Assembly: GCA_028285525.1 (NCBI GenBank)
Contig: JANQOZ010000005.1
Span: 1-64,000, forward strand
Origin: Lysobacterales bacterium
GTDB taxonomy: Bacteria > Pseudomonadota > Gammaproteobacteria > Xanthomonadales > SZUA-38
Reading direction: 5' to 3'
Length of the DNA stretch: 64,000 bases
In this document: positions 1 to 64,000 of the stretch, in pieces
Position numbering within the stretch: the stretch's first letter is position 1
How the letters are laid out: each line of letters begins with the position of its first letter
Translations under genes and position numbers: made by a program
Notes under the pieces: model-generated
What the model saw: the letters and a program-made list of their open reading frames with translations, nothing else
Databases searched by the model: none
Told to the model about the DNA's origin: nothing

Positions 1-1180
1 CGCTGCGATTCTGGGCGAGCGGACTTTTGCGCGCTGCGGTCAGCGCCGGCCACAGCGCCGCCGCCAGCGACCCCAGCAGGCCAAGCACCGCCGCCTGCAC
101 CCAGAGCAGCGGCGAGATGCGGGCGCTGCGGCTCACCACCTCGTAATAGAGCTGGCTGACGGTGCCGGCCATCTGCGCCATCACGGCGTCGGCGAGCCAG
201 AGCCCCAGCAGCATCCCGAGGCCGGTGCCGAGCAGCCCGAGCAGGCAGGCCTCGAGCAGGATCCAGCGGGTGATATCGCGGCGAGTCAGCCCCAGCAGGC
301 GACAGAAGGCATAGACCTGCTGGCGCTGAAGAACAAAAAATCGCAGCGTGTTGAACACGATAAAGGCCCCGACCAGCAGAGCCAGCAGGCTCAGCGCCAG
401 CAGGTTGAGCTCCAGTGCCCGGCTCATACCCTCGTTGCCGTTAGTCCCGACGGCGCGAAGCGAAAGACCCGTCGGCAGCGCCTGCCCGAGGGCTTCAAGC
501 TGTGCCTCAAGACCGTCTTCGTCGGAGTCGTCCAGCGCCAGATCAATGCGGCTGAGCGGCAGCCGAGGCAGGGCTTCGCCAGCGGCGGCGCCGGTGGCCG
601 CCAGCAGCAAAGCAGCCTGGCTCAGGTCCACGATGAGTAGCTGCTCAGCGCCGCTCACCAGCGCGGGATCTAGCCTGCCCGCCACCTTCAATGCCGCCGT
701 CCCTTCGGGCGTCGTCAGCTGTACCTCGCTGCCGACCGGCTCAACGGCCAGAACCAGCGGTTCACCCCCCAGCCAGCCCGCCAGCGGAAAACCCGTCTCG
801 CCGGCGTAGCTGCCGGTAAAGTCCCGCAGCCGCGCTTCGCGCAGCAGGTCGACGCCGAGGACGGTTCGCCGGGTGCCCGCGATATCCACAGCCTCAAAGC
901 TCAACACCGGGGCCATCGCCACGCCGGCGAAGCGACGCTGCAGCGCGACGTACGCGCCGCCGTCAAAGTAATCGCCGGCGCCGGTAACCTGGTGGCTGGC
1001 CGAGCCGGTCAGCTGATCGGCAAACCGGCTGAAGCTCTCGCTGATGGTCGCGCGGGCTGCGCCCACCGACACCACCGCCGCCACCCCGAGGGCGAGCCCC
1101 AGCAGCGCCAGCGCAAGCTGTCCGGGGTGCCGGGCAAAATAGCGCCAGGACGCCCTTAGCTGCAGCGAGTACAGAGTCAT
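1..1180 (-). CDS. ABC transporter permease, FtsX/MacB-like (3' end cut by window)
   Basis: Starts at the ATG at 1180-1178 (MTLYSLQLRASWRYFARHPG) and stays open to base 1, so about 393 residues are seen and the C-terminus is missing. A first transmembrane helix (about residues 20-45) is followed by a large periplasmic MacB-PCD-like domain. Three further helices then follow (near residues 255-285, 300-330 and 350-375), with the QVYAFCRLLGLTRRDI segment typical of FtsX-type permeases. The open end after a complete FtsX core suggests the long two-core type (about 800 residues). It sits 18 bp behind an ABC ATPase gene on the same strand, so the pair probably forms a lipoprotein- or lipid-handling exporter of the inner membrane. 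The substrate cannot be told from sequence. Confidence 0.85.
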   Translation of the reverse strand, partial: MTLYSLQLRASWRYFARHPGQLALALLGLALGVAAVVSVGAARATISESFSRFADQLTGSASHQVTGAGDYFDGGAYVALQRRFAGVAMAPVLSFEAVDIAGTRRTVLGVDLLREARLRDFTGSYAGETGFPLAGWLGGEPLVLAVEPVGSEVQLTTPEGTAALKVAGRLDPALVSGAEQLLIVDLSQAALLLAATGAAAGEALPRLPLSRIDLALDDSDEDGLEAQLEALGQALPTGLSLRAVGTNGNEGMSRALELNLLALSLLALLVGAFIVFNTLRFFVLQRQQVYAFCRLLGLTRRDITRWILLEACLLGLLGTGLGMLLGLWLADAVMAQMAGTVSQLYYEVVSRSARISPLLWVQAAVLGLLGSLAAALWPALTAARKSPLAQNRS

Positions 1181-1198
1181 GGGTTTAGGTGTCCAGTT

Positions 1199-1963
1199 TC
1201 AGGCGGAGAGAGCGCGGGCTGGGTCGGTTGCGGGTTCGCTCGGTAGCAGCCGGCCCTCGGTGATCGACAGGGTCCGGTCCATGCGGGCGGACAGCTCCGA
1301 GCTGTGGGTGATGAGCAGGAGGCCTGCGCCCCGCTCGCGGCACTGCCCCACCAGCAGCTCAATCACTTGGTGGGCGTTCTCCAAGTCGAGGTTGCCGGTC
1401 GGTTCGTCCGCCAGGACCAGCTCAGGCTGATGCACCAGCGATCTGGCGACCGCTACGCGCTGCTGCTCGCCGCCCGACAGGTCCTCGGGCAGCTTGTCCC
1501 GCAGTGCACCAATGTCGAGGGCTTCGAGCAGCTCGTCGCTCCGACCGTCGTCGGCAAGGCCGCCAAGGGCCAGCGGAAAAGCCAGGTTCTCGCGCACCGT
1601 CAGCGTCGGCAGCAGGTTGAAGGACTGGAACACGATGCCAAGCTTCTGCCGCCGGAACTGCGCCAGCGCGTTTTCGTCGAGGCCCCCTAGATCGCGACCG
1701 GCAACACTAACGCTCCCGGTATCGGGTTTGAGCAGCCCGGCGATGAGATTCAGCAGGGTGGTCTTACCCGAGCCGCTGCGCCCGACCAGTGCCAGACTCT
1801 CGCCGGCCGACAGGGTGAGGTCGAGCTGATCGAGCACGGGCCGTGGATCGAGTGGGTAGGTCTTGCTGACGTTGCGGAGCTCGACCAGGTGACCTGCCGA
1901 GTCGGGCCGTTGATCCGCACGTTGGGTTGCCTCCTGGGCCGACGCCGCTGACTGCTCAGCCAC
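1199..1963 (-). CDS. ABC transporter ATP-binding protein, LolD/MacB type
   Basis: 254-residue ATPase with Walker A GRSGSGKTT, signature LSGGEQQRVAVARSL, Walker B LVLADEPTGNLD and an H-loop near LLITHS. This is the LolD/FtsE/MacB-type nucleotide-binding family that energises FtsX-like permeases. The first 25 residues are a low-complexity Gln/Ala extension before the ABC fold begins at LVELRNVSKTY. The gene lies 6 bp after hemH and 18 bp before the FtsX-like permease, so the three genes are probably co-transcribed. YbbA-like is an alternative name for the same partner type; the substrate is unknown. Confidence 0.9.
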   Translation of the reverse strand: MAEQSAASAQEATQRADQRPDSAGHLVELRNVSKTYPLDPRPVLDQLDLTLSAGESLALVGRSGSGKTTLLNLIAGLLKPDTGSVSVAGRDLGGLDENALAQFRRQKLGIVFQSFNLLPTLTVRENLAFPLALGGLADDGRSDELLEALDIGALRDKLPEDLSGGEQQRVAVARSLVHQPELVLADEPTGNLDLENAHQVIELLVGQCRERGAGLLLITHSSELSARMDRTLSITEGRLLPSEPATDPARALSA

Positions 1964-1969
1964 GAGCCG

Positions 1970-3109
1970 TCAGCCGTTGGCGCCGAGCGCCCGGGCCCGC
2001 TCAACCCGCGCCGCAAGCTCCGAAGGCGTCTCCTGCACCTGCTGCCAGCCCGGCCACCCGCCGACGTGCTGCTCCACGAGGCTGGCCACCATGGCGGCGT
2101 GATCGGCCTGCTCATTGAGAGCCGGGATATAGCTGTAGTTTTTGCCGCCGGCCTCCTCGAACAGCTCGCGGTTTTCCATCGCAATCTCTTCGAGCGTTTC
2201 CAGGCAGTCCGCGGCAAAACCCGGGCAGATCACCTGCACGTCGTGGACACCTTCCGCCGCCAGCTCCTCCAGGCGCTGATCCAGATAGGGCTGGAGCCAG
2301 GTCTCCCGGCCAAAGCGCGACTGGAAAGCGAGCTCCCACTGATCGGCTTCGAGCCCCAGCGCCTCGGCCAGCAGGCGGGCCGTCATCTGGCAAAGGCAGT
2401 GATAGGGGTCGCCGGTCATAAAGTAGCGCTGCGGGATGCCGTGGAATGACATCAGCAGCTTCTGCGGCACGCCATGACTGGCCTGATGCGCCCGCACGCT
2501 CTCGGCCAGCGCCTGAATATAGGCCGGATGATCGTGATAGGTGTTCACAAAACGCAGCTCGGGTATCCAACGGCGCGAGGCCAGCGACGCCGCGACCCCG
2601 TCGAAGGCGGCGGCGGTGGTGCTGGACGAATACTGCGGAAACAGCGGCAGCACCAGCAGCCGCCGGACGTTTTGTCGCTCCAGTGCGTCTAGCGCGGCCG
2701 GTATCGACGGGTTTCCGTAGGTCATGGCCAGCTCGACAGCCGGGCCCCCCGTCTCGTCGGCCGCATCACGCGGACCGCTGCCGAGTTTGGCGGCAACGGC
2801 GTCGGCCAGCCGCTGACTGTAAACGAGCAGCGGTGACCCGTCCTCGTGCCAGATGCTGGCGTACTTGCGGGCCACGGGTCCCGGACGGACTCGTAGAATC
2901 ACCAGGTTCAGGATGATCTTCCAGAGCCAGCGTGGGGCGTCCACAACCCGTCGGTCGGACAGGAATTGAGCGAGATAGCGCCGCACGGCGCCCGCGTTCG
3001 GCTCGTCCGGCGTCCCTAGGTTGAGCAGCAGAACGCCGTCCCGGGCCGTGGAACCGTGGTCGTAGGCCGAATCTCGCCCCGTATCTTGTGTTTGAGTATC
3101 CCTAATCAC
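1970..3109 (-). CDS. hemH: Ferrochelatase
   Basis: 379 residues, slightly longer than E. coli HemH because of a polar N-terminal extension. It catalyses insertion of Fe(II) into protoporphyrin IX, the last step of haem synthesis. Family landmarks are GVLLLNLGTPDEP at the N-terminus, LMSFHGIPQRY carrying the metal-binding His, and CPGFAADCLETLEEI carrying the conserved acidic residues. It is the first gene of a minus-strand run with an ABC ATPase and permease. A divergent secreted-protein gene begins 187 bp away. The start could also be a little further in, since the fold begins near residue 24. Confidence 0.95.
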   Translation of the reverse strand: MIRDTQTQDTGRDSAYDHGSTARDGVLLLNLGTPDEPNAGAVRRYLAQFLSDRRVVDAPRWLWKIILNLVILRVRPGPVARKYASIWHEDGSPLLVYSQRLADAVAAKLGSGPRDAADETGGPAVELAMTYGNPSIPAALDALERQNVRRLLVLPLFPQYSSSTTAAAFDGVAASLASRRWIPELRFVNTYHDHPAYIQALAESVRAHQASHGVPQKLLMSFHGIPQRYFMTGDPYHCLCQMTARLLAEALGLEADQWELAFQSRFGRETWLQPYLDQRLEELAAEGVHDVQVICPGFAADCLETLEEIAMENRELFEEAGGKNYSYIPALNEQADHAAMVASLVEQHVGGWPGWQQVQETPSELAARVERARALGANG

Positions 3110-3296
3110 ACTATATATCGTGTCCTTCGCGGCAGACGTTCGCTGCGCCCGCCACCCCGGCAGACCGCCGTCAGGCGAGCCATGAAAGTCGCTAACGCTA
3201 TGATCTGCCGAAAAAATCTGCTAAGTTGACCGGTGTCGCTGAGTGACGACAGCGGCTGGACGATACCTTAAAACAACTGGTGTGAAGTTAGTAGCA

Positions 3297-4235
3297 ATGC
3301 CCTTGACCAGGTCCATTGCCACGATCGCGACCCTGTTTGCGGCCGCCTTCGTGCTGCCCGCTGCGGCATTGGCGCAGAGCTTTGGGTTTGCCGTCAACTC
3401 AGACGATGAGTTCGACGCCGACCAGCTCCTGCGTGTCAATCTGTTCAGCGGCGCCACCGAGTTTATCGGTCCGCTCCCCACCAGCCTGGAAGATGTTGAG
3501 GGCCTCGCCTTTGGCCCGGACGGAACGCTTTACGCCGTCGATAACGCCACAAAAGCCGTTTTTATCGTCAATCCCGAAACCGTCAATGCACTGCCGGTGG
3601 GCAACCGGCGGCCGAATCTCGGTTTCTCCACCGCATCCAACCTAGACTTCGGGATGACCTTTACCTGCGACAACCGGCTGCTGCTGGTGGCGGAGGAAAC
3701 GCAGTCGCTCTACGAGATCGACGTGAACACCGGTCAGGCCAGCGTCATCGGCGCCAGCGGCGGCCTCGGCAACCCGATGACCGCAATCGCCAGCTACGGA
3801 GACCGTACCGTGGCACTCGCCTCCGGGGGCACCCTTCACGACATCAACGTCGAAGCCGGCACCTCAACGCTGATCGGCCAGATCCAGGGGTTCGAAATCA
3901 ACGACGCCGGGCTCGCGTTCGACGCAGACGGAACGTTGTGGGCGGTGCTCGACGGCACACGCCCGGAAACCTTCGAGTTCCTGCCTGGTCGGATACTGCA
4001 GATCGATCTTGCTACGGCGCAGGCGACGGAGTTCGCCCAGACGCGCCCCGGCATCGAGTCGCTGGCGGTGGCGCCGCCGAACGGCTGCACCACGGGCACC
4101 CCGTCACCTGGCGAGCCGGTTCCAACGCTTTCGCAATGGGCAGTGATTCTGCTGGTCCTGCTGCTGGGTGCGGCACCCCTGGCTTCCCGTCGCTCGGCGC
4201 AGCGGCTGACCGCCGCCAATCGCGGGCGCCGCTAA
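3297..4235 (+). CDS. Secreted beta-propeller-like protein with IPTL-CTERM-like tail
   Basis: I chose the ATG at 3297 over the upstream GTG at 3243 because it gives a clean signal peptide (MPLTRSIATIATLFAAAFVLPAAALAQS). The 312-residue product has repeated blades such as LAFGPDGTLYAVDN and LAFDADGTLWAVLD, typical of NHL/SMP-30-like or DUF4394-like propellers. The C-terminus is proline-threonine (PVPTLSQW), then a hydrophobic helix (AVILLVLLLGAAPLA), then arginine-rich residues. This is the architecture of the IPTL-CTERM sorting signal, which is associated with exosortase-type enzymes. No exosortase gene is in this window. The ligand and role are unknown. Confidence 0.8.
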   Translation: MPLTRSIATIATLFAAAFVLPAAALAQSFGFAVNSDDEFDADQLLRVNLFSGATEFIGPLPTSLEDVEGLAFGPDGTLYAVDNATKAVFIVNPETVNALPVGNRRPNLGFSTASNLDFGMTFTCDNRLLLVAEETQSLYEIDVNTGQASVIGASGGLGNPMTAIASYGDRTVALASGGTLHDINVEAGTSTLIGQIQGFEINDAGLAFDADGTLWAVLDGTRPETFEFLPGRILQIDLATAQATEFAQTRPGIESLAVAPPNGCTTGTPSPGEPVPTLSQWAVILLVLLLGAAPLASRRSAQRLTAANRGRR

Positions 4236-4347
4236 GCCGCACCTCGGCGGTGCGGTTCCCCTGCACAACCCCGATGTGGCATGCCTCAGCTGTGACTCAC
4301 GTTCATTTCCTTGTCACCGGCGATCATGCACAATGATGGGCTGTTAA

Positions 4348-4362
4348 GTCGCCAGAGGCGAC
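4348..4362 (+). other. Small perfect stem-loop in the tatA leader
   Basis: Six-base perfect inverted repeat gtcgcc/ggcgac with a 3-base loop, ending 19 bases before the tatA ATG and just before the ribosome-binding site gaggtaag. It could affect translation of tatA, but this is only a structural observation. Confidence 0.3.
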
Positions 4363-4381
4363 ATCCATAACGAGGTAAGTC

Positions 4382-4606
4382 ATGTTAGGTGGAATCAGTA
4401 TTTGGCAGCTGTTGATCATTTTGGTGATCGTCATGATGCTGTTCGGCACCAAGAAGCTCCGCAACATGGGCAGCGATCTTGGTAGCGCCATCAAAGGTTT
4501 CCGCAAGGGTATGAGCGAAGACGAGCCGGAAAAGCTCGAAGCTGACCCGCCGGAGCCGATGAACAGCGAAGCTGAGGGCGCCAAAGAAAAAACCGGTACC
4601 TCCTGA
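4382..4606 (+). CDS. tatA: Sec-independent translocase subunit TatA
   Basis: 74 residues: one N-terminal transmembrane helix ([20 protein letters not shown]), the conserved FG hinge, an amphipathic helix ([12 protein letters not shown]) and a short acidic tail, as in TatA. It oligomerises to form the translocation pathway for folded twin-arginine substrates. A good ribosome-binding site (gaggtaag) precedes the ATG. First gene of tatA-tatB-tatC. A likely client is the Tat-signal TRAP binding protein at 58108. Confidence 0.95.
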
Positions 4607-4629
4607 TTTTCTGATCAGCGACACGAGTC

Positions 4630-5064
4630 ATGTTTGACATCGGTTTCTGGGAGCTTTCCGTCATCGGCGTGATCGGGCTGCTGGTGCTGGGACCGGAGCG
4701 ACTGCCCAAGGTCGCCCGGGTCGTCGGCGGCTATCTCCGCAAAGCGCGCAGCACCTGGGCCAACGTGCGGGCCGAAATCTCGGCGGAACTGAACGCCGAA
4801 GAATTCAAAGAAGCGATGAAGCAGCCGGCCGAGGAGTTCAAGTCGGCGATGGCTGAACCCATGAAGGATCTCGAATCGCTGAAGAAAGCTGCCAGCGAAA
4901 CCGTCTCCGTGGACCAGCCCCAGACCGGCGACGCTACGCCGACAGACTCAGCTGCAGCGGCGACCAGCGACCCCGAGCCATCGTCGGAGACCGGTGGCGA
5001 GACAACCGTAGACGGGGCTGGGCCGTCGAGCGCTGCCGACAGCGTCTCGGACAAAACCGCATGA
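4630..5064 (+). CDS. tatB: Sec-independent translocase subunit TatB
   Basis: 144 residues. The N-terminal helix MFDIGFWELSVIGVIGLLVLGPERLP has the TatB-type GPERLP hinge, and it is followed by a long amphipathic helix and a low-complexity acidic Ser/Thr/Ala tail. TatB with TatC forms the receptor for twin-arginine signal peptides. The gene follows tatA by 23 bp and overlaps tatC by 4 bp (ATGA), which suggests translational coupling. Confidence 0.95.
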   Translation: MFDIGFWELSVIGVIGLLVLGPERLPKVARVVGGYLRKARSTWANVRAEISAELNAEEFKEAMKQPAEEFKSAMAEPMKDLESLKKAASETVSVDQPQTGDATPTDSAAAATSDPEPSSETGGETTVDGAGPSSAADSVSDKTA

Positions 5065-5861
5065 GTTCTTCCGCCGACTCCGACAGCAACGACTTCGCGG
5101 ACGGCGTACCGGGCGACACCGAGCAGAGCTTCCTGTCGCACCTGGTCGAGCTGCGTCAGCGGGTTATGTGGGCCGTTCTCGCGGTGCTGATCATCACCCT
5201 CTGCCTGCTGCCGTTTTCCCGAGACATCTATAACTTTCTTGCCGCGCCCCTGCTCGACGAGCTGCCCGAAGGCGTGACGATGGTCGCCGTTGAGGTGGCC
5301 TCGCCATTTTTAACGCCCTTCAAGATGACTCTTCTGACCGGCGTGTTCCTGGCTATGCCGGTGATCATTTTTCAGATCTGGTCGTTTGTCGCGCCGGGGC
5401 TTTACAACCACGAGAAGCGCATCGCGGTGCCGATCCTGATTTCCAGCTGCGCGCTTTTTTACCTCGGCTGCGCGTTTGCTTATTTTGTCGTGTTTCCGCT
5501 GGTGTTTGCCTTCTTCAACGCCGTTACGCCAGAGGGCGTGACGTTTATGCCAGACATTGCGCACTACCTGAATTTTCTGCTGCTGATCTTCTTTGCCTTT
5601 GGCCTCGCCTTTGAGGTGCCGATTGTGGTGTTCATCCTGCTGGCCCTGGGCGTGACCACCGCGGAGTCTCTGCACGAAAAACGTCCGTACATCATCGTTG
5701 GCGCGTTTGTCGTGGGCATGCTGCTGACGCCGCCGGATATCATTTCGCAAACCCTGCTGGCGCTGCCCATGTGGGTGCTCTACGAGCTGGGCATCATCTT
5801 CTCGAAGATCCTGCTGAACCGCATGCCGGCCCGCGACGACGAGGCTGAGGGCGAAGCCTGA
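5061..5861 (+). CDS. tatC: Sec-independent translocase subunit TatC
   Basis: 266-residue polytopic inner-membrane protein with six predicted helices. The N-terminal segment FLSHLVELRQR carries the signal-peptide-contacting Glu, and PGLYNHEKR is the conserved first-periplasmic-loop/cytoplasmic-loop region with its Glu. It recognises the twin-arginine motif. It ends the tatABC operon, and a long inverted repeat begins 26 bp after the stop. Confidence 0.96.
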   Translation: MSSSADSDSNDFADGVPGDTEQSFLSHLVELRQRVMWAVLAVLIITLCLLPFSRDIYNFLAAPLLDELPEGVTMVAVEVASPFLTPFKMTLLTGVFLAMPVIIFQIWSFVAPGLYNHEKRIAVPILISSCALFYLGCAFAYFVVFPLVFAFFNAVTPEGVTFMPDIAHYLNFLLLIFFAFGLAFEVPIVVFILLALGVTTAESLHEKRPYIIVGAFVVGMLLTPPDIISQTLLALPMWVLYELGIIFSKILLNRMPARDDEAEGEA

Positions 5862-5887
5862 CCTGCCTTGTCCTTCGTTCCCGGGCT

Positions 5888-5987
5888 CAGCCGCATTGGG
5901 CCCACCCGGGGACGCCGTGAATCCTTCCCTGGAGGCTTGGCCTCGCCATCCATGGCTCGGACACCCCGGTTGGGCCCAATGCGGCTG
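5888..5987. repeat. Long imperfect inverted repeat after tatC
   Basis: The arms are 5888-5911 and 5964-5987: 24 bases with one mismatch, the core being agccgcattgggccca and its reverse complement. The 52-base interior carries ttccctggaggcttggcc, which recurs near-identically at 9023-9048. It lies between the convergent tatC and beta-helix genes. It could act as a bidirectional terminator, or it could be a member of a dispersed REP-like repeat family. Confidence 0.8.
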
Positions 5988-6050
5988 GTCCCTCACGCTT
6001 GAGTCAGCTCTTTATCGGACAACTCTTACGTGAAGCGTGGTCGCGCCTGA

Positions 6051-8924
6051 TCACTCAAAGCCGTCCTCGAAAATCAGGTCGCCCAACGGTGGCGGGTCGA
6101 TGCCGTTGCCAGCGATCGCAAACGTATAGGGGTTCTCATCAGCATCGGTGTTTGGAATCGTGACCAGACCGGTCACGCTGCCCGTCGATACCGGACTGAA
6201 GTCGACCGCGAAGGTCGTGCTTTGACCAGCGCCCAGCGATGACTCGCTGGGCTGGGTGACGCCAAACCCCGCGCCGAAGATTTCGATCGGACCGGGCAGA
6301 TTGATCGTTCCGGTACCGACGTTAGTGATCGTAAAGACGTTCGTTACCGGCGCTCCAAGCGACACATCACCGAAGTCGGTCGCGTCGGTAGTCGCCGGCG
6401 TGTTGTCGCCGACGACAATGCTTTGACCGTTGCCGCTGACGTCGATCTCCGGCACGACCCCGCTGGCGCTTACGGCGAAGCTGTACGGCGACTCGTCGCC
6501 GTCGTCATTCTCGATGCTGACGATACCCGTAGTCGGCCCCGTAGTTCCGCTGACAAAGCGCACATCGAAGGTCACGCTCTGGCCGGCTGCGATCGACGTC
6601 GTGGCCGGCTGCGCGGCAATTTCAAAGCCGGCGCCGGCAACGCTGATCGGTGCGGTAATCTCTATCGTTGACAGCGCGGTGTTGCTGACCGTAAAGGCAC
6701 GGGTCAGGCTCTGACCAATAACCACCTCTCCGAATGCCGTGCCGTCCTGCGCGGAAGGCGTGAGGTCGCCGTCAGCGATGCTGACGTTGTTGCCCTGGAC
6801 ATCGATTTCGCCGACCGCAACCGTGAAGCTGCCCAGGGTTGCGGCTGCGACCGGATTAGCGCCGGTGACGGCCGTATCGAATACCTCGGCGTCGTTGACG
6901 GCGATGGCGTATTCGCCGTTGTCATCCGCGTCCCAGCTACCGCCGGGTGCGCCCATCGTGTAGGTGACAACCGGTGCTGTCGGTGGCCCGGACACGGCAG
7001 CGTTGATAACGGTCAGCGGGCCGGGCGTGACCGTGATATCGCCGGTATCGAACTCACTCAGATCCACAGCTCCATCGATGTCGGTATAGGCGACGTCCAC
7101 CGTGTGGCTGGTCGCGCCGCCAACGGTTATGGCCTCGGCACCGCTGAGCGTTGCCAGCGGCGGAAAAAGATCGACGAACTCCACTGCACCGATGTCGCAA
7201 TCAGCGCTACCGTCAGCATTACCGTCGATCGGCCGGGGCATGCCGGTTTGATCTGTTGCCGGACAGTCGGTGTTGTCACCTGCATCGACCAGCGGGCTGC
7301 CAGTTTGCGGTTGATGAGTTGACGGCATACCTCGTGTCGACGCCAGCGGCCCCAAAACCGGATCGCCGGAAAGCATGTTCACCGCCAGCTGGCTGCAGCT
7401 TCCGTCCTCAATCAGATTGTTGTTGTTGACGGTCAGGGTTACATCGGTGTCGCAGTCAAGCGCCGATCCCGCGATCACGCTATTGCGCAGTTCCAACTCA
7501 TCAGCGTAGCTGATGCCCTCGGTGGAGTTATTCACGATGGTGCTGTTGGTTACGACACCCCTGGCAAGGTTCAAACCCGCTCCGCTGTTGGAAGACACTG
7601 TTGAGTTTGCCAGGACGAGTGGCGGGAAACCGGCCAGGGACCGAACAGCGGTCTGAACTGCGTTATTTGCGATCGTGCTGTCGGTAATCGTGGTGCCGTT
7701 ATAGGTAAGCAGCGCCTGCTGACCCACATTGCCATCAATCCCGCTGTTTTCGATCGTCAAGGCCGCGGGCGAATTGTCAAAGTCGGACAACTGAACGGCA
7801 CCGCCCGAGAGCGCGGCCGTGTTCGCCGCCAGGCTTGCCCCTTGAATAGTGACCGTATCTTCCGCGTATAGCGCGCCACCACTCTCACCGGCCTGATTCG
7901 ACGACAACACGGAGTCGATGACGGTGAGCGAGACGTCACTGCCTACATGGTGGAACCCACCACCCTTACCGCTAGCCGAATTGGAGTCCAGCGTTGAATT
8001 GGTCACGGTCGCATTGGTAAAAAGGAATGCTGCCCCGCCGCCATCACCGCCTGCGCTGTTGCCGCTGATGGTTGCCCCAGTAACAGCAACGGTGCCCGGC
8101 ATACCCACCTGGCCATTGGAGAAAATGCCGCCGCCGGTTCCCGTTGTGGCGGTGTTGAAACGAATGGTTCCCCCATCCACCGTCAGTTCAGCGGGACCAC
8201 TCAGGACGAGGTTGTGGAGGCCTCCACCGGAAACGGCATAGTTGTATTCAACGACGGTATTGTGCAGGGTCGCGGTCGCACCGGTTGGTCCTGCAAAGTT
8301 GGAGAGCGCTCCGCCGGTCAGGTTAGAGCTGTTGGACGTCAGCAGACTGTCTCGCACCGTCAGTTGGCGGGAGTTCAAGATAGCGCCACCGAGGCCACCC
8401 ACGCCGGCGCCTCCGAAGACTGCCGTATTGTTGGTCAAGGTGCAGTTGTCGATGGTGACTGCCTCGACGTTGGAGATCGCGCCGCCACTGCCGTTGTAGA
8501 CATAGCCATCGCGAAGCACCAGATCCCGCAGCGTCACGTTCAACTGCGACTGGTTGTCGAGATCGCTGATTCCAAAGATCCTCCACGTGTTCGCGCCCGA
8601 GACCGTGATGAAATCACGGCTCAAACCAGGCTGCCCCTCGATCGTGACCGATGACTCGATCTCGAGTTGACCTTGCTGCAGCACAATCGTCGCGCCGGAA
8701 AGGGATGGATCGAACTCGATGACGTCGTCACCGCTGCCCGCCGCGCATCCACCGGAGGCCGCATCAATGTTTGCCGCAGCGATTGCCTGACGTAACGTGC
8801 ACTGAAAAAGCACGATGTTGTCGCTGGCCGTGTCGACCGTGATCGTCGCGGCGTCGGTGCCGTGCATGGTCGCCAGCAGGGCGCCCGTAATCGCTGCGGG
8901 CAGCAGCCGACGTTGCGTTGCCAT
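6051..8924 (-). CDS. Secreted right-handed beta-helix protein with choice-of-anchor domains and DGFE tail
   Basis: I chose the ATG at 8924 (MATQRRLLPAAITGALLATMHG) because a signal peptide follows directly; an upstream ATG at 8966 adds 14 residues. The 957-residue product begins with a CSLREA-type segment (CTLRQAIAAAN). A parallel beta-helix of GGA(I/L)/TNNTA-type repeats follows, then a choice-of-anchor-Q-like region (GSPLVDAGDN...CDIGAVEF). Next comes a linker, then two tandem choice-of-anchor-D (ASPM/SPD-2/Hydin-like) domains with the GxG(F)xVxxP pattern. The protein ends in GDLIFEDGFE. It is probably a surface or secreted adhesin-like protein; no catalytic residues were recognised. Confidence 0.85.
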   Translation of the reverse strand: MATQRRLLPAAITGALLATMHGTDAATITVDTASDNIVLFQCTLRQAIAAANIDAASGGCAAGSGDDVIEFDPSLSGATIVLQQGQLEIESSVTIEGQPGLSRDFITVSGANTWRIFGISDLDNQSQLNVTLRDLVLRDGYVYNGSGGAISNVEAVTIDNCTLTNNTAVFGGAGVGGLGGAILNSRQLTVRDSLLTSNSSNLTGGALSNFAGPTGATATLHNTVVEYNYAVSGGGLHNLVLSGPAELTVDGGTIRFNTATTGTGGGIFSNGQVGMPGTVAVTGATISGNSAGGDGGGAAFLFTNATVTNSTLDSNSASGKGGGFHHVGSDVSLTVIDSVLSSNQAGESGGALYAEDTVTIQGASLAANTAALSGGAVQLSDFDNSPAALTIENSGIDGNVGQQALLTYNGTTITDSTIANNAVQTAVRSLAGFPPLVLANSTVSSNSGAGLNLARGVVTNSTIVNNSTEGISYADELELRNSVIAGSALDCDTDVTLTVNNNNLIEDGSCSQLAVNMLSGDPVLGPLASTRGMPSTHQPQTGSPLVDAGDNTDCPATDQTGMPRPIDGNADGSADCDIGAVEFVDLFPPLATLSGAEAITVGGATSHTVDVAYTDIDGAVDLSEFDTGDITVTPGPLTVINAAVSGPPTAPVVTYTMGAPGGSWDADDNGEYAIAVNDAEVFDTAVTGANPVAAATLGSFTVAVGEIDVQGNNVSIADGDLTPSAQDGTAFGEVVIGQSLTRAFTVSNTALSTIEITAPISVAGAGFEIAAQPATTSIAAGQSVTFDVRFVSGTTGPTTGIVSIENDDGDESPYSFAVSASGVVPEIDVSGNGQSIVVGDNTPATTDATDFGDVSLGAPVTNVFTITNVGTGTINLPGPIEIFGAGFGVTQPSESSLGAGQSTTFAVDFSPVSTGSVTGLVTIPNTDADENPYTFAIAGNGIDPPPLGDLIFEDGFE

Positions 8925-9022
8925 AATCCAGGCTCTGGCGAAGGTTGGCCTCCGATATCCGTACAAACGCGAATGCTTCGGTTCGGGATCAAGGGAACTG
9001 CCAAGAGGGTCATCCGACTACC

Positions 9023-9048
9023 GTCCCTGGGGGCTTGGCCTCGCCATC
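9023..9048. repeat. Dispersed repeat copy matching the interior of the tatC-downstream repeat
   Basis: gtccctgggggcttggcc and the following eight bases match 5925-5950 with two mismatches over 26 bases. The two copies flank the beta-helix gene in the same orientation. No inverted arms are seen around this copy. Confidence 0.6.
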
Positions 9049-9118
9049 GTTTTTCAGCTTATTCTGCTCGGTACCTTCATCGAGACCGGCACGGCGTTTG
9101 TTCAGGCGCTAGAAAAGC

Positions 9119-11173
9119 CTATTTTGATTCACCTGCATCGGATATCTCGCGGAGCATCTGATCGATGGAGACCCAGTCCGGATGCTCCCGATCATAGGCT
9201 GCCTCGATGACCGCACGTGACGCGGTCAGCAGCGGCATGGCCTCAGCATATCGTTCTCGCGACACCAGAAAACGCGCAAATCGTATCGTTAGGGCCGCGG
9301 TTTCCGGGTGGCCCTCTCCGTAGTGGCGGCCGGCCATGGCCACCGAATCGGACAGCAGCGAGTACGCTTCCTCGAACTCGCCGCGTCTTTCGGCCAGCCG
9401 CCCCATGCTGGCCATAACGGAGGAAAGCTCCGGATGATCGCCACCCCAGTAACCCCGCAAGATGGGCAGCGCCTCGCGAAAGCGCGCGGCGGCGAGATCG
9501 AGCTGGTTGGCCGACGTCAGGACCGTGCCGAGATTGACCAGCGTCCGGGCCACTACGTGATGGTCATCGCCAAACGCGTTTCGACGAATTTCCAACGCTT
9601 CCTCCAGCAACGCCGCCGCCTGGTCGAATTCGCGGCGCTGGTAAAACGGCCCGCCCAGATTTTCCAGGGCGATCGCAATGACCGGGCTGTTCTCCGGTAG
9701 CAGCACCCTCAGCATCGCTACGTAGGACTCGTAGTAGTCCTGCGCACGATCGAAGTTTCCCCGCAGCAGTTCGATGATGCCGAGGTGATTGAGGCTTTCG
9801 GCGACAGCCGGATGCGGGCTGCTGCCGTAGATCGCTTTCTGAATCTCCAGTGCCCTTAAGTTCAACTCGCTCGCCTCGTCATTCCTTCCCAGGGAACGCA
9901 CCATTGTTGCCAGATAAAAAGCGGCCTTTGCGGTCGCTTCATGCTGCATGCCCAACGCGGCCTCGCGAATGGCCAGCGCCCGGCGCAACAGCGATTCCGC
10001 TTCTGCGAACCGACCTTGCTCACCGTACACCTCATAGAGCGTCACCAGACTGTCGGCGACTCTGGCGTCCACTGGCCCAAAGAGTGCTTCGCGCATGGCC
10101 AGCGCTCGAAGCGCATCAGCTTCCGCCGCTTCCAGGTCGTTCCGGTAGATTTGCACCCGAACCAGCGCATCCAGGCTGGCCGCAACCTCCGCGTGCGACT
10201 CGCCCAGCTCCGCGATGCGCAGCTCGAGGCTTTGCTGTAGCAGCGGCTCGGCCTGCCCGAAAGCGCCCAGGCTCATGTAGACGAGCCCGATGGTCGACAT
10301 AAGCCGAGCCCTGACCAGCGGCTGACCGGCAAACTCACGCTCGATTCGCTGAGCGCCGTCATCGAGCAGCTCACGGGCGGTGATTTCCCGGCCCATCGCC
10401 AAACTTGGGTCTGAAACCTCGAACATGTCAACGAGGAAGTTCACCACCTCCTCAGCTTCGGCCTGCGCCTGCTCGGCGCGGGCCGAAGCCGCCAGCGCAT
10501 CGTCCCTGGCGAGCGACGCCTGCTGCTCCTGCTCGCGCGCCGCTGCGCGCTGATTAAGCGCGTAGACCGTGAGGCTGGTCATGGCCACCAGGGCCACGAG
10601 CGACGCCGCGAGAATGGCGGTCAACCGCTGGTTTCGCCGGGCCGCCTCGCGGCGAACGATTTCGTCCAGCCGCACGCCCAGCAATCCCGCAATCAGCTTC
10701 TGGAGAGCGGGTCCCTTGCCATCTCCTTCGGGGCGAGCGTCTGCCGCGAGTGGCTCTGCCTCCTGGAGCTGTGCGGTAGGGTCTGAGTCGATTCGCTGAC
10801 GCGCGGCCTCGGGAAAACTGCGCGACGGATCATCGATCAGCAGGTAATGAATGCGATCGGCCCTGCCAAGACTCTTAAACAAGCGAACTTCTTCGTTGAC
10901 CCAGCGTGACGCCGCCGAGCTGGCAGAGCAGATCACAATCAGATTGTCTGACGCGGACAACGCCTCTCGAATCGTGGCTGACAGATCTTCAGCGGTGGAC
11001 AGCTCGTCGCGATCCCGAAAAATCGGCAGTAAACGGTTTGATTCGAGATCATGATCTCGAACGATCCGGCCGGGGACGCGATAGCTTTCCAGGCGTCTGT
11101 GGAGCCAGACAGCCCAGGGCTCGTCCTGGTGGGCATAGCTGATAAACGCGCGATAACTTGGCGCTGAAGCCAT
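9119..11173 (-). CDS. TIR-domain, single-pass membrane, TPR-repeat protein
   Basis: 684 residues. Residues about 5-150 form a TIR-like domain: YRAFISYAHQDEPWAVWLHRRLE is the first strand and box 1, and SRWVNEEVRLF (W91, E94/E95) is the later helix where TIR NADases keep a catalytic Glu. A transmembrane helix at about 185-206 (LTAILAASLVALVAMTSLTVYAL) is followed by a short coiled coil rich in Ala/Gln/Glu. Ten or so TPR units of the TPR_10/TPR_12 type (LVxVQIYRNDLEAAEADALRAL style) then run to the C-terminus. Topology places TIR and TPR on opposite sides of the membrane if there is a single pass. It lies 60 bp downstream of a GspE-like ATPase gene. NAD cleavage or signalling is inference. Confidence 0.85.
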   Translation of the reverse strand: MASAPSYRAFISYAHQDEPWAVWLHRRLESYRVPGRIVRDHDLESNRLLPIFRDRDELSTAEDLSATIREALSASDNLIVICSASSAASRWVNEEVRLFKSLGRADRIHYLLIDDPSRSFPEAARQRIDSDPTAQLQEAEPLAADARPEGDGKGPALQKLIAGLLGVRLDEIVRREAARRNQRLTAILAASLVALVAMTSLTVYALNQRAAAREQEQQASLARDDALAASARAEQAQAEAEEVVNFLVDMFEVSDPSLAMGREITARELLDDGAQRIEREFAGQPLVRARLMSTIGLVYMSLGAFGQAEPLLQQSLELRIAELGESHAEVAASLDALVRVQIYRNDLEAAEADALRALAMREALFGPVDARVADSLVTLYEVYGEQGRFAEAESLLRRALAIREAALGMQHEATAKAAFYLATMVRSLGRNDEASELNLRALEIQKAIYGSSPHPAVAESLNHLGIIELLRGNFDRAQDYYESYVAMLRVLLPENSPVIAIALENLGGPFYQRREFDQAAALLEEALEIRRNAFGDDHHVVARTLVNLGTVLTSANQLDLAAARFREALPILRGYWGGDHPELSSVMASMGRLAERRGEFEEAYSLLSDSVAMAGRHYGEGHPETAALTIRFARFLVSRERYAEAMPLLTASRAVIEAAYDREHPDWVSIDQMLREISDAGESK

Positions 11174-11233
11174 GTGCTTGGTCTTGTGTATTGCCGTTCC
11201 GAACCGAGGCTTGAGTGTATCCGATCGCCTGGC

Positions 11234-13078
11234 TCAGGTGTCCCCGGCTTCGCGCGTCACCGGCGCCTTGCCGGTCTCTGGAACGCTGGCGGGCCCACTC
11301 GCCTCGATACTTGGGGGAATAACGCGCAGGCACTCCGCGACTGTCGTTAAGCCCGCGGCCACCTTACGCGCGGCGGCGACCCGCAGCGGACGCATGCCTC
11401 GGCGCTGCGCCAGGCGGGTGATGGCCAGCTGGTTAAGCTCTGGCTGGATAACCGCTGACACCGCGTCGTCCACGGTGAGCATTTCGTAGATGGCCGTGCG
11501 GCCGCGAAAGCCCGTGTTGCGGCACTCCGTGCAGCCCACCGGCTCGTTGACGGTGGCCGGCCGATCCATTTTCCAGGGGCCGGTGAGGCTGCGCCAGGTC
11601 GCTTCGCTGATCTCCGCCGGTTGGCGACAATGCGGGCATAACGTCCGGACCAGCCGCTGAGCCACAATGCCACTTAGCGTGCCGCGCAGCAGATAGTGCG
11701 GCACGCCCAGGTCCATCAGGCGGATGATGGCTGACGGCGCGTCGTTGGTGTGCAGGGTCGAGATCACCAGGTGGCCGGTCAGCGAAGCCTGGATCGCCAT
11801 CTGCGCCGTCTCGAGATCGCGGATCTCGCCCACCATAATAATGTCCGGGTCCTGGCGCAGCAGCGTGCGCACGCCTTCGGCGAAGCCCACATCGATCGAC
11901 GCCTGCACCTGCATCTGGTTGAACTCCGGGCAGACCATCTCGATGGGATCTTCGACCGTACACACGTTGATGTCGGGGCGCGCCAGGTGGCGTAGCGTGG
12001 CGTACAGGGTGGTGGTTTTGCCCGAGCCCGTCGGGCCGGTGACCAGAACAATCCCGTGCGGGCGCTCGACCATGCGCCGCCACGTCAACGCCTCATGCTC
12101 GGTGAACCCCAGCTCGTCGAAGCTGCGCGTGGCCACCTCCGGATCGAAGATCCGCATCACACACTTTTCACCGAAAGCCGTCGGCATGGTGGACAGGCGC
12201 AGCTCGATTTCCTGGCCAGCGGGGCTGCGTGTCTTGATCCGACCATCCTGCGGCCGGCGCTTTTCCGCGAGATCCATGCGGCCGAGGATCTTGATCCGGG
12301 AGGTCACCGCCGACATCACCGGCGTGGGCATCTGGTAGACCTTGTGCAGATGACCGTCGATCCGGAAGCGCACGTTGCTTCGCTCCCGTCGGGGCTCGAG
12401 GTGAATATCGGAAGCGCGCTGTTCGAACGCGTACTGCAGCAGCCAGTCCACGATATACACCACGTGCTGATCGTCCGCCGACAGCTGGCCTGCCTGACCG
12501 AGCTCCAGCAGCTGCTCGAAGTTCAGCACCTTTTCGGAGTCGCTCCGCAGGCGCGAATCCTCCGCGCCCTGAACCGAGCGGGAAACGCTGTAAAACTCCA
12601 GCACGAAGCGGTTGATGTCGAGCGGGCTCGCGACGACCGAGCGTATGGTCTGGCGCACGATCTGCTTGAGGTCATCCTGCCAGGACAGATCGAACGGTTC
12701 GGAGGTGGCGATAATCAGCTCGTCTTCGCCAACCTCAACCGGGAGGATGCGATAGCGCTGCGCGTAAGACTGCGAGACGATCGAGGTGACGGTATCGACG
12801 TCCACCTCCATCGGGTCGATGTGATAGTGATCCATGGCGGCCCGCTCGGCGAGCCAGCCGGTCAGCGATTCGAGCGTCAGCGTGCGCTCTGGATGAGCCG
12901 CGTGCTGGAGCTTCTGATTCGCGACCACAACCAGCGGATGCAGGTGCACGCGGGCGCCGTCCCGGCCCGCCTGGCCCTTCAGCAGGTTGGCGTCTTCCTG
13001 CAGCAGCCAGCCGTCGCTGACCAATGCCGCCAGCACCTGCTCCAGGCTCAGCGGCTTTCCGCGCGCAAACTCGCTCAT
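11234..13078 (-). CDS. Orphan GspE/PilB-family secretion ATPase
   Basis: 614 residues. The N-terminal MshEN/T2SSE_N-like region (about 1-190) is followed by the hexameric ATPase core: ASDIHLEP, Walker A GPTGSGKTTTLYATL, Asp box VEDPIEM, Walker B and GEIRDLETAQ, and His box TLHTNDA. The tetracysteine zinc motif is intact (LCPHCRQ and VGCTECRNTGFRGR). A Pro/Thr-rich tail of about 30 residues closes it. Such ATPases power pseudopilus or pilus assembly. No pilin, PilC or other secretion gene is adjacent, so it is an orphan here. It is distinct from the gspE at 49753. The TIR-TPR gene follows on the same strand. Confidence 0.88.
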   Translation of the reverse strand: MSEFARGKPLSLEQVLAALVSDGWLLQEDANLLKGQAGRDGARVHLHPLVVVANQKLQHAAHPERTLTLESLTGWLAERAAMDHYHIDPMEVDVDTVTSIVSQSYAQRYRILPVEVGEDELIIATSEPFDLSWQDDLKQIVRQTIRSVVASPLDINRFVLEFYSVSRSVQGAEDSRLRSDSEKVLNFEQLLELGQAGQLSADDQHVVYIVDWLLQYAFEQRASDIHLEPRRERSNVRFRIDGHLHKVYQMPTPVMSAVTSRIKILGRMDLAEKRRPQDGRIKTRSPAGQEIELRLSTMPTAFGEKCVMRIFDPEVATRSFDELGFTEHEALTWRRMVERPHGIVLVTGPTGSGKTTTLYATLRHLARPDINVCTVEDPIEMVCPEFNQMQVQASIDVGFAEGVRTLLRQDPDIIMVGEIRDLETAQMAIQASLTGHLVISTLHTNDAPSAIIRLMDLGVPHYLLRGTLSGIVAQRLVRTLCPHCRQPAEISEATWRSLTGPWKMDRPATVNEPVGCTECRNTGFRGRTAIYEMLTVDDAVSAVIQPELNQLAITRLAQRRGMRPLRVAAARKVAAGLTTVAECLRVIPPSIEASGPASVPETGKAPVTREAGDT

Positions 13079-13221
13079 GGTTGTTTGTCTGCCCCGGTCG
13101 TCAAACCCGGCTCATGCTCCTTTTTCGTTGACCGAAGACGCCAGCGTCTGTTGTGACGATGTGTCCGGTTTGCCGAGTATAGCGGTTATACTGCGCGGCT
13201 AATTTTTGATGGTTTACGGAC

Positions 13222-14144
<923 letters not shown>

Positions 14145-14148
<4 letters not shown>

Positions 14149-16235
14149 GCGCTGCGGCTGACACCCTGCTCGTTGAATTCGGGTGCGAGGAGCTGCCGCC
14201 GAAATCGCTCGACCGGCTCGCCGACGCGTTTGCCGCCGGCGTCGCGGAAGAGCTGGCAGCGGTCGGCCTAACCGATCAGCAAACCGGCGAGCCGGAGGTC
14301 TTTTGCAGCCCGCGGCGGCTGGCGGTGAGGCTTGCCGGCGTTTTGGCCCGTCAGCCTGACCGGGACGAAGAGCGCCTGGGTCCGGCGGTGGCCGCGGCGT
14401 TTGACGAAAACGGTGAGCCCAAGCCGGCGGCGCTGGGGTTCGCCCGTTCGTGCGGTGTGGAGCTCGCGGAGCTGGAGCGGCTGGAGACCGACAAAGGCGT
14501 GCGGCTGGCACTTCGCCGCAGCGTGCCGGGCCAGCCGCTGCAGGCGCTGATCGCGGAGATCCTGGAGCGGGCGCTGAGCAAGCTGCCAATTCCCAAGCCG
14601 ATGCGGTGGGGCGCCAGCCCAGAACTGTTTGTCCGGCCGGTGCACTGGATCGTGGCCATGTTTGGGGCCGAGGGTCTGGCCGGCGAAATGTTCGATCAGC
14701 CGTTTGGCACCGCGTCGCGAGGACATCGTTTTCTGTCGCCGGGCCCGGTTCCCATCAGCCACCCCGACACCTATCCGGAAACGCTTAAGGCGGCCGGCGT
14801 ACTCGTCGACCGAGACGAAAGACGCGAGGAGATCCGCCGGCAGGTCACCGCGCAGGTTGAATCGCCCGATCAGGTGCAGCTCGATCCGGAGCTGCTCGAC
14901 GAGGTCAACAACCTGGTGGAATGGCCAAGCGCCCTGGGGGGCGCCTTTGACCCGGCGTTCCTGGCGGTGCCGGCCGAGGCGCTGGTGTCGAGCATGCAGT
15001 CGCATCTGCGCTTTTTTCCGGTGCGCGACGGTGACGGCGAGCTAACGCCGCGCTTTGTGGGCGTTGCGAACATCGAGAGCCAGGATCCGACCCAGGTGAG
15101 CCGCGGCTACGAGCGGGTGATCACGCCCCGGTTGGCCGACGCGCGGTTTTTCTGGGAGACCGACCTTAAAACGCCGCTCACGGAGCACCAGCAAACGCTC
15201 GCCGGCATGGTCTACCAGAAGAGCCTCGGAAGCCAATGGGACAAGGTGCAGCGGGTGAGCCGCCTGGCAGCGTCCTTAAGCGAAACCCTCGGCGTCAATC
15301 CGGCGGCGGCCGTGGCGGCGGCGGAGCTGGCCAAGACCGACCTCCTGACTCAAATGGTTGGCGAGTTCCCCGATCTGCAGGGAATCATGGGCCGCTACTA
15401 CGCCTCAGCGCAGGGTCACCCGCAGGACGTTTGTGACGCGATCGAGCAACACTATCTGCCCCGCTTTGCCGGCGACCACCTGCCCCCGGCAGGGCCCGGG
15501 CAGGTGCTGGCGCTGGCGGAACGCATCGACACGCTCTGCGGGATCTTCGCCGCGGGCCTGAAGCCCAGCGGCAACCGCGACCCGTTTGCCTTGCGCCGCA
15601 CCGCGCTGGGCCTGATTCGAATCATGATCGAGGGGGAGCTCGATCTCGAGCTGAGGCCCCTGATCGATCTGGGTCTCGCCGGTTTGACCGACCGGATCAG
15701 CGACGCCGCGGAGTCGGCCGACGAAGTCGAGCGCTTTATCATGGAGCGGCTGCGGGCCTACTACGCCGATCAGGGCATCAGCACCGACGTATTCGAGGCG
15801 GTTTGGGCGAGGAAACCCAGCCGGCCCCTCGACTTCCATCAGCGGGTCACGGCCCTTAATGCGTTTATGGAGGACGAGGCGGCTGCGGCGCTCGCGGCGG
15901 CCAACAAGCGGATCGGCAACCTGCTGCGCAAAGCGGAGCTGGAGGCCGTCCCCGCCGTCGATCCAGCGCGCTTCGAGGAGCAGGCGGAAACAGCGCTCTT
16001 CGAGGCTCTGGAAGGGGTATCGGTCAGCGCCCGTCACGCGGCGGAAGAGCGGCAGTACGATCGGGCGCTGGCTCAGCTCGCCACGCTGCGCCCCGCGGTG
16101 GACGCCTACTTCGACGCCGTGATGGTGATGGCGGAGGATCCGGCGCTGCGCGAGAACCGGCTGGCGACCCTGGCCAGGATCAAGGCCGGGTTCGACGATA
16201 TCGCTGATATTTCCCTGCTGCGACCAGCACCATGA
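14145..16235 (+). CDS. glyS: Glycyl-tRNA synthetase beta subunit
   Basis: 696 residues, the usual size for GlyS. The N-terminus [16 protein letters not shown] is diagnostic, as are [25 protein letters not shown] and [16 protein letters not shown]. The C-terminal DALR-like anticodon region includes [11 protein letters not shown]. It binds tRNA-Gly for the alpha subunit. The stop overlaps the start of the GmhB homologue by 4 bp. Confidence 0.97.
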
Positions 16236-16789
16236 AGCTGGTGGTCCTCGGTCGCGACGGCGTGATCAATTTGATCAACGAGGACGAGCCGGTACGCCGC
16301 GACAGCTGGAAAGCGGTGCCCGGAAGCATCGCCGCAATCACCCGACTGAACCAGGCGGGCTTTCGTGTCGTGGTCGCCACCAACCAGCAGGCGCTTTCGT
16401 CGGGCCAGCTTGGGGTGGAAGAACTGCACGACGTTCACGAGATGATGCTGCGAGAGGTGCAGGAGAGCGGCGGCTTTATCGAAGGCGTGTTTTTTGCGGC
16501 CAAGGGCAACCCCGACGGCCACGGCAAGCGTCAGCCGAAGGTGAACCTGCTGCGCCAGATCGAGCAGCGTTACCACGTTCCCTGTACCGCGATGACGATG
16601 GTCGGCGATTCTCGCGAAGACCTGGAGGCCGCCAAGGCCGTGGGCGCGCGGGCGCTGCTGGTGCAGACCGGCGACGGTGCCCACGCCCTGAGCGATCTCA
16701 ACCATTTCGACGGGGTGACAATCTTTCGCGATCTGGCGGCCGCGGCCGAGCAGCTCTGCCGCGAGGCCGCCGCGACGACTCATGGCTAA
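16232..16789 (+). CDS. GmhB-like HAD protein, predicted catalytically dead
   Basis: 185 residues, in the position and with the overall sequence of D-glycero-beta-D-manno-heptose-1,7-bisphosphate 7-phosphatase (GmhB). It lacks key residues. HAD motif I reads VVLGRDGVIN, so the nucleophilic Asp is Gly7 (codon GGT), while the acid/base Asp9 is kept. Motif II (VVATNQ) and motif IV (MVGDSREDLEAA) are kept. The zinc loop normally CPH...CxCRKPKPGM reads AAKGNPDGHGKRQPK (89-103), so all four Cys/His ligands and the motif III Lys are replaced. The reading frame is intact and overlaps both neighbours (glyS by 4 bp, plsC by 8 bp). It is probably a pseudophosphatase; a changed chemistry is possible. Confidence 0.85.
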   Translation: MKLVVLGRDGVINLINEDEPVRRDSWKAVPGSIAAITRLNQAGFRVVVATNQQALSSGQLGVEELHDVHEMMLREVQESGGFIEGVFFAAKGNPDGHGKRQPKVNLLRQIEQRYHVPCTAMTMVGDSREDLEAAKAVGARALLVQTGDGAHALSDLNHFDGVTIFRDLAAAAEQLCREAAATTHG

Positions 16790-17528
16790 GCTCAGGGCCG
16801 CGCTGTTCCTGCTGAATCTCGCGGTATCGCTCGTGGTCTTTGTGCCGGTGCTGCTGCTGACGGTGGTGCTGCCGGTGGACTACCGGTTTTACTTCGCCCG
16901 GCTGTGGATCCGATACACGCTGGGCAGCCTGAGCTTGATCGGCGGCATCCGGGTGGAGCTGCGCGGCCTCGAGCACATCAGCCGGGATCCGGTGATCTAT
17001 TTCATCAAGCACCAGTCCACGCTCGAGACCATCGTGCTGCAGGGACTGCTGCCGCCTTTTTCCTGGGTGCTCAAAAAGCAGGTTTTCTACATTCCGCTCT
17101 TCGGCTGGGGTTTGGCGATCCTTAAGCCCATCGCGATCGACCGCACGGCCGGTGCGAGCGCCGTCACTCAGGTTAAGCAGCAGGGTCTGGCGCGCCTGGG
17201 GGAAGGCCGCTCAATCAGCATTTTTCCCGAAGGGACCCGCAAGGTGCCCGGCTCACCGCCCAACTACAAGATCGGTGGCGGCGTGCTGGCGGAAGCGGCC
17301 GACGTGCCGATTGTGCCGGTGGCGGTCAACACGGGTCTTTTCTGGCCGCCGAAAAGTCTGTTGATCGATCGACGGGGCACGACGGTGATCGAGTTTGGCC
17401 CGCCGATGGACGTCAGCGGTCTGACCGCAGCGGAGATTACCGCGAAGGCTCAGGCGTGGATTGAACCGAATACCGACCGGTTGCTGGAAGAGGGCAGAGA
17501 TCAGCTGGGCCCAGCTAAGCCCAGGTGA
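16782..17528 (+). CDS. plsC: 1-acyl-sn-glycerol-3-phosphate acyltransferase family protein
   Basis: 248 residues. One or two N-terminal hydrophobic helices (LRAALFLLNLAVSLVVFVPVLLLTVVLP) precede a PlsC domain. The HX4D motif is KHQSTLET, so the acidic position is Glu rather than Asp as in the plant and proteobacterial subgroup, and FPEGTRKVPG is block III. It would acylate lysophosphatidic acid at the inner membrane. Last gene of the glyQS operon, overlapping the GmhB-like gene by 8 bp, and it ends 4 bp from the convergent rhlB stop. A second PlsC-like gene is at 60607. Confidence 0.88.
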   Translation: MAKLRAALFLLNLAVSLVVFVPVLLLTVVLPVDYRFYFARLWIRYTLGSLSLIGGIRVELRGLEHISRDPVIYFIKHQSTLETIVLQGLLPPFSWVLKKQVFYIPLFGWGLAILKPIAIDRTAGASAVTQVKQQGLARLGEGRSISIFPEGTRKVPGSPPNYKIGGGVLAEAADVPIVPVAVNTGLFWPPKSLLIDRRGTTVIEFGPPMDVSGLTAAEITAKAQAWIEPNTDRLLEEGRDQLGPAKPR

Positions 17529-17532
17529 AAAA

Positions 17533-18990
17533 TTAGGCCGAGCCTGCCTCGGGCGTAGCCTTGGGCTTACGACGCCGACGGCGTCGACGGCGGGGCTTGG
17601 GCGACTCGCCGGTCGCTCCGTCGGTTTTCGCGGCACTATCACCACTCCCACCATCACCCGACTTGCCCTCAGCGCTGGCCCGCGGGCCGCGCCCACCTGA
17701 CCCACCACGCCGACCGCCGCCGGAGCTCCCGCCGCGAGACCGGCCGCCGCCGCGCCCCGGGCGACCGCCGCGGCCATCACGCGGGCGGCGTGGCCGTGGC
17801 GCCGGCGGATTGAGTTCCACAAGCAGCTCAGGATCAACACTCTCTACGGGAATGGACGCCTCGATATAGGCTTCGATTTCCGGCAGCGAAAAGGCAAAGT
17901 CTTCGCAGGCAAAGCTGATCGCATCACCCTTGGAGCCCAGCCGGGCGGTCCGCCCGATACGGTGTACGTAGTCTTCGGCGTCGTGCGGCAGGTCGAAGTT
18001 GAACACGTGGCTGACTTCGGGAATATGCAGGCCCCGTGCGGCAACGTCCGTGGCCACCAAGATGCCGATCTCGCCGTCGTGGAACTTGGCCAGCAGCGTT
18101 TGCCGTTTGTTCTGACGCACGTCGCCCGACAGCACCTCGGAGACAAAACCGTTGGTTTTGAGAAACGCGTTGACCTTTTCCGTCGCCGCCTTGGTATTGC
18201 AGAACACCATGGTGCGGTAGGGCTCGATGCGCTTCAGCAGCCCGACCAGCAGCGGAATCTTTTCGCTGTTGGCGGGGAAGTAAACCTTCTGGGTCACGCG
18301 GTCCGCGGTGATCTGCTCCGCCTCGACGTCGACCCGCTCCGGGCTGTTCATATGCTCGTAGGCCAGCTCCGTTACGCGGTAAGACAGGGTCGCCGAGAAC
18401 AGCATGTTGAGTCGGTCTTCCGGCGCCGGCATGCGGCGCAGCAGGTAGCGGATGTCCTTGATAAAGCCCAGGTCAAACATGCGGTCCGCCTCATCGAGGA
18501 CAAGCACCTCGATATGGCGCAGGTTGAAGACCTTCTGCTTGAAGTAGTCGATGATGCGACCCGGCGTGCCGATCAGCACATCTACGCCATCAACGAGCGT
18601 TGCGCGCTGCTTTTCGTAGTCGATGCCGCCGTAGGCCAGCGCCAGCTTCAGCCCGGTATGGGCGCCGAGGACCTCCGCGTCTTTATGGATCTGAATCGCC
18701 AGCTCGCGAGTGGGCGCAAGGATAATGGCTCGCGGGTTGTTGGCTCGGCGTTCGGGGTCTTGAGGCTCGGTGGTCAGCAGGCGCTGAAAAGCGGCTACTA
18801 GAAAGGCGCCGGTCTTACCGGTTCCGGTCTGGCCCTGGCCGGCCACATCTTTTCCCTCCAAAGCCAGGGGCAGGCTCTGCGCCTGAATCGGGGTGCACAT
18901 CTCGAAACCCGCATCGTGCAGGCCGGCGCTGATCTCGGGAACGAGATCAAATTCATCGTAGCGAACGTCGGAAAAAGTGGGTTTTGACAT
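17533..18990 (-). CDS. rhlB: DEAD-box ATP-dependent RNA helicase RhlB
   Basis: I chose the ATG at 18990 because [16 protein letters not shown] aligns with the RhlB N-terminus; the open frame extends 47 codons further upstream without homology. 485 residues. Motifs are Q-motif [13 protein letters not shown], Walker A AQTGTGKT-type [24 protein letters not shown] (DEAD), SATLS (SAT) and [10 protein letters not shown] (motif VI). RhlB unwinds RNA for the RNase E degradosome. The C-terminus after residue about 395 is Arg/Gly/Ser-rich and ends in a run of arginines, longer than in E. coli RhlB. It is divergent from trxA, as in many gammaproteobacteria. Confidence 0.92.
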
Positions 18991-19190
18991 GTTGCGGGAA
19001 GACCAGCGTTGATGGCTTGATTTGCTTTTCTGCTTCAGCTCCAATGCCTGAAGGCCAGCAAAACGACAGAGCCGGGAGGGCGGCAGACGCCGCGAAGCCC
19101 TGCAGTTTAGCGGATATGGTTGAATCCGCAAGCAAAAACCCCAACCTACTGACAGCGGCTAAAGCGCCGGCGAAAGACGAGGAGATAGAA

Positions 19191-19520
19191 GTGAGCGAGC
19201 GAATTATTCACACCAGCGACGAAGAGTTTGAGGCCCAGGTCCTGAAAGCGGACGGCCCGGTGCTGGTGGATTTCTGGGCCGAATGGTGCGGCCCGTGCAA
19301 AATGATTGCGCCGGTGCTCGACCAGGTGGCCGAGGAATACGGCGATAAGATCACGGTGGCCAAGATGGACGTCGACACCAACAAGCAGACGGCCATGAAG
19401 TTCAACGTCCGGAGCATCCCCACGCTGATGATCTTCAAGGACGGCGAGCTGCACGACACCAAGCTGGGCGCCATGAGCAAAGGCCAGCTGACGGAATTTA
19501 TTGACGGCGCCATCGCCTGA
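19191..19520 (+). CDS. trxA: Thioredoxin
   Basis: I chose the GTG at 19191, preceded by the ribosome-binding site gaggag, because it yields exactly 109 residues beginning [13 protein letters not shown], the length of E. coli TrxA. The longer open frame from 18984 has no family similarity upstream. The active site is WCGPCK, the cis-Pro is in SIPTLMIF, and FWAEWCGPC is canonical. It is the general cytoplasmic disulfide reductant. Divergent from rhlB and upstream of rho, the classic trxA-rho neighbourhood. Confidence 0.96.
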
Positions 19521-19531
19521 AGAAATCCCTG

Positions 19532-19555
19532 AGCCCGGAGGTAAAACTCCGGGCT
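19532..19555 (+). terminator. Stem-loop after trxA
   Basis: Perfect 9-base stem agcccggag/ctccgggct with loop gtaaaa, starting 11 bases after the trxA stop. The T-tract is weak (ttatgg), so termination efficiency is uncertain. Confidence 0.65.
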
Positions 19556-19870
19556 TATGGCCGCCGGTGAGACGCCGGTCAGGCCAACCTCCCCGGGGCG
19601 ATCCACCCCAGCTCCAAAGTGTCGAAGGCCCCGCCAGCACTGGGTTCTCGCGGCCTTCGGGCGTGCTTTACCCCCGCCGGGGTTCATGCTACTTTAAGGC
19701 CTGACGCAGCAGGCACCCCCTGCCGCTGCGCTTCCAACCCAGATTGATACTCAAGTTAATACTTAACATCTTCGGGCCGCACCCGACGTAATCCTTAACG
19801 ATATTTGCCCCTGGCCGGGCATCAGCATCAACGCGCGGGACTTTGGGTCCCTAGAAAGGCAATCCGCCCT
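19556..19870 (+). promoter_or_regulatory. rho upstream region and leader
   Basis: Just over 300 bases without a recognisable gene. The first part is GC-rich; 19741-19772 is AT-rich and contains ttgata and taatacttaa, plausible promoter elements that I could not place with certainty. Near the gene a small hairpin (gggac/gtccc, 19837-19851) and an aaagg ribosome-binding site precede the ATG at 19871. Long leaders are common upstream of rho, which is autoregulated in E. coli. That function here is inference. Confidence 0.4.
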
Positions 19871-21127
19871 ATGAATCTCACCGAACTAAAAACAAAATCC
19901 GCCACCGAGCTGGTTGGCATAGCCAAAGAAATGGGGACGGAAAACCTGACCCGAGCGCGCAAGCAGGATCTGATCTTTTCGATCCTCAAGGCCCACGCCA
20001 AGAGCGGCGAGTCGATTTACGGAGACGGGGTGCTGGAAATTCTCCAGGACGGTTTTGGCTTTCTACGGTCGGCGGACTGCTCCTACCTGGCAGGGCCCGA
20101 CGATATCTACGTGTCGCCGAGCCAGATCAGGCGCTTTGGCCTGCGTACCGGCGACAACGTGGCCGGCAAAATCCGGCCGCCCAAAGACGGCGAACGTTAC
20201 TTTGCCCTGCTCAAGGTGCAGGAAATCAATTTCGAACCGCCGGAAAACGCCAAGGGCAAGGTGCTGTTCGAGAACTTAACGCCCCTGTTTCCCCGCAAGC
20301 CGCTGAGCCTAGAGCGCGGCAACGGCAGCACCGAGGACCTGACCGCGCGCATTATCGACATGGTGTCACCGATCGGTAAAGGTCAGCGCGGTCTGATTGT
20401 TTCGCCCCCGAAGGCGGGCAAAACCATGATGCTGCTGAACATTGCGCAGAGCATCGTGGCCAACTCACCGGACTCCAAGCTGATCATTCTGCTGATCGAC
20501 GAGCGGCCGGAAGAGGTGACCGAGATGGCCCGGGCGGTGGACGCCGAGGTGCTGTCATCAACGTTTGACGAACCGGCATCACGCCACGTGCAGGTCGCCG
20601 AGATGGTGATCGAGCGCGCCAAGCGTCTCGTTGAACACAAGCAGGACGTGATCATCCTGCTAGATTCCATCACCCGGCTGGCGCGCGCTTACAACACCGT
20701 TGTGCCGTCCTCCGGCAAGGTGCTGACCGGTGGTGTCGACGCCAACGCGCTGCAGAAGCCCAAGCGGTTCTTTGGCGCAGCCCGCAATATCGAAGAGGGT
20801 GGTTCGCTGACCATCCTGGCTACGGCCCTGGTGGACACCGGTTCCAAGATGGATGAGGTGATCTACGAGGAGTTCAAGGGCACCGGCAACATGGAGGTGC
20901 ACCTCGATCGGCGGATCGCTGAAAAGCGCATCTACCCGGCGATCAACATCAACCGCTCCGGAACCCGGAAAGAAGAGCTGCTGGTCGAAGCCGACGTGCT
21001 GCAGAAAACCTGGATCCTGCGCAAGCTGATCCATCCGATGGACGAGCTGGCGGCCATCGAGTTTATGCTCGACAAGCTTAAGGCGACCAAGACCAACAAC
21101 CAGTTCTTTGATTCGATGAAGCGCTGA
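19871..21127 (+). CDS. rho: Transcription termination factor Rho
   Basis: 418 residues from the ATG at 19871 ([18 protein letters not shown]), the standard Rho N-terminus; 22 upstream in-frame codons were rejected. The cold-shock-like RNA-binding domain includes [23 protein letters not shown]. The ATPase carries Walker [12 protein letters not shown], Walker [17 protein letters not shown] and the Q-loop [21 protein letters not shown]. It is a hexameric RNA translocase that ends transcription. Convergent with parB, 36 bp away. Confidence 0.98.
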
Positions 21128-21146
21128 GGGGCGTCCGCCCGTCAGC

Positions 21147-21163
21147 CCGCCGTCGCGCGGCGG
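21147..21163. terminator. Possible bidirectional stem-loop between rho and parB
   Basis: ccgccg/cggcgg with a 5-base loop, filling the short gap between the convergent rho and parB stop codons. There is no T-tract worth the name. Confidence 0.3.
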
Positions 21164-22033
21164 CTATTTGATCCGCGCTAAGATCCCGTCCAGCTCGTCG
21201 AGCGAGTTGTAGTTCACCACCAGCTGTCCTTTGCCGCTGGCGCTGTGCTTCAGCTGCACCTTGGCGGCCAGCCGGTCACCGAGATCGGTCTCCAGCTGCT
21301 GGATGTTCGGGTCTTTGGCGACAGCCGGCTTGCTCGCACCGGAGTCGCCCTTCAACCAGCGTTTTACCAGGGCTTCGGTTTCCCGCACGGACAGCCCCTT
21401 CAGGGCCACCTGCCGTGCCGCCTGAGCCTGTTCAGCGCCGGTCAGCCCCAACAGGGCGCGCGCGTGACCCATTTCCAGCGATCCCGACTCGACCAGCTTT
21501 TTGACCGCCGGCTCCAGCTCCTGCAGCCGCAGCAGATTCGACACCGCCGCGCGGGAGCGGCCGACCGCCCGAGCCGCCGCCTCGTGCGTAAGCTCAAATT
21601 CTTCGATGAGTCGCTTCAGTGCTGCTGACTCTTCCAGCGGGTTGAGATCCTCGCGCTGAATATTCTCGATCAGCGCCATGGCGACTGTCGCCTGGTCCGA
21701 CACCTCGCGCACAAGCACCGGCACCTCAGCCAGACCCGCGAGCTGAGCGGCACGCCAGCGGCGTTCGCCGGCGATGATTTCATACTTGCCGGCACCCACC
21801 GAGCGAACCACGATCGGCTGAACCATTCCCTGGGCGGCAATGGAGTCAGCAAGCTCCGTCAGCTTGCCCTCGTCCATGCCGCTGCGCGGCTGATATTTGC
21901 CCGGCTGCAGCAGCTCGACGGCCAGCTCCCGATAGGTACCTTCCGGCTCGGAGGTTTCCGAAGCGGCACCGCCGGCCGATTCACCCAGCAGCGCATTCAG
22001 GCCCTTGCCGAGCCCGCGGCGTTTGGCGTTCAT
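21164..22033 (-). CDS. parB: Chromosome-partitioning protein ParB
   Basis: 289 residues. The N-terminal KRRGLGKGLNALLG is the ParA-stimulating segment. The CTP-binding ParB/Srx core includes QPRSGMDEGKLTELADSI and the GERRWRA motif. The helix-turn-helix LTHEAAARAVGRSRAAVSNLLRL binds parS, and a C-terminal dimerisation domain follows. It loads on parS and slides as a CTP clamp. Two matching parS sites lie in recF at 43619 and 44237. Overlaps parA by 4 bp. Confidence 0.97.
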   Translation of the reverse strand: MNAKRRGLGKGLNALLGESAGGAASETSEPEGTYRELAVELLQPGKYQPRSGMDEGKLTELADSIAAQGMVQPIVVRSVGAGKYEIIAGERRWRAAQLAGLAEVPVLVREVSDQATVAMALIENIQREDLNPLEESAALKRLIEEFELTHEAAARAVGRSRAAVSNLLRLQELEPAVKKLVESGSLEMGHARALLGLTGAEQAQAARQVALKGLSVRETEALVKRWLKGDSGASKPAVAKDPNIQQLETDLGDRLAAKVQLKHSASGKGQLVVNYNSLDELDGILARIK

Positions 22034-22821
22034 GGCGCCACCCGTCGGTCGTTGCCCAGGGCTTCCCGGCGAACCAGCTCGCCGGCCAGCCGAAGGTAAG
22101 CCTGCGCGCCGCGGCTGCCCGGGTCATAGGTGATCACCGGCTGACCGAAGCTGGGAGACTCGGCGATTCGCACATTGCGGGGGATAACCGTCATATAAAC
22201 TTTGGCTCCAAAATGCTGCACAAGCTGGTTGGATACTTCCGTGGACAGGTTGTTGCGGACGTCAAACATGGTGCGGAGCAGCCCTTCAATTTTGAGGCCG
22301 GGATTCACCGCCTCCCGGATTTGATCGATGGTGTCGAGCAGCGACTTCAGTCCCTCGAGCGCAAAATATTCACACTGGATCGGTATCAGTACGCCGTTCG
22401 CCGCGGTCAGCGCGTTGACGGTCAGCATGCTGAGGCTCGGCGGACAGTCGACGAGCACCTCGTCGTACTGATCCTGGATGGGCTCGAGCGCCCGTTTGAG
22501 CTGCGCTTCGCGCGCCAGCTTGTCCATCAGCCGGACTTCCGCGGCGGTCAGCGCCGTATTGCCCGGCAGCAGGTCGAACTTGAAATCCGGCAGGCTGTGG
22601 CGTGCCTCCATGATCGTCGTCTCGCCCAGCAGCACCTCACCGGTAGTCAGGCTCTGGGCGCGCGCGTCGACGCCGCAGCCCATCGTTGCATTGCCCTGTG
22701 GGTCGAGATCCACCAACAGCACCCGACGCCCGCGGTCGGCGAGCGCATAGGCGAGATTGACGCAGGTGGTGGTCTTGCCCACCCCGCCTTTCTGGTTGGT
22801 TACCGCGATCACTCGGGCCAC
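22030..22821 (-). CDS. parA: Chromosome-partitioning ATPase ParA
   Basis: 263 residues. Deviant Walker A KGGVGKTTTCVNLAYAL at the N-terminus, DLDPQGNATMGCG (A'), and DCPPSLSMLTVNAL (Walker B) are all present. ParA forms nucleoid-bound ATP dimers that move ParB-parS complexes. It overlaps rsmG upstream by 13 bp and parB downstream by 4 bp, forming rsmG-parA-parB on the minus strand. Confidence 0.97.
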   Translation of the reverse strand: MARVIAVTNQKGGVGKTTTCVNLAYALADRGRRVLLVDLDPQGNATMGCGVDARAQSLTTGEVLLGETTIMEARHSLPDFKFDLLPGNTALTAAEVRLMDKLAREAQLKRALEPIQDQYDEVLVDCPPSLSMLTVNALTAANGVLIPIQCEYFALEGLKSLLDTIDQIREAVNPGLKIEGLLRTMFDVRNNLSTEVSNQLVQHFGAKVYMTVIPRNVRIAESPSFGQPVITYDPGSRGAQAYLRLAGELVRREALGNDRRVAP

Positions 22822-23483
22822 GCAGAGGCCTCCGGATTTTTCTCAACAATGCGCAGTTTACGCACTCCTTCGCTGCCCGGCACGGACAGCGTCAACGTCT
22901 CCCGCAGCGTGAAGCCGTCGATCAGCGCCTCTCCAGCCTGGTTTCGACCCTGCATGGCAAGCACCTGTCCGCCGGCCCGGAGCAGATGGCCGGTCAGCGT
23001 GAGCAGCCGATCCATCGGGGCGAACGCCCGCGCGAGCAGACCGTCGTACAGCGTTGTCGGCTGATGGTCCTCTACCCGCATTTCCAGGACCGTGACGTTT
23101 GGCAGCTTCAGCGTGCGCACGGCGTGACGCATGAATCGCGCCTTCTTGCCGGCGCTATCCAGCAGCCAGAACTGGCGCTGCGGCTGCGCCACCGCCAGGG
23201 GGATGCCCGGCAGGCCAGCGCCCGCGCCGACGTCGATCCAGCGGGACCCGGCAAGATACGGATGAATCGACAGGGCGTCCAGTATGTGCCGCCCCAGCAT
23301 CGCCTCACGGGAGCGCACTGCGGTGAGGTTGTACGTCTGATTCCAGCGATCGAGCTCATCCAGATAGCCCAGCAGCGTGCGCACCTGTGCCGAGTCCAGA
23401 GCCAGCCCGAGTGCGTCCAGGCCCGACTCCAGGTCGGGTGCCAGGCCCTTGGCCTGGCCGTTGGTAAGATCGGTGCGGTTCAT
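22809..23483 (-). CDS. rsmG: 16S rRNA m7G527 methyltransferase RsmG
   Basis: 224 residues. The SAM-binding motif is WIDVGAGAGLPGIPLAV, with the family features WNQTYNLTAVR and HILDALS. It methylates G527 of 16S rRNA. In many gammaproteobacteria it follows mnmG, which is absent here: upstream lies the divergent DUF945 gene instead. Start at the ATG 23483; the fold begins near residue 20. Confidence 0.95.
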   Translation of the reverse strand: MNRTDLTNGQAKGLAPDLESGLDALGLALDSAQVRTLLGYLDELDRWNQTYNLTAVRSREAMLGRHILDALSIHPYLAGSRWIDVGAGAGLPGIPLAVAQPQRQFWLLDSAGKKARFMRHAVRTLKLPNVTVLEMRVEDHQPTTLYDGLLARAFAPMDRLLTLTGHLLRAGGQVLAMQGRNQAGEALIDGFTLRETLTLSVPGSEGVRKLRIVEKNPEASAWPE

Positions 23484-23631
23484 GCAGGCGGGAGAGCGAT
23501 ACGGGCCGGCAGTATCTTTGCTCGGTCTCCGGGAATCAAGCGCCGGCCAGGGCGGACGAGGGCAGAAACCTCCTGTCAGCGCTCCAGAATGTCACCCACC
23601 CGCCAAGCGTTTGGCCTGCTACCATCGCCGA

Positions 23632-24837
23632 ATGAAGCTGACCCGATTCCGCGCGCTTCGATGGCTCGGCATGGCGCTGACGCTTTGGCTGCTGCTGGCG
23701 CTGCTCTGCCCCGGCCTGATCGGACTGTGGCTCGAGCGTCGCGCTGACACTTTTGTTGCGGGGCTCGATCAACAGTTTGGGCAATACGAATTTCGCGCGA
23801 CGGCGCTAGAGCGCAACTGGTTTGTCAGCCGAACGACGATCAGCGTGGCGAGCACCGAGGGACGGCCGCTGTTTGACTATCCCCTGACGCTCCGGCACGG
23901 CTACCTCAACCTGAGGCCATCGTGGCTGCAGGCGGACGGCGCGCTGGTCGGGCCCGACGGGGCTGCTCTCGGCGACTTAAGTATTCGTTTCAGCCTGCTC
24001 GGCAGCGCTCGGGCGTCTCTCACGCTGCTGCCGACCAGCGGCGTCGATGGCATGCTGGCCCTGGGCTACGAGCTGCGCACCGGCAGCTGGTCGCTTTCCA
24101 GTCCCGGCATCTCCGGTCCGGGCTTTGACGGCGTTGCTGGCCGGCTGGAAATCGCCGCGGACCAGGGTGACGCGATGCTGAGGGTGCAGGCGGATCGCTT
24201 CAGCGGCCAGGGCTGGTCGCTGAGCGGCGTGACGCTGGACGGTGACGCGCAGTCGGCAACAGACACCGAAACGAACGAAACGCTGGTCGGGCTAGAGCTC
24301 GCCCTCGCGGGGACCGACTATCAGCAGGACGGGATGTCACCCTTTGGCGCGTGCCGCTGGGAAATTGCACTGAGCCGGCTGTCTCTGCCGCTGCTGATCA
24401 AGGCGCTGGAATTACGGGACACCCAGTCGGCGCTGGCGCTGCTGCCGCCGCTGCTGGAATGGAAGCCGGGTATCCCACGGGTGACCCTGTTGATGAACCA
24501 CCCCGAGCTGGGCCAGGCAAATTTCTCGGGTTCCGCCTCGCTGACCCAACCACCCCAGGCTGGTTTCCTGCTCCGCCCCGAGACGCTGATGTCCGTGCTG
24601 GTTGCTGAGGTCGAAGGCGTGATCGCCGAACCGCTGGCGGTAGGGATGACTCGCGCAAACTACCTCCGCTCCGGCTACCCGCAGACGCAGGCTTCCGGCT
24701 ACGCGTCAGAGCAGTGGAACGCGCTGGTGCGCGACGGCTGGCTGGAGCGGCAGGATGACGAACTCAAGAGCCGATTGGAGCTGGCGGATGGGGAGCTGCT
24801 CGCCAACGGTCTGATCAAGCAACGCTGGTCGGGCTGA
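23632..24837 (+). CDS. DUF945/YdgA-like periplasmic protein
   Basis: 401 residues from the ATG at 23632 (MKLTRFRALRWLGMALTLWLLLALL); 85 upstream in-frame codons overlapping rsmG were rejected. An N-terminal membrane anchor or signal helix is followed by a region with QFGQYEFRATALERNWFVSRTTI, typical of DUF945. The C-terminal repeat-like end (LELADGELLANGLIKQRW) also fits YdgA-family proteins. The family is of unknown function. Its 3' end overlaps the convergent ABC ATPase gene by 23 bp. Confidence 0.7.
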   Translation: MKLTRFRALRWLGMALTLWLLLALLCPGLIGLWLERRADTFVAGLDQQFGQYEFRATALERNWFVSRTTISVASTEGRPLFDYPLTLRHGYLNLRPSWLQADGALVGPDGAALGDLSIRFSLLGSARASLTLLPTSGVDGMLALGYELRTGSWSLSSPGISGPGFDGVAGRLEIAADQGDAMLRVQADRFSGQGWSLSGVTLDGDAQSATDTETNETLVGLELALAGTDYQQDGMSPFGACRWEIALSRLSLPLLIKALELRDTQSALALLPPLLEWKPGIPRVTLLMNHPELGQANFSGSASLTQPPQAGFLLRPETLMSVLVAEVEGVIAEPLAVGMTRANYLRSGYPQTQASGYASEQWNALVRDGWLERQDDELKSRLELADGELLANGLIKQRWSG

Positions 24838-26293
24838 TCAACGACAGGACCTCCGTCGCCGGGCCGTCCTTCACGACCCGCCCCCGCTCCAGCACAACCA
24901 CCTGATCCGCCACCTCGCTGAGGCGGTCGGTGTCGTGGGTGATCATCAGCATGGAAAAGCCGCGCTCTCGCTGGAGGCGGCAAAGCAGGTCGAGCAGCGC
25001 AGCCCGCACCGGAATATCCAGAGCGCTGAACGCCTCATCGAGCACCAGCAGCTCCGGGTTGACGGCCAGCGATCGCGCCAGCGCGACCCGCTGACGCTGC
25101 CCGCCGGAAAGCTGGTGCGGGTAACGCTGGAGAAACGTCTCGTCCAGCCCGACGTCCTTGAGCAGTTCGACGGCACGCGTGGCCGCTTCGCCGGCCTGTT
25201 CCAGGGATTCGGCCAACACCTGGCGGACCTGGCGACGTGGGTTGAGGCTGGCAAACGTATCCTGGAGCACCAGCTGCATCGGCAGCCGCTCCGGGCGCCA
25301 GCGGGATGCCAGCGCCCGGCCATTGAGCAGGACCATGCCCTGCGCAGGCGCCAGCAGTCCCATCACCACTCGGGCCAAGGTGGATTTGCCGCTGCCCGAT
25401 TCGCCGATCACAGCGGTCGTGGAACCGGCCCCCAACGTCAGCGAAACCTCGGCAAGCGCCCGGCCGGCGCCGGGGTAGTCGACGCTCACCCCTTCCAGCG
25501 CCAGCCGCGGCGGCGAAGTCGGAGCCGGGGCCCGCGGACCCGGCTCCGCAACCGACAGCGGCTGTTTGACCGACGATAATGGATCCGCAGTTTCAGTCCG
25601 GCGCCCGGGCGTCAAACGCTGCACTCGAAGCTCCAGGTCCTCGACAAGCGGCAGATCGTGCGTGATCAGGATGACCGACATGTTTCGATCTGTCGCGAGT
25701 TTCATGATCAGCGCCATGACGTCCCGGGCCGTGCGGCGATCCAGCGCAGCGGTCGGTTCGTCGGCGAGCAGCAGCACCGGCTCCAGCGCCAGACCCAGAC
25801 CCAGAGCAACCCGCTGACACTGGCCGCCCGAAAGCTCGTGAGGAAACGCACGAAGCCAGTCACGCTCCGCACCCAGCTCGAGCTCAGCCAGAATCTGGCG
25901 AGCACGATCCGCGCTGCTGCCCAGCTGACGAAACTGTCGACCCACCCGCAGTACCGGATTGAGCGCCATGACCGGATCCTGAGACAGGCCGGTAATGCGG
26001 CTGCCGCGCAGCGCCAGCCAGCGTTTTTCGGGCAGACCCACCAGCTCCTGGCCGTCGAAGCGGCAGGAGCCGTGAACCCGGGCCGCCGCGGGCAGCATGC
26101 CGAGAAGCGTTCTTGCCAGCGTGGTTTTGCCGCAGCCCGACGGACCGCAGATCGCCAGCACCTCGCCATGAGCCAACGACAGCGAAGGCAGACTGAGGGC
26201 CGGAGGGTTGGTGGCCGATGCGTCGGAAGACGGATAGTCCACCGACAGTCGTTCGATTTGCAGCAAAGAGTTGGCCATGGTCTGAGCCGACAT
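24815..26293 (-). CDS. Fused double ABC ATPase, oligopeptide/microcin type
   Basis: 492 residues if started at the ATG 26293 (MSAQTMANSLLQIERLSVDY); another ATG lies at 26278, and the open frame extends to 26350. Two complete nucleotide-binding domains are present. The first has Walker A GPSGCGKTT, LSGGQCQRVALG and LLLADEPTAALD. The second has GESGSGKST, LSGGQRQRVALARSL and LLVLDEAFSALD. The layout resembles YejF and DppD-DppF fusions. No permease or binding-protein gene is adjacent, so partners must lie elsewhere or the function is unusual. It is divergent from gshA, with about 70 bp between starts. Confidence 0.85.
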   Translation of the reverse strand: MSAQTMANSLLQIERLSVDYPSSDASATNPPALSLPSLSLAHGEVLAICGPSGCGKTTLARTLLGMLPAAARVHGSCRFDGQELVGLPEKRWLALRGSRITGLSQDPVMALNPVLRVGRQFRQLGSSADRARQILAELELGAERDWLRAFPHELSGGQCQRVALGLGLALEPVLLLADEPTAALDRRTARDVMALIMKLATDRNMSVILITHDLPLVEDLELRVQRLTPGRRTETADPLSSVKQPLSVAEPGPRAPAPTSPPRLALEGVSVDYPGAGRALAEVSLTLGAGSTTAVIGESGSGKSTLARVVMGLLAPAQGMVLLNGRALASRWRPERLPMQLVLQDTFASLNPRRQVRQVLAESLEQAGEAATRAVELLKDVGLDETFLQRYPHQLSGGQRQRVALARSLAVNPELLVLDEAFSALDIPVRAALLDLLCRLQRERGFSMLMITHDTDRLSEVADQVVVLERGRVVKDGPATEVLSLISPTSVA

Positions 26294-26364
26294 GATATTC
26301 CGAATCGGGATAACGGCGCAGACCGATTGCTGATATGCTGCCGCCGGCAATAAGGCTGACCCCT

Positions 26365-27723
26365 ATGAACAACAACACCCCGTCAGAACCTGCCACCCGC
26401 GATTTGCTGCTCGCCGACCTGGAACGAGGCAGCAAACCCCGCGATCAGTGGCGTATCGGCACCGAACACGAGAAGTTTGGCTTTTGCCTCAAAACCCATC
26501 AGCCGCTGGCCTATGAAGGCACGCCGGGCATTGCCGTCATCCTCGAGGGGCTGTGCCAGGACGGCTGGGATGCGGTCACCGAGAACGATAAAATCATTGC
26601 GCTCAAGCACCCTGACGGCAGCTCTGTCACCCTCGAGCCCGGCGGCCAGCTCGAGCTGTCGGGCGCACCGCTCGAGAATATCCACCAGACCTGTACCGAG
26701 GTCAGCCGACATCTCAAGGCGGTTAAGTCGGTGGCAGCGCCGATGGGCGCCGGCTTCATCGGCCTGGGCTTCCACCCGCTCGCAAAGCGCGAGGACATTC
26801 ACTGGATGCCCAAAGAGCGCTACCGGGTCATGCGGCGCTACATGCCGAAGGTCGGCAGCCTGGGTCTGGATATGATGACCCGCACCTGCACCGTTCAGGT
26901 GAATCTGGATTTCGAGAGCGAGGCAGACATGGTCGAAAAGTTTCGACTGTCGCTGGCGCTCCAGCCGCTCGCCACCGCTTTGTTTGCCAACTCACCCTTC
27001 ACCGAGGGTCAGCCCAACGGCTTCCTGAGCTATCGTTCTCAGGTCTGGACCGACACCGATCCCCAGCGCGCCGGGATGCTGCCGTTTGTCTTTGAATCGG
27101 GCATGGGGTTCGAGCGCTGGGTCGACTACATGCTGGACGTCCCCATGTATTTTGTCCGCCGCGGTGGTCGCTATATCGACGCGGCCGGACAGTCATTCCG
27201 GGATTTCCTTGCGGGCAAGCTGCCCGCGCTGCCGGGAGAGAAGCCCACCATCACCGATTGGCAGGACCACCTGACCACCGTGTTTCCGGAGGTCCGGCTG
27301 AAGACGTTCCTGGAAATGCGCGGCGCCGATGGTGGCCCCTGGCATCGCCTCTGCGCGCTGCCGGCCTTTTGGGTGGGACTCCTCTACGACGCTGACGCGC
27401 AAACGGCCGCCTGGGATCTTGTGAAACACTGGACCGCCGAGCAGCGTCAGCAGCTCCGCAACGACGTGCCTCGGCTGGGGCTGCAGGCCGAAATCGACGG
27501 CCGCCCGCTGGCGGAGATCGCGCGCGAGGTGATGGATATCGCCTCTGCAGGCCTGCGAAACCGCAACCGGCTCAACGACGCCGGCGACAACGAAAGCGGG
27601 TTCTTAGAGCCGCTGCGGGAGATCGTGGAGAGCGGCGTGATTCCAGCGCAGCGCAAGCTCGCCATGTTCCATGACAAGTGGGACCGGGACATCCACCCGA
27701 TTTTTGACGAGTTTGCGTACTAG
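26365..27723 (+). CDS. gshA: Glutamate-cysteine ligase, plant/alphaproteobacterial type
   Basis: 452 residues from the ATG at 26365 (MNNNTPSEPATRDLLLADLE). Family landmarks are RIGTEHEKFGF, EPGGQLELSGAPLENIH, GFHPLAKREDIHWMPKERY and MMTRTCTVQVNLDF. It forms gamma-glutamylcysteine, the first step of glutathione synthesis. This is the plant-like class (GCS2/GshA group 3), not the enterobacterial GshA. A perfect inverted repeat begins 20 bp after the stop. Confidence 0.93.
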   Translation: MNNNTPSEPATRDLLLADLERGSKPRDQWRIGTEHEKFGFCLKTHQPLAYEGTPGIAVILEGLCQDGWDAVTENDKIIALKHPDGSSVTLEPGGQLELSGAPLENIHQTCTEVSRHLKAVKSVAAPMGAGFIGLGFHPLAKREDIHWMPKERYRVMRRYMPKVGSLGLDMMTRTCTVQVNLDFESEADMVEKFRLSLALQPLATALFANSPFTEGQPNGFLSYRSQVWTDTDPQRAGMLPFVFESGMGFERWVDYMLDVPMYFVRRGGRYIDAAGQSFRDFLAGKLPALPGEKPTITDWQDHLTTVFPEVRLKTFLEMRGADGGPWHRLCALPAFWVGLLYDADAQTAAWDLVKHWTAEQRQQLRNDVPRLGLQAEIDGRPLAEIAREVMDIASAGLRNRNRLNDAGDNESGFLEPLREIVESGVIPAQRKLAMFHDKWDRDIHPIFDEFAY

Positions 27724-27742
27724 TTGATCGCCTAAGAGTGGG

Positions 27743-27797
27743 GTCAGAGTAAAGGGTCAGAGTAAAGCGGCGCTTTACTCTGACCCTTTACTCTGAC
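27743..27797. repeat. Perfect 25-bp inverted repeat built from two gggtcagagtaaa units
   Basis: Left arm 27743-27767 and right arm 27773-27797 are exact reverse complements with loop cggcg. Each arm contains the 12-base unit gtcagagtaaag twice in tandem (13 bases apart, sharing gtcagagtaaag). It sits between the convergent gshA and lipoprotein genes. It could terminate both, and it resembles the tcagagtaaa-type repeats found beside REP-associated tyrosine transposases; no such gene is nearby. Confidence 0.9.
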
Positions 27798-27817
27798 TTC
27801 TGCCGTTTGCGCCCGGC

Positions 27818-28255
27818 TCAGTCCTCAAGTTTGACCATGCCGGCCTCTACCTCTTCGATTTTCCACACCACCAGCTCCCAGTCTTCCCGACGCGGGCTGT
27901 CGGCCTTGAGCCCGAGGAAATACCGGTAGCCTGACTGGAAGTTGACGGTGATCTCCTGCGGGCCGCCGCGGGACAGATCGCGAGTCAGGCCGGGTACCAG
28001 GTCACGGTTTACGATCCCTCGGGCACGGATGGTATGAACGCCGGGCTCGATCGGTCGCTGGCCGCGAGGATCGCGGATTTCCTGGTCGTCGATACGGTAG
28101 ATCTCTACCGGAAAAATCCGTTCCGCGCGTCGACTGACGTCGGTGAGAATCAGCGCATAGCGCTCACCGGCCATCGGTCCGGTGTCGGGGCCGGTGGCGC
28201 AGGCGGACAGCAGGGCGAGGCTCGGGAGTAAGAGCACCAGGGAAAACCGTTTCAT
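27818..28255 (-). CDS. Predicted lipoprotein, unknown function
   Basis: 145 residues from the ATG at 28255 (MKRFSLVLLLPSLALLSAC); an ATG two codons upstream is also possible. The signal peptide ends in a lipobox (ALLSAC), so it should be lipidated at that Cys and inserted in a membrane. The mature part is small and beta-rich, with no recognised domain. It is the third gene of a minus-strand set with a MotA/TolQ-like and an OmpA-like protein, and only 12 bp separate it from the latter. A role as a periplasmic or outer-membrane part of that machine is inference. Confidence 0.75.
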   Translation of the reverse strand: MKRFSLVLLLPSLALLSACATGPDTGPMAGERYALILTDVSRRAERIFPVEIYRIDDQEIRDPRGQRPIEPGVHTIRARGIVNRDLVPGLTRDLSRGGPQEITVNFQSGYRYFLGLKADSPRREDWELVVWKIEEVEAGMVKLED

Positions 28256-28267
28256 CGTCACCTCCGG

Positions 28268-29374
28268 TCAGCGCGCGGTGAGCTTGAGCTCAATGCGCCG
28301 GTTCCGCGCATAGGCCAGCTCGTTCTCCCGCGGGTCCAGCGGATGATACTGGCCGAACCCGGTTGCGGCCAGCCGCCGCGGGTCGATTCCGCTACGCTGC
28401 AGGTAGCGAACGATCGCGAGCGCCCGAGCCGTGGAAAGCTCCCAGTTCGAAGGGTAGGCCGGTGTGGTGATCGGCCTCACGTCGGTGTGCCCGTCGACGC
28501 GCAGCACCCAGTCGATATCGGCGGGAATCTGGCCTTCGATTTCTTTGAGAACGGCCGCGAGGCTCCGGACCTGGGCTTTCCCCTGATCCTCGAGCTCAGC
28601 CGAGCCGCTGGCGAACAGCAGCTCCGACTGGAAGACAAAACGATCGCCCTCCACCCGCAGATCGGGGTTCTCGCCGAGCGCCGCCTTGAGCCGACCGAAA
28701 AAGTCGGAGCGGTATTCCTTTAGTTCCTGCACCTGATTGGCCAGCGCGAGGTTGAGGCGCTGACCCAGGTCGGCGATCTCCGCTGCCTGATCCGTGTTTT
28801 GCTGTTCCGCGAGGTCGAGCGCGCTTGAGACCTCTGTGAGCTGCTGGCGCAGCGCCTGCAGCTGACGGTTGAGCAGGACCACCTGCGCCCGCGCCTCGTC
28901 GGTCAGCTCCGCTTGTACCGTGGTTTCCCGGCGGCTGGTATCGAGCGCGCCGGCGAGTTCCGCCACCTCAGCCTGCAGGGCGTCCCGCAGCTCGGTCAAC
29001 GCCGCCAGGTCGTTGTTGAGGGCGGCCACCGCCTCGGTGCTCTCGTCGAGGTTGGTCTTCGTCTGCGCCAGCTCGTCGCTGAGCTGACTGCGAGCGGCCT
29101 GCGTGGCGGCGAGCGTGTCGCTTAAGGTCGCCAGACGCTGGGTTAGGGTGGCGCTGGTGGACTGCTCCAGGGCCAGCATCTCGGTGAGTTCGGCGACCTG
29201 ACCTTCAAGCGCACTCAGAGCACGCTGCTTGCCGGTCAGCTCATCAGTTAGAAAGTACTGCCCCAGCGTAAACAGCAGGAGCACAAAGATCACCACCATC
29301 AGCAGCGCAGCAAGGGCGTCGACGAACCCCGGCCAGATGTCCAGCGGCCGCCGGCGCGCGAGGCGGGCGGACAT
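28268..29374 (-). CDS. MotB/OmpA-like membrane protein with long coiled coil
   Basis: 368 residues. A single transmembrane helix (about 16-38) carries Asp19 in FVDALAALLMVVIF, in the place of the ion-binding Asp of MotB, ExbD and ZorB. Residues about 48-215 form a long coiled coil rich in Leu, Gln, Glu and Ala. The C-terminal OmpA-like peptidoglycan-binding domain has LFASGSAEL, VDGHTDVRPI and ARNRRIELKL. Together with the TolQ-like gene 37 bp upstream it should form a stator-like ion-driven unit anchored to peptidoglycan. No flagellar genes are near, so flagellar MotB is unlikely. Confidence 0.85.
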   Translation of the reverse strand: MSARLARRRPLDIWPGFVDALAALLMVVIFVLLLFTLGQYFLTDELTGKQRALSALEGQVAELTEMLALEQSTSATLTQRLATLSDTLAATQAARSQLSDELAQTKTNLDESTEAVAALNNDLAALTELRDALQAEVAELAGALDTSRRETTVQAELTDEARAQVVLLNRQLQALRQQLTEVSSALDLAEQQNTDQAAEIADLGQRLNLALANQVQELKEYRSDFFGRLKAALGENPDLRVEGDRFVFQSELLFASGSAELEDQGKAQVRSLAAVLKEIEGQIPADIDWVLRVDGHTDVRPITTPAYPSNWELSTARALAIVRYLQRSGIDPRRLAATGFGQYHPLDPRENELAYARNRRIELKLTAR

Positions 29375-29411
29375 CAGCCTCGAAACCTCAGGCTAGCGAC
29401 AGGTCGCTTCA

Positions 29412-30404
29412 TCAGCGTTCCTCATACTCGGTCCGCTGACTGAGCGCTGCAGCCAGGGTGCGATTCAGCAGGCGCAGCTCGGAACGAAGATCATCCGACA
29501 GCTGGTCTTTGCTGACGTTTTGCCCGAGGTCGGCAATGCGGCGGTTGAGCGTGGCCAGCTGGTGATGCAGCTCGCTGCGATGGGTGGACTGATCACCGAG
29601 GGCGCGCTGCATGCGCTCCAGTCCGTCGGCGGTCTGTTCGAGGAGCGCCTGCACGTACGCCGGCACACCCGCCTCGCCGTCGCCCGGCAGCGCGCCGCTC
29701 GACAGGCGGGTCACGCTGGACAGCCATTCCTCGAGATCGTTGAAAAACCGGTTCTGGGCGTGGCCAGCCTGAAGATCGAAAAATCCCAGGATCAGCGAGC
29801 CGGCCAGGCCGAAAAGCGACGAAGAAAAGGCCACCGCCATCCCTGCCAGCGGCCCCTCGAGACCGGCCTTGAGTCGTTCGAAGACCGCCGGCCCAGCCCC
29901 ATCGGCGGGGTCCAGGCCGCCGATGATTTGACCGACGTCTCCGATGGTGAGGAGCAGTCCCCAGAAAGTCCCGAGCAGACCCAGAAAAATCAGCAGCCCC
30001 ACCAGATATCGCGTCACGTCGCGCGACTCGTCCAATCGGCTGCGAATGCTGTCGAGCAGCGAGCGCAAAGAGCCCGCCGACAGCGTGAACTGCCCGTCGT
30101 CGTGTCGCGCGAGCATCCGCGCCATCGGCGCCAGGAGATGGGTTTCCTCCCGACTTTTGCGGGCCGGGTTTTTCCGCCGGAACTCATCGATCCAGCGTGC
30201 CTCCTGATAAAGCGCGAGAACCTGGCGCAGCGTCACCAGCAGACCGATCACCAGGACGGCGACGATCACCCCGTTGAAGGCGGCGTTCGCCGTAAACGCG
30301 TTTTTCAGCGGTTCCAGTAATACCACCAGCAGCGCGGCCAGCGCAGCGGAGAAGGTCGCCATCCAGAACAAGGCGCGATGGGGGCGGGTGATCTTAAGAG
30401 CCAT
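29412..30404 (-). CDS. MotA/TolQ/ExbB-like proton channel protein
   Basis: 330 residues from the ATG at 30404 (MALKITRPHRALFW); 25 upstream codons lack homology. Transmembrane helices lie near 11-30, 41-62, 133-155 and 184-210. The last two carry LGLLGTFWGLLLTIGDV and GMAVAFSSSLFGLAGSLILG, the channel-lining hallmarks of the family. A C-terminal cytoplasmic coiled coil of about 90 residues follows. It is the partner of the OmpA-like protein downstream. The pair resembles ZorAB of Zorya defence and the uncharacterised MotA plus peptidoglycan-binding pairs of proteobacteria; no ZorC/D-like gene is present. Confidence 0.85.
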   Translation of the reverse strand: MALKITRPHRALFWMATFSAALAALLVVLLEPLKNAFTANAAFNGVIVAVLVIGLLVTLRQVLALYQEARWIDEFRRKNPARKSREETHLLAPMARMLARHDDGQFTLSAGSLRSLLDSIRSRLDESRDVTRYLVGLLIFLGLLGTFWGLLLTIGDVGQIIGGLDPADGAGPAVFERLKAGLEGPLAGMAVAFSSSLFGLAGSLILGFFDLQAGHAQNRFFNDLEEWLSSVTRLSSGALPGDGEAGVPAYVQALLEQTADGLERMQRALGDQSTHRSELHHQLATLNRRIADLGQNVSKDQLSDDLRSELRLLNRTLAAALSQRTEYEER

Positions 30405-30633
30405 TGGGACGTTTACCTCTCGGCAGACCGGCCAGCCTGCGGGCATCAGCTGGCAAAAAGGTGGCCGGCTGCGGGCCACGATGTGTTACGTCTGTTAGGA
30501 CACCACCAGGCCGAGAAGTTCGCCGGCCGCGGGCTGCGCGCCACAGTGTTTAGACGCGCGGCGCGGGCACACGGTTACAGGATCTGCGGGGTGAGCGGTT
30601 GCTCCGGTGCCCTGGGCGCTCGCGCAGCCTGGC

Positions 30634-31722
30634 TCAGGGCTCGCGTGGCGGGCCGAAGGTGGCCTTGGCTCGCAGCTTGTTTTCCAGCGCGCGGAGCGTC
30701 GGGGCGGCAGCCGCCAGCCGCTCGGCCCGGGTGCGCGGCGCTGAGACCCTGCCATCCTTTTCCGCCTGGCGGGCCAGCTGCGCGGCGTTGCGCTCGCTGC
30801 GCGACAGCCGGGGCCGGGCCGCAGGCTCAGGCGTTGCCTTCGCTGACGGATTGAGGGTCTCGCTGAAGGTGAGGTCGGAGATGCGTCGCCCGAAAGCGGG
30901 GAATCCGTCGCCGGTCAAATTGTCGCCGGGCGTATACCGTTCGGCGATGCCGTTCATCTGGTCGGTGCCGAAGTCTTCGCCGAAAACCACGTAGGCGAGA
31001 AATTCGTTGACGGTTTCCGCAACGACCACAAAAAAGATGTTTTCCACGGCGTCATACGAACCGGAGACTTCCAGGTTAGTGCCCGACCGAAGCCCCTCGG
31101 TGGTCGTTGCGACACCGGTGCCGATCACCAGATCGAGGGTCAGCAGGTCCGCCTCAAACGGCTGAACGTTCACGTCGCTCGGAAAACAGTTGTTGTTGAT
31201 CGGTGCGGTGCAGTCGGTCACGAAAATCCACTGGCCCTGCATGGCCAGATACGGGTCGTCGATCGACGGGGAATACCAGAAGCGCTGAATCGGAATCAGC
31301 TCACCGTCGATGAGCAGCTGACCTGTGGTCAGCGTCTCAAACGTAAGAGAAATCGGGCGGCCGGTGAACGTGCTCACCGGATCACGAAACGCGCAGCCCA
31401 GGCACTGACCGTCTTCAGAAAAGACGAGTTCGTCGTCAAAACGATAAGACACCGGCCCGGTGACGGTCGGCGTCAGAGTACCCAGAGCGCTGAACCACAG
31501 CGGTTCGCGAAGCGCCGCGTTCGCCTCATCCGTGTAGGTATAGATCGTCAGAAATACCTGGCGGTCCTGAACCTCGATGGCGTAGCCGCGGCCAGGCTGC
31601 TCCGGATTCCAGTAGAATCCGCTCTCCGGCACAAACGCCTGGGTGAAGACCTGCGCGGCGGCGCCGAAAGCGCTGAGCAGCAGGGCCAGACCGAGCAGCG
31701 TTGAGGTTCTTGAGAAAGCCAT
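30634..31722 (-). CDS. Secreted protein of unknown function
   Basis: 362 residues from the ATG at 31722 (MAFSRTSTLLGLALLLSAFGAAAQ), which gives a signal peptide; an ATG two codons upstream is equivalent. The mature N-terminus SGFYWNPEQPGRGYAIEVQDRQ followed by IYTYTDE is a pattern seen in many secreted proteins of Xanthomonadales-like bacteria, of unknown function. The C-terminal 70 residues are charged and low-complexity. Three Cys residues could form disulfides. It stands alone, 230 bp upstream of the TolQ-like start on the same strand. Confidence 0.7.
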   Translation of the reverse strand: MAFSRTSTLLGLALLLSAFGAAAQVFTQAFVPESGFYWNPEQPGRGYAIEVQDRQVFLTIYTYTDEANAALREPLWFSALGTLTPTVTGPVSYRFDDELVFSEDGQCLGCAFRDPVSTFTGRPISLTFETLTTGQLLIDGELIPIQRFWYSPSIDDPYLAMQGQWIFVTDCTAPINNNCFPSDVNVQPFEADLLTLDLVIGTGVATTTEGLRSGTNLEVSGSYDAVENIFFVVVAETVNEFLAYVVFGEDFGTDQMNGIAERYTPGDNLTGDGFPAFGRRISDLTFSETLNPSAKATPEPAARPRLSRSERNAAQLARQAEKDGRVSAPRTRAERLAAAAPTLRALENKLRAKATFGPPREP

Positions 31723-31728
31723 GGGCAC

Positions 31729-31945
31729 ACGTCCTGATTCAAACAGCCATCATTATGTCAGCTGCACCTGAATCGCCAATGAATGACCTGACGACCGAGG
31801 GTCACCACCCGCCCGCCGGAGGACGGGCGTCTTAGCTTTGCGTGTTCCTGCGGGGTAATCGCGTTTATTGCGTCGATGAGTTATCGACGCTGGCGAATGG
31901 GGCCGTTAAGAAGTCTCGGGGGCTTTCTCAACGGCCGCCGGATAT
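31729..31945. other. Intergenic gap with a weak hairpin
   Basis: About 217 bases with no open frame of note. A 6-base stem (cgcccg/cgggcg, 31810-31829) could lie in the 3' region of the DUF6502-like gene on the minus strand. There is no T-tract. Confidence 0.3.
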
Positions 31946-32704
31946 TCAGGTAGGCGCCTGGTCGTCCCACATGATGACGGACACGCCCATTTCGTTGTCT
32001 TTGGGAAGCCCCGGATCATAGAAGCCCTTCTCGCGGGCGCTTTCGCGGGCTTTGGCCAGCGCAACCGACAGCTCTTCCCGCCAGAACTCACGGAGCTCCT
32101 CGCGACGCTCCGGCTTGATCTGAAAGCCATAAATGGTGCGTTCCAGCAACGGATCGGTCGGATGGTTGACGTTGTGAGAAATCGTTTTGATGTGGTGCGA
32201 TAACACCCAGCCGACATAGTCATAGGTGACGCCGGAACGGCCGTTGTTGGCGTAGTTTTCGCTCACCAGCGACACCCGATCCCCGCGGATGGCAATATTG
32301 CCGGACGCCAGGAGCGTGCGTTTGAGAAAGTTGGGCGTGAGTTCACCCCCGTGGCGTGAACAGACGCTCTGCCAGTCCGGGAAGTTTTCGCCGCTCAAGG
32401 ACAGCTCTTTGGGCATTTCGCTGTCGGCCGCCCAGCCAGACAGGAAACGTACCACCAGGATGTCGCCCTTTTTGTCGTGGTACTCATCCCGAAGATATTT
32501 CTTTACGGTTTTTGCTGCGGCGCCAGAGTGAGAAATAATTTCCTGCATGCTCAGGCCTTTTTTCTTAAGCGCCTGAACCGCACCCGCAAAAACCAGGTCA
32601 GAGAATCGTTTGACGGAAACCTGTTCAGCCACAAGCAGATCCGTAAAGGCATCTGCGACCTGGATGATCATTTTTTCCAGAGAAGTGAGGCGTTCGCTCG
32701 CCAT
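31946..32704 (-). CDS. DUF6502-like protein, possible DNA-binding regulator
   Basis: 252 residues from the ATG at 32704, chosen because ggaggactgacatcc immediately precedes it; the open frame extends 28 codons upstream. Residues about 20-85 contain a helix-turn-helix-like segment (SMQEIISHSGAAAKTVKKYL). A conserved VRFLSGWAADSEMP block and TPNFLKRTLLASGNIAIRGDRVSLVSENY follow. This order resembles DUF6502 proteins (HTH-like, then a W-rich core ending in a TISHN motif). Codon use looks less GC-biased than its neighbours, a possible sign of transfer. It is divergent from tatD. Confidence 0.65.
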   Translation of the reverse strand: MASERLTSLEKMIIQVADAFTDLLVAEQVSVKRFSDLVFAGAVQALKKKGLSMQEIISHSGAAAKTVKKYLRDEYHDKKGDILVVRFLSGWAADSEMPKELSLSGENFPDWQSVCSRHGGELTPNFLKRTLLASGNIAIRGDRVSLVSENYANNGRSGVTYDYVGWVLSHHIKTISHNVNHPTDPLLERTIYGFQIKPERREELREFWREELSVALAKARESAREKGFYDPGLPKDNEMGVSVIMWDDQAPT

Positions 32705-32918
32705 GGATGTCAGTCCTCCGGCCACAAAGCAACGATGAGCTGCGGCCTTATATAGTTGTGTTTTTTTCCCAAACCCCGGGACTGACAAACGAAAGAGGTT
32801 TAGGCCGATCTTATAGGCGCTGGGCGCCTGCCTTCTTCGTGAGGCGGCGCCAGTCTATGCGATCAGCGACTTAGATTCCAGTGTTTTCGCCCGATGCCGC
32901 GGTGTAGATAATGCGCAT

Positions 32919-33716
32919 ATGGAGCTCATCGATATCGGGGCAAACCTCACCCACGAATCCTTCTCTCACGATTTGCCGCAGGTGCTAGAGCGCGCCCGAG
33001 CGGCGGGCGTGGTTCAGATGATGGTGACCGGGGCGAGTCATCAGGGCAGTCAGGAGGCGCTTGAGCTGGCGCGCCAGCATCCGGGTTATCTGTTCGCGAC
33101 CTGCGGCAACCACCCGCACTATGCGGACGAGTTCAGCGACGCCATGGCGGCGGATTTTGCGCGCTGGTCGAAGGCTGACGAGGTCAAGGCCATGGGGGAA
33201 ACGGGCCTGGACTATTTTCGTGACCTGTCCCCGAGGCCCAAACAGCAGCAGGCGTTCGAAGCGCAGCTGGAGCTTGCCGTGGAGAGCGGGAAGCCGGTGT
33301 TTCTCCATCAGCGGGAGGCTCACGACGATTTTCTTGCCATCACCACCAGCTACCGCGACCGACTGTCACGCGCCGTCGTGCACTGCTTCACGGACAGCGA
33401 GCAGGCGCTGAGCGACTACCTGGATCTGGATCTCTTTATCGGTATCACCGGCTGGATTTGCGACGAGCGACGCGGCCGGCACCTCAAGGACATCGTCAGC
33501 CGGATCCCGGCAGACCGCCTGATGGTGGAGACCGATTCGCCCTATCTGCTGCCGCGGGATCTCAAACCTAAACCCGCCAGCCGTCGAAACGAGCCCAGCC
33601 ACCTGCCGCATATCGTTCGGGAGATCGCGGCCTGCCGCGGAGAGCCACCGGAGGTCACGGCGGCCAACAGCCTAAGGACGGCTCGGACGTTTTTTGCTCT
33701 GGAGCCCAAGGCTTAG
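32919..33716 (+). CDS. tatD: TatD-family metal-dependent deoxyribonuclease
   Basis: 265 residues. It aligns closely with E. coli TatD: MELIDIGANLTHESF, GNHPHYADEF, GETGLDYFRD, HCFTD, ITGWICDERRG, and DSPYLLPRDLKPKPASRRNEPSHLPHI. As in TatD proper, the first HxH pair of the wider family is replaced by GANL. It acts as a Mg-dependent 3'-5' nuclease in the cytoplasm. It is not linked to tatABC here (28 kb away). Confidence 0.95.
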   Translation: MELIDIGANLTHESFSHDLPQVLERARAAGVVQMMVTGASHQGSQEALELARQHPGYLFATCGNHPHYADEFSDAMAADFARWSKADEVKAMGETGLDYFRDLSPRPKQQQAFEAQLELAVESGKPVFLHQREAHDDFLAITTSYRDRLSRAVVHCFTDSEQALSDYLDLDLFIGITGWICDERRGRHLKDIVSRIPADRLMVETDSPYLLPRDLKPKPASRRNEPSHLPHIVREIAACRGEPPEVTAANSLRTARTFFALEPKA

Positions 33717-33734
33717 AGGGTCGCGCAGTGCTGT

Positions 33735-34565
33735 TTAGCTTCGCAGTCCGACGCCGCGCTTGAGGAGCACCAGACATACGCTGCCCAGCACCAGCACAAA
33801 AATGGCTGAGACGCTGTAGGCCACCGTCAGGCTGACGTCGCTGACGCCGAGGATGCCGTAGCGGAAGGCGTTCACCATGTACAAAATCGGATTCGCCAGC
33901 GATACCTTCTGCCAGAACTCGGGCAGCAGCGAGATGGAATAGAACACGCCGCCCAGATAGGTCAGCGGCGTCAGAACAAAGGTGGGGATGATGGAGATGT
34001 CGTCGAACTTGTTGGCGAAGATCGCGTTCACCATGCCGGCCAGCGCAAAGATCACGGCCGTGATCAGGACCACCGAGATCGTGACCAGCGGATGGGCCAC
34101 CTGAAGATCGGTGAAGAACAGCGACACCCCGAGCACCACCAGTCCCACCAGCACGCCGCGGAAGACTGCGCCGGTCACGTAACCGGCCAGGATGACCACC
34201 ACCGGCAGCGGGCTGATCAGCATCTCCTCAACGTGTTTGCCAAACTTGGCGCCAAAAAAGGAGCTCACCGTATTGCCGTAGGAGTTGGTGATCACGCTCA
34301 TCATGATCAGGCCGGGTACGATGAAGTCCATGTAGTTGAACCCATCCATCGTGCCGATCCGCTTGCCGATCAGATTGCCGAAGATGACAAAGTACAGCGT
34401 CATCGTAATGGCCGGCGGCACCAGGGTCTGGACCCAGATCCTGACGATTCGCGTGACCTCTTTGCGCACGATGGTCGCATACCCAACCCATGCGGTATGG
34501 GCCGTCGGTTTCACGAGGGCGCCGGGGGTTGAGGCGGTGTCGACGCCGGTCAGCGCATCACTCAT
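33735..34565 (-). CDS. ABC-2 type exporter permease, YadH-like
   Basis: 276 residues from the ATG at 34565 (MSDALTGVDTASTPG), overlapping the ATPase gene by 8 bp; 64 upstream codons in frame are shadow sequence. Six hydrophobic helices are seen, with the family features MDFIVPGLIMMSVITNSYGNT, EMLISPLP and PLTYLGGVFYSISLLPEFW. It forms the membrane channel of an ABC-2 exporter with the ATPase encoded just upstream. E. coli YadGH is the closest recognised pair; the substrate is unknown. Confidence 0.92.
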   Translation of the reverse strand: MSDALTGVDTASTPGALVKPTAHTAWVGYATIVRKEVTRIVRIWVQTLVPPAITMTLYFVIFGNLIGKRIGTMDGFNYMDFIVPGLIMMSVITNSYGNTVSSFFGAKFGKHVEEMLISPLPVVVILAGYVTGAVFRGVLVGLVVLGVSLFFTDLQVAHPLVTISVVLITAVIFALAGMVNAIFANKFDDISIIPTFVLTPLTYLGGVFYSISLLPEFWQKVSLANPILYMVNAFRYGILGVSDVSLTVAYSVSAIFVLVLGSVCLVLLKRGVGLRS

Positions 34566-35475
34566 TGGGTTTCTCCACCAGTCGCATAAACAGTTCTTCC
34601 AGCCGGTTGGTTTTGTTGCGCATCGACAAAACGCGGACGCCCTGTTTGTCGAGATGTTCAAATACCCGGTTGAGGGCCCGGTTCTTGGGGACCTCGATCT
34701 CGAAGGAGTTCGGATCGCGCAGCCGCGAGGCATAGCCCTCGATCTGCGGAGGGCCATCGAGCTCTTTGTCCACGTCCATCACAAAGGTCTCGATATCCAG
34801 CCGCGTGAGCAGTTCGCGAACCGAGGTGTTTTCAACAATCTCTCCGTGGTCGATGATCGCGATATTGCGGCACAGCTCCTCCGCTTCCTCGAGGTAGTGA
34901 GTGGTCAGGATGACCGTGGTGCCCTGCTCGTTGATCTCCCGAATGAACTCCCACATGGCGCGCCGGATTTCGATATCCACTCCGGCCGTCGGCTCGTCGA
35001 GAATCAGGAGCCTCGGCTGGTGAATCATGGCCCGGGCGATCATCAGCCGGCGCTTCATGCCGCCTGAGAGCGTTCGGGAAATCACGCTGCGCTTCTCCCA
35101 AAGCTGCAGCTTACCGAGCAGCTCCTCGGCCCGGTCGTACGCTTTGGCCCGCGGAATGCCGTAGTAACCGGCCTGGTTGACCACAATGTCGAGCGGCCGC
35201 TCAAACCAGTTGAAGTTCATCTCCTGGGGCACCAGCCCCAGCTGACACATGGCGAGCGCTCGCTGGCGCTCGACGCTGATGCCAAAAACCTCAGCGTCTC
35301 CCGCCGTCGGATTGACGAGCGAGCTGATGATGCCGATCAGGGTCGATTTCCCGGCACCGTTCGGGCCGAGCAGGGCAAAAAAATCGCCCTCCTCGACGGT
35401 GAGGCTCACGCCGTCCAGCGCGCGAGTCCCGTTTTCGTAGGTCTTTTCCAAATTTTTTACGTTGAGCGCGAGCAT
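34558..35475 (-). CDS. ABC-2 type exporter ATPase, YadG-like
   Basis: 305 residues. Walker A GPNGAGKST, signature LSGGMKRRLMIARAM, Walker B LLILDEPTAGVD and TTHYLEEAEELC are as in drug and polysaccharide ABC-2 exporters. It pairs with the overlapping permease. A hairpin (cggcga/tcgccg, 35533-35549) lies about 60 bp upstream of the start. Divergent from the universal stress protein gene. Confidence 0.93.
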   Translation of the reverse strand: MLALNVKNLEKTYENGTRALDGVSLTVEEGDFFALLGPNGAGKSTLIGIISSLVNPTAGDAEVFGISVERQRALAMCQLGLVPQEMNFNWFERPLDIVVNQAGYYGIPRAKAYDRAEELLGKLQLWEKRSVISRTLSGGMKRRLMIARAMIHQPRLLILDEPTAGVDIEIRRAMWEFIREINEQGTTVILTTHYLEEAEELCRNIAIIDHGEIVENTSVRELLTRLDIETFVMDVDKELDGPPQIEGYASRLRDPNSFEIEVPKNRALNRVFEHLDKQGVRVLSMRNKTNRLEELFMRLVEKPNE

Positions 35476-35689
35476 GTCTTCCCTTGCCGGAGTGACCCTG
35501 AGTTACGTGAGGTAAGCGAATCAGGTGCGGAACGGCGAATCGATCGCCGACCGTTAATTTTGCGCCCCGCCGGCGCTTTTGTGAAGCACCGACATTCTCG
35601 CTCGCATGGCGGCACTACGTAATAGACACAATTGGCGGCTGCCGGGGATTGCACTGCAATAGCAAACCCGGACACGAGGCCCGTTACCC

Positions 35690-36595
35690 ATGGCAGAGAT
35701 TTCCAAGATCCTGGCGATTGCCAACCCGCTGGCGGCCCTGTCCGACGAGGACGCACCCATCGGCCAGACGGCCTGTGATCGGGGAGCGCAGATCGCCAAA
35801 ATGCTGGGCGCTTCGCTGCGTCTGCATGCTGTGGTTCATGAACCGTCCGCCAACTTTGATCTGTTCCACATTGCCGACGAAGATCACGTGCGTCACCAGT
35901 TCCGGGAGGACGCACAGACACTGCTGGACGGCCTGGCCGCTCGCTATGCCGCGCAGGGTCTGACGGGCGTCGCGACGAGTACGCAGTGGGCGCACCCGTT
36001 CGACCGCGGCGTAATGGCGGCGGTCGAGCTCGACTGGCCCGATGTCGTGATGATCAGCGCCCGAAACGTTCAGCGTTTGTCTCCCGCTGAATGGCGATTG
36101 CTGCATCGATGCGAAATTCCCGTCTGGCTGGTCCGCGACGAGCCCTGGCCCGATCCGGCTCGGATCGCGGCGTTTGTCGATCCGGCCCACCGGTCAGCAC
36201 ACCGCAGTCAGGCAGACCGAGAGGTGATCAACTGGACGCTGGCACTGCATGAGAAGCTGGGGGAAGCGCGGCTGATGCACGCGATCCAGCAGATTCCCGA
36301 TCAGGACGAGATGGATGAGGACATGGAGGCCTACCTGGCGGACGTGGCGGAACAGCGGCAGATGGAAATCAGCCGACTCCTGCCCGGGAACAACGAGGCC
36401 GGGCTGCCCATTGAACTTGCCCCCGGAGAACCGGAAAACCTGATGCGGGAGTTTGCTCAGGAAGACGATGCGGCGCTGGTAGTGATGGGCGTATTTTCTC
36501 GATCTCGCCTCGCGGACCTGCTGATCGGCAGCACGGCGCGGGAGGTGCTGCCGGACCTGCCCTGCGACGTGCTGGCTGTGCCGGCCGACCGCTAG
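35690..36595 (+). CDS. Tandem universal stress protein, UspE-like
   Basis: 301 residues with two UspA folds. The first (about 1-145) has lost a clear nucleotide-binding motif. The second ends with VVMGVFSRSRLADLLIGSTAREVLPDLPCDVLAV, in which the G(S/T)TA segment is the usual ATP-binding signature. E. coli UspE has the same tandem layout. Its role in stress survival is inferred from the family. A 214-bp divergent region separates it from the ABC exporter genes. Confidence 0.85.
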   Translation: MAEISKILAIANPLAALSDEDAPIGQTACDRGAQIAKMLGASLRLHAVVHEPSANFDLFHIADEDHVRHQFREDAQTLLDGLAARYAAQGLTGVATSTQWAHPFDRGVMAAVELDWPDVVMISARNVQRLSPAEWRLLHRCEIPVWLVRDEPWPDPARIAAFVDPAHRSAHRSQADREVINWTLALHEKLGEARLMHAIQQIPDQDEMDEDMEAYLADVAEQRQMEISRLLPGNNEAGLPIELAPGEPENLMREFAQEDDAALVVMGVFSRSRLADLLIGSTAREVLPDLPCDVLAVPADR

Positions 36596-36602
36596 CGGCC
36601 TG

Positions 36603-37967
36603 CTACTTTCCGATACAGAAGCTGGAAAAGATTTCGCCCAGGAGATCGTCGGGCACAAACTCTCCCGTAATGTCGGCCAGCGCCTGCTGCGCCAGCCGGA
36701 GCTCCTCCGCCAGCAGCTCCGGCTGGGGATCCGTCTCGACGAGTGCCTGCGCCTGCGCCAGGTGTGATCCGACCGCTTCCAGCGCGTGCAGGTGGCGCGC
36801 CCGCGCGCTGAACTGCCCCTCCTGCTCGGAGCTCGCGCCGGCGAGCGACCGCAAGTGCGCGCGCAGGTCGCCGAGCCCGGCGCCGGTACGCAGCGAAAGC
36901 CGCAGACCGTCGGTGCTTCGCCCGGGCGGGGCGCCTGAACGGTCGATTTTGTTCCGCAAAACCGTCCGCGGCGGCGCGCCGGCCGGCAGCGCCGGCGGGC
37001 GAGACTCGGGGTCGGAGTCATCCAGCATCACCAGCACGTGGTCAGCCGATTCCACGGCCTGCACCGCCCGGCGCATGCCCTCCTGCTCAACGCGGTCATC
37101 ACTTTCCCGCAGCCCGGCCGTGTCGACCAGATGCAGCGGTACACCGTCGATCTGAATCTGCTCTCGCAACACGTCTCGGGTGGTGCCGGGTATCTCGGTG
37201 ACAATCGCACTATCGCGGCCGCTCAGCGCGTTGAGGAGGCTCGATTTGCCGGCGTTGGGCGGCCCGACAATGGCGAGCGTCAGACCGTCTCGCAGCGCGG
37301 CGCCGTGACGGGCACCGCGCAACAGCACCTGCAGGCGTCCGACAAGCCCTGAGACCTTCTCACCCAAAGCCGCCTCGCCCAGAAAATCGATTTCGTCGGT
37401 GGGGAAATCGATCGCGCCCTCCACAAAAACCCTCAGCTCCGTGAGTTCACTCAGCAGGTCCTGAACGCGTCTGGAAAACGCCCCCTCCAGGGAGCGGTTT
37501 GCGGCGCGGGCGGCGCTGATCGTTGAGGCGTTGATCAAGTCCGCCACCGCCTCTGCCTGGGCCAGATCGAGCTTGTTGTTGAGGAAAGCGCGTTCGGTAA
37601 ATTCGCCGGGCCGCGCTCTTCGGGCACCGAGCGACAGCACCCGGTCCAGCAACAGCTGCATCACCACGGGGCCGCCGTGCCCCTGGATTTCCAGCACGTC
37701 TTCACCGGTGAAAGAATGGGGTGCGGCAAAAAACAGCACGACCGCCTGATCGAGCGGCTCGCCAGCCTCATCCAGCACGGGCAGGTAGCGGGCGCGGTTA
37801 GGCTCCAGGGTACATCCGAGGAGGGTCGGCTGGACCGTGCGGGCGGCCGGTCCTGACAGCCTGACGATGCCGATCCCCGCCGCTCCCGGAGCGGTGGCGA
37901 TGGCGGCGATGCTTTCGGTGGTTGGCGGGGTCAGCCGCTGGCCTCCACCCGCTTGGTGATCACCCAC
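36603..37967 (-). CDS. mnmE: tRNA modification GTPase MnmE
   Basis: 454 residues. TIAAIATAPGAAGIGIVRLSG-like N-terminal folate-binding domain, helical middle, G domain with GPPNAGKSSLLN (G1), PGTTRD (G2), DTAGLRE (G3) and NKID (G4), and the terminal FCIGK with the active Cys. With MnmG it modifies wobble uridine to cmnm5U; mnmG is not in the window. The ATG at 37967 overlaps the end of yidC by 37 bp, so a later start cannot be excluded. Confidence 0.95.
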   Translation of the reverse strand: MGDHQAGGGQRLTPPTTESIAAIATAPGAAGIGIVRLSGPAARTVQPTLLGCTLEPNRARYLPVLDEAGEPLDQAVVLFFAAPHSFTGEDVLEIQGHGGPVVMQLLLDRVLSLGARRARPGEFTERAFLNNKLDLAQAEAVADLINASTISAARAANRSLEGAFSRRVQDLLSELTELRVFVEGAIDFPTDEIDFLGEAALGEKVSGLVGRLQVLLRGARHGAALRDGLTLAIVGPPNAGKSSLLNALSGRDSAIVTEIPGTTRDVLREQIQIDGVPLHLVDTAGLRESDDRVEQEGMRRAVQAVESADHVLVMLDDSDPESRPPALPAGAPPRTVLRNKIDRSGAPPGRSTDGLRLSLRTGAGLGDLRAHLRSLAGASSEQEGQFSARARHLHALEAVGSHLAQAQALVETDPQPELLAEELRLAQQALADITGEFVPDDLLGEIFSSFCIGK

Positions 37968-39622
37968 TGCTGGGCCAGGGACAGGACGGCGTTGACGGTC
38001 CAGTAGAGCACCAGGCCCGCCTGGAAGAAGGCGAACATCACGGAGAACACGATAGGCATCGCGAGAAAGATCTTCTGCTGAATCGGGTCTGCGGCGGGGT
38101 TTGGCGACAGTTTGGTCGTCAGAAACATCGCCGCGCCGTTGATCACGGGCAGGATAAAGAGTGGGTCAGGGGAGCTCAGGTCGTTGATCCAAAGCATAAA
38201 GTCTGCCTGCCGCAGCTCGACGCTCTCGAGCAGCACCCAGTAGAGGGCAAAAAACACCGGGATCTGAACGAGGATCGGCAGGCAGCCGCCGAGCGGGTTC
38301 ACCTTCTCCTTCTTGTAGATCTCCATCATGGCGACGTTGAACTTCTGCTTGTCGTCACCGAAGCGCTCTTTCAGCTGCTGGATTCGCGGCTGAAGTTTGC
38401 GCAGCTTGGCGGTGCTGCGGTACTGGGCTTCCGACAGCTTGTAGAACACCGCCTTGACCAGCACCGTGAGCAGCACAATCGCCCAGCCCCAGTTGCCCGT
38501 CAGCGCGTGGATTTTGTCGAGGAGCCAGAACAGGATCTTGGAAAACGGCGTAAAAATGCCGTAGTCGACGGTAAGGATGAGTCCCTCCGCCAGGGGCTCG
38601 ATTTGATCATGCAGCTTGGGACCGACGAACAGCGTGGTGGGGAAGTAGCCCATGGCGCCCGGGGCGACCCGCTGCGAGGGGCTGAGTGACCGGACGCGGT
38701 AACGCTGACCCCGGTCTACCGCCACCGCCTCAAGCTGCGCCTGCTGTTCGGCCGGCGGTACCCAGGCGGTGACAAAATAGTGCTGGACCATGGCCGCCCA
38801 GGCGGACGCGCCGCTACGGGAGATGGCCTTGTCGTCGAGATCTTCAAAGTCGAATTTCTCGTACTTGCCCTCGGTCGTATAGAGTCCGGTACCGAGAAAG
38901 CTGTAGCGCTCCGGGTTGCTGAAGGCGCTGCCGCTCACCTCGGGCGGCGGGCGACGCACGAGCTGCTGATAGTCGCTGCCGATCCACTCCTGATCGGAGT
39001 CGTTGCGCAGCGCCTGCTCGAGACCCACAACGTAAGACCCGCGGGTGAAGCGGTAGGTTTTGGTGACGGTTGTACCGCCGGCGCTCCAGGACAGTGGCAC
39101 AACCAGCTCCTCGTCGCTGCCGCCCAGAACGTAGCTCGACTGCTGTGCGCTGAAGGTCTGGGTGTGATCTGCGCTGGGGTGGGTGTTGCTGACGATGCCC
39201 GACTGCGCCAGAAACAGCGTGGCCGGATTGCTGCTGAGCAGCTCCACCTTGGTATCGGGGTTTTTCAGCTTAACCGGGTAGTCCCGCAGGGTCGCCTCCA
39301 CGATCGCGCCGCCCCGGGTACTGATCTTCAGGTCCAGTACGTCGGTCTGCACCGTGATGATGTCGCCGGCGTCCGAATAGATGGCCGCTTCCGGCTGGGC
39401 GGTCGGCGTTTGTGCCACGCCGGGTGTCGGGATGTCGGCGGCGGGCTCGGTGGTGTTCTGCGCCGCTTCGGGAATCGCTTCAGCGGTCGGCGCATCGTCG
39501 ACCGTCTGCACAACGGGCGCGGCTGCCGGCGCCTGAGGCGCGTAGTCCAGCTGCCACTGCTGGTAGATAAGGAACGCGCAGGCTCCGAGGGCGATCAGCA
39601 GAAATAAGCGGGAATTGGGCAT
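37931..39622 (-). CDS. yidC: Membrane protein insertase YidC
   Basis: 563 residues. An N-terminal anchor (LFLLIALGACAFLIYQQW) is followed by a long Pro/Ala/Thr linker and the periplasmic beta-supersandwich. The conserved five-helix core includes WGWAIVLLTVLVKAVFYKLSEAQYRSTAKLRKLQPRIQQLKERFGDD. It inserts proteins with or without SecYEG. It follows rnpA by 42 bp; the yidD gene that normally lies between them is not present. Confidence 0.97.
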   Translation of the reverse strand: MPNSRLFLLIALGACAFLIYQQWQLDYAPQAPAAAPVVQTVDDAPTAEAIPEAAQNTTEPAADIPTPGVAQTPTAQPEAAIYSDAGDIITVQTDVLDLKISTRGGAIVEATLRDYPVKLKNPDTKVELLSSNPATLFLAQSGIVSNTHPSADHTQTFSAQQSSYVLGGSDEELVVPLSWSAGGTTVTKTYRFTRGSYVVGLEQALRNDSDQEWIGSDYQQLVRRPPPEVSGSAFSNPERYSFLGTGLYTTEGKYEKFDFEDLDDKAISRSGASAWAAMVQHYFVTAWVPPAEQQAQLEAVAVDRGQRYRVRSLSPSQRVAPGAMGYFPTTLFVGPKLHDQIEPLAEGLILTVDYGIFTPFSKILFWLLDKIHALTGNWGWAIVLLTVLVKAVFYKLSEAQYRSTAKLRKLQPRIQQLKERFGDDKQKFNVAMMEIYKKEKVNPLGGCLPILVQIPVFFALYWVLLESVELRQADFMLWINDLSSPDPLFILPVINGAAMFLTTKLSPNPAADPIQQKIFLAMPIVFSVMFAFFQAGLVLYWTVNAVLSLAQQWVITKRVEASG

Positions 39623-39664
39623 GATAGTCCGAGTGCCTGGTTGGCTTCTTTGCGACGGGTTAAG

Positions 39665-40033
39665 TCAGGTGCCCTGCTTGAGCGACCGGTGCCAGCTGAT
39701 CAGCTGGTCCCAGTGATTGTCGAGAGCCTGCAGCAGCGCGTGGGCGGGCATCTTTGCGGCCGGCGGTCTGGCGATCACCACCAGGTCAACCGGGTGGTTA
39801 CGAATAGCGTTGCGCCGAAAACTTTCGCGGGCCAGCCGTTTGATCTGGTTGCGCTTAACGGCGCGTTTGTCGACTTTCTTCGACACCGCCAACCCGAGTC
39901 GGCCGTGGGCCGAGGTGCTTTGGCAGGCCAGAACGGTGAATGCGCGGCTGGCGGTTCGGCGCGGCTTGGCAAAGACCCTGCTGTAGTCCTGTTTCGTCAG
40001 GACCCGGCGGCTGCGGCCAAAAGATTCATCCAC
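39665..40033 (-). CDS. rnpA: Ribonuclease P protein component
   Basis: 122 residues. The RNR-like motif KRAVKRNQIKRLARESFR is diagnostic of RnpA, with RVLTKQDYSRVF at the N-terminus. It assists the RNase P RNA in trimming tRNA 5' ends. It lies 29 bp after rpmH, the standard arrangement next to the origin. Confidence 0.96.
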   Translation of the reverse strand: MDESFGRSRRVLTKQDYSRVFAKPRRTASRAFTVLACQSTSAHGRLGLAVSKKVDKRAVKRNQIKRLARESFRRNAIRNHPVDLVVIARPPAAKMPAHALLQALDNHWDQLISWHRSLKQGT

Positions 40034-40062
40034 GGCGGCTCACTCAAGGCTGCCGCGCGCCG

Positions 40063-40197
40063 TTAGCCGGCTAGACGCTTGCGACCTTTGGCGCGACGCG
40101 CGTTGATGATGGCGCGACCGCTGCGCGTGGCCATACGGGCCCGAAAGCCATGGGTGCGAGCCCGCTTCAGGCGGCTTGGTTGGAATGTGCGTTTCAT
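40063..40197 (-). CDS. rpmH: Ribosomal protein L34
   Basis: 44 residues in the minus frame, beginning [18 protein letters not shown] and ending [11 protein letters not shown], the invariant L34 sequence. ATG at 40197-40195, stop TAA at 40065-40063. It is the first gene of rpmH-rnpA-yidC-mnmE and is divergent from dnaA. Confidence 0.98.
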
Positions 40198-40296
40198 TGG
40201 GGCTTACCTGCTTATCCGTTGTCGTCGCGCATACAAAAACACGACCTTGGTCCTCCGCCAGGGGCGAGGCGCCGGGCCGTGTCAAAAAGGAGCGAA

Positions 40297-40326
40297 AGAA
40301 TACCGGCGCAGGCACCGCAATGTCAA
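40297..40326 (-). promoter_or_regulatory. Likely sigma-70 promoter of rpmH
   Basis: On the minus strand TTGACA (40326-40321) and TATTCT (40302-40297) are separated by 18 bases, about 100 bases upstream of the rpmH ATG. Confidence 0.65.
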
Positions 40327-40422
40327 CCGACTCATCACTTGGCTTGTACCGGGTTTTGCGCAACTTTTGGCCAACGACAGCGGAATCTTGGAAGTGACGC
40401 TTAGGCGGCGTTAGACTGCTCG

Positions 40423-40445
40423 GCCCGACAAATTCTTTGTCGGGC
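40423..40445 (+). promoter_or_regulatory. Perfect stem-loop in the dnaA leader
   Basis: gcccgacaaa/tttgtcgggc, a 10-base perfect stem with loop ttc, ending 32 bases before the dnaA GTG. There is no T-tract after it. It could be an mRNA structure controlling dnaA, or a protein-binding palindrome. Confidence 0.5.
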
Positions 40446-40477
40446 TGAACAGCGGGACAACACTGAATGAAACACCT

Positions 40478-41800
40478 GTGAGCGGCGACGAGCTCTGGGC
40501 CCGATGTTTGAGCCGGCTGGAAGGCGAGCTCAGCGGGCAGGAAATGAACATGTACATCCGTCCGCTGCAGGCCCACTCCGCGGACGGCGTGACCTCCCTG
40601 ATGGCGCCCAATGAGTTTGTGCTCAACGCCGTACGCGACAACCATCTGCTGCTGATCGAGCAAACCCTGAGCCACCTGGCCGGTTCGGCCGTGGACGTCG
40701 CGCTGTTCGTGGGATCAGTGGGTGCCGAAGAGGTGAGCGCCCAGGCGGCAGCATCGAGCGCGGCCGCCGATGCCCGGATCGCCACCAACCTCGATCCGGC
40801 GTTCCGCTTCGAAAACTTTGTCCGCGGCAAGTCCAACGAAATGGCCCAGGCGGCGGCCCTGCAGGTGGCCGACAACCCGGGACACAACAGCTACAACCCT
40901 CTGTTGCTTTATGGCAGCACGGGACTGGGCAAGACGCACCTGCTGCACGCGGTTGGCAATCACCTGGTCAGCACCGGCAAGGCCCGGGTGATGTACCTGC
41001 ACTCCGAGCAGTTTGTCTCCCGCATGGTCCAGGCTCTGCGCCACAACAGTATTGATGAATTCAAGAAACGATATCGAACGGCAGACGCGCTGCTCATCGA
41101 CGATATCCAGTTTTTTGCGAACAAAGAGCGATCTCAGGAAGAGTTTTTTCACACCTTTAACACCCTGATCGACGGCAAGCAGCAGGTCATCCTCACCTGC
41201 GACCGATACCCGCGAGATGTGGACGGTCTGGAGTCGCGGCTGCAGTCGCGCTTTGGCTCGGGCCTGAGCGTGTCCATCGAGCCGCCGGACTTCGAGACCC
41301 GCGCAGCGATACTGATCGCCAAAGCCGCGGAGAAAGACCTGTGCCTGAACGAAGAGGTTGCGCTGCTGATCGCCCGTCACGTCCAGTCTAACGTTCGCGA
41401 GCTGGAAGGCGCGCTCAATACACTTTGGCTGAAAGCGCACATCACCAAGCAGGAGGTCACCGCGGGTTTCGCCAAAGAAGCACTGCGGGAGCTGCTTTCA
41501 GCACACCAGCGGCAGTGCACCATCCCCAACATCCAGCAGACGGTGGCCGACTATTACCACATCAGCGTGGCCGAAATGGTGTCGAAGCGTCGGTCCAGGA
41601 ACATTGCGCGGCCGCGCCAGATGGCAATGTGTCTGGCCAAAGAGCTGACGGAACACAGCCTGCCGGAGATCGGACGGGCCTTTGGTGGTCGCGATCACAC
41701 CACCGTGCTGCACGCCTACCGCAAAATCCACGAGCTTTGCAGCTCGGACGGGCGCCTGAACGATGACCACGACAAGCTGGTTCGAGCACTGACGCAATAG
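40478..41800 (+). CDS. dnaA: Chromosomal replication initiator DnaA
   Basis: 440 residues from a GTG start (E. coli dnaA also uses GTG); an ATG 11 bases upstream is out of frame. Domain I begins ELWARCLSRLEGELSGQEMNMYI. AAA+ domain III has Walker A GSTGLGKTHLLHAV and Walker B LLIDDIQFFANKE. Domain IV carries the DnaA-box-binding signature FGGRDHTTVLHAYRKI. Domain II is short. The adjacent downstream intergenic region holds DnaA boxes. Confidence 0.98.
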   Translation: MSGDELWARCLSRLEGELSGQEMNMYIRPLQAHSADGVTSLMAPNEFVLNAVRDNHLLLIEQTLSHLAGSAVDVALFVGSVGAEEVSAQAAASSAAADARIATNLDPAFRFENFVRGKSNEMAQAAALQVADNPGHNSYNPLLLYGSTGLGKTHLLHAVGNHLVSTGKARVMYLHSEQFVSRMVQALRHNSIDEFKKRYRTADALLIDDIQFFANKERSQEEFFHTFNTLIDGKQQVILTCDRYPRDVDGLESRLQSRFGSGLSVSIEPPDFETRAAILIAKAAEKDLCLNEEVALLIARHVQSNVRELEGALNTLWLKAHITKQEVTAGFAKEALRELLSAHQRQCTIPNIQQTVADYYHISVAEMVSKRRSRNIARPRQMAMCLAKELTEHSLPEIGRAFGGRDHTTVLHAYRKIHELCSSDGRLNDDHDKLVRALTQ

Positions 41801-42053
41801 CCATCTTGCTGCGGGGCCGTGCTTTTTGGTGGCCGGCGGTATTAAGTAGTGGATAAATTGTGGATAATTTGAGGACAGCAGGGAGCCGGTGACTTATCCC
41901 CAGCTTATACACCGCCTGGGGCTGCACTTATCCACCGCAAGAAATGACACAAGTCATTGATTTAATTAATATTTTGGGGGTTGTTCCAGTTATCTCGTGG
42001 AACAATAATTACAACTGTCTAACTATTAAATAATCATAAGTGGAAGCCTACCT
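41801..42053. other. oriC: Candidate replication origin oriC (dnaA-dnaN intergenic)
   Basis: 253 bases with five DnaA-box-like 9-mers: 41848-41856 (TTATCCACT, minus), 41859-41867 (perfect TTATCCACA, minus), 41894-41902 (TTATCCCCA), 41905-41913 (TTATACACC) and 41928-41936 (TTATCCACC). An AT-rich tract at about 41958-41975 (ttgatttaattaatatttt) and another at 42004-42033 could be the unwinding element. Half-sites tgttcca (41982-41988) and tggaaca (41998-42004) form a split parS-like repeat. Position next to dnaA supports an origin; experimental proof is absent. Confidence 0.85.
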
Positions 42054-43154
42054 ATGAAATTCAGTATTCAGCGAGAGGCACTGTTACGGCCGTTGACCCA
42101 GGTTGCAGGGGTCGTGGAACGGCGACAGACGCTGCCGGTTCTTTCCAATCTGCTGGTACGAGCCTCTGATAATCGACTGATGCTGACCGGAACTGATCTG
42201 GAAGTTGAGCTGACGGCTTCCGTAGGCGTTGAGGTGGAGCGCGAGGGTGAGGTCACAATCCCGGCGCGCAAGCTGCTGGATATCTGTAAAGCGCTGCAGG
42301 ACGGCACTCGCCTTGATCTGGACTTTTCCGCTGACAAGGCAACAATCCGCGCCGGCAGCGGTCGCTTTACGCTGGCCACCCTTCCCGCGAACGAGTTCCC
42401 GGTGATCGAAGACGTGGAAGTGGGAGAGTCGGTCCAGATCAAGCAAAGTGATCTGAAGCGCATTATTGAGGGAACAGCGTTTGCAATGGCTAACCAGGAC
42501 GTTCGCTACTACCTGAATGGGCTGCTGCTCGAGCTGCGCGAAGGCCTGCTGCGCTGCGTGGCAACCGACGGACACCGTCTGGCAATTACCGATGTTGACG
42601 CTGACCTGGCTGTGGATAACGTCCGCCAGATGATCATCCCGCGCAAAGGTGTATTGGAGCTCCAGCGCCTTCTCGAAAACGACGATGAGCCCATCACGGT
42701 GCAGTTCGGGCGGTCCCACGTACGGGTAGCGCTCGACGATGGGACGTTCACCTCAAAGCTCATCGACGGCAAGTTTCCCGACTACGAGGCCGTGGTGCCG
42801 ATGGGAGCGGATCTTGTGGTTCAAGGCGAGCGCGATGACATCCGCGATGCCCTCCATCGCGCGGCGATTCTGTCCAACGAAAAGTACCGCGGCGTTCGGC
42901 TCGAGCTGGCCCCAAACCAGATGCGGATTGTGGCCCACAATCCCGAGCAGGAAGAGGCCGTCGAGGAAGTTGAGGTGACCAGCGAGATCGACCAGCTCGC
43001 GGTTGGGTTTAACGTCAACTACGTATTGGACGCCCTCAACGCCCTCGATACCGACCAGATTCAGCTTTGCTTCAAAGACGCCAACAGCAGCTGCCTGTGC
43101 AAGTCGCCTGAGTCGGACCATGCTCGTCACGTTGTGATGCCGCTACGCCTGTAG
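42054..43154 (+). CDS. dnaN: DNA polymerase III beta sliding clamp
   Basis: 366 residues, the E. coli DnaN size. MKFSIQREALLRPLTQVAGVVERRQTLPVLSNLLV is canonical, as are ATDGHRLA and the C-terminal VVMPLRL. Three clamp domains form a ring dimer around DNA. It is preceded by oriC and followed by recF after 43 bp. Confidence 0.98.
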   Translation: MKFSIQREALLRPLTQVAGVVERRQTLPVLSNLLVRASDNRLMLTGTDLEVELTASVGVEVEREGEVTIPARKLLDICKALQDGTRLDLDFSADKATIRAGSGRFTLATLPANEFPVIEDVEVGESVQIKQSDLKRIIEGTAFAMANQDVRYYLNGLLLELREGLLRCVATDGHRLAITDVDADLAVDNVRQMIIPRKGVLELQRLLENDDEPITVQFGRSHVRVALDDGTFTSKLIDGKFPDYEAVVPMGADLVVQGERDDIRDALHRAAILSNEKYRGVRLELAPNQMRIVAHNPEQEEAVEEVEVTSEIDQLAVGFNVNYVLDALNALDTDQIQLCFKDANSSCLCKSPESDHARHVVMPLRL

Positions 43155-43197
43155 TCGAACAATCGGCGCGAGCTCGCAGCAACCCGCGTCCCCCACG

Positions 43198-44277
43198 ATG
43201 ATCCGCGTCAGTCGTCTGCAGATCGACGGCGTTCGGAACCTCAATGCTGTTGACCTCAAGCCCGGTGCCGGTATCAACCTTTTTCTGGGGGACAACGGCG
43301 CGGGCAAGACCAGCCTGTTAGAAGCCCTTCATTGCCTGAGTCGGGGCCGCTCGTTTCTTGGCAGCGGGCGACATGAATTCCTGAATCGAGAGCAGCGCAA
43401 GGCCGTCATCGTTGCGCACCTGGCCCGGAACGATGAGCCGTCCGAAGTCCTGGGTATTCAGCGCGAGCCCTCGGTCTGGTCGGCGAGGGCCGGTGGTCAG
43501 GACATCAAGTCGCTGGCGACCTTGGCAGAAAAGCTGCCGTTCACCGTGTTTCATCCCGGGCTGCATCGACTGATTGAGGGTCAGCCTGAGGACCGAAGAC
43601 GGTTCCTGGATTTCGGAGTGTTTCACGTGGAACATGGATTTCTCCAGCACTGGCGTCGCTATCGAACCACCTTGCGGCAGCGTAACGCCGCAATCCGCAG
43701 CGGCGCATCGATCAACGAAATCACGGTATGGGATCAAGCGCTGGTGGAACATGGGGAAGCGGTGGCGCAGTATCGCCGATCGCATCTCGATCGAATCAGC
43801 AGTTTCGCCGCTGAGCATCTTCAACGCTTCTCCCCGGCCTTGGCGAAAATTTCGCTGTCTCTTGCCACGGGCTGGCCGGAAGATCAGACGCTGCACGAGG
43901 CTTTAGGGGAGTGCCTTGGTCAGGATCGTGAACTGGGTTTCACCAGCCGGGGTCCTCACCGAGGTGATGTCCGTATGGTGTCGGCAGGTCAGCGGATCGC
44001 GGGTCGGCTATCGCGCGGCCAGCAAAAGATGGTGGCGCTGGCGTTGCTGCTGGCTCAGTCGGAAGCGATGTCAGAACAGGGGGGCGTACCCGTGATTGGG
44101 TTTGATGATCTCCCGTCGGAACTGGACACAGAGCACCAGCGGATCGCGGTAGAAGTAGTTCGACGACTGGGCGCTCAGATCTGGATAACGGGTAATGCTG
44201 CACCCCCTGGGGTGGACAAGAGCGGCGTGGACAAAGTGTTCCACGTGGAACAAGGGCAGGTCTCAGAACTGGTATAA
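43198..44277 (+). CDS. recF: DNA replication and repair protein RecF
   Basis: 359 residues. Walker A LGDNGAGKTSLLEAL, the signature LSRGQQKMVALALLLAQ and Walker B VIGFDDLPSELD give the SMC-like ATPase fold. It loads RecA at gaps with RecO and RecR. Two parS sites lie inside its coding sequence, and the gyrB -10 element overlaps its stop codon. Confidence 0.97.
   Translation: MIRVSRLQIDGVRNLNAVDLKPGAGINLFLGDNGAGKTSLLEALHCLSRGRSFLGSGRHEFLNREQRKAVIVAHLARNDEPSEVLGIQREPSVWSARAGGQDIKSLATLAEKLPFTVFHPGLHRLIEGQPEDRRRFLDFGVFHVEHGFLQHWRRYRTTLRQRNAAIRSGASINEITVWDQALVEHGEAVAQYRRSHLDRISSFAAEHLQRFSPALAKISLSLATGWPEDQTLHEALGECLGQDRELGFTSRGPHRGDVRMVSAGQRIAGRLSRGQQKMVALALLLAQSEAMSEQGGVPVIGFDDLPSELDTEHQRIAVEVVRRLGAQIWITGNAAPPGVDKSGVDKVFHVEQGQVSELV
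43619..43634. promoter_or_regulatory. parS: parS site (one base off a palindrome)
   Basis: tgtttcacgtggaaca, one mismatch from the ParB consensus tgtttcacgtgaaaca and from the perfect palindrome. It is inside recF, near the origin, as expected for ParB loading sites. Confidence 0.85.
44237..44252. promoter_or_regulatory. parS: parS site (perfect palindrome)
   Basis: tgttccacgtggaaca, a perfect 16-base palindrome matching known parS sequences. It is at the 3' end of recF, 21 bases before the gyrB -10 element. Confidence 0.92.
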
Positions 44278-44278
44278 T
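44270..44278 (+). promoter_or_regulatory. Extended -10 element upstream of gyrB
   Basis: tggtataat fits TGnTATAAT. It overlaps the recF stop codon (44275-44277) and lies 98 bases upstream of the gyrB ATG. No good -35 is seen 17 bases upstream, as expected for an extended -10 promoter. Confidence 0.6.
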
Positions 44279-44289
44279 CCGAGGGTTAA

Positions 44290-46764
<2,475 letters not shown>

Positions 46765-46782
46765 CACCCCTTCCGGCGGCCG

Positions 46783-46803
46783 GCCGGCGGGATTCCCGCC
46801 GGC
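46783..46803 (+). terminator. Stem-loop after gyrB
   Basis: Perfect 9-base stem gccggcggg/cccgccggc with loop att, 18 bases after the gyrB stop. No T-tract; it separates gyrB from gspC. Confidence 0.5.
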
Positions 46804-46828
46804 ACCGCTTTGCGCTACCATCGCGCAC

Positions 46829-47764
46829 ATGTTTTCTCAAGTGGCCGAGCGTGATCCCGCGCAGACGGCAGCGCTGCTCGCCGGCTGGGTTGCGCTTTTG
46901 GCAGCGCTGGTCTGCTGCGTCTGGCTGACCGCCTCAATCGTGTGGAAGGTGGTGGACCTCAATCCGTCCCCGGCACCCGCGCTCGACGGCAGCACGGAAC
47001 CGCTCGCCGCGGCAACGGCACAGGCGGTGGATCTTCCCGGCCTGCATCTGTTTGGACAGTCGGGCATGGCAATCCCGCTGGGTGGCGGCGCGTTCGACGC
47101 TCCCGAAACGAGTCTGGACCTGCTGCTGCGCGGCACGCTGGCCTCTGATGATCCGAAGCAGGGCATGGCCATTGTCGTCGACAGCGAGGGTGACGGCTTT
47201 TACAACGTTGGAGACGAGCTCCCCGGCGCGGCCAGCCTTCATGAAGTGTATACCGATCGAGTTGTGCTGGTTCACCAGGGCCGCTTTGAGACGCTTCGCC
47301 TACGCGACGAAGAAAATCCTGCGCCGCGCAGCCGCCTGGCTCGCAACAGTCGACGCAGCGGCAGCCGGGGCGCCGCCCGCGGTGCAGGCCAGGCGATGCC
47401 CGGAATTCGCACGAGCGCCGTGCCCGCTGGAAACGGTCAGCAGGTGGACTGGCGCAACGTGCAGACCACGCTGCGGATCGACCCGGCGGAGCTGGCTCGC
47501 CAGGTGCGCGTGCTGCCCCATATGGAAAACGGTAAGCCGGTGGGCGTGCGGCTTCAGGTGGGCAGGGACAGCGCGGTGTTTTCCAAGCTCGGACTTCGCA
47601 ATACCGACATCATCACCGAGGTGAACGGTGTGCCCCTGGATAATCCGGCGCGTTCCTTCGAGCTGATCAATCAGCTTAAGTCTCAGTCCAACTTTGCGGT
47701 CCGCCTCAAGCGAGACGGCCGCGAAATGACCCTCAATATCGACGCCAACCAGCTGGGAAATTAA
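46829..47764 (+). CDS. gspC: Type II secretion protein GspC
   Basis: 311 residues. A transmembrane helix at about 17-39 (LAGWVALLAALVCCVWLTASIVW) precedes the periplasmic homology region (LHLFG...LLLRGTLASDDPKQGMAIV...VGDELPGAASLHEVYTDRVVLVHQGRFETLRL). An Arg/Ser-rich linker and a C-terminal PDZ-like domain (LRNTDIITEVNGVPLDNPARSFELINQL) follow. It links inner-membrane GspLM to the secretin. First of gspC-D-E-F; the gspD TTG follows the stop directly. Confidence 0.92.
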   Translation: MFSQVAERDPAQTAALLAGWVALLAALVCCVWLTASIVWKVVDLNPSPAPALDGSTEPLAAATAQAVDLPGLHLFGQSGMAIPLGGGAFDAPETSLDLLLRGTLASDDPKQGMAIVVDSEGDGFYNVGDELPGAASLHEVYTDRVVLVHQGRFETLRLRDEENPAPRSRLARNSRRSGSRGAARGAGQAMPGIRTSAVPAGNGQQVDWRNVQTTLRIDPAELARQVRVLPHMENGKPVGVRLQVGRDSAVFSKLGLRNTDIITEVNGVPLDNPARSFELINQLKSQSNFAVRLKRDGREMTLNIDANQLGN

Positions 47765-49756
47765 TTGAATAACAACCCAAACCTGCTGTCATTCACCGCC
47801 GCTGTGGGATTGGCGCTGCTGCTGGCTGTGGTCGAGCCGAGCCGAGCGCAAACCGGCAAACTCAATCTGGAAGACGCCAGCCTGCAGTCGCTGATCGCGA
47901 CCGTTGCGGAGGTGACCGGCAAAAACTTTGTGCTCGATCCGCGCGTCCAGGAAGTGACGGTTAACGTCATCTCAAACCGGGAGATGAACCCGGACGAAAT
48001 GTACGAGCTGTTTCTGTCCGTGCTGCGGGTTCACGAGTTCTCCGCCATACCGGCCGGGGACGTCATCAAGATTGTGCCGGACGCCAAAGGGCTTAGGGAC
48101 GCCATACCGCTTGTGGGGGGCAACCCTCGTGGCGATCAGCTTGTTACCCAGGTTGTGGAGGTCAAGCACGTCCCGGCTGCTCAGCTGGTGCCGCTGCTGC
48201 GCCAGCTGATTCCTCAGAACGGTTCCGTGGCCGCGCATGAGGGCTCTAACGTACTCGTGATCTCCGACCGGGCCGCCAACGTTTCCCGCCTGGCCCAGAT
48301 CATTCGCCGTATCGATACGGTGAGCGAGGATGACGTGGAGGTCATGGCGCTGCAGCACGCGAACGCCACCGAGGTGGTCAGAGCGCTGAATACGGCAACC
48401 GCCGGCGCCGGTGCCAACGGCGGCGGCGGACCCAAGGCGCTGGCCGACCAGCGAACCAACAGCGTGCTGCTGTTTGGCGATCCCGCGGCTCGGCTGCGCT
48501 ATAAGACGATCGTGTCCCATCTGGACACGCCCATCGAAGCCGGGGGCAGCACCCAGGTTATTTATCTAAGATATGCGAGCGCCGAATCACTGGTGCCGAT
48601 CCTCGACAGCGTGGTCCGCGGGCCGGATGGCGACGCCACCGAAGGCCCAGCAACAATCCAGGCGCACGCCGAGACAAACTCGCTGGTGGTCACCGCGCCG
48701 CCGGCCGTGTTCCGAACCGTGCAGTCGGTCGTGCGACAGCTCGACGTGCGTCGGCACCAGGTGCAGGTGGAGGCAATCATCGCCGAAGTATCGACAGACT
48801 TTGCGCGCGAGCTGGGCGTTCAGTGGCAGGCAGCCTCAATCGACGCCTTGGGCGACTCAGGACCGATCGGCGGCACCGGCTTTCCCACCAACTTTGGCAC
48901 GGGCCCCGATATCCTGGATCTGACGCCGACGGGTGAAAACGTCTTTCCCAATCTGTCCGCGCTGGGCGCTGGTCTCAACCTCGGCTACCTGTCCGGCGTG
49001 ATCGAAGTTCAAACCGGGGTCGACGCCGATGGCCTGCCCATCATCCAGGAAATCCCGCGGCTGAATGCGCTGGTCAGCGCGCTGGACTCGGACGCCGACA
49101 ACAACGTGCTGTCGACACCTTCCATCGTGACTCTCGACCACCAGGAGGCCGTGATCAACGTCGGCCAGGAGGTGCCGTTTGTCACCGGCCAGTTCACCAA
49201 CACCGGCGCCAACCAGGCGGCGGTCAGCCCGTTCCAGACGATCACCCGCGAGGACGTTGGCCTCACGCTGACGGTAACGCCCCACATCAACGAGGGTGAC
49301 ACGGTGATCTTGGCGATTCAGCAGGAGGTTTCGAGCATCTCCGCTCAGTCGGTGGCCGTGGACCTGATCACCAACAAGCGGGAGCTTTCCACGACGGTCA
49401 TGGTGCCCGACGGTGGCGTGCTGGTCCTCGGCGGCCTCATCGACGACACGGTGTCGGAGCGCATTCAGAAGGTGCCGGCGCTTGGCGACATCCCGCTGCT
49501 CGGCAACCTGTTCAAGTACCGGACAACGCAGCGCACCAAGCGGAACCTGATGGTGTTTATTCGCCCGAGAATCCTCAAAGACCAGGCCACCATGGACGCG
49601 GTCACCGGCGCCAAATACAACTTCATGCGCGACTCGCAGCTGGAGGAGCAGCGGAACTACGACGGCCTGCTGCGCGCTGAATCACTGCCGCTGCTGCCGA
49701 CGCTCGAAGAATACCGGGAAGTGCAGGAGGCGGAGCCCGAAAGCTCGGACCAGTGA
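47765..49756 (+). CDS. gspD: Type II secretion secretin GspD
   Basis: 663 residues from a TTG start immediately after the gspC stop; no in-frame ATG gives the signal peptide (LLSFTAAVGLALLLAVVEPSRAQ). The N0 domain, N1-N3 domains (VVEVKHVPAAQLVPLLRQLI; VMALQHANATEVVRALN; VIYLRYASAESLVPIL) and the secretin core (VPFVTGQFT, GLTLTVTPHINEGDTVILAIQQEVSSI, VLGGLIDDT) are present. It forms the outer-membrane channel. It overlaps gspE by 4 bp (GTGA). Confidence 0.94.
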   Translation: MNNNPNLLSFTAAVGLALLLAVVEPSRAQTGKLNLEDASLQSLIATVAEVTGKNFVLDPRVQEVTVNVISNREMNPDEMYELFLSVLRVHEFSAIPAGDVIKIVPDAKGLRDAIPLVGGNPRGDQLVTQVVEVKHVPAAQLVPLLRQLIPQNGSVAAHEGSNVLVISDRAANVSRLAQIIRRIDTVSEDDVEVMALQHANATEVVRALNTATAGAGANGGGGPKALADQRTNSVLLFGDPAARLRYKTIVSHLDTPIEAGGSTQVIYLRYASAESLVPILDSVVRGPDGDATEGPATIQAHAETNSLVVTAPPAVFRTVQSVVRQLDVRRHQVQVEAIIAEVSTDFARELGVQWQAASIDALGDSGPIGGTGFPTNFGTGPDILDLTPTGENVFPNLSALGAGLNLGYLSGVIEVQTGVDADGLPIIQEIPRLNALVSALDSDADNNVLSTPSIVTLDHQEAVINVGQEVPFVTGQFTNTGANQAAVSPFQTITREDVGLTLTVTPHINEGDTVILAIQQEVSSISAQSVAVDLITNKRELSTTVMVPDGGVLVLGGLIDDTVSERIQKVPALGDIPLLGNLFKYRTTQRTKRNLMVFIRPRILKDQATMDAVTGAKYNFMRDSQLEEQRNYDGLLRAESLPLLPTLEEYREVQEAEPESSDQ

Positions 49757-51225
49757 ACACGCGACCTCATCGTCCCTCCTACGGGTTTGCCCGTCGCAAC
49801 GGGGCAACGCTCCTCGAGTGGCGCGGAGACCGGGCCGCGGTGGCGTACCGGCAGGGCGTTCGACCCGAGGCGCTGCTGGAGTTGAAACGCTATCTTGGTG
49901 CTGAGCTTGAGCTGCAGGCCCTGCCGGAAAAGGCGTTTGAAGACCTGCTGCAGGAGCTCTATCAGCACGGCGGCGGCGACGCCCGGCAGATGGCCGAGGA
50001 CATCTCCGACGAGCTCGACCTAAAGCAGATCGCCGAGGAGCTCGCGGAGCCCGAAGACCTGCTGGAGAGTGAAGACGATGCCCCAATTATCCGGCTGATC
50101 AACGCTCTGCTGACCGAAGCGGTCAAGGAAAACGCTTCCGATATTCACATCGAGCCGCTGGAAAACAGCCTGATGGTTCGCTTCCGGGTGGACGGCGTGC
50201 TGCGCCAGGTACTGGCCCCCGAACGACGCGTGGCCGGACTCGTAGTTTCTCGCATCAAGGTCATGGCGCGACTCGATATCGCCGAGAAGCGTCTCCCGCA
50301 GGATGGCCGCATATCGCTGCGCGTGGCCGGCCGACCGGTGGACGTGCGGGTTTCAACAATTCCTTCCAGTCACGGCGAGCGGCTGGTGCTCCGGCTCCTG
50401 GACAAGCAGGCTGGCCGTCTGGATCTGGAGGAGCTGGGCATGGGTCAGCAGACCCGCGACAGCCTGCAGCAGCTCATCACCCGGCCTCACGGCATTCTGC
50501 TGGTCACCGGTCCGACCGGCTCGGGCAAAACCACCACCCTCTACGCGGCGCTGGGGCGCCTCAACGATCGGACCCGCAACATCATGACGGTCGAGGATCC
50601 GATCGAATACGACATCGAGGGCATCGGCCAGACTCAGGTCAATCCCAAGGTCGAGATGGATTTTGCCCGCGGGCTGCGGGCGATCCTGCGCCAGGATCCG
50701 GACGTGGTGATGGTCGGCGAAATCCGGGATCTGGAAACCGCCCAGATTGCGGTGCAGGCATCGCTGACCGGCCACCTGGTCCTGGCCACGCTGCACACCA
50801 ACAGCGCAATCGGCGCCGTCACGCGCCTGCGGGACATGGGCGTGGAACCCTTCCTGCTGGCCTCGAGCCTGATCGGCGTTCTCGCTCAACGCCTGGTCCG
50901 GGTACTCGATCCAGAGCTGCGCCAAGCCTATCCGGCCCGCGCGGCCGAGCTGAGAGCGTTTGGACAGCCGGCGGACGGCCAGGTCACGCTTCACCGCCCG
51001 CCGGCCGAGCCGCCGGGCGCCGGTTATCGCGGGCGCACCGGCATCTACGAGCTGGTGGCCATGGACGAAACGCTGCGGGAGCTGATCCACGACAGCGCGG
51101 GCGAGGCGGCGCTGGAAAGCCACGCCCGCCAACACTGGCCCAGCCTGCTGGACGACGGCTGGCGCCTGGTCAGCAGCGGCGTGACCTCGGTCGAAGAGGT
51201 GCTGCGCGTAACCCGGCAGGAATAA
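49753..51225 (+). CDS. gspE: Type II secretion ATPase GspE lacking the zinc tetracysteine motif
   Basis: 490 residues from a GTG. The core is canonical: ASDIHIEPLENSLMVRFRVDG, Walker A GPTGSGKTTTLYAAL, VEDPIEYDI, MVGEIRDLETAQIAVQASLTGHLVLATLHTN. The usual LCPxC...CPxCxxxGYRGR zinc subdomain reads RVLDPELRQAYPARAAEL...RPPAEPPGAGYRGR, so all four Cys are gone (nucleotides about 50900-51030). ATP hydrolysis drives pseudopilus assembly with GspL and GspF. It contrasts with the orphan GspE/PilB at 11234, which keeps all four. Confidence 0.94.
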   Translation: MNTRPHRPSYGFARRNGATLLEWRGDRAAVAYRQGVRPEALLELKRYLGAELELQALPEKAFEDLLQELYQHGGGDARQMAEDISDELDLKQIAEELAEPEDLLESEDDAPIIRLINALLTEAVKENASDIHIEPLENSLMVRFRVDGVLRQVLAPERRVAGLVVSRIKVMARLDIAEKRLPQDGRISLRVAGRPVDVRVSTIPSSHGERLVLRLLDKQAGRLDLEELGMGQQTRDSLQQLITRPHGILLVTGPTGSGKTTTLYAALGRLNDRTRNIMTVEDPIEYDIEGIGQTQVNPKVEMDFARGLRAILRQDPDVVMVGEIRDLETAQIAVQASLTGHLVLATLHTNSAIGAVTRLRDMGVEPFLLASSLIGVLAQRLVRVLDPELRQAYPARAAELRAFGQPADGQVTLHRPPAEPPGAGYRGRTGIYELVAMDETLRELIHDSAGEAALESHARQHWPSLLDDGWRLVSSGVTSVEEVLRVTRQE

Positions 51226-51240
51226 GCGCGGCAATCCGTT

Positions 51241-52443
51241 ATGGGCGCCTACGAATACTCCGCACTCGACACCAAAGGGCATACTCGAAAGGGGGTGCTG
51301 GCCGGGGATACGGCCCGGCAGGTTCGCCAACAGCTGCGTGAGCAGGGCCTTAGCCCGCTCAGTGTTGACCCTGTCACCGAAGCCACCGGCGGCTTTGGCG
51401 TCCGCCGCCTGTCCACCAGCGAACAGGCGCTGCTGCTTCGGCAGCTTGCCAGCCTTCTCGGCGCGGGCCTGCCGCTGGAAGAGGCGCTCGCCACCGTCAG
51501 CCAGCAGAGCGATCGGGCCGGCAGCAAGAAGATCATGACCGCGCTGCGCTCCCGGGTCATGGAGGGCCACGCGCTGTCCTCAGCCATGGCCGAGTTCCCG
51601 GGCGCCTTCCCGCCGCTCGTCCGCGCTTCGATCGCTGCCGGCGAACAGTCCGGCCAGCTCGATCAGGTGATGAATCGCCTGGCCGACTACGCCGAAAGCC
51701 GTGACGCCCTGGGGCGCAAAGTGCTGCTGGCGATGCTGTACCCCGCCATCGTTGCCGTCGTGGCGCTCGCCACGATGATGGGGCTGCTGACCTACGTCGT
51801 GCCCCAGGTGGTCACCGTATTCAACTCGATGGACCAGAGTCTGCCCTGGCTGACGCGAGCGCTGATGGCGCTGAGCGGATGGCTGACGGAAAATATTGGC
51901 TGGCTGCTGCTGGGAATTGTCGCTGCGGTTGCGCTGACCGCGCTGGCCCTGCGGCAACCGTCGCTGCGACAGCTTTGGCACCGAACGCTGCTGCGCATCC
52001 CGATCCTGGGCCGTCTGAGTCGCGCGGCAAACACGGCGAGGCTTTGCCGGACGCTGAGCATTCTGACCGGGAGCGCCGTGCCGCTGCTCGACGCGCTGAA
52101 GATCTCCGGCGACGTGCTCAGCAACCTGACCATGTCACGCGCCACGCGCCAGGTTACCCGCCAGGTTCGAGAGGGTGGCTCACTCAGCCGGAGCATGCAG
52201 GTCAGCGGGGTCTTTCCTCCGCTGGTGGTACGGCTGATCGCCAGCGGCGAAAAGAGCGGTGAGCTCGATCAGATGCTGGAGCGAGCGGCAGAGCACCAGG
52301 ACCGGCAGGTGGAATCCACCGTGGCGGTGTTCACCGGCGTGCTCGAACCGGTGATGATTCTGCTTATCGGCGGAATGGTGCTGACGATTGTCCTGGCGAT
52401 CCTCCTGCCGATCTTCCAGCTCAACCAGCTGACCGGCGGCTGA
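51241..52443 (+). CDS. gspF: Type II secretion inner-membrane protein GspF
   Basis: 400 residues with two homologous GspF domains, each with the LLRQLASLLGAGLPLEEAL / LCRTLSILTGSAVPLLDALK pattern and ASIAAGEQSGQLDQVM / RLIASGEKSGELDQML. Three transmembrane helices are seen. It is the platform for pseudopilus assembly. The following gene is ftsE, not gspG, so the major pseudopilin and GspH-N must be encoded elsewhere. Confidence 0.95.
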   Translation: MGAYEYSALDTKGHTRKGVLAGDTARQVRQQLREQGLSPLSVDPVTEATGGFGVRRLSTSEQALLLRQLASLLGAGLPLEEALATVSQQSDRAGSKKIMTALRSRVMEGHALSSAMAEFPGAFPPLVRASIAAGEQSGQLDQVMNRLADYAESRDALGRKVLLAMLYPAIVAVVALATMMGLLTYVVPQVVTVFNSMDQSLPWLTRALMALSGWLTENIGWLLLGIVAAVALTALALRQPSLRQLWHRTLLRIPILGRLSRAANTARLCRTLSILTGSAVPLLDALKISGDVLSNLTMSRATRQVTRQVREGGSLSRSMQVSGVFPPLVVRLIASGEKSGELDQMLERAAEHQDRQVESTVAVFTGVLEPVMILLIGGMVLTIVLAILLPIFQLNQLTGG

Positions 52444-52518
52444 CCGCGTGCGCTTTCAGTCAGGGTCTGAGGACATCCCGGACCGATTACAACGCGAGCC
52501 AGCAGGTGCGCACCGCGC

Positions 52519-53193
52519 ATGATTCGCTTCGACGCGGTGGCCAAGCGCTACGCCGGGGGCAACCAGGCGCTGGAAGACCTAAGCTTTGAGATCGGTGACA
52601 GCGAGATGGTGTTCGTCTCGGGGCATTCCGGGGCCGGCAAGAGCACGCTGCTGAAGCTGATCGCCCTCATGGAGCGTCCCACCCACGGGGTGGTGTTGAT
52701 GGACGGCAGCAACGTGGGTCGGATTCGACGCCGCGCGATTCCGGCTCACCGACGCCGGGTCGGGATGATCTTCCAGGACCACCGCCTGCTGCCGGAAGCG
52801 ACCGTGTTCGACAACGTGGCGCTGCCGCTGGTGATCGCGGGAGTGAAGCGCAGCGAACGACAGCGGCGCGCCCGAGCCGCTCTTGATGCCGTCGGCCTCC
52901 GGGAGCGCGAGCGAGCTTTGCCGGCTCAGCTGTCGACCGGTCAGCAGCAGCGGGTCGGCATCGCGCGAGCGATTGTCAATCGCCCGCCTGTGGTGCTGGC
53001 CGATGAGCCGACGGGAAACCTCGACCCCGAGCTTTCCGCGGAGATCATGAATCTCTTTGCTGAGCTCAGCCGCAGTGGCATCTGTTTCCTGGTCGCCAGC
53101 CACGATCTCTACCTCGTCAGGCGTATGAAGTGCCGGGTCCTGGTGCTGGAGAACGGTCGCCTGATTGACGACTTCCGGCCACAATCATCGTGA
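52519..53193 (+). CDS. ftsE: Cell-division ATPase FtsE
   Basis: 224 residues. MIRFDAVAKRYAGGNQALEDLSF, Walker A GHSGAGKSTLLKL, Walker B VVLADEPTGNLD. The signature reads LSTGQQQRVGIARAI, Thr replacing the first Gly of LSGGQ. With FtsX it regulates septal peptidoglycan hydrolysis through EnvC-type activators. Overlaps ftsX by 4 bp. Confidence 0.95.
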   Translation: MIRFDAVAKRYAGGNQALEDLSFEIGDSEMVFVSGHSGAGKSTLLKLIALMERPTHGVVLMDGSNVGRIRRRAIPAHRRRVGMIFQDHRLLPEATVFDNVALPLVIAGVKRSERQRRARAALDAVGLRERERALPAQLSTGQQQRVGIARAIVNRPPVVLADEPTGNLDPELSAEIMNLFAELSRSGICFLVASHDLYLVRRMKCRVLVLENGRLIDDFRPQSS

Positions 53194-54179
53194 AACGATC
53201 CGGTCCAGCCAAGCCAAACGCTAAGAAGGCCAAGGTCCAGCGCTCCCGATCCTTTCGGGGGTCGCTGTCGACCTTTTTTGAGCACCATCTCACCTCGGCG
53301 GGAAGCAGCGTTCAGCGCCTGTTCGCCCGGCCGCTCGGCAGTGCCATGACCGCGGCGGTGCTGGCTGTGGCGCTCGGACTGCCGGCCGCCCTCTACTGGC
53401 TGATCGGAAACCTCCAAGCCGTCGGTGACCGGTATCCGGATGCCCGGCAGATCTCCGTGTTTTTGCCCGCGGCCAGCGATCGCGCGGCAGCCGAAACAAT
53501 GGCTCAGCAGCTGCGGGCCCGGGACGATGTCCAGACGGTCAGCCTCCTGGACCCGGAGCAGGAGCTGGCGATGCTGCAGCAGCGATTTGCCGAACCGGCG
53601 CTTGTTGAGGCGCTGCCGGAAAACCCGCTGCCCTGGACGCTGCTTGTCGTTCCGGCCGCCGAACTTAAGGACACGGCCTCGGTCCAGGAACTTGCTGACG
53701 CGCTGGCGGAACTGCCGGCCGTGGATTCAACGCTGCTGGACATGCAGTGGCTGGATCGTCTCAACGCGCTGCTCTCGCTCGGCGGACGGGCCGCGCTGGT
53801 GCTCGCCGTCCTGCTGTCGATCGCGGCGCTGCTGATCGTCGGCAACACGATCGGTCTTGAACTGAAAACCCGCAGCGCAGAGATCGAGATCACCCGCCTG
53901 CTGGGCGCCACGGACAGCTTTGTGCGCCGGCCCTTTCTGTACCTTGGCTTAAGTTACGGCTTGATCGGTGGCGCGCTGGCGGCGCTCGTGATTGTGCTCG
54001 GTGTGGGTATGCTGGTGGGTCCGGTCGGCGAGCTGGCCGCCAGCTACAGCAGTGACCTGAACCTGCGCTGGCCCGGGATCGTCTTTATCGTTGCGCTGGT
54101 GGCCGGCGGTGGCGCGATCGGCTGGGCGGGTGCCTGGCTGGCCGCCAGCCGCCAGCTCGGCGGGCTCGATCCGGACTGA
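53190..54179 (+). CDS. ftsX: Cell-division protein FtsX
   Basis: 329 residues. A polar Lys/Arg-rich N-terminal cytoplasmic tail, first helix (AMTAAVLAVALGLPAALYWLIGNLQ), periplasmic loop ending in LLDMQWLDRLNALLSLG, and three C-terminal helices with NTIGLELKTRSAEIEITRLLGATDSFVRRPFLYLG, the FtsX hallmark. It follows ftsE; ftsY and rpoH, often adjacent, are not here. Confidence 0.95.
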   Translation: MKRSGPAKPNAKKAKVQRSRSFRGSLSTFFEHHLTSAGSSVQRLFARPLGSAMTAAVLAVALGLPAALYWLIGNLQAVGDRYPDARQISVFLPAASDRAAAETMAQQLRARDDVQTVSLLDPEQELAMLQQRFAEPALVEALPENPLPWTLLVVPAAELKDTASVQELADALAELPAVDSTLLDMQWLDRLNALLSLGGRAALVLAVLLSIAALLIVGNTIGLELKTRSAEIEITRLLGATDSFVRRPFLYLGLSYGLIGGALAALVIVLGVGMLVGPVGELAASYSSDLNLRWPGIVFIVALVAGGGAIGWAGAWLAASRQLGGLDPD

Positions 54180-54213
54180 GCCTGACGGCGTCTTGCCCGG
54201 GCGGCGGTCAGGC
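54180..54213 (+). terminator. Stem-loop after ftsX
   Basis: gcctgac (54180-54186) pairs with gtcaggc (54207-54213) directly after the ftsX stop, with a GC-rich interior. There is no T-tract. Confidence 0.35.
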
Positions 54214-54330
54214 GCAACAATGGGTCTGCTGCGGGCCGATGCCTTGCGGCAGTAGCCTGATCCGGAGACCGGCGCGCCCGCCGGTTGGGAAACGGACCGG
54301 GCTCAAACTACTTCTCTTAAGGAATCATTG

Positions 54331-55125
54331 GTGGAACAAGGCGGCCGTATCCTCATCGTCGACAGCTCCAAAGTGACGCGTCGGCTGATTGAAAAAACCG
54401 TGGCCCAGGCGCTCCCGGATGCACAGATTGTGGCCTGCGAGAGCGCTGCCAGCGCGCTGGAGGAGTTCGCCGGCGGCAGTGTCGATCTGGTGAGTACCGC
54501 TATCTCCCTGCCCGACATGAACGGTATGGATCTGGCCGCTGAGCTTCGCGGGCGCAGCGACCAGCGCTTCATGCCGATCATCCTGGTGTCCGGGGACGTC
54601 AACGACCGGCTGCAAAATCGCGACATCAACGAACACGTCACGGACTACTTCGACAAGTCTGATGGCTTCAAGGCCCTCGGTGCTTTCATCCAGGGTTACG
54701 TCAAACCCGACACCTCGGTGACCGGGCACATTCTTTACGTGGAGGACAGCCGCGTGGTGGCGGTGGCCACCCGCCGCATCATGGAGGCAGCGGGCTTCAG
54801 CGTTCAGCACCTGGTGTCCGTGGAGGAAGCGCTCGAGATTCTCGAGGGCAATCTCGCCTCGCTCGGCGGACCGGCGATCGACGTGGTCCTGACCGATGTT
54901 TATCTCAAGGGTGGACTGACCGGTATGGACCTGGTGGAAAAGATTCGCGGCCCGCTGAACCTCGGTCGCAGCAGGCTACCTATCATCGTCATGACGGGTG
55001 ACGACAACAAAGACAAGCAGGCCGCGCTGCTCCGCGGTGGCGCCAACGATCTGGTCGCCAAACCGATCGACGAGGATCTGCTGGTCAACAAGCTGCGGTT
55101 CCAGCTGCAGCTGGCCCAGGGCTGA
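54331..55125 (+). CDS. Double-receiver response regulator, first receiver degenerate
   Basis: 264 residues from the GTG at 54331, preceded by aagga at the right distance (a TTG one codon upstream is also possible). Two REC domains in tandem and no output domain. In the first (1-125) the phospho-acceptor position is Ala57 (STAISLPDMNG) and only one acidic residue of the upstream pair is clear (D11), while K109 is kept. The second (131-264) has E138/D139, D189 (LTDVYLKGGLTGMDL) and K244 (AKPID) and looks functional. A histidine kinase is not adjacent. Confidence 0.88.
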   Translation: MEQGGRILIVDSSKVTRRLIEKTVAQALPDAQIVACESAASALEEFAGGSVDLVSTAISLPDMNGMDLAAELRGRSDQRFMPIILVSGDVNDRLQNRDINEHVTDYFDKSDGFKALGAFIQGYVKPDTSVTGHILYVEDSRVVAVATRRIMEAAGFSVQHLVSVEEALEILEGNLASLGGPAIDVVLTDVYLKGGLTGMDLVEKIRGPLNLGRSRLPIIVMTGDDNKDKQAALLRGGANDLVAKPIDEDLLVNKLRFQLQLAQG

Positions 55126-55141
55126 TCGTCGGCGACTGCTC

Positions 55142-55849
55142 GTGAACGACGCTGACCCGAAACCTGACAGCACCATCATCAGCGCTGCCTGGGACCCGAT
55201 TCTTGCCAGCGAGTTTGACGCACCCTATATGCAGGAGCTGAAGAACTTCCTGAAGCAGGAAAAGGCTGCCCGCAAGGTGCTGTATCCACCGTCAGCCCAG
55301 GTTTTTGAGGCGCTGCGGCTAACCGGCTTTGACGACGTTCGGGTCGTCATTCTGGGACAGGATCCCTATCACGGTCCCGGTCAGGCGCACGGCCTGTCTT
55401 TCTCCGTGCCGGCCGGGGTGCCGATCCCGCCGTCGCTGAAGAACATCTTCCAGGAGATCAATGACGACCTGGGAATTCCCGCGCCCGCCCACGGCAACCT
55501 AGTGCACTGGGCCAGTCAGGGGGTGCTGCTGCTGAACGCGGTGCTCACGGTGGAGCAGGGCAACGCGGGTGCCCACCAGGGCAAAGGCTGGGAGACCTTC
55601 ACCGACGCCGTGGTCAGCCGGCTGGATCAGTCCCGCAGCGGCCTGGTGTTTTTGCTGTGGGGAAGCTACGCGCAAAAGAAAGGTCAGCTGATCAACCGGG
55701 ATCGGCATCTCGTGCTGGAGTCGGCTCATCCGTCGCCCCTCTCAGCCCACCGGGGTTTTCTCGGCTGCCGCCACTTCTCCCGGGCTAACGACTACCTGGC
55801 GTCTCAGGCGCTGCCGCCCATCGACTGGTCGCTGCCGGCGCTCGACTAA
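55142..55849 (+). CDS. ung: Uracil-DNA glycosylase
   Basis: 235 residues from the GTG at 55142; the longer ATG frame from 54998 runs inside the response-regulator gene and lacks homology there. Catalytic motif GQDPYHGPGQAHGLSFSV with the water-activating Asp, and HPSPLSAHRGFLGCRHFS with the catalytic His. It removes uracil from DNA. Convergent with the Ser/Thr kinase gene, 12 bp apart. Confidence 0.97.
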   Translation: MNDADPKPDSTIISAAWDPILASEFDAPYMQELKNFLKQEKAARKVLYPPSAQVFEALRLTGFDDVRVVILGQDPYHGPGQAHGLSFSVPAGVPIPPSLKNIFQEINDDLGIPAPAHGNLVHWASQGVLLLNAVLTVEQGNAGAHQGKGWETFTDAVVSRLDQSRSGLVFLLWGSYAQKKGQLINRDRHLVLESAHPSPLSAHRGFLGCRHFSRANDYLASQALPPIDWSLPALD

Positions 55850-55861
55850 GAAAACGCTGCC

Positions 55862-57925
55862 CTATCGCTGGCTGTAGCTCACCAGCGCTGCAGCCACGTC
55901 GTCGACAATCGGGCCCACCTCTTCTCTGGCCTTCTCATCCGCGTTCAGCGTGGTGAAGTCCACCTTGCGGGTCCAGCCACGCCCAAGCGGGCGCCGGTCT
56001 CGCAGCGAGATATTCCGGATTTTGACGTTGACCGAATACAGCGTGCTGAACTGGCCGTAATACTGCAGCTGCGTCTCGCCGATGTAGTCGATTTCCGCGA
56101 GCACCAGTACGTCACCGCCGTTGTCCTGAATCAGCCCGGACAGACCCGCCAGGTCGACACCTTGCTCGTTGGCGAAGACGCCGATATCCGGGAAGAACGC
56201 TTCGTCCAGCACGTCGAGCTCGCGATCCAGCAGGGCGTTCTCCAGGAGCTGCTCCACCGGACCCGCCAGCGCGCGATCACCCACGGCGACCACAACCATG
56301 CGCGGATCAGCCGCCGGCTGCGACACCGCGGGTGTCACCGAGGCCACCTCAAGCGGCGCGGACTTCTCGGGCGCCGGCTGCGCCGTCACTTGAGTGGTTG
56401 CCGGCGTGGTGAGCTGGGTAACGGCCTGATCCCGGTCGACCACCTGTACGTTCGCAGTCGCGGCCTTGGTGGCGTCCTCCGAGTCCCCCGTTACTGCAGC
56501 GGAAAGCGTTTCGGTGGTCTTAGCGACCGTGTCGGGCGTGCTGCCGGCGTCCGCTGCGCCGCTGTCAGTGCGGGTCGCGATGCCCGCGTTGGCCAGCGTC
56601 GTTTTCTCAGCCGTGGCGTCGTCGTTGCCGACGGCTTCTGAGTCTTCACTCTCAGCCACTTCGCTCGAGGCCGCCAAAAGCGCCTGCTCGAGATCTTCGC
56701 CGCTGATGGTTTCGTCCGAATCACTGGCGGACGCAGCGTCGCTCGTTTCGTCCTTGGCCGGGTTGACCGTCTCCAGGCTCTGGGCTTTGGCCATGACCTG
56801 CTCATCGTCAGCACCGCTGGAAAAAAGCTCGTCCTGAAAGATGAATGCAGCGCCGCCGGCGATGCCCACCAGCAGCAGTGCCGCGATGGCGGCCGGCAGC
56901 CAGCGTGGACCGGAGCTGGACTGGGCCTGAGCCGGCTGGGCGGCCGGGGCCTTGGGCGGCAGCTGGTTGCCCGGTCCGGACACGCGCGTGGCTTCGACCG
57001 AACCGGTGCCGAGCTCGGGGATCGACTCCAGCTGGCTCAGCGCCGTGGTGCGCGCCTGGTTGAATGCATTGTTGGCCGCGCCGGGCCCTTCCACCGGAGG
57101 TGGCGCGGCGATCGGGTTGGTGCCCTTTAGATCCGCCAGCAGCTCGTGACAGTCCGGGTACCGCTGATCCGGGTCTTTGGCGATCATTCGCGCCAGGATC
57201 TGGCAGGTGCGCTCGTCCACCTCGGCATTGACCGAACGCACGTCCGGAATCTCCGCCTTGACCACCTCCAGCATCATGCCGAGGGGGCTCGCTTCGGTAA
57301 ACGGAATGTCGCCCGTCAGCATCTCGTAAAGCACGATTCCGAGCGCAAAGATGTCAGACCGCTGATCCACGGGCTGCCCGACGCAGACTTCCGGTGACAG
57401 GTAGCCCGGCGTGCCGACGAACTCCCCGGTGTTGGTCAGGCGCTTGGACAGGTCCTGCACCATGGCAATCCCGAAGTCGGCGAGCTTCACGTTGCCGTTT
57501 TTGCCGAGCATCAGATTGCCCGGCTTGATGTCGCGGTGCACGACCCCGCGGTCGTGGGCCACCGCCAGACCTTCAGCGGCCTGCTTGAGAATCTCCAGGG
57601 CTTCGGCGATCGGCAGGCGGCCTTCGCGCTTAAGACGGTCGCTCAGCGACTCACCGTCCACGTACTCCATCACGAAGTAAGGTTGACCGTCGTCTTCGCC
57701 GATGAAGTAGATTTGAATAATGCGGGCATCGTTGAGCGCCGCCATCGATTTCGCTTCGCGCTTGAAGCGTTCGACCACGCTTTCGTCGGTGGCCAGCTGC
57801 TCCGACAGTACCTTGATTGCCACGTGGCGACTCAGCGCTTCATCGTGGGCCTTGAAGACCACACCCATGCCGCCGCGGCCCAGCTCCGATTCGACCTTGT
57901 ACTGCCCGAAAGACTCTTTACCCAT
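55862..57925 (-). CDS. Transmembrane Ser/Thr protein kinase, PknB-like
   Basis: 687 residues from the ATG at 57925 (MGKESFGQYKVESELGRGGMG). Kinase domain 8-270: glycine loop GRGGMG, K38 (VAIK), HRD at 130-132 (VVHRDIKPGNLML), DFG at 150-152, and GTPGYLSPE. A juxtamembrane Pro/Ala linker, a helix at 342-364 (WLPAAIAALLLVGIAGGAAFIF) and a 200-residue Ser/Thr/Ala/Asp-rich periplasmic linker follow. The C-terminal domain of about 130 residues (VVAVGDRALAGPVEQLLENALLDREL...) is not recognised; it resembles curli-assembly/LpoB-like small periplasmic folds. No phosphatase gene is adjacent. Confidence 0.9.
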   Translation of the reverse strand: MGKESFGQYKVESELGRGGMGVVFKAHDEALSRHVAIKVLSEQLATDESVVERFKREAKSMAALNDARIIQIYFIGEDDGQPYFVMEYVDGESLSDRLKREGRLPIAEALEILKQAAEGLAVAHDRGVVHRDIKPGNLMLGKNGNVKLADFGIAMVQDLSKRLTNTGEFVGTPGYLSPEVCVGQPVDQRSDIFALGIVLYEMLTGDIPFTEASPLGMMLEVVKAEIPDVRSVNAEVDERTCQILARMIAKDPDQRYPDCHELLADLKGTNPIAAPPPVEGPGAANNAFNQARTTALSQLESIPELGTGSVEATRVSGPGNQLPPKAPAAQPAQAQSSSGPRWLPAAIAALLLVGIAGGAAFIFQDELFSSGADDEQVMAKAQSLETVNPAKDETSDAASASDSDETISGEDLEQALLAASSEVAESEDSEAVGNDDATAEKTTLANAGIATRTDSGAADAGSTPDTVAKTTETLSAAVTGDSEDATKAATANVQVVDRDQAVTQLTTPATTQVTAQPAPEKSAPLEVASVTPAVSQPAADPRMVVVAVGDRALAGPVEQLLENALLDRELDVLDEAFFPDIGVFANEQGVDLAGLSGLIQDNGGDVLVLAEIDYIGETQLQYYGQFSTLYSVNVKIRNISLRDRRPLGRGWTRKVDFTTLNADEKAREEVGPIVDDVAAALVSYSQR

Positions 57926-58107
57926 CACCCGTTTCCTCTGCTGCTGCTGGCCCACCGCTGATGGCGGGCGAGACAACATTCCCGAGCATAGTTTAGCAAT
58001 GCAGGGCGGGCAAATCGTGCGATCGGCTCCGCAAAACGTGTAGGAAAAGCCCCCGCCGCCGCCGCGGGGTAAAATGGCCGGTAAACCAACAAAGGCGACC
58101 CAGCTTC

Positions 58108-59205
58108 ATGGAACGACGAACATTTCTGCGCTCGAGCGGCGCACTGGCGGCCGGCGCGGTGGCGGTCAGCGGCTGCGCTCAGACCGACTGCGGCCCCGGC
58201 GAGGGCGCCAGCGAACCAACCCGCAACTGGAAGATGGTCACCTCCTGGCCGCAGAATTTTCCGGGTCTGGGCAGCGGCGCCGCAGACCTCGCGGCGGCGA
58301 TCACCGAGATGAGCGGCGGGCGGCTCAACGTCAAGGTCTACGGGGCCGGCGACCTGGTGCCGGCGTTTGAGGTGTTTGACGCGGTCAGCGCCGGAACGGC
58401 CGAGATGGGCCACAGCGGCGCCTACTACTGGAAAGGCAAATCCCAGGCTCTGCAGTTTTTTTCCGCGATACCCTTCGGCCTCAACGGGCAGGCCATGAAC
58501 GGCTGGCTTTACGAGGGTGGTGGCCTGGAGCTGTGGACCGAGATTTATGACGGCTTCAACCTGGTGCCTTTTCCGGCCGGCAACTCGGGGGTTCAGATGG
58601 GCGGCTGGTTCAACAAACCGATCGACACCGTCGACGATCTCCAGGGCCTCAAGATGCGTATTCCCGGACTGGGTGGCGAGGTGCTGCGGCGGGCAGGCGG
58701 TACACCCGTAACGCTGCCGGGAGCGGAGATTTTCACCGCCCTCGAGGCCGGCACCATCGACGCGACGGAGTGGGTTGGCCCTTACAACGATCGGGCGTTC
58801 GGTCTGTATCAGGCGGCCCGCTACTACTACTATCCCGGCTGGCACGAGCCCGGCACCACGCTTGAGTGTATGGTCAACAAGCAGGCGTACAACGAGCTGC
58901 CGGCGGATCTGCAGGCGATCGTTCGCCATGCCTGTCGTTCGATCAACGACTCGATGGCGGCTGAGTTTACGGCGCAAAACGCGTACGCCCTGAGCGAAAT
59001 CCGCAAAGATCCATCGGTGGAGCTTCGGCCGTTCCCGGAACCGGTGCTGAAGTACCTGCGGCAGCTTTCGCTGGACGTGGTCGAGGAGATCGCCGCCGCC
59101 GATCCGCAGTTCAAGCGGGTGCTCGACTCCTATCTCGCCTTCGGCGAACAGGTCAGAGGCTGGAGCGAGATTTCTGAGCAGGCTTACGCGGGAGCAGGGC
59201 GGTGA
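58108..59205 (+). CDS. dctP: TRAP-type solute-binding protein with Tat signal
   Basis: 365 residues. Tat signal ERRTFLRSSGALAAGAVAVSGC, whose VSGC end is also a plausible lipobox. The DctP/TakP fold includes FEVFDAVSAGTAEMGHSGAYYWKGK, GLKMRIPGLGGEVLRRAGGTPV and IDATEWVGPYNDRAFGLYQAARYYYYPGWHEPG, typical of alpha-keto-acid or carboxylate TRAP proteins. No dctQ or dctM permease genes are adjacent. Its stop overlaps the thioesterase start (GTGA). First gene of a six-gene coupled operon. Confidence 0.93.
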   Translation: MERRTFLRSSGALAAGAVAVSGCAQTDCGPGEGASEPTRNWKMVTSWPQNFPGLGSGAADLAAAITEMSGGRLNVKVYGAGDLVPAFEVFDAVSAGTAEMGHSGAYYWKGKSQALQFFSAIPFGLNGQAMNGWLYEGGGLELWTEIYDGFNLVPFPAGNSGVQMGGWFNKPIDTVDDLQGLKMRIPGLGGEVLRRAGGTPVTLPGAEIFTALEAGTIDATEWVGPYNDRAFGLYQAARYYYYPGWHEPGTTLECMVNKQAYNELPADLQAIVRHACRSINDSMAAEFTAQNAYALSEIRKDPSVELRPFPEPVLKYLRQLSLDVVEEIAAADPQFKRVLDSYLAFGEQVRGWSEISEQAYAGAGR

Positions 59206-59639
59206 GTTCGGTCGACGCCATCTGGCACCCCTCGGTGCAGGCCGGAGATATCGAGGGGGTCTGTCAGGGGGGCATGCCGGGCAACCTGGAGATCCGGCTC
59301 GATGAGCTCGGACCGGACTTTCTGCGCGGCTCGATGCCCGTAACCGAGAAAACGCACCAGCCATATGGCCTTCTACACGGCGGCGCCTCGTGTGTGCTGG
59401 CGGAAACGCTGGGCTCGATCGCCGCCGCGCTGGTGGTCGATCAGGAGCGGCGGCTAGTGCTCGGCCAGGAGATCAACGCCAATCACCTGCGGGGTGTGCG
59501 CGACGGTCGGGTTCATGGCGTGGCCACACCCGAACACATCGGAAGCCGGTCGCAGGTCTGGTCGATCCGGATCCACGACGACCAGGAGCGGCCGGTGTGC
59601 GTGTCCCGCCTGACGGTGGCTGTCGTCGAAAAACGGTGA
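59202..59639 (+). CDS. Hotdog-fold acyl-CoA thioesterase, PaaI/MenI-like
   Basis: 145 residues from a GTG overlapping the previous stop. GLLHGGASCVLAETLGSIAA contains the HGG substrate motif and the catalytic Glu (AETLGS) of PaaI/YdiI-type thioesterases, and NANHLRGVRDGRVHGVATPEHIGSRSQVWSIRI is the second half of the fold. It would hydrolyse an aromatic or acyl-CoA. It overlaps the next gene by 4 bp. Confidence 0.9.
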   Translation: MSSVDAIWHPSVQAGDIEGVCQGGMPGNLEIRLDELGPDFLRGSMPVTEKTHQPYGLLHGGASCVLAETLGSIAAALVVDQERRLVLGQEINANHLRGVRDGRVHGVATPEHIGSRSQVWSIRIHDDQERPVCVSRLTVAVVEKR

Positions 59640-60610
59640 GCGATGAGGCGCCTTACGCCGGTCTCGGCCCGGAGCAGGTGCTGGACGCGGTGGCCAGCCT
59701 GGGGCTCCCGGTAGACGGTCGGCTGCTGGCGCTGAACAGCTTCGAAAACCGCGTTTACCAGGTTGGCATCGATGAAGCGGAGCCCGTGGTGGCCAAGTTC
59801 TATCGGCCCGGCCGCTGGACCAACGACGCCATCGAGGAGGAGCACGGTTTTTCGGAGTTTCTCGCGGCGCTGGAGCTGCCCGTGGTTGCGCCGCTGCGCT
59901 TTGAGGACCAAACGCTGCTCACCTGGCACGACTACCGCTTCGCGCTGTTTCGCCGCCAGGGCGGTCGCGAGCCGCTGCTGGAAAGCGACGAAAACCTGGA
60001 ATGGATGGGCCGCTTTCTGGGCCGGCTGCACGCCGCCGCGGCGGACCGCCCGTTCCAGCACCGACAGCGCCTGCTGGACCTGGAACGCACCTCGGACGCC
60101 GTCGCTTTTGTCCAGGCCTGCCCGCAGCTGCCCATAGAGGCCGCCGGCCGCTATCGCGACGCGACAAGTGCGCTCCTGGCCGCGCTGGCCGATCGCGTTG
60201 GCACCGGCCGCTGGGCGGAACAGTCGATTCATGGCGACTGTCATCGGGGCAACGTGCTGTGGACCGATCGAGGGCCTCATCTGGTGGATCTCGACGACTG
60301 TCAGACCGGTCCGGTGGTGCACGATTTCTGGATGCTCCTCGACAGCGATCTCGAGCGGCGCAAGCGTCAGCTCGACAGCCTGCTCGAAGGGTACGAACAG
60401 TTCGCCGAATTTCCCTGGAGCCAGCTCCAGCTGGTGGAGGCGCTGCGGTCCCAGCGCATGGTAGAGTACGCCGCCTGGATCGCCCGGCGCTGGGAAGACC
60501 CGGCGTTTCCGCGGCTCTTTCCCTGGTTCGCCGAAGGCCGCTACTGGGACGAGCACATCCAGGCGCTGAACGAACAGACGATGCTGCTGCAGGCAGGCAG
60601 ACACCAATGA
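59636..60610 (+). CDS. srkA: SrkA/YihE-type stress-response kinase
   Basis: 324 residues from the GTG at 59636; the long ATG frame from 59390 runs through the thioesterase gene out of phase. APH-like kinase fold: LNSFENRVYQVGI, VVAKFYRPGRW, catalytic IHGDCHRGNVLW and metal-binding LVDLDDC. SrkA protects cells in stress by countering toxins or apoptotic-like signals in E. coli. Overlaps the acyltransferase gene by 4 bp. Confidence 0.93.
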   Translation: MSDEAPYAGLGPEQVLDAVASLGLPVDGRLLALNSFENRVYQVGIDEAEPVVAKFYRPGRWTNDAIEEEHGFSEFLAALELPVVAPLRFEDQTLLTWHDYRFALFRRQGGREPLLESDENLEWMGRFLGRLHAAAADRPFQHRQRLLDLERTSDAVAFVQACPQLPIEAAGRYRDATSALLAALADRVGTGRWAEQSIHGDCHRGNVLWTDRGPHLVDLDDCQTGPVVHDFWMLLDSDLERRKRQLDSLLEGYEQFAEFPWSQLQLVEALRSQRMVEYAAWIARRWEDPAFPRLFPWFAEGRYWDEHIQALNEQTMLLQAGRHQ

Positions 60611-61413
60611 CCAATCCGCACGAAAACTCCGCCGCGCCCCGCGCCCCCAGCGACCCCTGGGGTGTGCTGCGCATGGCCGGCCGCGTGCCGCTACTGGCGC
60701 TTCACGCCCTGGTCAGCCTGCCGGTGACTCTGGTGGTCGTGTCCCAGGGCTATAACAAGGAGGGCGCGCGGCGGCGCTGGGCCGAGAGCGCGATGGGCTG
60801 GTGGTCCGGCACGATGCTCAGGATTTTCGGGTTTCGCATCGAGGTCCGGGGAGAACCGGCCACCGAACCGGTATTCATCCTCGCCAACCATATGTCCTGG
60901 GCGGATATCGAGCTGATTCACAGCCAGCTGGCCGCCGGGTTTGTGGCCAAGGCCGAAATTGCCCGCTGGCCGCTGATCGGCTTTATGGCCAAGGTGGGCG
61001 GCACCGTGTTTCACCAGCGAGGCCACCACGGCTCGCAGGCTCAGGTGACCGGCGCGCTGGCCAGCCGGCTGCGCAGCGGTCGCTCCGTCGCCATTTTTCC
61101 TGAGGGGCGGACGGGCCCGGGCCGCCCCGTGCTGCCGTTTCACGGCCGCATGCTGCAGGCCGCCGTGGAGACCAACACGCCGATCCAGCCGGTGGCTATC
61201 ACGTTTTTGCGCGACGGGCGCTTTACGCCGGAGATTGCATTCGGCGCCAACGAGAGCTTCGGCGCTTCGCTGGTTCGGCTGCTCAGGCAGCGAACCACCG
61301 TGGCGCGGATACACTTTCTGGACAGCCGGTCGCCTGATCTCGGGCGCAGCGAACTGGCGCGCTGGGCGCGCGCACAGGTGGCCCAGGTGGTGGAGCATGA
61401 CGACCCACTTTAA
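60607..61413 (+). CDS. Second PlsC-like acyltransferase
   Basis: 268 residues from the ATG at 60607. Membrane helix near residues 27-50, then NHMSWADIEL (HX4D motif), KAEIARWPLIGFMAKVGGTVFHQRG and FPEGRTGPGRPVLPFHGRML. It probably acylates a lysophospholipid or ornithine lipid at the inner membrane. It overlaps the following hydrolase gene by 17 bp. It differs from the plsC at 16782 in having the full HX4D Asp. Confidence 0.9.
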   Translation: MTNPHENSAAPRAPSDPWGVLRMAGRVPLLALHALVSLPVTLVVVSQGYNKEGARRRWAESAMGWWSGTMLRIFGFRIEVRGEPATEPVFILANHMSWADIELIHSQLAAGFVAKAEIARWPLIGFMAKVGGTVFHQRGHHGSQAQVTGALASRLRSGRSVAIFPEGRTGPGRPVLPFHGRMLQAAVETNTPIQPVAITFLRDGRFTPEIAFGANESFGASLVRLLRQRTTVARIHFLDSRSPDLGRSELARWARAQVAQVVEHDDPL

Positions 61414-62425
61414 GCCGGCGCCGGGGCTGACCAATCCCCACCTGCAGTCCATCATGGCGAGCTCCGCGCTCAGGCGCCTGCGCATGGGCAAGCCCATGCG
61501 GACCCTGCGCGAAGTCAGCGAGCCCCATATTCTGACCACGGCCAGCGGCGTTCGGCTGGCCGGCATTCATACCCCGGCGTCGGTCAGCCGGCCGCGCGGG
61601 CTCGTGATGTTGTTTCACGGCTGGGAAGGGAGCGCCGAGTCCACCTATCTAGTCGAGACGGCGTATTCGCTGTGGCTCGCCGGCTACAGCGTGTTCCGCC
61701 TGAATTTCCGGGATCATGGCGACACGCATCATCTCAACCCCGGGATCTTTCACTCCTGCCGCATCGATGAGGTGGTGGAGGCCTGCCAGGAGATTCAGCA
61801 GCTCAGTCCGGTCCGGCCCCTGCTGCTGGCCGGCTACTCGCTGGGCGGCAACTTTGCGCTGCGGGTCGCGCTGCGCGCCCCCGATTCGGGCATCGATCTG
61901 ACGCACGTGGTGGCGGTGAGTCCGCTGATCAGCCCGGCCAACGGGCTGCGCGCGATCGAACAGGCGCCGTGGTTTTACAACCACTACTTCATGCGCAAAT
62001 GGCGCCGGTCCCTGCGCCGCAAGCAGAGCCTCTTCCCGCACCACGGGATCGACGACAAGCTGCTGAGCGGCGACATGTACGAGCTCACTGACCGACTCGT
62101 CAGCCGCTACACCGACTATGAGGGTGCGCCACCCTATTTCGAGGGCTACTCCATCGCCGGCAGCCGGCTGGCGCAGCTCCAGGTCCCGGCCACGCTGCTG
62201 ACCGCCGAGGACGATCCGGTGATCCCGGTCGAGGATTTTGATCATCTCAGCCTGCCCTCACATGCTGATATCATGCGCTACCCCCACGGGGGCCACTGCG
62301 GGTTTATCCATTCGTGGCGGCTGGAAAGCTGGGCGGTGAAATTTCTCGTGCAGCGCTTCAACAACGTCATCGGCGGCAGCGCGATTGTTGTTCCGGATGA
62401 TGTCAGGACAAACACAGAATCATGA
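61397..62425 (+). CDS. YheT-like alpha/beta hydrolase
   Basis: 342 residues from the ATG at 61397, within the end of the acyltransferase gene. FKPAPGLTNPHLQSIMAS at the N-terminus and GWEGS, the nucleophile elbow GYSLGGN, AEDDPVIP (acid) and GGHCGFI (catalytic His) match the YheT/COG0429 family of esterases. The substrate is unknown; the lipid context suggests a lipid ester. The stop overlaps the TPR gene (ATGA). Confidence 0.9.
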   Translation: MTTHFKPAPGLTNPHLQSIMASSALRRLRMGKPMRTLREVSEPHILTTASGVRLAGIHTPASVSRPRGLVMLFHGWEGSAESTYLVETAYSLWLAGYSVFRLNFRDHGDTHHLNPGIFHSCRIDEVVEACQEIQQLSPVRPLLLAGYSLGGNFALRVALRAPDSGIDLTHVVAVSPLISPANGLRAIEQAPWFYNHYFMRKWRRSLRRKQSLFPHHGIDDKLLSGDMYELTDRLVSRYTDYEGAPPYFEGYSIAGSRLAQLQVPATLLTAEDDPVIPVEDFDHLSLPSHADIMRYPHGGHCGFIHSWRLESWAVKFLVQRFNNVIGGSAIVVPDDVRTNTES

Positions 62426-64000
62426 TTGAACAGGCCATCGCGCTGCACAAAGCGGGCGATCTTGAGGCGGCGGAAAAAGCCTACCGGGCATTGCTCGAAA
62501 GTGAACCCGAAAATTTTGAGGCGCTGCACTTCCTGGCGCTGATCCGTCAGGACGCGGGCGCCCTGGACGAGGCGCTCGACCTGACCGAAAAGGCGATCGA
62601 GCTCAAGCCCGACGTGGGTACGTATCACGCGACCCTGGGCAGCATTCGCTACGCGCAGGGAGATCTGCCGGCGGCGCGGGCCAACTATGAGCACGCCCTG
62701 ACCCTCAATCCCAATCTGCCTGAAGGACACAACACGCTCGGTTTCCTTCAGCTGCAGCTGGGTGAGCCCGAAACGGCCCAAAAGACCCTTGACACGGCGC
62801 TCCGCCTGGACCCGGAATCCGTTCCCGTGCACGCCAACCTGGCCCAGGTTGCGCTCGCCCTCGGGCGGGTCGATGAGGCGGTGAACCTGTGCCAGCACGC
62901 TCTGACGCTGGATCCCAAGAGCCTCCCGGCCCGCGCCACGCTCGCCGAAGGGCTGCTGGCCCAGGGGGCCTTCGCGATCGCCGAGCAGGCGTTTCGCACC
63001 TGCCTCAGTGAACGCCCGGGAGTGCCGGCATGGCAGGCGGGCCTCGCCAACACCCTGGTCGCCCAGCAGCGCGCGACCGAGGCGCGGAAGGTTACCCACG
63101 AAGGGCTGGCGAACCATCCACAGAATCCGATATTGCGAGCCGCCGCGGGCCATGCGGCGCTGGCTTTGTCGCACTGGCACGACGCGGCGGATCATTTCCA
63201 GCAGTCTCTCCTGGCTCGCCCAGGGCACCACGCCACCATCGAAGGACTGGGGGACGCGCTCTGGGCCCGGGGAGAACTGGCGCAGGCGCGTCAGTGTTTC
63301 GAGGCGGTGCCAACGACGGCCAGTCGTGTCAAAGCATTTTCGGTGGCCGCTGAACTTGGCGAGCGCGACGCGGCAGCGGCCGGACTCAAGCAAATCCTCG
63401 ACGAAAACCCGGGCGATCCGGGTGCCAGCCTCGCGTTGGCTTCGCTGCAGGCCGCGGGTAACGACCTCGCGGGGGCGCTTGAGACCGCCGAATACAGCCT
63501 CGGCAGCCTCGGCAGTAACAAGGCGAACGGCGCCGAGGCGGCGCGCAACGCGGTGGCCCTGCTGGCGGCTGAGCTGGCGCTGAAGCTCGGGGAACCAATA
63601 CGCGCGACCGGTGCGCTGAAGCACTTCGTCGCAAACCGATCCAGTGACCGCGACGGTGCGCTGGCGAGGGAGTTCGAGGCCCGCGCTTTGGATCAGGCTG
63701 GTGATTACACGGCGGCTGCCACCGCTTTTCAGGCGGTGACGCGAGAGCTGCACATCGCGCCGGTCAGCCTGCCGGCCCCGGAGCTGCCGCCAGCCATGGA
63801 CAGCCCCATCGACGACGGTCGGGAGCCGCCCGTGCTGCTCACCGGTGCACCCGGCAGCGGCATCAATCTGCTGGCCACGATGCTGGCCGCCGGCCAGCAT
63901 TTTGATGTGCTCGAAGACCGCTTCGTCGAGCCGGGCCAGCGTCGCGATTTTCTGGACTCCAGCGCGGAGCGCCGACGCGGCAAGCGGTCGCCGGAGGAGC
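62422..64000 (+). CDS. TPR-repeat protein, probable TPR-sulfotransferase (3' end cut)
   Basis: 526 codons are visible. Residues about 1-400 are tandem 34-residue TPR units (ALDLTEKAIELKPDVGTYHATLGSIRY pattern). After a proline-rich linker, PPVLLTGAPGSGINLLATMLA resembles the PAPS-binding loop of sulfotransferases that follow TPR arrays. The usual RSGTT is GSGIN here, so activity is uncertain. The rest lies beyond the window. The gene is translationally coupled to the hydrolase. Confidence 0.75.
   Translation, partial: MIEQAIALHKAGDLEAAEKAYRALLESEPENFEALHFLALIRQDAGALDEALDLTEKAIELKPDVGTYHATLGSIRYAQGDLPAARANYEHALTLNPNLPEGHNTLGFLQLQLGEPETAQKTLDTALRLDPESVPVHANLAQVALALGRVDEAVNLCQHALTLDPKSLPARATLAEGLLAQGAFAIAEQAFRTCLSERPGVPAWQAGLANTLVAQQRATEARKVTHEGLANHPQNPILRAAAGHAALALSHWHDAADHFQQSLLARPGHHATIEGLGDALWARGELAQARQCFEAVPTTASRVKAFSVAAELGERDAAAAGLKQILDENPGDPGASLALASLQAAGNDLAGALETAEYSLGSLGSNKANGAEAARNAVALLAAELALKLGEPIRATGALKHFVANRSSDRDGALAREFEARALDQAGDYTAAATAFQAVTRELHIAPVSLPAPELPPAMDSPIDDGREPPVLLTGAPGSGINLLATMLAAGQHFDVLEDRFVEPGQRRDFLDSSAERRRGKRSPEE

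Follow-up and report, generated by a model that had tools for sequence, protein, structure and literature searches.

A conserved two-gene ZorAB-like pair is a probable stand-alone ion-driven motor of the cell envelope in many Pseudomonadota

A channel-like protein, a peptidoglycan-binding partner and a putative lipoprotein are encoded together in a Lysobacterales genome, raising the question of whether they form an envelope machine and, if so, of what parts and of what kind. The window analysed here is a 64,000-nucleotide stretch of contig JANQOZ010000005.1, and the first-pass annotation of it had proposed an ion-driven machine outside the flagellar and Tol systems, with the lipoprotein as its outer-membrane or periplasmic component. 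Three ORFs on one strand were found as described (Table 1), and the first of them, A, has the hydrophobic segments expected of a four-helix protein.

Table 1. Features of the locus, with positions counted from the first nucleotide of the window
Feature	Position	Strand	Description
A subunit gene	29412-30404	minus	330 aa; MotA/TolQ/ExbB/ZorA-like channel protein, four membrane helices
B subunit gene	28268-29374	minus	368 aa; PRK09039 family 'peptidoglycan-binding protein'
Putative lipoprotein gene	27818-28255	minus	lipobox and Shine-Dalgarno; outside the conserved pair
Perfect inverted repeat, ~26 bp	27741-27799		between the convergent gshA and lipoprotein genes
Secreted protein, family without a name	30634-31728	minus	upstream of A, same strand

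In the window, the copy of the pair is surrounded by parAB, rsmG, gshA, tatD, mnmE and yidC. Gaps of 37 bases between A and B and of 6-12 bases between B and the lipoprotein gene, together with the shared strand, make local co-transcription of the three genes likely. Longer ORFs with GTG starts are listed for A (to 30479) and for the lipoprotein (to 28261); both starts are probably too early, since ribosome-binding sites precede ATG 30404 and ATG 28255 (a perfect GGAGG in the latter case), and the sequence thus makes ATG 30404 the likely start of A. The inverted repeat is composed of three GGGTCAGAGTAAAG copies (hairpin z -9.4) and is probably either the end of both transcription units, as a two-way terminator, or a REP-type repeat. 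The secreted protein upstream of A is kept there in 4 of 4 genomes of the family (G000, the genome of the window, to G003; cluster cl5), and Pfam and NCBIfam searches with it gave no match. As these four genomes of a single family are the only ones in which it was seen, it is not claimed as a third component.

The lipoprotein ORF carries the lipobox LSAC, and its short intergenic gaps and shared strand in G000 and G001 are what a three-component machine with an outer-membrane partner would look like. Its distribution speaks against this. The gene lies beside the pair only in G000, G001 and G003, all of one family, and in G003 a divergent, opposite-strand gene separates it from B; in G002 and G012 it is found on contigs other than that of the pair, and in G021, a genome without the pair, it adjoins gshA. 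It was seen at none of the best 80 loci of the pair in the wider genome collection, and its co-occurrence with the pair among 41 relatives was not significant (5/11 versus 7/30; Fisher p 0.25). Several homologues lack the lipobox, and a lipoprotein profile searched against PDB sequences gave nothing better than E 0.33. From its confinement to these three genomes, its absence from the wider loci and its unlinked or pair-less occurrence elsewhere, the lipoprotein is a neighbour and does not belong to the conserved pair. It was rejected as a partner, and a machine built with it is very improbable; on the conservation of the three-gene set the first-pass proposal therefore fails, and the module comprises two genes.

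Those two genes are held together far more widely. B adjoins A in 78 of the 80 best loci, the remaining two being contig ends, with a median gap of 6 bases, and among the 41 relatives A and B occur in the same 11. A was found in 93 of 398 sampled Pseudomonadota genomes and always in one copy. In many Alphaproteobacteria the pair follows efp and an inositol-monophosphatase gene; in Sinorhizobium meliloti it likewise follows the inositol monophosphatase gene and is annotated as 'MotA/TolQ/ExbB proton channel family protein' and 'peptidoglycan-binding protein'. The pair was found in none of the phage records or viral contigs, and the plasmid records that carried it (5 of 72,556) were all Rhizobiaceae replicons of 3.5-4.6 Mb. 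This distribution is core-like rather than mobile, which argues for a housekeeping role and names no process. One match to A (G421:C2:75975-76748), in a 0.9-Mb genome, has two in-frame stops and looks decayed.

The assignment of A had to be made below the level of curated families. Its only annotation is 'MotA/TolQ/ExbB family', and no family model scored above its cut-off: PF01618 reached 14.9 bits against a gathering cut-off of 22.9, and the ZorA of locus L119 is similarly low with this model (16.3 bits). Hydropathy places the hydrophobic segments at residues 12-30, 41-59, 134-152 and 191-209. In a 56-row alignment the TM3 motif GLLGTFWG, with Thr146, and Ser196 of TM4 were invariant (56/56), so that four membrane helices, G-x-x-G-T in TM3 and a polar TM4 residue, the features of the superfamily, are all present. 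The AlphaFold2 (AF2) model (mean pLDDT 82.9) has long TM3 and TM4 helices followed by C-terminal helices at 249-329; these predicted cytoplasmic helices terminate in the conserved motif LRSELRLLNRTLAA. A strict pattern like LRxE(I/F)(R/K)LLxRTIAA was matched by 60 of 108 A members and variants of it by most others, with replacement of the motif in Rhizobiales- and Sphingomonas-type members. In VIA-align comparisons of the model, all leading rows were members of the MotA/TolQ/ExbB superfamily (Z 12.1 for TolQ, 11.6 for ExbB, 11.3 for ZorA and 9.8 for MotA), scores that helical bundles can reach by chance; the kinship of A is for this reason taken from motif and tree. Foldseek E-values were weak (best 1.7e-3), and a profile of A searched against PDB sequences matched coiled coils only. 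On its sequence features, A can be placed as a distant member of the MotA/TolQ/ExbB superfamily.

For B, a curated model was available. NCBIfam PRK09039 (NF006543) matched residues 4-368 with 438.9 bits (cut-off 305), and by this score B is a member of that family, which has a name without a function. Its single hydrophobic segment (residues 17-35) contains Asp19, invariant in 46 of 46 homologues, and its C terminus is a MotB-type OmpA domain (residues 240-367; PF00691, 9.6e-17) that matches MotB, MotS and PomB. One N-terminal membrane helix with an Asp and a C-terminal OmpA domain make up the MotB/ZorB-type layout, and the first-pass description of a peptidoglycan-binding partner with a membrane Asp and a long coiled coil was borne out in this respect, the coil being a long predicted helical stalk. 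In the AF2 model (pLDDT 83.9) a helix at 16-154 is followed by a break at 155-158, a second helix at 159-233 and the OmpA domain. The stalk of about 190 residues would span about 28 nm if fully extended. As a typical periplasm is shorter than this, the modelled stalk likely folds back at the break. A survey of non-flagellar stator homologues described their B subunits as without OmpA homology (PMC12505986); the A-B pair bears on that statement, to which the B family, like ZorB, is an exception.

To place the pair among named systems, a tree of the TM3-TM4 core was considered together with PADLOC profiles. The A family joins DUF802/ZorA3 proteins (support 88/85) and then ZorA (92/83), values to be read as moderate because the alignment has only about 128 columns and the branches are long. 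PADLOC matches were ZorB3 (1.9e-20, the top match for B) and ZorA1 (2.6e-11). By sequence, the nearest named relatives thus appear to be the ZorAB motors, chiefly those of Zorya III, and the ZorAB resemblance noted at first holds. Zorya III is marked by a DUF802-type protein encoded beside DUF3348 (ZorF) (PMC8565338, PMC11890865), and in the loci compared here DUF802-type proteins likewise stood next to DUF3348. It shares with the pair an OmpA-type B, and differs in the length of ZorA (about 610-840 aa, versus about 315-450 aa for A). PADLOC also includes ZorG/DUF2894 in the Zorya III locus; the genes flanking the window pair gave no PADLOC match to it. DUF802 (PF05650) was matched in L148 and not in A, although such a match is an imperfect marker, the DUF802-type relative L153 having none; the ZorA subfamily model NF033915 gave 23.1 bits with A (cut-off 100). 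Zorya types I and II also have a MotA-like A and a B with membrane Asp and OmpA domain, and the model of A aligns with ZorA structures; the pair differs from them in the absence of ZorC/D/E nearby, in lacking the long ZorA tail and in its core-like rather than patchy spread.

Such kinship invites a defence reading: the pair would be an anti-phage motor of the Zorya type, reduced or new, that senses infection at the envelope and runs, while an effector encoded elsewhere acts. Cloned Zorya III lowers plaquing (PMC8565338), and with the PADLOC and tree results this keeps an anti-phage role possible, whereas core distribution and the lack of an effector count against it. ZorF was found in 9 of 10 DUF802-type controls and in 0 of 20 pair-bearing genomes. 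Around the window pair, PADLOC found no ZorC/D/E/F/G, in agreement with the first-pass annotation as to ZorC/D, and only generic ABC and TatD matches among the flanking genes. ZorAB alone is insufficient for defence (PMC8565338), and Zorya has a patchy distribution (PMC11890865), unlike a pair with one copy per genome and kept synteny that is missing from the phage and viral records and from true plasmids. We regard the defence reading as unlikely, and automated defence annotation may label ZorAB-like pairs of this sort as defence genes. Zorya III genes (DUF802-type ZorA3 with DUF3348 ZorF) were seen in G004, G015, G023, G024, G032, G038 and G039. The pair is absent from the seven Zorya III-bearing relatives at order level, and the two never occur together in any of the 41 relatives (P 0.09, not significant); mutual replacement is possible.

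Flagellar stators are the other obvious comparison. MotAB, PomAB and MotCD share with the pair a MotB-type OmpA domain (SNWELS motif), a membrane Asp and a four-helix A, and the OmpA domain of B is nearest to those of MotB, MotD and MotS. The genome of the window itself has flagellar genes, with a cluster containing motAB elsewhere and a FlhA match; it also carries further MotA/ExbB-family genes. The first-pass view of a pair outside flagella and Tol is supported. FliM (PF02154) was not matched in this genome despite FlhA and motAB, and FliM may be very divergent in this lineage; since FliM alone missed these flagellar genes, FlhA was added as a marker. FliM went unmatched in 25 of 57 pair-bearing genomes, and in 16 of those 25 FlhA was unmatched as well. 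An auxiliary, MotCD-like flagellar stator would also not be expected to have an A that groups with ZorA-type proteins, away from the ten PF01618 proteins encoded in its own genome, flagellar MotA included, nor was any flagellar gene seen beside the pair; the B stalk of the pair is a further difference from these stators. That the pair serves the flagellum is consequently very unlikely. TolQR and ExbBD have the GLLGT Thr, the membrane Asp and, as far as the model of A shows, the four-helix fold in common with A-B; the OmpA domain and long stalk of B set the pair apart, and no TolA or TonB was seen adjacent. In the same genome, another motor-like locus was noticed (L175; G000:C80:30000-43000), in which a PF01618-type protein (ORF 6082-6909) is followed by two proteins (8321-9412 and 9409-10407) with an N-terminal SLSFLD membrane-Asp segment and a coiled coil.

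Taken with these comparisons, the evidence leads us to favour, as the probable reading, that the two proteins work together as a stand-alone inner-membrane motor of the MotAB/ZorAB kind, powered by ions, anchored to peptidoglycan and expected to be A5B2, and are a core housekeeping pair in many Pseudomonadota. The sequence comparisons show for it a membrane Asp, a Thr/Ser ring, an OmpA domain, obligate pairing, a single copy, absence from mobile records and no ZorF. In such a motor, a pentamer of A would enclose a dimer of B at its membrane helices, and ions would cross at the ring formed by Asp19 of B and Thr146-Ser196 of A, turning A around B. The stalk-borne OmpA domain would grip peptidoglycan, and work might be done between membrane and wall, on the B side, or be relayed through the cytoplasmic C-terminal helix of A. 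The 5:2 stoichiometry, rotation, the identity of the ion and a role in envelope maintenance are what we infer for the pair, and its function in the envelope is our best guess. A wall-gated ion channel or sensor would use the same parts differently: peptidoglycan strain would move the B stalk and gate ions, and the C-terminal motif of A would signal inside the cell. The short conserved motif and the very long, hinged stalk suit this alternative, which we nevertheless consider improbable, as the pair keeps without variation the catalytic ring typical of rotary 5:2 motors; we know of no channel-only member of the MotA/TolQ/ExbB superfamily.

Literature searches on PRK09039, on MotA/TolQ/ExbB proteins in envelope or Tn-seq contexts and on orphan ZorAB returned nothing on the pair, and no experiment, mutant, structure or study of A or B was found. 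Of the ion-driven envelope machine first proposed, the ion-channel-type pair thus stands, its function unstudied in searchable papers, and the lipoprotein part does not. The pair is present in single copy in around a quarter of the sampled Pseudomonadota genomes and is among the annotated genes of S. meliloti, yet no study of it was found. Should A-B work as an ion-driven motor, present accounts of the energy economy of the envelope lack a general element, and it becomes possible to test whether Zorya arose from a cellular motor.

A better candidate for a third component than the lipoprotein was seen in Rhodospirillales-type Alphaproteobacteria, where the gene immediately upstream of A encodes a secreted protein that combines a Pro-rich linker with an OmpA fold (60 loci, e.g. 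L075:5717-6913). This protein is without the usual GHTD motif, and loci of the Gamma-, Beta-, Rhizobiales-, Rhodobacter- and Sphingomonas types showed none next to the pair. It is possible, though short of probable, that A-B is an additional machine that energises the envelope alongside Tol, Ton and the flagellar stator: a core-genome pair, wall-anchored and rotary, that is the housekeeping sister of Zorya III and is joined in Rhodospirillales-type Alphaproteobacteria by this lineage-specific partner. If so, Zorya III would have branched off from a cellular motor of the envelope and been adapted to defence. As a minor observation, G158 has ORFs next to the pair (L170:8697-12563) that are made up of short repeats (CDLKGIVVWLH, SVTKQRFPSNHN) and are probably translated CRISPR arrays.
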